DNA from: a virus
DNA length: 29,802 nucleotides
Strand: one strand, 5' to 3'
Virus record (IMG/VR): IMGVR_UViG_3300017735_000064
Location: 1-29,802 of that record
The translations under genes and the position numbers were made by a program. Below the pieces are notes generated by a model. The model did not search any database, was not told the origin of the DNA, and saw only the letters and a list, made by a program, of their open reading frames with translations. Positions 1 to 29,802 of the stretch are shown piece after piece; the first letter of the stretch is position 1; every line of letters begins with the position of its first letter.

Positions 1-2
1 AA

Positions 3-59
3 GGATTCGCACAATCTAAAGGAAAGATCAACCCAAGGATGTGGAATCCACCTAAATAG
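3..59 (+). CDS. C-terminal end of an unidentified phage gene (partial)
   Basis: The window opens inside a reading frame that gives 18 residues ending in NPRMWNPPK and a TAG stop at 57-59. The other forward frames either stop at once or run on without a recognisable gene, and a good terminator follows at 113-139, which fits the end of a transcription unit. In related cyanophages the clamp-loader and RegA genes lie upstream of hsp20, so this may be one of those, but 18 residues are too few to decide. Confidence 0.5.
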   Translation, partial: GFAQSKGKINPRMWNPPK

Positions 60-112
60 TAGTGTCGCTCTTTCGTGCGCGACCTCTACATACGGAATAT
101 ACGCTACCAATG

Positions 113-139
113 GACGGGTTTCGCCACTCGTCTTTTTTT
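113..139 (+). terminator. Intrinsic terminator upstream of hsp20
   Basis: A 7-bp stem (GACGGGT at 113-119 with ACTCGTC at 126-132, one G-U pair) closes a 6-base loop and is followed by seven T residues at 133-139. It would end transcription coming from the upstream gene. The hsp20 extended -10 element begins only seven bases later. Confidence 0.75.
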
Positions 140-145
140 ATGTTC

Positions 146-154
146 TGATATAAT
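146..154 (+). promoter_or_regulatory. Extended -10 promoter for hsp20
   Basis: TGATATAAT is a TGN extended -10 with a perfect TATAAT at 149-154. No -35 match is visible 16-18 bases upstream, where the terminator arm lies; extended -10 promoters do not need one. The expected start, near 161, coincides with the first base of an imperfect UUCG-loop hairpin (161-179), so the transcript would begin with a stem-loop. A ribosome binding site (AGGAG, 201-205) precedes the ATG at 214. Confidence 0.55.
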
Positions 155-213
155 TATTATTGGATGCCTTCGGGGTCCACAAAACACAAACTCGCTTTAT
201 AGGAGCTACCATA

Positions 214-648
214 ATGGAACGTCTAGTACGTTATACTGCCTCGGATCTTCCCGAGCTGATGGACAGGATTGTCAAGCACTCAATTGGTGCTGATGATTGG
301 TTCGATCGACTAGGTGCACTGCACGAGACCACTAAAAATTATCCCCCTTATAATGTTATCCACGAGAGCAATGTAAAAACTCGTATTGAAATTGCACTTG
401 CTGGATTCAAGAAAGAAGAAGTCTTTGTTTATACTGAACACGGCAAAATGTTTGTCGAAGGTCAGAAAGAAGACAAAGAAACTGACGTTAACTATTCCCA
501 TAAAGGAATCGCGCAACGTAGTTTCACTCGAGCTTGGACTTTGACTGAAGATTGGAGAGTCGATGCAGTTGAATTTGAGGACGGTTTGTTATCCGTCACC
601 CTACAGAAGGTAGTACCTGAACATTTCCAACGTCAGGATTTCCTCTAA
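214..648 (+). CDS. hsp20: Small heat shock protein, Hsp20/alpha-crystallin family
   Basis: A 144-residue ATP-independent chaperone that would bind unfolding proteins during infection. The start at 214 has a good AGGAG at 201-205; an upstream in-frame ATG at 160 lies just after the -10 box and is not used. The N-terminal part (1-45) is followed by an alpha-crystallin domain (about 50-140) with the usual beta-strand pattern, including ALAGFKKEEV and GKMFVEGQKE. Hsp20 genes near the polymerase are a hallmark of T4-like cyanophages. The gene is a single transcription unit bounded by terminators at 113-139 and 676-706, with its own extended -10 promoter. The call is secure from sequence recognition. 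Confidence 0.92.
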   Translation: MERLVRYTASDLPELMDRIVKHSIGADDWFDRLGALHETTKNYPPYNVIHESNVKTRIEIALAGFKKEEVFVYTEHGKMFVEGQKEDKETDVNYSHKGIAQRSFTRAWTLTEDWRVDAVEFEDGLLSVTLQKVVPEHFQRQDFL

Positions 649-675
649 ATACGTGTGACCCCCTGCGTGCCAACT

Positions 676-706
676 GGACCCCTTGACTTCGGTCGAGGGG
701 TCCTTT
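676..706 (+). terminator. Terminator with UUCG tetraloop, overlapping a promoter
   Basis: A 12-bp stem (676-687 with 692-703, one G-U pair) closes a TTCG loop (688-691) and is followed by TTT (704-706). The UUCG loop makes it very stable although the T-run is short. It ends hsp20 transcription. The same bases carry the -35, spacer and first -10 base of the next promoter. Confidence 0.8.
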
Positions 707-711
707 ATAAT
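683..711 (+). promoter_or_regulatory. Sigma70-type promoter for the gp43 operon
   Basis: TTGACT at 683-688 and TATAAT at 706-711 are separated by exactly 17 bases. The -35 box sits in the 5' arm of the terminator and the -10 box in its T-run. The ATG at 733 follows the -10 by 21 bases. It probably drives the two paralogous small genes, gp43, uvsX, gp41 and onwards as an early unit read by host RNA polymerase. Confidence 0.8.
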
Positions 712-732
712 AGAGATTCACCTAGAACTAAT

Positions 733-1098
733 ATGTCGATCCAACTGATTCTGATGAAAAGCGGTGAGGATGTCATCGCTGATGTCTATGAGACACGTTC
801 TGAGACCAGCGATGACGTTGGTTTCATCTTGCGCGACCCTCAGATCGTGCGAATTATGAAAAATATGGAAGACCCTGAAGCAGGTCCTAACGTTACGTTT
901 GAGAACTGGGCACCTTTGTCTTCTGAGCGTCGGTTCCTTGTTAAAGAACACAGCTTCACTACTATTACTAACCCCCTACAAGCCCTAACTGATCATTATG
1001 TCGAACGATTCGGAGCAGAAGACGAGCAACTCACTGCAGGTCGTCCTGCTGAAGAACAACAAAGTGCTCCTGACACAGATGGAGGAGACGGGGGCTGA
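733..1098 (+). CDS. Hypothetical protein, Sm-like-looking, first of an overlapping paralogous pair
   Basis: A 121-residue protein of unknown function. The start at 733 is preferred because the upstream in-frame ATG at 655 lies before the promoter's -10 box. Residues 2-95 look like a small beta-barrel, opening SIQLILMKSGEDVIADVYE; the tail after about residue 97 is acidic and low in complexity (DTDGGDGG end). The following gene encodes a similar protein and begins inside this one in another frame, so the tail is read from the DNA of the neighbour's N-terminus. An Sm/LSm-like fold is inferred from the strand pattern only. Its place directly ahead of gp43 is consistent with a replication or RNA-related accessory role. 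Confidence 0.8.
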   Translation: MSIQLILMKSGEDVIADVYETRSETSDDVGFILRDPQIVRIMKNMEDPEAGPNVTFENWAPLSSERRFLVKEHSFTTITNPLQALTDHYVERFGAEDEQLTAGRPAEEQQSAPDTDGGDGG

Positions 1099-1288
1099 TC
1101 TTCCTGGAGAACCCGATGTGTTGCTTGTCAAACCGTATGAACTAGATGAAGACGGAACCTTGACACGCTTCCTTAAGAGTGTTACCATACAAGATGAGAT
1201 GATGATCCACAGCGATACGATTCTCACGCTTGTTGAACCAAATTCGCACCTAGTCAAAGCTTACGATGAAATTTTACAAGAACGTTGA
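998..1288 (+). CDS. Hypothetical protein, paralogue of the preceding gene
   Basis: A 96-residue protein. ATG 998 is the only start that keeps the conserved beginning SLQVVLLK; no ribosome binding site is visible, so translation is probably coupled to the upstream gene. It aligns with the upstream protein without gaps over the first 38 residues (shared S-Q-L-K, then ET, then L..P), and both end in a pattern of hydrophobics, N/E-P, L and Y-x-E (TNPLQALTDHYVERF against [15 protein letters not shown]). The overlap with the upstream gene is 101 bases out of frame; the overlap with gp43 is 23 bases. Function unknown. Confidence 0.75.
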   Translation: MSNDSEQKTSNSLQVVLLKNNKVLLTQMEETGADLPGEPDVLLVKPYELDEDGTLTRFLKSVTIQDEMMIHSDTILTLVEPNSHLVKAYDEILQER

Positions 1289-3755
1289 TCAAGTTGGTGA
1301 TCGCATTCTTGTTCGCGGGTGGGATGGAAACAAAGAGGTTCGTCTTCGTGACGAGTTCTATCCCACCCTATATGTGAGAAGTAATAACGGAGAGGATACA
1401 GGGTACACCACACTTGAGGGTGACACTGTTAAACCTATCCGTCCAGGCGGTATTCGTGACAGCAGAGAATTCTGCAAACGTTACGAGAACGTTGAAAACT
1501 TCACCGTATATGGTAATCAAGCGTACCTCTATCAATGGATCAGCGACAACTTCCCTGGTGAAGTCAAGTATGATCCTAGTAAGATCCGTGTGTTTACGAT
1601 CGATATTGAAACCGCAGCAGAGAATGGTTTTCCCGACATTGAGTCTGCTGATCAGGAGATCTTACTTATCACAGTCAAGGACAGTTTTACAGGGATCTAC
1701 CACGTTTGGGGTTCACGCCCCTTCCAGACCCCACAGGCTGATGTATCGTACACACATTGCGCTAACGAGCAGGAGCTCCTTCAGAGGTACCTCGCTTGGT
1801 GGACCGAGAATTATCCCGACGTAATTACAGGGTGGAATGTCAATCTGTTCGACGTTCCATACATCTGTAATCGTCTTGCTCGCATTCTTGGAGACAAGAC
1901 TACGAAACTCTTTTCACCTTGGAAACTTCTTAGTTCCCGTGAAATTTATATTCAAGGTCGTAAAAACATCTCTTATGATGTTTCGGGGATCACGGTGTTG
2001 GACTACCTGGATCTGTATAAGAAATTTACTTATACAAACCAGGAGTCCTATCGCCTAGATCATATTGCATTTGTAGAACTAGGTAGAAAAAAACTCGATC
2101 ACTCTGAGTTTGATACCTTCAAAGAGTTCTATACAAACGACTGGAAAAAGTTCGTTGAATACAACATCATTGACGTTCGTCTTGTAGACCAACTAGAAGA
2201 CAAGATGAAGCTGATGGATCTTGCATTCACTCTAGCGTATGATGCTAAGGTTAATCTTGAAGATGTGTTCTCACAGGTTCGTATGTGGGACGCAATCATT
2301 TATAACTACTTACGTAAAAGGAATATTGCAATTCCTCCCAAGCAAACGTCTGTCAAAAAAGACAAGTATGCTGGCGCTTACGTAAAGGAACCTATAGCTG
2401 GAATATATGAGTGGGTCGTAAACTTCGACCTTAACTCTCTGTATCCCCACCTCATTATGCAGTACAATATCTCACCTGAGACATTGATGGATGTTCGTCA
2501 TCCCTCTGCCACAGTTGATGGTCTTCTTAATAAGAAGATTGATATTGATGGTGAGTATTGTGTTTGTGCTAATGGCGCTCAGTATCGTAAAGACGTGCGT
2601 GGGTTTTTACCTGAACTAATGGAGAAAATCTATGATGAACGATCGATTTACAAGCGTAAGATGCTGGATGCAAAACAAGAATACGAAGCTTCTCCGACCC
2701 TGGATGTTCAAAAGAGAATTTCTCGATACAACAACTTCCAGATGGCACGTAAGATCCAACTTAACTCAGCATACGGTGCTATCGGAAACGAATACTTCCG
2801 ATACTACAAGCTGGCGAATGCTGAGGCGATTACTCTCAGCGGTCAAGTCTCGATTCGGTGGATCGAACTGAAGATTAATGAGTACCTAAATAAAACGCTT
2901 TCCACAGAAGGTGAGGACTACGTAATTGCATCTGACACTGATTCAATTTATCTTAATATGGGACCTCTTGTTACTAAATTTTTTAGTAATAAGTCTAGCA
3001 ACAAAGCAGCAATTGTTTCCATACTTGATAAGATCTGCCAAGAGAAACTGGAACCTTTTATCGAACGTTCATATCAAGAACTTGCGTCGTACGTTTCGGC
3101 ATACGATCAAAAAATGATTATGAAACGTGAGAACATTGCTGACCGTGGCATCTGGACTGCCAAGAAGCGATACATTCTCAACGTTTGGAACAGTGAGGGG
3201 GTTGCTTATAAAGAACCTAAGATGAAAATTATGGGTTTGGAAACTGCCCGTTCATCAGTCCCTCAATTCTTTCGTGATCGTCTTAAGAAAGCTTACCGAT
3301 TGATTATGTCTTCGGACAATGATACCGTCATCGAGTTTATCGATAAGTGTAAGAAAGAAACTAGGCAAGCAACTATCTCTGAGATTGCTTTCCCTCGTGG
3401 TTGTAATAACCTCGGTACGTATTCACATCCCAAAAACATTTATGAGAAGGGGTGTCCTATTCACGTACGTGGTTCTCTCTTGTACAACTACTACATTAAA
3501 AAGTACGGTATCGAAAACAAACACGCTCGCATTCAAGAGGGCGAGAAGATCAAATTCATTTACTTGAAAGAACCAAACATCCTTGGCGAGAACGTCATCT
3601 CCTTTTTCCAGGAGCTGCCCCAAGAGTTTGGGTTGGAACAGTACATTGACTTTGACAAACAATTTAACAAGTCGTTCTACGAACCTCTGCGTTCCGTGTT
3701 AGAATGCATTGGTTGGAAGCCGGAACGCTCTGGTAGTCTTTTGGAATTTTTTTAA
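1266..3755 (+). CDS. gp43: DNA polymerase, T4 gp43-like family B
   Basis: An 829-residue replicative polymerase with 3'-5' proofreading. The exonuclease site is seen in FTIDIET (D113, E115), NLFDVPYI (D196) and YNIIDVRLV (D303). Polymerase motifs follow: YAGAYV near 368, motif [11 protein letters not shown] from D388, motif [14 protein letters not shown] from 496, motif C SDTDS at 556-560, and a later AKKRY. It is somewhat shorter than T4 gp43 (898), as is usual in cyanophages. The start overlaps the upstream gene by 23 bases and the TAATG junction couples it to uvsX. All catalytic motifs are intact. Confidence 0.97.
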
Positions 3756-4768
3756 TGTCGTTTTTGAATAGCGTTATCAAGGAAATTGGTAATGAGTATG
3801 CTTCAGTTGTTAGCGACGGGGTTACTTCAGGTGACCTTGCTGGTTGGGTTGACACTGGCTCTTATATTTTCAATGCCCTTGTTAGTGGTTCGGTCTTTGG
3901 AGGTATTCCTTCAAACAAAGTCACCGCTCTTGCAGGAGAATCAAGCACTGGAAAAACTTTTTTTGCTCTTAGTATCGTTCGGTCTTTCCTTAACGCTAAT
4001 CCTACAGGTAATGTCATTTATTTTGAGTCTGAATCTGCTATCTCCAAAGATATGATGTCAGACCGTGCGATCGATACTGATCGTGTGGGACTAGTTCCTG
4101 TCGTCACTGTGCAGGAATTTCGTACACAAGCTATGAAAATTGTTAGCGAGTACGAAAAGATTAAAGAAGCTGATCGTCCTCCCCTGCTTATGGTCCTGGA
4201 TAGTCTAGGCAATCTTTCTACATCTAAGGAGATGGAAGATTCTGCAGCAGGAAAAGAGACCCGTGATATGACTAGAGCACAGGTCATCAAATCCATCTTC
4301 CGAGTGTTGACTCTTAATCTTGGTAGAGCAAACATTCCTTTGATTGTTACCAATCACACTTATGAAGTTGTTGGTGCTTATGTTCCAACAAAAGAAATGG
4401 GCGGCGGTACAGGACTTAAGTATGCAGCTTCCAACATTGTCTTCTTGTCGAAGGCGAAAGAGAAAGACGGTACTGAGGTTGTCGGTAACATTATCACCGC
4501 TACAAATAAAAAGTCTAGATTCACGAAAGAAAATAGTAAAGTGAAGACACGCCTATTTTATGACGAGCGTGGACTTGACCGTTACTTTGGATTGCTAGAA
4601 CTTGGCGATGAGTATGGAGTCTTTGAGCGAGTGGGTAATCGTTACAAGATTGGAGACAAGTCTCTTTATCCTAAACAGATCCTTGCAGAACCCGAAAAGT
4701 ATTTCACCGATGAAGTGATGCAAGCTCTGGATGAAGCAGCTGCAAAGGAGTTTAAATACGGTGAATGA
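3755..4768 (+). CDS. uvsX: UvsX RecA-like recombinase
   Basis: A 337-residue strand-exchange ATPase for recombination-dependent replication and repair. Walker A is GESSTGKT at residues 61-68 and Walker B is LLMVLDS at 144-150. A loop with [10 protein letters not shown] matches the DNA-binding region of RecA-family proteins. The start shares one base with the gp43 stop (TAATG), so the two are translationally coupled. Gene order gp43-uvsX-gp41 is conserved in cyanophages. No defect is seen. Confidence 0.95.
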
Positions 4769-6140
4769 ACGCATTGAACAAACGATCTTACGAAATCTCT
4801 TCAGAAATGATGACTACTTTCGTAAGGTCTTACCATTTATTAAATCTGAATATTATGAAGAACTTAACGAAAAGATCATTTTTGAAGAGATCAGAAAGTT
4901 CGCTGATAAGTATGACCGTCTCCCGACCACGGAGGTTGTTCTTATTGAAGTCGAAGGACGGGACGATGTTTCTGATCAGACGTTTGGTGAAGTCCGAAGT
5001 GTCTGTAAGTCTTTCCAGGATGTAGTAGAAGATCCAACAAAGGACTGGTTGTTGGATGCCACGGAGAAGTGGTGTAAGGATCGTGCCATCTATTTGGCAT
5101 TGATGCAGTCCATTAAACTTGCTGATGGCAAGGATGAACAGAAGTCGCGAGATTCTATCCCTGACATTCTGAAGGAAGCTTTGTCTGTTTCTTTCGATGA
5201 TCATATTGGTCACGACTACCTGGAAGATTATGAAGAACGTTTTGATTTCTATACCAAGAATGAGGATCGAATTCCTTTTGACTTGGACTTCTTCAATAAG
5301 ATCACCAAGGGTGGACTGGTTAACAAGTCTTTGAACGTTGCTCTGGCAGGTACAGGAGTGGGCAAGAGTCTGTTTATGTGCCATCAAGCAGCTGGTTGCT
5401 TGACGATGGGTCTGAACGTCTTGTACATCACGATGGAGATGTCAGAGGAGAAAATTGCTGAACGTATTGATGCTAATCTTCTCAATGTAAACATCAAAGA
5501 CATTGCTGAATTGCCTAGGATGCTATTTGAAACTAAGGTTGCTGACCTGTCACGTAAGACAGAAGGTAAGTTTATTATCAAAGAGTATCCTACAGCTTCT
5601 GCTCACGTTGGGCATTTTCGTGCACTTCTCAGTGAACTAGCATTAAAAAAATCCTTCAGTCCAGATATTATCTTTATTGACTATCTAAATATCTGCGCAT
5701 CCTCTAGGTATAAAGGCGCAATTGTCAATTCTTATACGTATGTTAAAGCAATTGCAGAAGAGCTTCGGGGTCTTGCTGTCGAGTTTAATTTACCAATTGT
5801 ATCTGCTACTCAGACTACTAGGTCTGGGTATGGCAATTCTGACGTTGATCTTACCGACACCTCTGAGTCATTTGGTCTACCTGCCACTGCGGATCTTATG
5901 TTTGCTCTTATCTCTACTGAAGAACTTGAGGCGCAGAACCAGATTATGGTCAAGCAACTCAAGAACAGATACAATGACCCGACCATCTTCAAAAGATTTA
6001 CCATAGGTATTGACAGAGCGAAGATGAAGCTGTATGATGTGCAGCAGGAACAAGACTCTGAGGCTGTTGCCAACACGACAAATTTCCAACCAGATTTCTC
6101 TAAGGAATCTCAATCCAAATTTTCCGATTTTGTAGTATGA
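4761..6140 (+). CDS. gp41: Replicative DNA helicase, T4 gp41-like (DnaB family)
   Basis: A 459-residue hexameric helicase that would work with gp61 primase at the fork. I choose the GTG at 4761, which has AAAGGAG ten bases upstream and gives the N-terminus [13 protein letters not shown], matching the short gp41 start; an in-frame ATG at 4731 lies deeper inside uvsX, and the ATG at 4765 is out of frame. Walker A is GTGVGKS at 197-203 and Walker B is IIFIDYLN at 303-310. The start overlaps the uvsX stop by eight bases (GTGAATGA) and the end overlaps the next gene by four. Confidence 0.93.
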
Positions 6141-6559
6141 AAACCCCCGACAATCAAGAAGTTGATTTCATTAAGTATGCTCAGTTTGTAAACGAAGTTA
6201 CAAGTATTCCCTCTAAGAATGATGACGAGTTTATTCGTCGCATTCAAGATTTGCAAGAACAGGGTGTGCCTATCGCTCGTCTTCTAACTGCTGCTGTAGG
6301 TATCAGTGCTGAAGGTGGGGAGTTTACTGAGATCGTTAAGAAGGTTGCTTTCCAAGGTAAAGAACTTACCAACGATAATAAACTTCATATGGTTAAGGAG
6401 TTGGGAGATGTGATGTGGTATGTCACTCAAGCTTGTATTTGTCTTGACGTAACTCTGGATCACATCCTGACACAGAATATGGTCAAACTTCTTTCCCGAT
6501 ATCCAGAAGGTTCGTTTGATATCTATCGTTCCGAGAATCGTAAGACGGATGACATCTGA
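6137..6559 (+). CDS. mazG: MazG-like nucleotide pyrophosphohydrolase
   Basis: A 140-residue all-alpha NTP pyrophosphohydrolase-like protein. The metal-binding signature ExxE...ExxD is present as EGGE (59-62) and ELGD (88-91), followed by the helix VMWYVTQACICLD. Cyanophage MazG proteins have been proposed to hydrolyse nucleotides or alarmones and so keep the host in a growth-like state; which substrate this one uses cannot be read from sequence. The start overlaps the gp41 stop (ATGA), so it is part of the replication operon. Confidence 0.82.
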   Translation: MKTPDNQEVDFIKYAQFVNEVTSIPSKNDDEFIRRIQDLQEQGVPIARLLTAAVGISAEGGEFTEIVKKVAFQGKELTNDNKLHMVKELGDVMWYVTQACICLDVTLDHILTQNMVKLLSRYPEGSFDIYRSENRKTDDI

Positions 6560-6735
6560 TGATTGAATTAGAACTTACCCCTGAAATGGCGGTATCAATT
6601 CTGCAAGCACTAATTCGTGAGCAGAGAGACTATACAACAGATGAAACCTGTTGCCCCTATCGCATCAAAAAACTTCGCGAAGTGATTGGACAACTTGACT
6701 CTAAACTAGATCTTTATTACGAGGACAAAAAATGA
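6559..6735 (+). CDS. Small hypothetical protein (58 aa)
   Basis: The ATG shares one base with the mazG stop (TGATG) and the TGA overlaps the ATG of the next gene, so the frame fills the gap exactly. The protein starts MIELELTPEMAVSILQALI and looks helical and amphipathic, with a CC pair at 31-32 and an acidic end. The perfect start/stop coupling is the main evidence that it is real. No function recognised. Confidence 0.7.
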   Translation: MIELELTPEMAVSILQALIREQRDYTTDETCCPYRIKKLREVIGQLDSKLDLYYEDKK

Positions 6736-7403
6736 AACGCGCTATTATTCTTAGCACCCTTCTAGGTCTGTCAGCTGCATTGCTGTCACCAGTAATCGCT
6801 AAACCTACCAAGGGATACTTCTCGATGGATGCTATGGGATGTATGCTTTTGAAAGAATGCACTGAAGGCATTGATCAAATTCATAGTTCTGGTGATCTTC
6901 GTTCAGCATATCCTGATTCTAATTGGGACCTTGTTTCAGCTGAGTTCAATCAAATTATGGTTGCATTCGGACAGGTTGGAGTTAATGTGTATCTTGCTGA
7001 TGAAAAGTATTTTCCAGTAGGACATCGTGGTGTCTATCATACTGTTAGCAATCACTTCTATCTTAACAAAAGATATGTTCATCGTCCTGGAGTGTTGATG
7101 AGTGTTGTCCGTCACGAAGGATGGCACGCTGCGCAGGATTGTATGGCAGGTGGTATCAATAATAACTTTATTGGTATCATTCATAATGAGGAAGACGTTC
7201 CTCAGATCTGGCAAGATATGGCTAAAGATACCTACAGAAGTCAACCTAGTGCTATTCCTTGGGAGAAGGAAGCGTTTTGGGCAGCACGAACTGAGAGTAT
7301 GACACAAAATGCACTTGAGTCTTGCGCTGCTGGTACGATGTGGTCAGATTATGAACTGACCCCGATGACCCGAGAATGGCTTGAAAACAACGGGCACCTC
7401 TGA
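6732..7403 (+). CDS. Secreted protein with an HExxH zinc-metallopeptidase motif
   Basis: A 223-residue protein with a clear signal peptide: MKR, a hydrophobic core LSTLLGLSAALLSPV and likely cleavage after VIA near residue 23. The zinc motif VRHEGWH (H128, E129, H132) is in a helix context; a downstream acidic helix (EKEAFWAARTE) could give the third ligand. The mature part has several cysteines, as expected for a periplasmic protein. Similar proteins of unknown role are known to me from cyanophages. It closes the replication operon, starts on an ATGA junction, and is followed by a terminator. Peptidase activity is inferred, and the target (periplasm, envelope or photosynthetic membrane lumen) is unknown. 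Confidence 0.78.
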   Translation: MKRAIILSTLLGLSAALLSPVIAKPTKGYFSMDAMGCMLLKECTEGIDQIHSSGDLRSAYPDSNWDLVSAEFNQIMVAFGQVGVNVYLADEKYFPVGHRGVYHTVSNHFYLNKRYVHRPGVLMSVVRHEGWHAAQDCMAGGINNNFIGIIHNEEDVPQIWQDMAKDTYRSQPSAIPWEKEAFWAARTESMTQNALESCAAGTMWSDYELTPMTREWLENNGHL

Positions 7404-7410
7404 TAGACTA

Positions 7411-7447
7411 AAGACCTTCTGATAAATACATCGGAGGGTCTTTTTTT
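7411..7447 (+). terminator. Terminator with a late promoter motif in its loop
   Basis: A 12-bp stem (7411-7422 with 7431-7442, two G-U pairs) closes an 8-base loop TAAATACA and is followed by seven T (7441-7447). It ends the long replication operon. The loop and last stem bases spell GATAAATA, and the next gene's ATG (7448) follows the T-run directly. Confidence 0.8.
7421..7428 (+). promoter_or_regulatory. T4-type late promoter candidate
   Basis: GATAAATA fits the cyanophage late motif NATAAATA. It lies at the loop of the terminator 7411-7447, so transcripts starting a few bases downstream would contain only the 3' arm and escape termination. It would drive the 7448-10924 cluster with almost no leader and no Shine-Dalgarno. 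Confidence 0.55.
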
Positions 7448-8590
7448 ATGGCATACAACGTCATCCCTAAAGATTATAAGGAACTCAGCGCAGCTGTGTC
7501 CCATATGAATCCGCAGTCCGCTATTGAGGCGACACGACTGTGGAATTATCTAGTGACTGAGTATGGGAAACTGCTTCCCGATCCACTTGCTTTCGCTTCT
7601 GACAGGAAGAATGATGTTAAGTATGCACGTGCATTGAAAGGACAGTTTACAGAAGCGCAATTGAAGACGAAGTTAAAGATAAGTAATCTTAAATTTACTG
7701 CAGGCGATGGTAGCAGAGGTAATCGTGGTGCATCAAACACAGGCAACTTGTTTGAGAAGCAGTTGGAGAATGGTTTAAATGATTGGATTGAGACTAATGA
7801 ATATACTAACAATCCATACAAAGCTTTTATTGAAGATCTTGTTAAGACGTATGATTTAAATGACTGTCAGTTTGTTCTTGTTTCTGAAGGTGAGTTGAAC
7901 AAGAAAAGACCATTAGTATTTTCTGGTACTAGTTGGAAAGTTGGTGATGCTACAGCAACCAATTATGACATTGGTTCTATTGTCACTGACTTGACCTTGA
8001 AAACTAAATGTAAAGGGAAAGCGGATCAGGAAATTTATCTTTCTCTAAAGAAAGGTGGGACAACAACGATGTCCAACTTAGGTATGAAAAAAATATTTCC
8101 TCAGAGTGAATTGTCTGTGGGAAAAATTACCAATCAAGTTGGATTGAAAGTTCTTGAAACGTTTGGTATAGATAATCAAAGACTTTGTAAGATATTTCAA
8201 GAAGCTCTTGCGGGTGAAGTAGTCAGTGGCGGTAACGTTACAAACCCTACGTATAATAGAGGACTACTGCAAAGTATGATCCGAGGATCTATAGGGTATG
8301 GATACCACTATACTCATTTGCAGACTGGTGGAAAGATAAAAAGCTTTCCTATGACTAAACAGAAATGTGATGATGCAACTAACATTACATCTGTCATAGT
8401 TCATTATGGAGGTAAAACTGGTACTGGTCAACGTGTTGATATTACAGTGAAGACACCAGTTATGGAGTTGAAATTTAATATTCGTGATACATCTGGTAGC
8501 AGTTTACCTTGGCCAGACAAATTGCAGTCAGCGTATAAGTTTAAAGATGAACTATTGTTCAGTACATCAGACGAAGGTTACGACGACTAA
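7448..8590 (+). CDS. Hypothetical phage protein, possible PD-(D/E)xK-type nuclease
   Basis: A 380-residue protein, first of a four-gene coupled cluster. I do not recognise a named family with certainty. The centre resembles a restriction-endonuclease-like core: a helix with E103 (NLFEKQLENGL), D181 in GSIVTDLTLK, and E195 with K201 in EIYLSLKKG, i.e. the D...ExxxxxK-type arrangement. The N-terminal 90 residues are basic; the C-terminal third is beta-rich. The start follows the terminator T-run directly and the stop overlaps the next ATG (TAATG). A nuclease role is a hypothesis; the family could equally be non-catalytic. Confidence 0.72.
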   Translation: MAYNVIPKDYKELSAAVSHMNPQSAIEATRLWNYLVTEYGKLLPDPLAFASDRKNDVKYARALKGQFTEAQLKTKLKISNLKFTAGDGSRGNRGASNTGNLFEKQLENGLNDWIETNEYTNNPYKAFIEDLVKTYDLNDCQFVLVSEGELNKKRPLVFSGTSWKVGDATATNYDIGSIVTDLTLKTKCKGKADQEIYLSLKKGGTTTMSNLGMKKIFPQSELSVGKITNQVGLKVLETFGIDNQRLCKIFQEALAGEVVSGGNVTNPTYNRGLLQSMIRGSIGYGYHYTHLQTGGKIKSFPMTKQKCDDATNITSVIVHYGGKTGTGQRVDITVKTPVMELKFNIRDTSGSSLPWPDKLQSAYKFKDELLFSTSDEGYDD

Positions 8591-9795
8591 TGGCAAATGT
8601 AAAACAGCTTAAGCACCTGGAGCATCTTGAAGATGAGATGCTGAACTACGGCGTCGATGGATGTATGGCAGCAGTATCATTTCTTGAAGAACTGTTAGCA
8701 ATGCTGGGTAAAAAGTCTAAGTCGGATGGATTTATGCAGACCAAATGGGATGGCGCTCCCTCTATCATCTGCGGAAAGAATCCTCAAAATGGTATGTTTT
8801 TCGTGGGTACTAAGTCTGTATTTGCCAAGACACCTAAAGCTTGTTACAGCGATATAGATGTGGATATGTATTACGAGGGTGACCTGGCAGAGAAACTTAA
8901 GTTCTCACTGGCATATTTTAGTAAGCTTAATATCCCTGGTATTGTACAAGGTGACTTGTTATACACCAGCAGCACACTTGATACAGAGACTGTAGATGGA
9001 GAGAAACTTTATACCTTTAGACCTAACACTATCACTTATGGCATTCCAATAGATCATCCTATTGGTAGAGCAGCAAAGGTATCGAAGATCGGTGTAGTTT
9101 TTCATACTCACTATACTGGTGATGACTTTCAGTCAATGCAAGCTCGTGCTGGCGCTCCTATCAATACCTTTGTAAAGGTGCCAGAGGTACTAGTTATTTC
9201 TAATGATACTCCTATCAACAGTGTTACCTTAAGTAGTAACGAGATTGTTAAATTTCATAATCACATTAAAAAAATTGAGAAGATGTGTGATTTATGTGGA
9301 GATTTTTTAAACCTTGTGGTTTCTAATATAGGCACTACAGGAGATAAAAAATTTCACGTTGCTTCTTACTTAAAGCAGTATTTTAATAATGAGATTCGTG
9401 AAGGTAGAGAGGTTCAAAATGTCAGAAGAGCACTTGATAATTTGATTATTTTTTATCACGAGAAGACAAAGAAAGAGTTGGCTAAGATTAAGACGCAAGC
9501 AAACCTAACTAAGAAACGTCAGCTTGTATATGAGAGTGAACAGTTCCTTGATCACAACGAAAGAAAGTTTAAAGCTATGCTGGCACTCTACAAAGAGATG
9601 CAGATAGCAAAGAAATTTGTTATAGATAAACTAGATCACCTAGAACAATTCAGAACATTCGTTCAGACTGACAACGGTTATAAGGTCACTACCCCTGAAG
9701 GATATGTTCTACATCAGAATGGTGATATGATTAAGTTGGTCAATCGAATTGAGTTTGCATACAATAACTTCACTATACAAAAGCAATGGCGGTAG
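8590..9795 (+). CDS. Putative ligase-like nucleotidyltransferase
   Basis: A 401-residue protein. The stretch MQTKWDGAPSII (K52, D54, G55) resembles motif I (KxDG) of covalent nucleotidyltransferases such as ATP-dependent DNA and RNA ligases, where the lysine is adenylated. Motif-like segments follow in order: FFVGTKSVF (about 70-78), IVQGDLLYT (118-126) and KIGVVFHTHYTG. The residue after KxDG is A rather than the usual x-R pattern, so activity is uncertain. I recall similar phage proteins annotated as a domain of unknown function (DUF6267-like). The C-terminal half is helical and charged. It is coupled at both ends: one base with the upstream gene, ten bases with the adenylyltransferase-like gene. 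Confidence 0.72.
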   Translation: MANVKQLKHLEHLEDEMLNYGVDGCMAAVSFLEELLAMLGKKSKSDGFMQTKWDGAPSIICGKNPQNGMFFVGTKSVFAKTPKACYSDIDVDMYYEGDLAEKLKFSLAYFSKLNIPGIVQGDLLYTSSTLDTETVDGEKLYTFRPNTITYGIPIDHPIGRAAKVSKIGVVFHTHYTGDDFQSMQARAGAPINTFVKVPEVLVISNDTPINSVTLSSNEIVKFHNHIKKIEKMCDLCGDFLNLVVSNIGTTGDKKFHVASYLKQYFNNEIREGREVQNVRRALDNLIIFYHEKTKKELAKIKTQANLTKKRQLVYESEQFLDHNERKFKAMLALYKEMQIAKKFVIDKLDHLEQFRTFVQTDNGYKVTTPEGYVLHQNGDMIKLVNRIEFAYNNFTIQKQWR

Positions 9796-10355
9796 ATCAT
9801 ATTTACAAGTGTTGTTACTTTACCTTCGGTAGGTTTCAACCACCCACTACAGGTCACGAAGAAAATATCAAAGGAGTTAAAAATGCTGCTGGCAGCTGCG
9901 ATTGGAGGATTTATACTTCTCGTTCTCACGATAGCAAAGGTAAAAATCCATTACGCCCAGAAAATAAAGTATCGTGGATGAAAAAAATGTTCAGGTTATA
10001 TGCCAGTAACATTACAGGTGCTAAGAAAGATGTGATTGAGTGCTTGCAAGAAATTCAAGCAGCTGGATATGATGATGCTACTCTTGTGGTTGGGTCGGAT
10101 AGAGTAGATGCTTTCAAATTCATACATAAATATAACGGGAAGGAATATTTCTTCCGTAAACTCGATGTGGTTTCCTCAGGTAACCGTGATGCAGACGGAG
10201 ATACGTTTGCCATCTCTGGTACTAAAATGCGAAGAGCAGCATTTGCTGGTGACTTTGCAACCTTTCGAGAAGGTATTCCTCGTGCCCTTAGTGACACTGA
10301 ATGCCAAAAGTTAATGAAAGAAATTGCTGACGCCTTACCATCAAACTTTAAATGA
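9786..10355 (+). CDS. Nucleotidylyltransferase, NMN-adenylyltransferase-like (HxGH superfamily)
   Basis: A 189-residue enzyme with the superfamily signatures near the N-terminus, FGRFQPPTTGH (14-24, TTGH in place of HxGH), and near the C-terminus, ISGTKMR (143-149). VVGSDRVDAF lies between, as in NadM/NadD and cytidylyltransferases. The reaction is transfer of a nucleotidyl group from NTP, possibly to nicotinamide mononucleotide; the substrate cannot be fixed from sequence. Similar genes occur in other T4-like phages such as KVP40, where NAD metabolism genes are known. It overlaps the ligase-like gene by ten bases and the next gene by four. Confidence 0.8.
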   Translation: MAVDHIYKCCYFTFGRFQPPTTGHEENIKGVKNAAGSCDWRIYTSRSHDSKGKNPLRPENKVSWMKKMFRLYASNITGAKKDVIECLQEIQAAGYDDATLVVGSDRVDAFKFIHKYNGKEYFFRKLDVVSSGNRDADGDTFAISGTKMRRAAFAGDFATFREGIPRALSDTECQKLMKEIADALPSNFK

Positions 10356-10924
10356 AAAGTTTAAACGAATTTAAAACGCTCACTGAAGCTGTACTTGAGA
10401 GCTGTGGTAAAGGCGGCAAAAACGAGGAAAGATATTGTCGCCTTTGCGGTAAGCGTGAGAAGCGATCTGTGTGTGGATACGGTTCAGCAGGATGGGACAA
10501 GTATTCCGTAACAGACGCTTCCGACTCAGAGAAAGAAGCTGCTGCAGTTGACGCTGGTATAGTGTCCGAACAATCGACTGTAGATGGAGAACCAAAAACA
10601 AAATTCGCTGGAAATTATGAAGGACCTTTGTACGCCCCTCACCCCGATCTTGCTGAAAAGCGAAGGGAACTGGGACTGGATGAAGGAGCTGCCTGGACAA
10701 AGAAGTCAGGTAAGAACAAAGAAGGAGGACTCAACGAAAAAGGACGCAAGTCTTACGAGAGAGAAAATCCTGGATCAGACCTTAAGGCACCATCAAAAAA
10801 GGTTGGAAATCCCCGTAGGGCATCCTTCTGTGCTAGAATGAAAGGTATGAGAAAGAGACAGAAATCATCCAACAACACGGGTGATGACCGTTTGTCAAAA
10901 TCTCTTAGAAAGTGGAACTGCTAG
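10352..10924 (+). CDS. DUF6321-type phage protein with a putative capsid-targeting N-terminus
   Basis: A 190-residue basic protein. It opens MKSLNEFKTLTEA, which resembles the amphipathic capsid-targeting sequences of T4 internal proteins with a gp21-type site (LTE before A13). Four cysteines (C18, C29, C32, C41, including CRLCG) could bind zinc. The C-terminal part, from about residue 112 (AAWTKKSGKNKEGGLN) to KSLRKWNC, matches the conserved phage domain I know as DUF6321. The low-complexity middle is Glu/Ala rich. The start overlaps the upstream stop (ATGA). A head-internal or packaged protein is inferred, not shown. Confidence 0.75.
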   Translation: MKSLNEFKTLTEAVLESCGKGGKNEERYCRLCGKREKRSVCGYGSAGWDKYSVTDASDSEKEAAAVDAGIVSEQSTVDGEPKTKFAGNYEGPLYAPHPDLAEKRRELGLDEGAAWTKKSGKNKEGGLNEKGRKSYERENPGSDLKAPSKKVGNPRRASFCARMKGMRKRQKSSNNTGDDRLSKSLRKWNC

Positions 10925-10925
10925 T

Positions 10926-11159
10926 ATGAAATCTTTTCGTCAATTTAGAAAATCTATCACCGAAAGATTTGAAAAAGACGTTCAGGAGGACTACAGAAAA
11001 GACCTTATATTCTCCGAAGGAGATTGGGTTCAGCACATTTCTAATGGTAAGACGGGTAAAGTGATCCGTCGTGGTCCAAACTATGTTATTGCACTGGGTG
11101 AGAACAATAAAATATTTAGATCCTGGGTCAAGGATCTAAGAGAACATTCTGTTTTATAA
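10926..11159 (+). CDS. Small protein with putative capsid-targeting N-terminus and SH3/KOW-like C-terminus
   Basis: A 77-residue protein. The start at 10926 is preferred over an in-frame ATG at 10881 because the latter lies inside the upstream gene and the former reproduces the N-terminal pattern of the neighbours: MKSFRQFRKSITE, with an ITE protease-like site at 11-13. Residues 30-70 (GDWVQHISNGKTGKVIRRG, then NYVIAL) look like a small SH3/KOW beta-barrel. The stop overlaps the late promoter for the next gene. A perfect 8-bp inverted repeat lies at 11116-11139 in the coding part, with no T-run. Function unknown. Confidence 0.72.
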   Translation: MKSFRQFRKSITERFEKDVQEDYRKDLIFSEGDWVQHISNGKTGKVIRRGPNYVIALGENNKIFRSWVKDLREHSVL

Positions 11160-11162
11160 ATA
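11155..11162 (+). promoter_or_regulatory. Late promoter TATAAATA
   Basis: An exact T4-type late promoter box, overlapping the stop codon of the 77-residue gene and 20 bases upstream of the ATG at 11182. It implies late expression of the EF-hand protein, as for virion components. Confidence 0.75.
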
Positions 11163-11181
11163 ATTAAAATTACTTAGTAAG

Positions 11182-11670
11182 ATGAAGCCTTTCAAGAAAT
11201 TCCTTGAAGAAGCGCTTGAGCACTGGAACGTTCAGCACTTTGAAGAGACATCAGAAATCGAAGTGATGCCTGAAATCAAGGCAGACTCCGATGATCCTAA
11301 AGAAGTAAAACTAAAGAAGAAGAAAGTCAAGAAGGAAAGTGTTGGTAGCGAGTACTCTCTTGAGATTGACGGCGAGGAGTATGATCTTGTCGAAGTCAAG
11401 ATGGACGGCGTTGATGACAACGGCAACACCTCTTGCTGGAAAGGTTATAAGAAGAAGGGCACCAAAAAGAAAGGTGGTAAGGAAGTCAACAACTGTGTCA
11501 AAGCAGGATTTGAACCCACTGGTGAAGAGATCAAAGAGAAGAAGCTTGATCCCGTAGGTAAAGAAGACTCTGACGTTGACAATGATGGCGACGTGGATAA
11601 GTCTGACAAGTATTTGAAGAACAGACGTTCTGCAATTGCTAAGGCAATGGGCAAAAAGAAGTCTAAATAA
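11182..11670 (+). CDS. Lysine-rich protein with EF-hand loop and putative capsid-targeting N-terminus
   Basis: A 162-residue, very charged protein. Its first residues MKPFKKFLEEA follow the T4 internal-protein capsid-targeting pattern position by position (MK, aromatic at 4, F7, L8-x-E10, then A11), with a gp21-like LEE cleavage site. Near the C-terminus DVDNDGDVDKSD (131-142) is a complete EF-hand or dockerin calcium loop (D131, D133, D135, G136, V138, D142), then a basic tail SAIAKAMGKKKSK. The middle carries lysine clusters. It has its own late promoter. Likely a late, head-associated or scaffold-core protein; no family name is certain. Confidence 0.75.
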   Translation: MKPFKKFLEEALEHWNVQHFEETSEIEVMPEIKADSDDPKEVKLKKKKVKKESVGSEYSLEIDGEEYDLVEVKMDGVDDNGNTSCWKGYKKKGTKKKGGKEVNNCVKAGFEPTGEEIKEKKLDPVGKEDSDVDNDGDVDKSDKYLKNRRSAIAKAMGKKKSK

Positions 11671-11693
11671 TAGAGCCTTATAACTTTATTAAA

Positions 11694-11894
11694 ATGCTTG
11701 CATTCCTACTCCCACTAGCATCGAAAATTATCAAAGATGCCGTTTCAAACATTCCTGAGAATGAAGAACTCGGTGAGAAAATGGTTGAGATCTGTCTTGT
11801 TATTCTTTCTAAGGCAGTTAAGTTGACCAAGACTGAGATGGATGACCAACTTCTTGAGGTTGTCACGAAAGCAATTGCTGCTCGCGAAGAGTAG
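11694..11894 (+). CDS. Small helical hypothetical protein (66 aa)
   Basis: The protein begins MLAFLLPLASKIIKDAVSNI and continues as amphipathic helices ending in AIAAREE. The hydrophobic start could be a short membrane or signal segment but lacks a typical cleavage site. It stands alone between two late promoters; a weaker TCTAAATA lies at 11662-11669. Unknown function. Length, a sensible start and the absence of a better frame support it. Confidence 0.6.
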   Translation: MLAFLLPLASKIIKDAVSNIPENEELGEKMVEICLVILSKAVKLTKTEMDDQLLEVVTKAIAAREE

Positions 11895-11906
11895 TTCTAT
11901 ACTTTT

Positions 11907-11914
11907 TATAAATA
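11907..11914 (+). promoter_or_regulatory. Late promoter TATAAATA
   Basis: Exact T4-type late box in the gap after the 66-residue gene, 30 bases upstream of the ATG at 11944. No competing -35/-10 pair is seen. Confidence 0.75.
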
Positions 11915-11943
11915 ACTCAAGACTGTAGTTTTTATCAAAACCA

Positions 11944-12534
11944 ATGGGCGTTGACGCAAACAATTGGAAACCGCAATTCGTTGAGAGAGAGGAGCAGGGT
12001 ATTATCACTGCTCTTCCTCAAGCCGACGGTACCATCAAATACTTTCAGGGCAATCCTGACATTCTAGGAACCATTGACACAGTTCGTGTCTACGAAAAAG
12101 GTAGATACAAGAAAGGTGCTAATGTTAGAGTTCAATTAGTAGACGCCAATGGTGATGACATCAATCATAACGGTGCATCTTTCCGTGTGGTTATGTCTTC
12201 TAAAGGAGTCTTGATGGATGTCGAGATGGCTATGGCAGGAAACGGCAGTGGATTCACTGGCGATATGGATGTCAAATTCGTTGTCGATAACCCTCAGGAT
12301 TGCATCGTTCCAGCACAAGCTAAGGCACTTGTTAACACAGGTGAGTGGATCGAACATATGACTGCTGCTGAGATTGATACTCAGAACGCACTGCTGCGCG
12401 AACAGCACGCACAAGGTCTCAGGAAACAGACTCACAAAACTAGAGGTATTCTTTTAGGAGTCCCTGATGAGAAGGGTAAGGAAGAATTCTCCGTGACCCG
12501 TGAAACCATTAATGGTCTTCCACCATCATCCTGA
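11944..12534 (+). CDS. Hypothetical late protein (196 aa), possible virion component
   Basis: The protein is beta-rich over residues 1-130 (for example TIDTVRVYEKGRYKKGANV and VRVQLVDANGDDINHNGASF) and helical near 140-170. It has no signal peptide or membrane segment. It lies between two TATAAATA boxes, so it is transcribed late as its own unit, like the Ig-like gene that follows; a structural role is inferred from that. I do not recognise the family. Confidence 0.7.
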   Translation: MGVDANNWKPQFVEREEQGIITALPQADGTIKYFQGNPDILGTIDTVRVYEKGRYKKGANVRVQLVDANGDDINHNGASFRVVMSSKGVLMDVEMAMAGNGSGFTGDMDVKFVVDNPQDCIVPAQAKALVNTGEWIEHMTAAEIDTQNALLREQHAQGLRKQTHKTRGILLGVPDEKGKEEFSVTRETINGLPPSS

Positions 12535-12536
12535 TT

Positions 12537-12544
12537 TATAAATA
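12537..12544 (+). promoter_or_regulatory. Late promoter TATAAATA
   Basis: Exact late box just after the stop of the previous gene and 21 bases upstream of the ATG at 12566. It fits late expression of the Ig-like virion protein. Confidence 0.75.
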
Positions 12545-12565
12545 CTTTTAAACAGATTTAGTACG

Positions 12566-13144
12566 ATGTCCCTCTACAAAGCTGAAGACAGCAATGCAGC
12601 AAAAACTGCGGTAGAAGCAACTCTGGTTGCTGATACTAGTGGTGCTACTGTTGTGTTTATCGATGCCACTGAAGCAGCACTTGCCGCTAATCGTAATCGC
12701 GGTTTGGTTTCTCCTGGTTGGTGGTCGTATCAGACTTATACAGACGCTGCTGGAAACACACGTCACAAGTCAGAGTGCTTGGTGAATATCCAAGACCCTG
12801 AGGCTAACGCTTCGGAGACTCAGGCAGATGATTCAATCGCTGCTGACGTTGCTGCAGCAATTGCTATCAGTTCACAACCTGCTGACGCTGCTGTAGCTGT
12901 GGGCGCTGCTATGTCTCTCGCAGTCACCGCTACTGGTACACCTCCTGGTGATGCTTCACTCCTCACCTATCAGTGGCAGAAGAAGTCTGGCAATCGTTTC
13001 GCTAACGTTGCTGGTGCAACTGCTGCAACGTATACTGTTGGAACCTATGCAGCAACCAATGCTGGCACATACCGTGTGAAGATTAACTCTACTAACGGTG
13101 CTCCTGAATTGGTTTCTGACACAGCTGCTATCACCACTGCGTAA
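12566..13144 (+). CDS. Ig-like domain virion protein
   Basis: A 192-residue protein. The N-terminal part contains SPGWWSYQTYTD and TRHKSECLV (about 49-73), a segment I associate with cyanophage virion proteins. The C-terminal 90 residues form an Ig-like domain: core tryptophan in TYQWQKK (W137) and the terminal strand NAGTYRVKI (165-173), with Ala/Thr-rich strands typical of phage Ig modules. Such domains decorate T4-like capsids (Hoc) and tails and bind carbohydrates weakly. A late promoter lies directly upstream. Likely a decoration or adhesion protein; capsid or tail location is open. Confidence 0.75.
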   Translation: MSLYKAEDSNAAKTAVEATLVADTSGATVVFIDATEAALAANRNRGLVSPGWWSYQTYTDAAGNTRHKSECLVNIQDPEANASETQADDSIAADVAAAIAISSQPADAAVAVGAAMSLAVTATGTPPGDASLLTYQWQKKSGNRFANVAGATAATYTVGTYAATNAGTYRVKINSTNGAPELVSDTAAITTA

Positions 13145-13154
13145 TGGTTAGAGA

Positions 13155-13514
13155 ATGAGATTTGACTATTTAAATGATGAAAACTTTCTTCTCTTTGCCT
13201 CAAAAAACTACAACAATCCTCAAGGAATAACTTACGAGGACTTCCTTGAGGATTTAAAACGTTTTAAATATATCAAGAGATTGTTTAAACGTTATGAGAA
13301 GACAGGTGAACTAAAGGTTCATCTCATTCTTAATCATATTATTGTTATCTACAATATTTTTGGTGAAGCTTCTACTCTTATGCTATTCCATAAGATAGAC
13401 AAGTCTAATTGGCAAATACTAAAGTCTTTTCTTAAGTACATAAATCAATTGCCTGCAGAATTAGACGATCCTTATATTGATACATATACTTTAGAGGAAT
13501 TGGATCAACTATGA
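13155..13514 (+). CDS. Conserved-looking hypothetical protein (119 aa)
   Basis: An acidic-helical protein starting MRFDYLNDENFLLFASKNY and ending in a charged, Leu-rich tail (YTLEELDQL). It has alternating aromatic and charged segments (FLEDLKRFKYIKRLFKRY), no membrane segment and no catalytic motif. Proteins of this kind are familiar from T4-like cyanophages without assigned function. The stop overlaps the next start by four bases (ATGA). Confidence 0.72.
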   Translation: MRFDYLNDENFLLFASKNYNNPQGITYEDFLEDLKRFKYIKRLFKRYEKTGELKVHLILNHIIVIYNIFGEASTLMLFHKIDKSNWQILKSFLKYINQLPAELDDPYIDTYTLEELDQL

Positions 13515-14176
13515 ACGAGGATGCTCCCGTAAATTCAGCTGGTGACGGCAGTAGAGTTGCATTGCCTCCTGCTCACGTCATTGTTGGAAAACGTTCACGT
13601 ACTAAATACAAAAAGAATAACGCTCGCTATGATGGGCGTACTAAAGCAGGTCGTAAACTCGTCTCTCGCGTTTTACTAAATCGAAAAGGAAAAATGTCTG
13701 AAGAACTGAAGAAAATTACTGAAGCTTCTAGCGAAACTGAAAGAGCTCAAAAGCAAATTCAGCAAGGCAAGAAACTTGGTCGTGCTAAGGATCTCCAAAA
13801 GAAGAGAGACGAAGCTAAGAGCAAGATGCAATCTAAAACCAAAGAGATGGACACCCTGATGAAGGCACGTCTTTCTGACTTTAAAAAGAAAGCATCCGAT
13901 CAAACTAAGAAGTTTAAAAAAGAAGAATTTGTTATGGAAAATGATGTACTAGCAACAGCAACTCAACTTGCTGCTGGCGAAATTGGAGACACCCAAGGAT
14001 TTGCTGACGTTCGAGTTGGTGATAATTCTATTAAGATGGATCAGTATTCTGCTAAGCGTGCAGTTGCTGTTCATCAGGCATTGGATCCCGCTAATCAAAT
14101 TAGATTTCAGCAAATGCTGAACCAATCTCCTGAAACATATCTTGCAGCTATTGATTTTGCCGTCCGACAAAACTAA
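13511..14176 (+). CDS. Coiled-coil hypothetical protein (221 aa)
   Basis: The N-terminal 40 residues are low in complexity and basic (DAPVNSAGDGSRVALPP, then KRSRTKYKKN). Residues about 60-140 form a long Lys/Glu/Gln-rich coiled coil, and the C-terminal 75 residues are a compact helical part (AKRAVAVHQALDPANQIRF). The composition is like prohead core or scaffold proteins, but no family is recognised. It is coupled to the upstream gene by ATGA. Confidence 0.7.
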   Translation: MNEDAPVNSAGDGSRVALPPAHVIVGKRSRTKYKKNNARYDGRTKAGRKLVSRVLLNRKGKMSEELKKITEASSETERAQKQIQQGKKLGRAKDLQKKRDEAKSKMQSKTKEMDTLMKARLSDFKKKASDQTKKFKKEEFVMENDVLATATQLAAGEIGDTQGFADVRVGDNSIKMDQYSAKRAVAVHQALDPANQIRFQQMLNQSPETYLAAIDFAVRQN

Positions 14177-14196
14177 GATATACGAATAGTAGAGCT

Positions 14197-14643
14197 ATGG
14201 ATTCAGTTAGCGTTGCAATCCTTGACCGTTTAGAAGATGTTGTAACATCTTTACAAGATAATTCTATAAAAATGGGACAATTACTGGCAGTGCATCAAGA
14301 GAAACTTGCGCAACAAGAAAAAATTGATGACGTTTTGTTTCTCAAAATCGATAACCTTCACAAAGATCTTGAGGTGAAAACTGACGAGATCAAGAAAGGT
14401 TGCGAGCGTGATATTATGCTGGTCAAGAAAAAGATTGATGAGATGGAGAAGAAGATGTACATAGCAACAGGTGCTGTCGCAGTTCTTGTGTTCTTTGTCA
14501 CACCTTTTATACAAAACACCATCACCCCCTTGTTTGAGGTGAAGCCTTCTGCTATAATCGGAGGACCGACTGCTCCTGTACCTGATGAATCATCTAGATT
14601 TGCAGTACGTAAATCTACTAGCTTCCAGACTGCAGGGATTTAG
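14197..14643 (+). CDS. Membrane-anchored coiled-coil protein (148 aa)
   Basis: Residues 1-85 form an amphipathic coiled coil, 88-106 are one transmembrane segment (MYIATGAVAVLVFFVTPF), and the last 40 residues are polar. No signal peptide is seen, so the long N-terminal part is probably cytoplasmic. The layout resembles a phage membrane protein (holin-like or tethering), with no clear homology to a known spanin or holin. The last 59 bases overlap gp61 in another frame, and the primase promoter candidate lies inside this gene. Confidence 0.7.
   Translation: MDSVSVAILDRLEDVVTSLQDNSIKMGQLLAVHQEKLAQQEKIDDVLFLKIDNLHKDLEVKTDEIKKGCERDIMLVKKKIDEMEKKMYIATGAVAVLVFFVTPFIQNTITPLFEVKPSAIIGGPTAPVPDESSRFAVRKSTSFQTAGI
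14530..14558 (+). promoter_or_regulatory. Possible extended -10 promoter for gp61
   Basis: TGCTATAAT (14550-14558) is a TGN extended -10 with a perfect hexamer, and TTGTTT at 14530-14535 lies 17 bases upstream as a weak -35. It is inside the preceding coding region, 27 bases before the gp61 ATG. It would separate the primase-nrdAB unit from the late genes before it. Confidence 0.45.
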
Positions 14644-15577
14644 TACCAAGAAGTCTGGTCTCTACAATTTTAGGTGCCCTTACTGCGGAGACTCCGAGCG
14701 TCGGAGTTCCAAGAAGAGAGGATACCTTTTCACTACTAAGACAGGTTTGGTATACAAATGCCACAACTGTGGAACTTCTAAAGCCTTTCATAATTTCCTG
14801 AAAGATCAGGACACCCAGTTATGGGAAGAGTATAATCTTGAGAAATTCAAGAGAAATACTGGTACCAAAAAGAGAAGGGTTATTGACACTAGTGTTTTTA
14901 AAAAACCTGTCTTTAAAAACAAAAAAAGAATCAAACTTCCACTAGTCTCGGACCTAAATAATCTTCACCCCGCAAGGACGTATTTAACAAAACGAGGATT
15001 GCCAGAAGAAACACTGTCAAAGTTCTATTACGCAGAAAAGTTCAAAGAGTGGACTAACTCTTTGAAGCAAACTTATGATCGTATAGACAGTGAGGAATCT
15101 CGAATTGTTATTCCTTTGGAGGATGAAGACGGTAACCTGTTTGGGTATCAGGGGCGCTCCCTAAACCCTAATGATAAGCTGCGGTACGTTACCGTAATGC
15201 TTGAAGATGATGTACCTAAAGTATATGGACTAAGCGACATTGACAAAACAGAAACAGTATACGTCACAGAAGGACCATTCGACAGTCATTTCCTTAGAAA
15301 TGCTATCGCTATGTGTGGTAGCGATGTTGACCTCAGCTCTTTTAATTATCAATTTGTATACGCCTTCGACAACGAACCCCGAAGTAAACAGATTGTTGAT
15401 AAGATTGCAGCAACCATCCTCAAAGGAAATCCAGTAGTCATCTGGCCAAAATCAATACTACAGAAAGATCTCAATGATATGGTTAACGCTGGCATTGAAG
15501 TTCAATCCGTGGTAGAATCTAATACATTTAACGGACTCCAAGCCCAAGTAAAACTAACAGAATGGAAACGAGTATGA
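14585..15577 (+). CDS. gp61: DNA primase, T4 gp61-like
   Basis: A 330-residue primase that makes RNA primers with gp41 helicase. The N-terminal zinc finger is complete: CPYCG (C31, C34) and CHNCG (C59, C62). A TOPRIM-type core follows, with YVTEGPFDSHFL (catalytic Glu) and YAFDNEPRSKQIV (acidic pair). Length agrees with T4 gp61 (342). The start at 14585 gives the usual short leader before the zinc finger and overlaps the upstream gene by 59 bases. It is coupled to nrdA through ATGA. Confidence 0.92.
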   Translation: MNHLDLQYVNLLASRLQGFSTKKSGLYNFRCPYCGDSERRSSKKRGYLFTTKTGLVYKCHNCGTSKAFHNFLKDQDTQLWEEYNLEKFKRNTGTKKRRVIDTSVFKKPVFKNKKRIKLPLVSDLNNLHPARTYLTKRGLPEETLSKFYYAEKFKEWTNSLKQTYDRIDSEESRIVIPLEDEDGNLFGYQGRSLNPNDKLRYVTVMLEDDVPKVYGLSDIDKTETVYVTEGPFDSHFLRNAIAMCGSDVDLSSFNYQFVYAFDNEPRSKQIVDKIAATILKGNPVVIWPKSILQKDLNDMVNAGIEVQSVVESNTFNGLQAQVKLTEWKRV

Positions 15578-17880
15578 CCCCCACTGAAGAACTTACAGTT
15601 GTTAAGAGAAATGGACTTCCCGAATCACTGAATCTAGAAAAGATTCATATTATGGTAGAGGAAGCTTGCCTCGGACTCTCTGGTGTAAGTGCTTCTCAGG
15701 TTGAGATTCAATCTGGCATTCAATTTTATGATGGTATCACTACTGAACAGATTCAAGATATCTTGATTCGTTCTGCATCTGATTTGATTACCCTTGAGAA
15801 TCCTAACTATCAATACGTTGCAGCACGTTTGCTTAGTATTTCTATTCGCAAGAAGTTGTATGGTAGAAATAGAAAACCTCCCCATATTTTTCAGCATCTA
15901 CTCGATGGTGCTAGGAAGGGTGTCTACGACAGCACTCTTGTGAATGCTTATAATGATATTGAGTGGGATCGAATCAATAATTATATTGATTACGAACGTG
16001 ATATGCTGTTTACTTATGCTGGTCTCCGTCAGGTTTCCGATAAGTATCTTGTACAGGACCGTAGTAGTGGGGAGATCTATGAGTCTCCTCAGCAGATGTA
16101 TGTGCTGATTGCCGCTACGATCTTTTCTGTTTATCCGAAAGAAACTCGTCTCAAGTACGTAAAGGATTACTACGATGCAATCTCCAAACACCAGCTCAAC
16201 CTCCCAACGCCAATTATGGCGGGAGTGCGAACACCTATTAGGCAATTCGCAAGCTGTGTTCTTATTGATGCTGATGACACCCTCGATAGTATCTTTACTA
16301 GCGATATGGCTATTGGCAAATATGTTGCACAAAGGGCAGGTATCGGTATTAACGCAGGCAGAATCCGTGGCATCAACAGTAAAATCAGAGGTGGAGAAGT
16401 TCAACACACGGGTGTTGTTCCTTTCCTTAAAAAATTTGAATCAACTGTACGATGCTGCACGCAAAATGGGATTCGTGGAGGATCAGCAACAGTCCACTTC
16501 CCAATCTGGCACCAAGAAATCCAAGACATCCTAGTTCTTAAGAACAACAAAGGAACTGAAGATAACCGTGTCCGTAAACTGGACTACTCTATTCAGATTT
16601 CTAAACTGTTCTACCAACGTTTCATTAACAACGAAGACATCACACTCTTCAGTCCCCACGACGTTCCTGAAATGTATGAGGAATTTGGTAGCGAGTCCTT
16701 TGATAATATGTACTTGGAAGCTGAGGCTAACGAGTTGATTCCTAAGAAGACTGTCAAAGCTCAAGAACTGTTCTTGTCTTTGCTTAAGGAACGTGCTGAG
16801 ACTGGTCGTATCTATATTATGAATATCGATCATTGCAACGATCACTCTTCTTTTGATACTCCTATCAAGATGAGTAACCTGTGTCAGGAAATTACACTGC
16901 CTACGGATCCTCTGCAGCATATTGATGGTCACGGTGAAATTGCACTGTGTATTCTGTCTGCTGTTAACCTCAGCAAACTGAGAGATTGGGATCATCTCCG
17001 TCGTCTCTGTGAACTGTCGGTAAGATCCTTGGATGTATTGATTGATTATCAACAGTATCCTGTCAAAGCTGCAGAAAACTCCACCCGTCAACGTCGTTCC
17101 CTAGGTATTGGTTTCATTGGTTTGGCACACTACCTTGCTAAACTTGGATTCAAATACGATTCTTGGGAAGCACACAAGTCAGTGCACATTTTGGCAGAGA
17201 GATTCCAATTCTATTTGCTGGAAGCATCGATGCAACTTGCTAAAGAGTATGGTCCTTGTGAGGCATTTGAACAGACAAAGTATTCCCGTAAGGTTATGCC
17301 TGTCGATACATATAAGACTGATATTGACGAGTTTTGTTATGATGACAAGAACCAAAAGTTTGAGCTTAAGATGGATTGGGCAGCACTTGGTGACGAGATC
17401 TGGAACCACGGTCTTCGCAACTCCACACTGACTGCTCAGATGCCCTCGGAGTCCTCTAGCGTCGTCTGTGGCACTACGAATGGTATCGAACCTCCTCGTG
17501 ACTATCTCACGGTCAAGAAGAGTAAGAAGGGTGTCCTTAAAACGATTGTGCCTCAGTATGTGAAGCACAAGAACGACTATACCCTGCTATGGGATATGCC
17601 TGACAATGATGGTTACATCAAAGTCGTTGCTATTCTCCAAAAATTCTTTGACCAAGGAATTTCTGGCAACTGGAGTTACAATCCAGCTCACTATGATAAC
17701 GGTGAAGTCCCTGTTTCCGTAATGGCACAGGATCTCCTGAAGACTTACAAGTATGGATGGAAGACTTCTTACTATCAAAACACATACGACAACAAAACAG
17801 ATGATGTGCCTGATGAGAAAACTTTGTTAGAACAAATATTACAAACGGAAGGAGAAGACTGTGACAGTTGCACCATCTAA
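15574..17880 (+). CDS. nrdA: Ribonucleotide reductase class Ia, large subunit NrdA
   Basis: A 768-residue subunit that reduces ribonucleotides to deoxyribonucleotides for phage DNA synthesis. The start at 15574 overlaps the primase stop (ATGA); an ATG at 15562 would add four residues and cannot be ruled out. Visible motifs are the redox cysteine in FASCVLIDADD (C228), the active-site NLCQE (N435, C437, E439), C459 in ALCILSAVNL, PSESSSVVCGTTNG, and a C-terminal CDSC pair for reduction by thioredoxin or glutaredoxin. No intein or intron is seen. It overlaps nrdB by 20 bases. Confidence 0.95.
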   Translation: MTPTEELTVVKRNGLPESLNLEKIHIMVEEACLGLSGVSASQVEIQSGIQFYDGITTEQIQDILIRSASDLITLENPNYQYVAARLLSISIRKKLYGRNRKPPHIFQHLLDGARKGVYDSTLVNAYNDIEWDRINNYIDYERDMLFTYAGLRQVSDKYLVQDRSSGEIYESPQQMYVLIAATIFSVYPKETRLKYVKDYYDAISKHQLNLPTPIMAGVRTPIRQFASCVLIDADDTLDSIFTSDMAIGKYVAQRAGIGINAGRIRGINSKIRGGEVQHTGVVPFLKKFESTVRCCTQNGIRGGSATVHFPIWHQEIQDILVLKNNKGTEDNRVRKLDYSIQISKLFYQRFINNEDITLFSPHDVPEMYEEFGSESFDNMYLEAEANELIPKKTVKAQELFLSLLKERAETGRIYIMNIDHCNDHSSFDTPIKMSNLCQEITLPTDPLQHIDGHGEIALCILSAVNLSKLRDWDHLRRLCELSVRSLDVLIDYQQYPVKAAENSTRQRRSLGIGFIGLAHYLAKLGFKYDSWEAHKSVHILAERFQFYLLEASMQLAKEYGPCEAFEQTKYSRKVMPVDTYKTDIDEFCYDDKNQKFELKMDWAALGDEIWNHGLRNSTLTAQMPSESSSVVCGTTNGIEPPRDYLTVKKSKKGVLKTIVPQYVKHKNDYTLLWDMPDNDGYIKVVAILQKFFDQGISGNWSYNPAHYDNGEVPVSVMAQDLLKTYKYGWKTSYYQNTYDNKTDDVPDEKTLLEQILQTEGEDCDSCTI

Positions 17881-19021
17881 AGTAGAAGGAATGACCGTTT
17901 TTAATCAAAATGCTGTCGATTATACTTCGCAACCAATGTTCTTTGGACGCCCACTTGGTGTTCAAAGATATGATACTCAAAAGTATCCTGTGTTTGAAAA
18001 ACTTACTCAGACACAGCTCAGTTATTTCTGGAGACCCGAGGAAGTCTCTCTCCAGAAAGATAGATCTGACTATCAGACACTCAATGATGTACAAAAGCAC
18101 ATCTTTACCTCCAATCTTAAGTATCAGATCCTTTTGGATTCTGTACAAGGGCGTGGTCCTGGGATGGCTTTTGGTCCTTATTGTAGCTTACCCGAACTTG
18201 AGTCAGCAATGACCGTGTGGGGTATGATGGAGATGATTCATAGTCGCTCCTACACCTACATCATTAAGAATGTCTATAGTGATCCTGCTGAGGTACTTGA
18301 CCACATCACAAATGACGCTAGAATCATAGAGAGAGCAAAGTCTGTCACTGCAGCTTATGATGACTTCATCAATGCGGCGCAGGAGTATGGTACAGGCAAC
18401 CTTTGGAGAGATGATTTCAAAGATTCTCCCACTTCGCAGTGGACTCTCCGCGATCTTAAACGTAAACTCTATCGTGCAGTTATCAATGTCAACATCTTGG
18501 AAGGGATTAGATTCTATGTCTCGTTTGCGTGCTCTTTCGCATTTGCTGAACTCAAACTTATGGAAGGATCAGCTAAAATTATCTCTTTCATCGCCAGAGA
18601 CGAAAACCAGCATCTTGTCCTCACTCAAAACATTATCAAAAAGTGGCAGCAAGGGGACGACCCTGAGATGGTAGAGATTGCTAAAGAAGAAGAGGAGTAT
18701 ACTCTTTCTTGCTTTAAAAAATGTGTTGATGAGGAGAAAGAATGGGCAAAGTATCTGTTCAAAGATGGATCGATGCTAGGTCTGAATGACCGTCTTCTTG
18801 CTCAGTATGTTGAGTGGATTGCCAATCGTCGTATGAAGTCGATTGGTATCAAACCTGTTTATGATGTTCCTGCTAGCAACAATCCTCTGCCCTGGACAGA
18901 GCATTGGATCTCTTCTAAGGGTATGCAGGTGGCACCACAGGAGACAGAGGTTGAGTCTTATCTTATCGGTGGCATCAAACAAGATGTCAAAGCTGATACT
19001 TTTGCTGGATTTTCTCTGTAA
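17861..19021 (+). CDS. nrdB: Ribonucleotide reductase class Ia, small subunit NrdB
   Basis: A 386-residue radical-bearing subunit, close in length to T4 NrdB (388). The di-iron and tyrosyl-radical site is visible: PELESAMTVWG, EMIHSRSYTYI (ligands and radical Tyr), FACSFAFAELKLM, and ARDENQHL (Glu and His ligands). I prefer the GTG at 17861, with GGAGA seven bases upstream; an ATG at 17891 would remove ten residues and its AGAAGGA is too close. The GTG start lies inside nrdA and the stop overlaps the next ATG (TAATG). Confidence 0.93.
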   Translation: MTVAPSKVEGMTVFNQNAVDYTSQPMFFGRPLGVQRYDTQKYPVFEKLTQTQLSYFWRPEEVSLQKDRSDYQTLNDVQKHIFTSNLKYQILLDSVQGRGPGMAFGPYCSLPELESAMTVWGMMEMIHSRSYTYIIKNVYSDPAEVLDHITNDARIIERAKSVTAAYDDFINAAQEYGTGNLWRDDFKDSPTSQWTLRDLKRKLYRAVINVNILEGIRFYVSFACSFAFAELKLMEGSAKIISFIARDENQHLVLTQNIIKKWQQGDDPEMVEIAKEEEEYTLSCFKKCVDEEKEWAKYLFKDGSMLGLNDRLLAQYVEWIANRRMKSIGIKPVYDVPASNNPLPWTEHWISSKGMQVAPQETEVESYLIGGIKQDVKADTFAGFSL

Positions 19022-19182
19022 TGCCTTATTGGAAACGCAGAATGTTGTTAGACAAAAGGTTCCCTCTCACTGAGGAAGAGGAAACTCTTCTTAAGAAGGG
19101 ACCTAAGTCCTTAGCGCAAGCTTGGCGGTTGTCTGCATTGAAGTATCGTTATCTACGGCAACCAAATGGAAAAGGAGATTGA
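19021..19182 (+). CDS. Small basic hypothetical protein (53 aa)
   Basis: The ATG shares a base with the nrdB stop (TAATG). The protein MPYWKRRMLLDKRFPLTEEE, followed by KGPKSLAQAWRLSALKYRYL, is basic and helical, with alternating Arg/Lys and Leu. The next gene starts 17 bases before its stop. Gene coupling at both ends is the main support. Possible small accessory protein of the RNR operon; function unknown. Confidence 0.65.
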   Translation: MPYWKRRMLLDKRFPLTEEEETLLKKGPKSLAQAWRLSALKYRYLRQPNGKGD

Positions 19183-19603
19183 GTTCCTACGTAAGATAGG
19201 ATGTGAACAGATACCTCACGATAGTAGGAACCTTCTGGCACATCTTATCGGAGTATACAAACTACTACACGACTATAAAAGACCTGAACACGAACAACGT
19301 GCAGGTCTTTTTCACGCAATATATGGTACAGAATTTTATGTACCTGGTTTAGTGATAACTAGAGAAGCTGTTCGCCGTAATATTGGTGAGCAATCAGAGG
19401 AAATAGTATACAATTTCTGCGAGACCAGGGGAGAGAGAAGAGTGAGGTTTATGGGCGGTGTTGAGTTTGATGAACCTCTCAAGACTTCCTTGCGCTGGTT
19501 GGATTATTGTAATATAATAGAGCAGCACAAGGAGATTGACATCCCCTTGCAAAACACAATCCACGTTTACCAAACCATACTAAATATCAATGAGAGAATT
19601 TAA
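19166..19603 (+). CDS. DUF6817-type protein, HD-domain-like
   Basis: A 145-residue protein. IPHDSRNLLAHLIGVYKLL (H18, H26) and AGLFHAIYGTEFY (H50, Y53) match a conserved protein family that I know as DUF6817. The spaced His/Asp residues in helices recall HD phosphohydrolases, so a metal-dependent nucleotide hydrolase is possible but unproven. The gene overlaps its upstream neighbour by 17 bases. A strong terminator-like hairpin (19277-19312) sits inside the coding sequence over the conserved part. Confidence 0.75.
   Translation: MEKEIEFLRKIGCEQIPHDSRNLLAHLIGVYKLLHDYKRPEHEQRAGLFHAIYGTEFYVPGLVITREAVRRNIGEQSEEIVYNFCETRGERRVRFMGGVEFDEPLKTSLRWLDYCNIIEQHKEIDIPLQNTIHVYQTILNINERI
19277..19312 (+). 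terminator. Intragenic terminator-like hairpin
   Basis: A perfect 10-bp stem (19277-19286 with 19302-19311) and, after an AA bulge on one side, a further CACG/CGTG stem (19289-19292 with 19298-19301) close a 5-base loop; a run of five T ends at 19312. This meets the usual form of an intrinsic terminator but lies inside the DUF6817-type gene. Confidence 0.5.
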
Positions 19604-19985
19604 GATTATGAAATGGGTGAACCGTATCCAAATCCCTGGATGTATCGTGGGAGCGTCTTTGATGGGTCTCTTATTGGGGACAACTACGGGTTTGTCTACA
19701 AAATCACCTGTAGCACCACCAACCGTTCCTACATCGGTAGAAAATACTTCTGGCAAAAACGAAAGCCTAGAGATACAGGTGGTACTGCAAAGCGGCGAAG
19801 AGTTACAAGTGAAAGTAACTGGAGAAAGTACTATGGAAGTTGTCCAGAGCTTACAGAAGATGTACGAACGTATGGACGGGAGTCTTTTGCTAGAGAAATC
19901 CTCTCCTTACACACCACTCCAGGGCGAGTCAACTACGAAGAGACCCGCCAACTCTTCATTAATAACGTTCTTACCGAGAGCTTGA
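19590..19985 (+). CDS. Possible overprinted membrane protein within the GIY-YIG gene
   Basis: A 131-codon frame beginning 14 bases before the end of the DUF6817-type gene and running out of frame through most of the GIY-YIG nuclease gene. It encodes a possible transmembrane helix (GCIVGASLMGLLLG, about 17-30), a Ser/Thr/Pro-rich linker, and a regular segment VVLQSGEELQVKVTGEST followed by a Leu/Gln helix. The start is placed as for a coupled gene. Antisense shadows of similar length occur elsewhere in this window, so chance cannot be excluded. Function unknown. Confidence 0.3.
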   Translation: MREFKIMKWVNRIQIPGCIVGASLMGLLLGTTTGLSTKSPVAPPTVPTSVENTSGKNESLEIQVVLQSGEELQVKVTGESTMEVVQSLQKMYERMDGSLLLEKSSPYTPLQGESTTKRPANSSLITFLPRA

Positions 19986-20062
19986 CAGACGGCATCCCTG
20001 CCTTCTATAATAGCAACATCCTCGGGAGGTACTATCGAAAAGACTACTATGAATCAGAGTGA
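19613..20062 (+). CDS. GIY-YIG family endonuclease-like protein
   Basis: A 149-residue protein. GFVYKITC (26-33) and SYIGRKYFW (39-47) form the GIY-YIG core, and NPWMYRGSVF before it and SNWRKYYGSC after it match a family of putative T4-like phage endonucleases. Phage members can be homing or repair-type nucleases; here no intron or split gene is visible nearby. Length is complete for this compact type. A consensus promoter lies in its last 80 bases. The neighbouring tRNA is a known kind of target site, but that link is only a suggestion. Confidence 0.85.
   Translation: MGEPYPNPWMYRGSVFDGSLIGDNYGFVYKITCSTTNRSYIGRKYFWQKRKPRDTGGTAKRRRVTSESNWRKYYGSCPELTEDVRTYGRESFAREILSLHTTPGRVNYEETRQLFINNVLTESLTDGIPAFYNSNILGRYYRKDYYESE
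19982..20011 (+). promoter_or_regulatory. Consensus promoter inside the GIY-YIG gene
   Basis: TTGACA (19982-19987) and TATAAT (20006-20011), both perfect, are 18 bases apart. The leading 12 bases CTTGACAGACGG are identical to the start of the hli promoter at 26511-26522. It would drive the 42-residue ORF, the attenuator-like terminator, tRNA-Arg and the genes beyond. Confidence 0.75.
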
Positions 20063-20177
20063 AATTAGTAAGTACATTATCGAGCGATTAGATTATCACT
20101 CAGAGCGTAACGACGCTCAATCCTGCATCGCACTTATAGAAGAATTCAGCGAATGGCTTGACGAAGAGATCAATTGA
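20049..20177 (+). CDS. Small ORF (42 aa), possible leader peptide
   Basis: The ATG lies 38 bases after the promoter -10 box and overlaps the end of the GIY-YIG gene. The peptide is acidic (MNQSEISKYIIERLDYHSER ... SEWLDEEIN). Its stop codon falls within the 22-base palindrome that forms the following terminator, so a translating ribosome would cover the hairpin. It contains CGA and CGT arginine codons but no AGA, the codon of the adjacent tRNA. Either a short protein or a regulatory leader. Confidence 0.55.
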   Translation: MNQSEISKYIIERLDYHSERNDAQSCIALIEEFSEWLDEEIN

Positions 20178-20190
20178 TCTCTTCTTTTTT
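20163..20190 (+). terminator. Terminator overlapping a stop codon, directly before tRNA-Arg
   Basis: A perfect 22-base palindrome (GAAGAGATCAA / TTGATCTCTTC, 20163-20184) is followed by six T (20185-20190). In RNA it folds as a stem of about 9 bp with an AATT loop. The TGA stop of the 42-residue ORF (20175-20177) is inside it, and the tRNA begins at the next base. Confidence 0.75.
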
Positions 20191-20263
20191 GGGTCAGTAG
20201 CATAATGGATAATGCATCAACCTTCTAAGTTGCCGATTGTAGGTTCGAGTCCTACCTGACCTG
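20191..20263 (+). tRNA. tRNA-Arg (anticodon TCT)
   Basis: A full cloverleaf: acceptor GGGTCAG/CTGACCT (first pair G-U), D-stem GCAT/ATGC, anticodon loop CTTCTAA with anticodon TCT, T-arm GTAGG-TTCGAGT-CCTAC. The first anticodon-stem pair (T with C) is mismatched. It reads AGA. CCA is not encoded. tRNA-Arg(TCT) is common in T4-like cyanophages. The 5' end directly follows the terminator T-run, so processing from a read-through transcript is implied. Confidence 0.93.
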
Positions 20264-20265
20264 TT

Positions 20266-20814
20266 ATGGAATTATACACAAAAGACAATTTTCTGGAAGA
20301 CAAGCATCACTATAAGTCTTACTTGTATGCTTCCAATACCTCAGCACGTTGGGGTGAATATGATGACAGACCTGATAGACCTACTGGTCTTACGGTAAAC
20401 ATTAGAGAACACGAACCAATCTATAAAAAGTTTGATCAAGTTGCTAGAGATAGTTTCAGTTGCTTGACAAAAGACTTTGATTGCATTCGTATGTATGTGA
20501 ATGTATTCTTTCCTGGTGAGTGTCCTAGATGGCACTTCGATACTGTCCCTGTTGATGGACTAGAAGCTTACACTGTGTTGTACTACCCTCAACATCATTG
20601 GGAAAGAAACGAAGGTGGATGCACTGAGTTCTGGTGTGAAGATCATACCTATGGTTCATTGCCTTTACCTAATAGAGCTGTTTGTTTTGATGGTGCTATC
20701 TGGCATAGGGCAACTCCATTCTCTGAGAACGTTCGCTACACCTATGCTATTAAATACGAAAACGTTACTGACCCAGACTTAGATATGAGGATGTTCGGAT
20801 CCTCCCGCACTTGA
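20266..20814 (+). CDS. 2OG-Fe(II) oxygenase
   Basis: A 182-residue dioxygenase with a double-stranded beta-helix. The iron triad is visible: WHFD (H90, D92) and the distal H147 in GAIWHRATPF, with R157 in VRYTYAIKY for 2-oxoglutarate. Substrate unknown. The ATG follows the tRNA end by only two bases and there is no Shine-Dalgarno, so after tRNA 3' processing the message would be nearly leaderless. It starts a run of genes of related chemistry (oxygenases at 22643 and 24711). Confidence 0.85.
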   Translation: MELYTKDNFLEDKHHYKSYLYASNTSARWGEYDDRPDRPTGLTVNIREHEPIYKKFDQVARDSFSCLTKDFDCIRMYVNVFFPGECPRWHFDTVPVDGLEAYTVLYYPQHHWERNEGGCTEFWCEDHTYGSLPLPNRAVCFDGAIWHRATPFSENVRYTYAIKYENVTDPDLDMRMFGSSRT

Positions 20815-20815
20815 T

Positions 20816-21613
20816 ATGGCAACTAAAATTAATTACGCTCCTTGTTATCATCCTCCAGTAGGATATATTGAGCAAGATCCTAGAGTCAATACCTGCATCT
20901 GGGACCACCCTTTGCATTCTGAACACGCTTTTATCCCTCCTCAGCGTGCTCTAGACTATGCTGCTGAAGAGCATAAGGGTCACAGCTATGATGAATGCCC
21001 TGCTTGGAGGAGTTATTGGGCGAATACGTGGGTTGTGTTCAGTCAGACTGATTTGTATCTAGAATATGATATGAAGAGCGGTCTTATTAATAAGACAAAC
21101 TTTCAGGGAAAAGGTTTCCGAGATCACATCACCATTAATGAAGGTAAAATCTATGAAGACGGTGTGTTGTGGAGCAGTAGTTATATTGGTTGTCAATATC
21201 AAGGCAATCTAGTTTTTCAAATGCCTCAACTGCTCTTTATGTGGTTGCCTAAAAAGGAAAGAAACGTCTGGATTGAATTGAATTCTTGGCCAGATACTTT
21301 TCACGATACAGGGCTTGAGTTTATCAGTGTAGAGTATCCAATTGGTAGGTGGCATCGTCCTGCTAATCCTGCATTTAAAGCACACGGTAGTAAGGTTAAC
21401 ATTAAACGAGGGCAACCCCTATACACTATGAGGTTTAGAGGTGGTAAGAACAACGCATATAATTTGAGAAGATGGGCGGAACCAAAACCACCAAAAGAAT
21501 TGCAGATTAGATTGAATCAACATCAAGCTTTTAAACAATGGGTGCCTGGTGGATCTTGGAACCTTTTCAAGAAAGACGACCCTTCTAAGTGTCCTATGAA
21601 ATTCTGGAAATGA
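20816..21613 (+). CDS. Hypothetical protein, first of two tandem paralogues
   Basis: A 265-residue soluble protein. Conserved features shared with its neighbour are the ECPAWRSYWANTWVVFSQTD segment, a Trp-rich central strand (LLFMWLPKKERNVWIEL), YPIGRWHRPANPAFKAHG, and RGQPLYTMRFRGGKN near 200-220. There is no signal peptide, membrane segment or known catalytic motif; the pattern reminds me loosely of DUF6065, without certainty. The stop overlaps the start of the second paralogue (ATGA). Position between two oxygenases suggests a shared pathway. Confidence 0.8.
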   Translation: MATKINYAPCYHPPVGYIEQDPRVNTCIWDHPLHSEHAFIPPQRALDYAAEEHKGHSYDECPAWRSYWANTWVVFSQTDLYLEYDMKSGLINKTNFQGKGFRDHITINEGKIYEDGVLWSSSYIGCQYQGNLVFQMPQLLFMWLPKKERNVWIELNSWPDTFHDTGLEFISVEYPIGRWHRPANPAFKAHGSKVNIKRGQPLYTMRFRGGKNNAYNLRRWAEPKPPKELQIRLNQHQAFKQWVPGGSWNLFKKDDPSKCPMKFWK

Positions 21614-22398
21614 CTAAGATTTTTTACAACCCTAACTATCAAACTGTCAAAGCAACTAATAGTCCTGCTCAGACAGATATGCATCACCCTCTATTCATTC
21701 CTGAGTACTATCTTCCTCCTCAGAAATACATAGAGTATCACAAAGAGGAACATCAAAAAAATTCATACTACAAGTGTCCTGCTTGGAAACAGTATTGGGC
21801 TAATACTTTTGTTGTATTCAATCAACTTGATATAAAATTCAAGTGGCAGAAGTCAGATGGTTTAGTCTATGACACCAGCTTTCCCAGAGAAAATTGTGCA
21901 GACTATATGTTTGTGCAAGAAGGTAAGATACAATCTTACGACAGTGCGAAGTCTTCAAATCCTTATAACTTTAAAGACTTTCTTGTCATTCAATGGGCGC
22001 AAAGTATGATGTTTTGGCCACAAAAACCAAATAAAAATCTTTGGGTCGAGATGATACCCCATCCTGAACTTCATCATAAGACAGGGATGGAATTGATTAC
22101 AGCTGAACTTCCTTTAGGTAGGTGGTATAGATCAATCAATGGTGCCTATCGTTGTCACAAGACAGAGGTGAATGTCCCACGTGGCACCCCTCTTTACTGT
22201 GTTAGATTTCGTGGATCTAAAGATAATAGCTACGAACTACAGCGCTGGGAAGGGATTGAACCCCCTATGGAAGTGCAACGTAAATTTAGATTGAACCAAG
22301 GTATTAAGAATTGGTTGCCAAATAAATCCTGGTCTATGATCAAGGATGATGTAGAGGAAGAATCTAAATGTCCCTTTTCATTCATATGGAAAAAATAA
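21610..22398 (+). CDS. Hypothetical protein, second of two tandem paralogues
   Basis: A 262-residue protein starting on the ATGA overlap; an in-frame ATG at 21589 lies inside the upstream gene and is less likely. It matches the preceding protein along its whole length: KCPAWKQYWANTFVVFNQLD, SMMFWPQKPNKNLWVEM, LPLGRWYRSINGAYRCHK and RGTPLYCVRFRGSKD correspond to segments in the first copy. The C-terminus ends CPFSFIWKK against CPMKFWK. It is an old duplication, since many positions differ. Function unknown; both copies look intact. Confidence 0.8.
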   Translation: MTKIFYNPNYQTVKATNSPAQTDMHHPLFIPEYYLPPQKYIEYHKEEHQKNSYYKCPAWKQYWANTFVVFNQLDIKFKWQKSDGLVYDTSFPRENCADYMFVQEGKIQSYDSAKSSNPYNFKDFLVIQWAQSMMFWPQKPNKNLWVEMIPHPELHHKTGMELITAELPLGRWYRSINGAYRCHKTEVNVPRGTPLYCVRFRGSKDNSYELQRWEGIEPPMEVQRKFRLNQGIKNWLPNKSWSMIKDDVEEESKCPFSFIWKK

Positions 22399-22656
22399 AT
22401 GCTTACTATCAGATGCAAACAATGCAATAAAGAGCTGACCAGCTATACTATCGAAACGAAATGCTGTGGATGTCCTAATATGTCTACAGTTACTGGTACT
22501 ACCATTTCTGGTAACGACCTGTCTCTCATTGAAATAGTTTCTCAAGATAAGTTTCAAGCTGGAACGACTCCTGGGGTACTGTCAGAAAATGACAAGCAGT
22601 TTCAGGAGAATCGTAAGCAGAGAAAGATCAGGAGAATGAATTTTGAAACTAGATGA
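22399..22656 (+). CDS. Small zinc-ribbon-like protein (85 aa)
   Basis: Two cysteine pairs near the N-terminus (CKQC at 6-9 and CCGC at 22-25) in the pattern of a short zinc ribbon, followed by a polar linker and a basic tail (NRKQRKIRRMN). It starts directly after the previous stop with no gap. Similar short zinc-ribbon proteins occur in cyanophages. Role unknown, possibly nucleic-acid or protein binding. The end overlaps the next gene by 14 bases. Confidence 0.72.
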   Translation: MLTIRCKQCNKELTSYTIETKCCGCPNMSTVTGTTISGNDLSLIEIVSQDKFQAGTTPGVLSENDKQFQENRKQRKIRRMNFETR

Positions 22657-23254
22657 CTTTGGTATTAAGCAGTATCTTTTAGACGAAAAAACTGCTATAA
22701 TACTACGTGAAAGTCTACTGGAATCTGAGCCTGGTCTTATCAGTCTTGGCAAATCAATCTTCAATTATCCCGAAGATCAAATCACAGGAAAGCAACAGTA
22801 CTATAATCTATTACACGATCTTGAGACGTGGGAAGATTATTGTTTCCCACGTGTTAAAGAAATTGTTGCTGACTTTCTAACACTGACACCAGGAGAGGTA
22901 GTTCACTATCAATCTTGGGGAAATATCTTGAGGATGGATAATAAAATCTTTCCTCATCGTCACTTCGGTACACCTGATAACTACGATACTAACCCTCAAA
23001 GTGTATCAGGTAATCTCTTCTTGGGTTCTGAAAATCCTACAGCTACTACATATATTTTAGGTGGGGAAAAAATAGATATACCCAACGAGTTTGGGCAATT
23101 TACCCTCTTCCCACCATCTCTTCCCCACGCTGTACGTTCGTACAAAGGTGAAGGTGTTCGTGTGTCTGCAGCTTTCGATTGCTTTATTCCTTCAAGAGAT
23201 CCCGAAGGGCGAATAAGAACCACTAATCAATGGTACACTTGGACACATAAATGA
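22643..23254 (+). CDS. 2OG-Fe(II) oxygenase, TTG start
   Basis: A 203-residue dioxygenase-like protein. FPHRHFG (H105, H107) supplies the first metal ligand, FPPSLPHAVRSY the distal H162, and GVRVSAAF the 2OG-binding arginine. SGNLFLG and TTYILGG are the intervening beta strands. An in-frame TGA at 22637-22639 limits the start to TTG 22643, which has GGAG eight bases upstream; the next in-frame ATG would cut off the core. The stop overlaps talC by four bases. Substrate unknown. Confidence 0.82.
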   Translation: MKLDDFGIKQYLLDEKTAIILRESLLESEPGLISLGKSIFNYPEDQITGKQQYYNLLHDLETWEDYCFPRVKEIVADFLTLTPGEVVHYQSWGNILRMDNKIFPHRHFGTPDNYDTNPQSVSGNLFLGSENPTATTYILGGEKIDIPNEFGQFTLFPPSLPHAVRSYKGEGVRVSAAFDCFIPSRDPEGRIRTTNQWYTWTHK

Positions 23255-23910
23255 AAATCTTTCTTGATACATCTGACGTAGAAGAAATTAAAAAAAGGTA
23301 TTATACAGGTCTGATTGACGGTATTACTACCAACCCAACTCTTATGCTTAAAGAGGGAAGGGATCCCGTCGAAGTCATCACAGAGATTAATCATATCTTC
23401 AGAGATGACGATCGTGCTAGTATTTCTGCAGAGGTATCTGGCGATACAGCTGACGAACTGCTGGCAATGGCGGAAAAGTATATACCTATCGGACCTGCCA
23501 TCACGATTAAGGTTCCCTGCACAGTAGATGGTCTGCTCGCCTGTAAGATCCTTAGCGAGCAAGACATTAAGGTAAACGTTACTTTGATCTTCAACGCGGC
23601 ACAGGCGATCCTAGCTGCCAAAGCGGGAGCTTCTTATGTCTCACCATTTGTAGGTCGCTTGGATGACCAAAGCATTGCTGGTTTAGAAGTTGTTCGTTCT
23701 ATCTCTGACATCTATTGCCGCCACGGTGTTCATACTGAGGTGCTAGCTGCTTCTATTCGCACTGTACCTCGTGCTGTTCGTGCCTGGTACAACGGTGCAA
23801 GTGTGTGTACATTGCCACTGAAGGTCTTTGATTCAATGTACGATCACGTACTAACTGATAAAGGTTTGGAACAGTTTAACGCTGATTGGGCAGCATTGAT
23901 GAATGACTGA
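23251..23910 (+). CDS. talC: Transaldolase, TalC/FSA-type
   Basis: A 219-residue compact transaldolase (fructose-6-phosphate aldolase type), typical of cyanophages. The Schiff-base lysine is K87 in AITIKVPCT; LDTSDVEEI and GITTNPTLM mark the N-terminal part and YVSPFVGRLDD the phosphate site. It feeds the pentose phosphate pathway and so NADPH and ribose for phage DNA synthesis, working with the RNR here. Coupled upstream through ATGA and downstream by an 8-base overlap. Confidence 0.95.
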   Translation: MKIFLDTSDVEEIKKRYYTGLIDGITTNPTLMLKEGRDPVEVITEINHIFRDDDRASISAEVSGDTADELLAMAEKYIPIGPAITIKVPCTVDGLLACKILSEQDIKVNVTLIFNAAQAILAAKAGASYVSPFVGRLDDQSIAGLEVVRSISDIYCRHGVHTEVLAASIRTVPRAVRAWYNGASVCTLPLKVFDSMYDHVLTDKGLEQFNADWAALMND

Positions 23911-24106
23911 AATTACCGTAGAAGAATTTGAAAAAGACTTCGATTCTTATATGGATAGAATTGAGTCAGGAGAAAAGTTTATCGTTAGGCAACCTGATGG
24001 CAGAGCTGTTGTAGCTGTGCCAATTGGCGACCTGTGTGAAGCAGCACAGGTAACAGGTGATGAAGAGTTGTACGATATGTACTGCGATCACAATGATGGT
24101 TGCTGA
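23903..24106 (+). CDS. Phd/YefM-like antitoxin-fold protein (67 aa)
   Basis: The protein starts MTEITVEEFEKDFDSYMDRI, then ESGEKFIVRQPDGRAVVAVP, which closely follows the N-terminal DNA-binding fold of Phd/YefM antitoxins (helix, then a beta hairpin of the form x-V-x-x-x-G-x-x-V-A-V-P). The acidic C-terminus would be the toxin-binding part. No toxin gene is adjacent, so it may act as an orphan antitoxin or a transcriptional regulator. It is translated with talC (8-base overlap). Confidence 0.7.
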   Translation: MTEITVEEFEKDFDSYMDRIESGEKFIVRQPDGRAVVAVPIGDLCEAAQVTGDEELYDMYCDHNDGC

Positions 24107-24113
24107 TAGGGGC

Positions 24114-24142
24114 TTGACCTGAACCTTTCATTGATCTATAAT
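24114..24142 (+). promoter_or_regulatory. Consensus promoter
   Basis: TTGACC (24114-24119) and TATAAT (24137-24142) are spaced by 17 bases, and the gene begins 22 bases downstream at 24164. It is a strong early-type sigma70 promoter for the small genes and the oxygenase that follow. Confidence 0.8.
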
Positions 24143-24163
24143 GCCGAAGTCGAATTCAAAACA

Positions 24164-24394
24164 ATGTCCGTACGAAAATCGTCGTTGACTATTAAGTTCA
24201 AATCCGATCTTACCAAGTTGACTGCTGCAGTTTCTGGTGAGGTTACTCTCGATGAAGAGTACCCTCGCTTATATCAGAAACTAATACGCTACTACGAAGA
24301 ACGTGGCGTCCAATTGTATGATGACCCTGAAGATGACTACAATGTCATCCTTGACTCTGTGGAAGCAGACCTTATCGAAAGTGGAGTATTTTAA
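24164..24394 (+). CDS. Hypothetical protein (76 aa)
   Basis: The start at 24164 lies just downstream of a consensus promoter; an in-frame ATG at 24131 precedes the -10 box and cannot be transcribed from it. MSVRKSSLTIKFKSDLTKL followed by an acidic second half (YDDPEDDYNVILDSVE) suggests a small alpha/beta protein. No family recognised. It shares one base with the next gene (TAATG). Confidence 0.7.
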   Translation: MSVRKSSLTIKFKSDLTKLTAAVSGEVTLDEEYPRLYQKLIRYYEERGVQLYDDPEDDYNVILDSVEADLIESGVF

Positions 24395-24714
24395 TGAGTT
24401 GCACTAAGTACAAAGTTGCCGTGGAAGCTGCTAAAGAAGCAGTCATCCACGGTCTCAACACAAATGAAGAGACCAATACGCTTGCTGAACTGTGGCGTCA
24501 CTACTTGGGGTTGCGTCACATCGCTGACAACCACAAGCATACTGCTGAAGCTGATGATAGTATCAACTTCTCTTTCAGCAGTGCTGACTACCAGAACCAC
24601 GCTGCTGAAGCAGTAGACTATGGTTATGGAGTCTTTGGTGGGCAAGATGTTATCAGTTTTGGTGACAATGTAATTGCTGGAGCATCTGCTAGCGATACTA
24701 TCTCGCTCGGATGA
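24394..24714 (+). CDS. Hypothetical protein (106 aa)
   Basis: The N-terminal two thirds are helical (KVAVEAAKEAVIHGL; AELWRHYLGLRHIADNH) and the end is Gly/Ala/Ser-rich (GGQDVISFGDNVIAGASAS), a little like a short repeat. No cysteine motif other than C3, no membrane segment. Coupled on both sides: one base with the upstream gene and four with the oxygenase. Function unknown. Confidence 0.7.
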   Translation: MSCTKYKVAVEAAKEAVIHGLNTNEETNTLAELWRHYLGLRHIADNHKHTAEADDSINFSFSSADYQNHAAEAVDYGYGVFGGQDVISFGDNVIAGASASDTISLG

Positions 24715-25343
24715 AGAAACATACTCGTGATGTTTTTTCTGTGCTGGAGGTGGACACAAACCCACCTCCTTTTCGTGAGATAGAAGAGATTATCTACAAG
24801 GATAGAGAGTGGATCCTGAACAAAGGTGGTTATTCCAAAGATCGTTCAGAAACATTTGATCCTCACGAGCACGGGATTACATCATATTATGATTTCAATT
24901 TGTTTAATGAAGAGAGGTATCGACCTCTGATGCGTCACATTATGCAGAACCTGTATGACACATACAGAAAGTTGTTCTGTGACACTATCAAGTTCTCTAC
25001 CTATCAAGCGTGGTGGACTGTGTATGAACCTGGAGCTTATATTCCTCGTCATTCTCATAGTAATTCTATGGTGAGTGGTGCGTATTACTTCAGGCAACCT
25101 ACTCTTGCAGGACCGATTACTTTTTTCAATCCTATTGCTCCGTTGATTAATCACCTCTTCGATGAAGATTTGATTTTTCAGACAGCAAAAACTATGGATG
25201 TCGAACCTAAGACAGGAACACTACTGATGTTCCCTGGTTGGTTGGAACACGAGACAGAAAAAAATCAAGACACTGATGATAAAATTATCGTCAGTTACAA
25301 TCTGACAATACAACCTCAAAATGAGAGACTGGTTAATCGGTAA
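24711..25343 (+). CDS. 2OG-Fe(II) oxygenase
   Basis: A 210-residue dioxygenase-like protein of a type common in cyanophages. IPRHSHSNSMVSGAYYF (H114, H116) carries the first ligands, and GTLLMFPGWLEHETEKN gives the distal H180; K191 or nearby basic residues would bind 2-oxoglutarate. It is longer at the N-terminus than the other two oxygenases here and not closely similar to them. The end overlaps the CpeT-like gene by 23 bases. Substrate unknown. Confidence 0.87.
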   Translation: MKKHTRDVFSVLEVDTNPPPFREIEEIIYKDREWILNKGGYSKDRSETFDPHEHGITSYYDFNLFNEERYRPLMRHIMQNLYDTYRKLFCDTIKFSTYQAWWTVYEPGAYIPRHSHSNSMVSGAYYFRQPTLAGPITFFNPIAPLINHLFDEDLIFQTAKTMDVEPKTGTLLMFPGWLEHETEKNQDTDDKIIVSYNLTIQPQNERLVNR

Positions 25344-25779
25344 GTGGGACAACATTAAACAAGCTCAGTCACGTCCCACTGATTTCTCACACGTTCAACT
25401 TACCTATGACCTATCTGAGGACGGGTCTATCCACGTCGTACAGAAGTATATGTACGACGGTAAGATCTATCGCGAACGCTATCACGATCTCGTTTACTTC
25501 TCCGACACTGAAGTCCTGGTCAGGAATTATCTCAGTGACTGGACAAGGAACGAGAACTGTGATATGCTTTGTGTCTTCGATCCTCGCCTTGAGGTGTGGA
25601 TTGGAAAGGGCAGTCCTCTATGCACTGCCCGTGGTGCTCAAGTCAAGTCTCATTTTAGATTGACAGAAGACACCATCGAGTGCTATGATTACGGCACGAA
25701 GGACGGAGAGCACATCTTCGGTGGGCAAAACCCGTACTTCTTTGACAAAGTTGCAAGTATAAATAAAACTTGTAATTAA
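25321..25779 (+). CDS. cpeT: CpeT-like phycobiliprotein lyase
   Basis: A 152-residue protein resembling cyanophage CpeT, which is thought to attach or handle bilin chromophores on phycobiliproteins. The matching features are GKWDNIKQAQSRPTDF at the start, YRERYHDLVYF, the NCDMLCVFD segment, and the GARG-like ARGAQVKS stretch, ending in a beta strand before a short tail. The overall length fits the shortened phage form. A host that makes phycoerythrin (Synechococcus) is implied. A late promoter for the next gene is embedded in the 3' end. Confidence 0.78.
   Translation: MRDWLIGKWDNIKQAQSRPTDFSHVQLTYDLSEDGSIHVVQKYMYDGKIYRERYHDLVYFSDTEVLVRNYLSDWTRNENCDMLCVFDPRLEVWIGKGSPLCTARGAQVKSHFRLTEDTIECYDYGTKDGEHIFGGQNPYFFDKVASINKTCN
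25758..25765 (+). promoter_or_regulatory. Late promoter TATAAATA
   Basis: An exact late box inside the 3' end of the CpeT-like gene, 93 bases upstream of the porin-like ATG (25859). It suggests that the porin-like gene is expressed late, giving a leader of roughly 85 bases that contains the hairpin at 25790-25811. Confidence 0.7.
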
Positions 25780-25789
25780 TCGTTACAAC

Positions 25790-25811
25790 GAAGACTTGTC
25801 GAGTCTTCTTT
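25790..25811 (+). terminator. Hairpin in the leader of the porin-like gene
   Basis: GAAGACT and AGTCTTC (25790-25796, 25802-25808) form a 7-bp stem with a 5-base loop, followed by TTT. The T-run is short, so it may be a weak terminator for transcripts from cpeT or a structured 5' leader for the late transcript. A second small repeat (GTAG/CTAC, 25817-25832) follows. Confidence 0.45.
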
Positions 25812-25858
25812 CATCCGTAGGTTAAACTCTACGAGACATACTTAATTTTCTAAAACAA

Positions 25859-26230
25859 ATGATCAAAACTGTATTCGCAGCTTCCGCTGCTCTGTTCGCT
25901 TCTGCTGGTGCTGCTTTCGCAGGACCCTACGTTAACGTAGAGACCAATGCTGGTTGGACTGGATCGGAGTACAATGGTGCTGGAACAGACCTGCACGTAG
26001 GTTACGAAGGTGCTCTTGGCGAAAGTGGTTCCTACTACGTTCAGGGCGGCGCTACCGTGCTGACTCCCGATGGTGGTGACGCTGATACCGTTCCTTCAGG
26101 TAAGGCAGGTGTTGGTTTCGCTGTGACCGATGCCCTCGGTGCATATGGTGAAGTCTCATTCGTTGGATCTGGTGACGAAGATCTTGACCGTGGTTACGGA
26201 GCTAAGCTCGGTGTGAAGTACAACTTCTGA
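25859..26230 (+). CDS. Secreted beta-barrel-like (porin-like) protein
   Basis: A 123-residue protein with a strong signal peptide (MIKTVFAASAALFASAGAAFA, cleavage after AFA near 21). The mature part is Gly/Ser/Asp-rich with alternating strands (GTDLHVGYEG, GSYYVQGGATV, GVGFAV, GAYGEVSFVG, AKLGVKYNF) and ends in Phe, as outer-membrane beta-barrels do. It is much shorter than a full porin. It is transcribed late through TATAAATA. Possible outer-membrane insertion by the phage or a surface decoy; function unproven. Confidence 0.75.
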   Translation: MIKTVFAASAALFASAGAAFAGPYVNVETNAGWTGSEYNGAGTDLHVGYEGALGESGSYYVQGGATVLTPDGGDADTVPSGKAGVGFAVTDALGAYGEVSFVGSGDEDLDRGYGAKLGVKYNF

Positions 26231-26235
26231 TCCAC

Positions 26236-26253
26236 TTGACAGTCTGCTATAAT
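26236..26253 (+). promoter_or_regulatory. Extended -10 promoter with a closely placed TTGACA
   Basis: TGCTATAAT (26245-26253) is a good extended -10. A TTGACA (26236-26241) lies only six bases upstream of the TATAAT, too close to serve as -35. The flanking CTTGACAG resembles the starts of the other strong promoters, as if a spacer had been deleted. It would drive the 65-residue gene. Confidence 0.5.
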
Positions 26254-26255
26254 AC

Positions 26256-26278
26256 GGGGGTCTTCGGACCCCTTTTTT
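26256..26278 (+). terminator. Terminator with UUCG loop
   Basis: GGGGTC-TTCG-GACCCC (26257-26272) plus one G-U pair, followed by six T (26273-26278). It ends transcription of the porin-like gene and follows the promoter directly. The ATG of the next gene (26280) comes one base after the T-run. Confidence 0.85.
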
Positions 26279-26279
26279 G

Positions 26280-26477
26280 ATGCGTTACCTTCTTCGTGGT
26301 CTTACCCATCCTGCATTCGTTTTGATCTTTACGATCTTTGGAACCCTAGGGTTCATCGAATTTGTTCACACGCGAGCTCACCAAACTATGGAGCACGATG
26401 TCCACGGACACGTACGACAGTTCTGTAAAAGGAACTCGGAAACTTGTAAGAGCATCCTGAGAGATCAGGATTACTAA
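26280..26477 (+). CDS. Small membrane protein (65 aa)
   Basis: The protein begins MRYLLRGLTHPAFVLIFTIF and then GTLGFIEFVHTRAH, giving one transmembrane segment at about 10-28, and continues with a charged, His-rich tail containing C49 and C56. The ATG follows the terminator T-run directly, so the leader is very short and has no Shine-Dalgarno. No family recognised. Confidence 0.65.
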   Translation: MRYLLRGLTHPAFVLIFTIFGTLGFIEFVHTRAHQTMEHDVHGHVRQFCKRNSETCKSILRDQDY

Positions 26478-26485
26478 TCTGAATT

Positions 26486-26559
26486 GTTAACAAATTCTAA
26501 CAGTCAGACTCTTGACAGACGGTTCCCCCTTCCTATATAATGTAACACAAGTTAACAAA
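26486..26559 (+). repeat. GTTAACAAA direct repeats flanking the hli promoter
   Basis: GTTAACAAA occurs at 26486-26494 and at 26551-26559, 65 bases apart, on either side of the promoter at 26512-26541. The first copy sits in an imperfect palindrome, GAATTGTTAACAAATTC (26481-26497). The layout suggests regulator binding sites but could be coincidental AT-rich sequence. Confidence 0.4.
26512..26541 (+). promoter_or_regulatory. Consensus promoter for hli
   Basis: TTGACA (26512-26517) and TATAAT (26536-26541), both perfect, with an 18-base spacer. The hli ATG is 24 bases downstream. The first 12 bases are identical to the promoter in the GIY-YIG gene. Confidence 0.85.
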
Positions 26560-26565
26560 ACTTCT

Positions 26566-26784
26566 ATGACTGTAACAACTGAAGACGGTGGACGTACGAA
26601 TATGTACGCCACAGAACCCAGAATGTATATCTCACAGACGGACGCTGAGCGTTATGGTTATGAGACTTATGCAGAACGTGCAGAAAAACTCAACGGTCGC
26701 ACAGCGATGCTTGGTTTTGTTGCAGCACTTGTTTCCTACGCTACCACTGGTAGTCTATTCTTTTTCGGCGCATTCGGTATTTAA
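26566..26784 (+). CDS. hli: High-light-inducible protein
   Basis: A 72-residue Hli (one-helix chlorophyll-binding family) protein. The signature is AERAEKLNGRTAMLGFVAA (about 46-64), with the E-x-x-N-x-R residues for pigment binding, followed by LVSYATTGSLFFFG. It would protect photosystem II during infection. The start at 26566 follows the promoter; an in-frame ATG at 26512 falls in the -35 box. It is the first gene of a short operon that includes a second hli. Confidence 0.92.
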   Translation: MTVTTEDGGRTNMYATEPRMYISQTDAERYGYETYAERAEKLNGRTAMLGFVAALVSYATTGSLFFFGAFGI

Positions 26785-27011
26785 TGGAACCTTCCCTACT
26801 TGAAATTCTTACATATTATGTCATTGGAGGTGCCCTTATCATCGGACCACCTGCAATCTTCTTGATCATTGCTATGATGGGAGCGATCCAAAATACGAAA
26901 GGTCGTATGGTTGGGTACAAAGATCACAAAGAATATGGTGACAGTTCTATCTACGAGAACTCCCCTAGTGATCAAACCAAATTCTTTCTAGAACTTGATG
27001 TCCAATCCTAA
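26784..27011 (+). CDS. Small membrane protein (75 aa)
   Basis: The ATG shares a base with the hli stop (TAATG). The hydrophobic stretch ILTYYVIGGALIIGPPAIFL and IIAMMGAI (about 8-36) forms one or two membrane helices broken by GPP; the rest is polar (YKDHKEYGDSSIYENSP). It sits between two hli genes, so a thylakoid-linked role is plausible. No family recognised. Confidence 0.7.
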   Translation: MEPSLLEILTYYVIGGALIIGPPAIFLIIAMMGAIQNTKGRMVGYKDHKEYGDSSIYENSPSDQTKFFLELDVQS

Positions 27012-27147
27012 TCAACTCTATCAGGATATGCAGAAGCTTGACGATATGTACGAAGAGCTTATGTGGCATCCAGATGATGAGTTGCAATTTACACACGATG
27101 GTCAAAAGATCATCATCACCAACAAAACTATCGAGGAAAATCAATGA
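26998..27147 (+). CDS. Small hypothetical protein (49 aa)
   Basis: The frame overlaps the upstream gene by 14 bases and the next hli by four (ATGA). The peptide is helical and acidic (MSNPNQLYQDMQKLDDMYEE, then LMWHPDDELQ and GQKIIITNKTI). Coupling at both ends supports it. Function unknown. Confidence 0.6.
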   Translation: MSNPNQLYQDMQKLDDMYEELMWHPDDELQFTHDGQKIIITNKTIEENQ

Positions 27148-27251
27148 ACGAAAACGCAGAACGCATTAACGGTTGGGCAGCAATGCTCGGTATCATCGCA
27201 GCAATCGGTGCTTACGCAACGACAGGACAAATCATCCCTGGTATCTGGTGA
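27144..27251 (+). CDS. hli: Minimal high-light-inducible protein (35 aa)
   Basis: MNENAERINGWAAMLGIIAA followed by IGAYATTGQIIPGIW is an Hli core reduced to the single pigment-binding helix; the motif ENAERINGWAAMLG corresponds to AExxNGxxAMxG. At 35 residues it is among the shortest forms. Coupled by ATGA to the 49-residue gene. The stop codon overlaps a late-type GATAAATA. Confidence 0.88.
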   Translation: MNENAERINGWAAMLGIIAAIGAYATTGQIIPGIW

Positions 27252-27275
27252 TAAATACCAATAACCTGTTATAAT
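27250..27275 (+). promoter_or_regulatory. Late motif and extended -10 promoter before the carbamoyltransferase
   Basis: GATAAATA (27250-27257) overlaps the hli stop and fits the late motif; TGTTATAAT (27267-27275) is an extended -10 just before the terminator hairpin. The CCTGTTATA stretch also occurs at the psbA -10. Either or both could start transcription of the next gene; starts from the extended -10 would fall inside the hairpin. Confidence 0.5.
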
Positions 27276-27277
27276 AT

Positions 27278-27301
27278 GGGGAGCATACGCTCCCTTTTTT
27301 T
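27278..27301 (+). terminator. Terminator of the hli operon
   Basis: GGGAGC-ATAC-GCTCCC (27279-27294), with one further G-U pair, followed by seven T (27295-27301). The carbamoyltransferase ATG is the next base, the third such start directly after a terminator T-run in this window. Confidence 0.85.
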
Positions 27302-29035
27302 ATGAGTTATAGAGTTCTAGGAATCAGTGTTGCTCACGATTCCAGTGTCTGCGTCATCAATGATGGTGAGCTTGAGTACTTTGGAAAGGAAGAGAGGTAT
27401 ACAGGAGAGAAACGAGATAAGCAACCCTTCATTGCCATCGAGAAGGCAATTGAAGCAGCGAAGGGGAAGATTGATATGGCAGTCATACAATCTCCTACTG
27501 CTTGTCCTCCTTTTTCTGACACCTTCAGGTGCTTCGTTTGTAAGAAGACAGGGTTGTCACCTGAGATGGTTGTAGACTTTACAGGAGACCATCACCTTTC
27601 TCACGCTTTCAATGCATATAATAATGCTGCAATGGAGACTGCTTTAGTCTTTGTTATCGATCGTGATGGGTCTCAGATCTATGACCCTGGTGATGAACCA
27701 GTTGGCATTGATGGATCTGGCAATCTTGAAGCAGAGTGGATTGGTAGAGAATGTGAGTCTGTATATTTGATGCGTCAACCAGCTTTGTATAAAGAACTGT
27801 ATAAAGCTTACTGGATGCGTAATCCTGGGAATCCTAGGACACCAAAGAATAATCCTGCTGGTTACGAAGACTTCATCAAGAAGATGCAAGCAAAGAAACC
27901 TGGCGTGGAGTTGAACTATCGTAGTGGATTTGGTATCACTAAAGTATATGAAAGTGGTACTACATTGATTGGCGAAGGTCCGTTAGAGAATGGTAAGACT
28001 ATGGGTCTTGCAGCTTACGGTGAAGAACAGTATTTTCCTTCATTGTTTATGGGATCTACTCCACTTGATCTGTATTTTACTCACGCTAGTTGGACTACCA
28101 CGGTGTCTAATCCTAAGATGAAAATCATAGGTAAAGTTACCCGAGAAAATTTTCAACCCTATGCAAACTGGGCGCTGCACTTGCAGAAAGAGACTCAAAA
28201 GGCATTAAATTATTTGGTTCGGAAGTGGGTTAAGCATACTGGAATTAATAATGTGATTATTACTGGTGGTTATGGACTGAATGTTGTTGCTAACAACTAT
28301 TTGATTGAGCAAAATCCAGATGTAAGCTTCTACTTTGAACCCAATGCAGATGATACTGGTAATAGTATGGGTGCTGCTTGGTATTTTTATCGTCAACATA
28401 CATCAGACAAGACTCCATACCCCAAGAACAATACTTTCTATCATCATCTAGATGAACAACCTGTAGTTACTGGTAGATCTGCAACCGCTAGAGACCTTGC
28501 TGAGCTGCTTGTGAAGGATAGATCTATTGCTTTGTATGATGGTCAACCTGAAGCAGGTCCACGTGCATTGGGACATCGTTCTATCATCTTTGATCCTCGT
28601 GGTAGAGATGCGAAAGACAAAGTAAATGAAATTAAGAAGAGAGAATGGTATCGTCCCTTTGCTGGTATTATCCTAGAAGAGTATTTTGAAGAGTACTTTG
28701 AGACTCTTGGTCTCAAGTCATCTCCTGAAATGACTGTTAGTTTTAAAGCTAAACAGATTGCCATAGACAATGCTCCTGGAGTGATCCACGTTGATGGTAC
28801 GTGCAGAATACAAACTGTCACAGAGGGGTATATGGCTGAGGTGCTTAGGGAGTATCATCAGATCACTGGGGTTCCAATTCTGTTGAACACTAGTTTCAAT
28901 CTTGCAGGTGCACCACTGGTGCATACCAAGCAGGATGCACTGGACACACTCAAGGATTCTATGCTCGACTACGTGTATTTTGTCCAAGACGACGCTCTCA
29001 TTAATGAGCACTTATGCTTATCTTTTGAGGGTTGA
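27302..29035 (+). CDS. O-carbamoyltransferase, NodU/CmcH family
   Basis: A 577-residue enzyme that transfers a carbamoyl group from carbamoyl phosphate, via carbamoyl-AMP, to a hydroxyl of an unknown acceptor. The N-terminal Kae1-like ATPase part is seen in GISVAHDSSVCVINDGELEY, DHHLSHAFNAY and VFVIDRDGSQ; the C-terminal part in ALYDGQPEAGPRALGHRS and LLNTSFNLAGAPLV. Length is typical (about 570). Such genes are known in cyanophages and may modify a glycan or a small molecule. Translation begins right after a terminator. Confidence 0.87.
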   Translation: MSYRVLGISVAHDSSVCVINDGELEYFGKEERYTGEKRDKQPFIAIEKAIEAAKGKIDMAVIQSPTACPPFSDTFRCFVCKKTGLSPEMVVDFTGDHHLSHAFNAYNNAAMETALVFVIDRDGSQIYDPGDEPVGIDGSGNLEAEWIGRECESVYLMRQPALYKELYKAYWMRNPGNPRTPKNNPAGYEDFIKKMQAKKPGVELNYRSGFGITKVYESGTTLIGEGPLENGKTMGLAAYGEEQYFPSLFMGSTPLDLYFTHASWTTTVSNPKMKIIGKVTRENFQPYANWALHLQKETQKALNYLVRKWVKHTGINNVIITGGYGLNVVANNYLIEQNPDVSFYFEPNADDTGNSMGAAWYFYRQHTSDKTPYPKNNTFYHHLDEQPVVTGRSATARDLAELLVKDRSIALYDGQPEAGPRALGHRSIIFDPRGRDAKDKVNEIKKREWYRPFAGIILEEYFEEYFETLGLKSSPEMTVSFKAKQIAIDNAPGVIHVDGTCRIQTVTEGYMAEVLREYHQITGVPILLNTSFNLAGAPLVHTKQDALDTLKDSMLDYVYFVQDDALINEHLCLSFEG

Positions 29036-29060
29036 CGCTGTGAGGGTTTCCTGTTATACT
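29032..29060 (+). promoter_or_regulatory. psbA promoter
   Basis: TTGACG (29032-29037) and TATACT (29055-29060) with a 17-base spacer; TGT before TATACT also gives an extended -10. The -35 overlaps the stop of the upstream gene. The -10 is enclosed by an inverted repeat CCTGTT/AACAGG (29050-29055 with 29070-29075). Confidence 0.8.
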
Positions 29061-29224
29061 AAATAAGTCAACAGGTTAAGGAAAGAAAACATTTCTTAAC
29101 GGTTCGTAACACTCCTCAAACCAAGACCTATAGGGTGTCTAAACACGTCTTTAATACCTCTGCCTAGGGCGTAGAGGAATAGTAACTCCACCATTCCCTG
29201 ATGGTCTTACTTTTTTCAATTTCA
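29061..29224 (+). promoter_or_regulatory. psbA 5' leader
   Basis: The transcript leader before psbA is about 155 bases, the longest untranslated stretch in the window. It can fold GTTAAG/CTTAAC (29075-29100, one bulge) and CCTCTGCC with GGC-GT-AGAGG (29157-29177). No clear Shine-Dalgarno is seen. Control by RNA structure is plausible but unproven. Confidence 0.5.
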
Positions 29225-29802
29225 ATGTCCACTCTTTCAAGACAACAATCTACTTCCTCGTGGGAATCATTCTGCGAGTGGGTAACCTCCACCAACAACC
29301 GTTTGTATGTTGGTTGGTTTGGTGTGCTGATGATCCCAACTTTGTTGGCAGCTACCATCTGCTTCATCGTTGCTTTCGTAGCAGCACCTCCCGTTGACAT
29401 CGACGGTATCCGCGAACCAGTTGCTGGTTCACTTATGTACGGTAACAACATCATCTCTGGTGCTGTTGTCCCAAGTTCAAACGCAATCGGTCTCCACTTC
29501 TACCCCATCTGGGAAGCTGCCTCACTCGATGAGTGGCTTTACAATGGTGGTCCTTTCCAATTGGTAGTCTTTCACTTCCTGATCGGCATCTATGCCTATA
29601 TGGGACGTGAGTGGGAACTCTCTTACCGCCTGGGTATGCGCCCCTGGATCTGTGTTGCCTACTCGGCACCAGTAGCTGCTGCGAGTGCAGTATTCCTCGT
29701 CTATCCCTTCGGTCAAGGTAGTTTCTCCGATGCTATGCCTCTTGGTATCTCTGGTACTTTTAACTATATGCTCGTCTTCCAGGCAGAGCACAATATTCTT
29801 AT
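29225..29802 (+). CDS. psbA: Photosystem II D1 protein (partial, window edge)
   Basis: The first 192 codons of D1, running off the window. The start [20 protein letters not shown] is one residue shorter than common D1, so numbering is one less. Visible are the first membrane helices, R128-E129 (standard 130 is Glu, the high-light form), YZ tyrosine Y160, D169 (manganese ligand), and H189 in FQAEHN. D1 replacement keeps photosystem II working during infection. No intron is present in the visible part. Confidence 0.97.

Follow-up and report, generated by a model that had tools for sequence, protein, structure and literature searches.

Putative T4-type capsid-targeting leaders on three adjacent proteins of a cyanophage genome fragment

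Organization of the gene block

The window, i.e. the whole 29.8-kb stretch of DNA that was analyzed, is a fragment of a T4-like cyanophage. Its nearest DNA relatives are Synechococcus phages, of which S-CAM1 is classed under Kyanoviridae in its record. Three adjacent ORFs were read in the window: protein 1 (10352-10924, 190 aa, N-terminus MKSLNEFKTLTEA), protein 2 (10926-11159, 77 aa, N-terminus MKSFRQFRKSITE), and protein 3 (11182-11670, 162 aa, N-terminus MKPFKKFLEEA). Like the other genes and the promoter boxes described here for their block, they lie on the + strand. The three N-termini are exactly those given in an earlier note on this sequence, which had proposed that they are T4-like capsid-targeting leaders. 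All three ORFs are located in a block (7448-14176) in the replication region, flanked by mazG (6137) and the gp61 primase gene (14585), both named from annotated relatives. The same block is found between mazG and gp61 in S-CAM1, Syn9, P-SSM2, and S-SM1, while the stretch examined in ACG-2014j and S-PM2 runs from mazG and stops short of the primase.

The first gene of the block (7448-8590) is of unknown function, matches phrog_8438 (E 8.5e-100), and is preceded by a late-promoter box. It is followed by a gene for a DUF6267 protein (8590-9795; PF19782, E 1.2e-123), here without leader, although members of this family in some other phages carry one (e.g., the leader-bearing L197). The next gene encodes an NMNAT/cytidylyltransferase domain (9786-10355; PF01467, phrog_3041) lacking both leader and KOW domain, and its stop is overlapped by the start of protein 1. 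A single base separates protein 2 from protein 1. Downstream of protein 3 are a gene of unknown family (11944-12534), whose product matched nothing in Pfam or PHROGs at E ≤0.01, and a gene for an Ig-like head protein (12566-13144; phrog_613 head protein, E 1.5e-62); these are preceded by TATAAATA at 11907-11914 and 12537-12544, respectively. The protein in the place equivalent to 12566-13144 in S-SZBM1, S-SZBM1_136, appears in the virion list of that phage. The last gene of the block (13511-14176) encodes a protein with the N-terminus MNEDAPVNSAGDGS, similar to LNEAAPINSVGADG, a stretch found in the gp23 of a relative.

Leaders and bodies of the three proteins

The T4 leader given in the earlier note, MKTYQEFIAEA, is indeed present on IPIII in the T4 record NC_000866, where IPI carries MKTFKEFTSTTTPVSTITEA. 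ORF 65416-65718 of that record, which we take to be IPII, also starts with MKTYQEFIAEA. Residues 4 and 7 of IPIII are reported to determine targeting and residues 8 and 10 processing; cleavage by gp21 follows L/I-X-E, as the note had stated, and the propeptides comprise 10-19 residues (PMC9026906). K2, an aromatic or large hydrophobic residue at position 4, and F7 occur in all three window proteins, with L4 in protein 1. Over 11 residues, identities to MKTYQEFIAEA number four for protein 1, three for protein 2, and five for protein 3. The position-by-position match claimed for protein 3 thus holds for residue class at positions 2, 4, 7, 8, and 10 but extends to only 5 of 11 letters, and proteins 1 and 2 agree with the T4 leader by residue class, at positions 2, 4, and 7. 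An (L/I)xE site ends the leader in all three, as claimed; it is conserved for proteins 2 and 3 but not for protein 1. With T4 IPI, IPII, and IPIII the three proteins share MK, an aromatic residue or leucine at position 4, F7, and unrelated bodies, and probably also a propeptide of 10-19 residues that ends in (L/I)-x-E and a gp21-encoding lineage. They differ in their hosts, in the predicted cut site of protein 2 (residues 11-13), in the unconserved cut site of protein 1, and in that the cyanophage leader is borne by modular proteins and, in relatives, by enzymes; no likeness to the bodies of IPI-III was seen by Pfam and PHROGs.

The leader of protein 1, MKSLNEFKTLTE (10352-10387), has a possible cut after E12, and VLE occurs at residues 14-16. 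Its body (10388-10924) consists of a zinc-ribbon-like YCRLCGKREKRSVCGYG, a GNYEGPLYAPH segment, and a C-terminal DUF6321 domain at residues 120-188, the body type given in the earlier note and recognized by Pfam (PF19846, E 2.7e-22). Segments of this body turn up in other leader proteins. The closest relatives keep MK-x-L and have F or, often, I at residue 7. LTE is not conserved among them; in some, (V/I)LE follows slightly further on, one (L180) has neither, and in the short zinc-ribbon relatives (MKKLSEFKCPPAKKK) the sole [LI]xE in the first residues is LSE at 4-6. On these sequences, cleavage of protein 1 by gp21 appears doubtful. DUF6321 proteins resemble protein 1 in its C-terminal domain. 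The long forms (e.g., in Syn9, P-SSM2, S-SCSM1, and S-SM1) are unlike protein 1 in having no leader, while the short ones examined start with MK-x-[FYL] or MRDY. In relatives, DUF6321 is also joined to the leaders MKTYTEFIAEA, MKTFKQYITEA, MKTFKQFIKEA, and MKSFKELRSDIRE, the first being identical to that of T4 IPIII at 10 of 11 residues. A DUF6321 structure predicted from a 12-row alignment was too poor to use (mean pLDDT 67, pTM 0.34).

Protein 2 was compared in 12 distinct sequences found via the MKSF start, the window's own included. An alternative GTG lies upstream in frame at 10881, and all 12 sequences run from the ATG at 10926. In the leader, MKSFRQFRKSITE (10926-10964), F4, F7, I11, and E13 are invariant, while positions 9, 10, and 12 change residue class. 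The invariant residues are encoded by synonymous codons (TTT/TTC, ATT/ATC/ATA, and GAA/GAG). Since K2, S3, Q6, R8, and F15 are invariant too, it is the difference from positions 9, 10, and 12 that carries the argument; a fixed I11 and E13 beside these free positions fits a protease site. The further invariant residues would also be expected if the N-termini were ordinary conserved helices for another partner (tail, neck, or replication proteins) that had converged on the T4 form, and both the position of the three genes in the replication region and the occurrence of same-family virion proteins without leader are compatible with this. However, the protease-site pattern of protein 2, the presence of the same leader form on the T4 internal proteins, and the late-promoter boxes marking the block speak against such a helix, which we regard as an unlikely explanation.

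The body of protein 2 (10965-11159) aligns with residues 198-271 of the cyanophage cytidylyltransferase profile phrog_395 (E 9e-14). For the SH3/KOW-like type assigned to it earlier, Pfam gave only a marginal match (E 0.0047, under the cut-off), and a PDB sequence search gave nothing usable, the best match being a viral spike fragment (E 0.033).

The leader of protein 3, MKPFKKFLEE (11182-11211), keeps its [LI]xE in all five close distinct sequences (the window's included), in one of them shifted by one residue. The body (11212-11670; phrog_4359, E 5e-42) contains an EVMPEI segment, a CWKGYKKKGTKKKGGKEVNNC module, and an EF-hand-like DSDVDNDGDVDKSD loop; this loop is readable, as the assignment to the EF-hand type had implied, but Pfam gave no EF-hand match. 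Modules like those of protein 3 are readable by eye in S-SCSM1 ORF29 and ORF92 and in S-CREM2 ORF160, all of which are virion-tagged or virion-listed. The statement that only the leader is shared is true of the three window proteins, but relatives exchange modules between such proteins.

Recurrence of the leader on unrelated bodies

The chance expectation was estimated from 2333 called ORFs of 11 sources, including the window. An [LI]xE ending at residues 10-19 is present in 277 of these (12%) and MK.[FYL]..[FYL] in 31 (1.3%). Both features are combined in 18 ORFs, as compared to about four if they were independent; LxE alone is therefore weak evidence, while the combination is not. No run of three adjacent ORFs with both features was found in this ORF list, which lacks protein 2, so that the window's own triplet is uncounted.

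A search for the leader pattern was carried out with MK-x-F-x-x-F-[LIMF]-x-E-A as degenerate DNA, and revealed the leader on many unrelated bodies. At least 124 matches were obtained. Six of those listed were left out because their frames were shorter than 45 residues, and the remaining 118 stand at the start of open frames of at least 45 residues, all with an in-frame stop no more than 30 codons upstream. The 118 listed ORFs fall into at least 35 body clusters, the largest being the NMNAT family with 58 members. Among 20 leader proteins chosen from the 118, Pfam named six, gave only weak matches for two, and gave none at E ≤0.05 for 12; the names were GNAT acetyltransferase, lytic transglycosylase (DPBB), DUF192, DUF6267, DUF6321, and cytidylyltransferase. 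Two leader proteins had been considered by eye as ADP-ribosyl- or phosphotransferases: L245 gave no useful match (one at E 0.81), and L212:3736-4152 matched RNA 2'-phosphotransferase only weakly (E 0.096), and the assignment is not claimed for either. With a control pattern requiring F at positions 5 and 7, 110 of the 120 matches listed have F4 as well and fit the leader, and among the 10 others are four with L4, three of which belong to long frames and have the look of leaders. Scanning individual phage genomes for DNA patterns did not settle the matter alone.

These results bear on whether the triplet is merely a chance likeness at three start regions. The frequency of N-terminal [LI]xE (277/2333 ORFs) and the identity of only 3 to 5 of 11 residues to the T4 leader would allow for it. 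However, the leader is conserved in relatives, the joint features are in excess, and the recurrence scan and its control place the leader form on many frames among the matches listed. A chance origin was rejected on the scan control, the conservation of protein 2, and the joint-feature excess, and we consider it extremely improbable.

Cleavage sites and gp21

The earlier note had also called for a comparison with gp21 sites in other head proteins. A motif like that of the leaders occurs in gp23 at the expected cut (SFLTE/A in T4, SFLAE/A in S-SCSM1, GLLTE/A in S-CREM2, and SMLNE/A in the relative G013), the cut places having been inferred from the motif. In the window itself, a 29.8-kb fragment, gp21 was not found. 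The relative G013 has all three genes in tandem together with gp21 and gp23. A gp21-type protease (Peptidase_S77) was identified in six of 12 chosen leader-match contigs of 31-184 kb, the remainder of which may be fragments. As judged from the leader sequences, gp21 likely cleaves proteins 2 and 3.

Leader proteins in virions of related phages

Of two virion proteomes tested, that of S-CREM2 shows an association of the leader with detected proteins. Leader-like N-termini are present on six of 50 proteins in its virion list (PMC10665884, Table 3), as compared to one of the remaining 174 called ORFs (p = 0.0006, Fisher); two of the 52 listed proteins were not recovered by the ORF caller and were left out, the leader of ORF12 lies too far in to enter the count, and one of the six matches, a baseplate protein, is probably due to chance. 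Apart from two endolysins, which have no leader, all four enzymes in the list carry one (ORF6, ORF12, ORF14, and ORF154). By the names used in the same source, the leader is MKDFDSFLEE in the SAM hydrolase, MKRFDAFLTEE (from a GTG start) in the APH/ChoK-like kinase, MKNFSSFLTEA in the cytidylyltransferase, and FASFMAEA at residues 19-26 in the 'CRISPR-Cas9 nuclease'. The gene two places downstream of the kinase in S-CRM01, S-N03, MA01, and S-B68 resembles S-CREM2 ORF12 by place and start, and a leader core is found in all four (LDSFIKEA, FSNFLKEA, FSSFLKEA, and FSSFIAEA). The kinases themselves start with MISFDQFLSEK in S-CRM01 and MKRLGRLLAEN in S-B68, and have only a partial leader in S-N03 (MKSLKLFEG) and MA01 (MKSLKIFEA).

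No enrichment was observed in S-SCSM1, where the leader is present in one of 48 virion-tagged proteins versus one of 240 others (p = 0.31); the record carries 48 virion tags, all of which were counted, as compared to 45 in PMC9602691. The NMNAT has the leader and is virion-tagged (PMC9602691); another leader protein, ORF30, has no tag. In the mazG-primase block of this phage (ORFs 84-98), ORFs 89, 90, 91, 92, 93, 95, and 97 are virion-tagged, most of them without leader. In S-SZBM1, the leader proteins 191 and 192 are missing from the list of 30 virion proteins, and the virion-listed NMNAT (PMC9146016, Table 1) starts with MRFRQFIIEA. The NMNAT of S-SM1, detected in virions according to PMC3037559, starts with MKKFSAFLNEA. 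DUF6321 proteins or proteins with EF-hand-like loops also occur in virions without leader (S-SCSM1 ORF29 and ORF92, S-CREM2 ORF137). Since these have the same kinds of body, a second entry route must exist, and the leader is not the sole route.

Late-promoter boxes

The sequence NATAAATA has been described as a cyanophage late promoter (PMC2984593). A NATAAATA box at 7421-7428 and a TATAAATA box at 11155-11162 each end 19 nt upstream of a start, that of ORF 7448 and that of protein 3, respectively. Judging from the close spacing of the genes, the box at 7421 could drive the run 7448-11159 as a putative operon that includes proteins 1 and 2; only protein 3 of the three leader proteins has a box of its own. 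A box ending 15-35 nt upstream was found for four of the 45 called genes of the window (7448, 11182, 11944, and 12566), all in the block. Four copies of TATAAATA are present in the window versus 1.02 expected, a number reached in two of 100 shuffles, while NATAAATA as such is not enriched there (seven versus 5.4 expected). In 13 sources, a box precedes 10 of 33 leader ORFs versus 197 of 2713 others (p = 9e-5; one of 34 leader ORFs was not recovered by the ORF caller and was left out), and with a fixed leader rule instead of the hand list the counts are 9/29 versus 198/2717 (p = 2e-4), both p values being generous because related phages are not independent. In two relatives (G014 and G017), none of the six leader genes is preceded by a box.

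Packaging and possible roles

We consider it likely that all three belong to the internal proteins of the head and bear T4-type capsid-targeting propeptides, whose cleavage by gp21 would leave the bodies inside the head. The packaging itself is well supported, if indirectly. The proposal that the N-termini are capsid-targeting leaders is strengthened by residue conservation, the unrelated bodies, the enrichment in S-CREM2, and the late-promoter boxes, but weakened by the absence of enrichment in S-SCSM1. The leader would comprise the first 10-13 residues, of which F4 (or L4) and F7 would bind the prohead core, and the protein would be enclosed while the shell assembles. Cleavage by gp21 behind (L/I)-x-E would then leave the body in the mature head together with the DNA; the bodies would be swappable modules and may be delivered into the host.

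The leader could also package proteins whose role is in head building or DNA condensation, like that of T4 core proteins, and which are not host effectors. A basic character, which has been stated for the internal proteins of T4, is seen in protein 1 (pI 9.4; 10.4 for the DUF6321 part) and protein 2 (pI 9.8), and IPIII influences head assembly in T4 (PMC9026906). The virion-listed S-CREM2 ORF160 and T4 ORF 18966-19130 resemble part of gp23. On the other hand, protein 3, with a pI of 6.2, lacks this basic character, and leaders are found on enzymes without evident head role, such as NMNAT, GNAT, and, in S-CREM2, those designated kinase and SAM hydrolase. A structural role of this kind is possible, although we lean against it.

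A leader, an NMNAT domain, and a C-terminal KOW domain are joined in one protein in Syn9, P-SSM2, S-SCSM1, S-SM1, and S-CREM2. The virion-associated NMNAT/cytidylyltransferases (T4-GC190 of S-SM1, S-SCSM1 ORF91, S-SZBM1_140, and S-CREM2 ORF154), for which detection in virions is reported in PMC3037559, PMC9602691, PMC9146016, and PMC10665884, have both the leader and, at the C-terminus, the body of protein 2. In contrast, NMNAT and KOW are separate genes in the window, with the leader on the KOW gene only. The same arrangement is seen in S-CAM1 and ACG-2014j, where the NMNAT likewise has neither leader nor KOW and the separate KOW ORF starts with MK-[SD]-F. That the leader goes with the detached KOW domain suggests that KOW may bind NMNAT and bring it in. 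Considering these gene arrangements, the NMNAT of 9786-10355, which has no leader, probably enters the head by way of protein 2.

In a broader reading, which we put forward tentatively as a little short of an even prospect, the T4-type leader of marine cyanophages is a general address label for swappable cargo delivered with the DNA, and in the lineage of the window it has moved from NMNAT to the detached KOW, an adaptor carrying the leaderless NMNAT into the head. The principle is not new, since a review of T4 has suggested that the CTS may offer T4-like phages an evolutionary way of packaging diverse proteins (PMC9026906); in the literature searched, mostly excluding subscription papers, we found no report of its reach into cyanophages and enzymes. 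The authors of two virion proteomes leave undecided whether NMNAT, kinase, and SAM hydrolase are cargo or carried-over contamination (PMC10665884, PMC9602691). A conserved leader on such enzymes, of the form that loads proteins into the head in T4, would provide a mechanism, as well as a sequence rule by which candidate injected proteins can be listed from genomes alone. The cargo named under the address-label reading comprises NMNAT, kinase, SAM hydrolase, Cas9-like nuclease, acetyltransferase, and small modular proteins.

By-eye comparison showed that the N-terminus of the product encoded at 13511-14176 in the window carries MNEDAPVNSAGDGS, similar to LNEAAPINSVGADG in gp23 of G013, a relative with the genes for proteins 1-3 in tandem. 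Compared in the same way, S-CREM2 ORF160, an entry in the virion protein list of this cyanophage, has GFTGAAAPEGPVAGYDPLM versus GFTGAAAPGGPNAGFDPVM in gp23 of its own phage, and the T4 ORF at 18966-19130, which lies beside gene 61, combines a leader with a gp23-like stretch. Together, these proteins appear to form a family that mimics the N-arm of gp23 and is encoded close to gp61.

After the leader, NMNATs such as that encoded at 6673-8097 of L239, one of the sources of leader proteins, carry an A-x-x-LGL-x-x-DGHG-x-[WY]-x-D-x-x-G-x-x-VA-x-T-like module. Comparison of S-CREM2 ORF12 and ORF14 (L017) revealed a module of this A-x-x-LGL-x-x-DGHG type after the leader of the Cas9-like protein, and the kinase has a version related to it; it is as though leader and module had been swapped as one unit. 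The leader proteins encoded at L145:4615-5043 and L138:4303-4632 each contain both an EVMP/EIMP segment resembling the one in protein 3 and the GNYQGPLYA segment known from protein 1, a combination that points to shuffling of modules.

P-SSM2 contains two additional leader genes, 102276-102536 (N-terminus MKSFKQFLEEA) and 171744-173465 (MKSLSQFIIET), both outside the block between mazG and gp61. Two leader genes adjoin in L212, where the product of 3736-4152 weakly matches RNA 2'-phosphotransferase (E 0.096) and that of 4149-4532 is a GNAT acetyltransferase.
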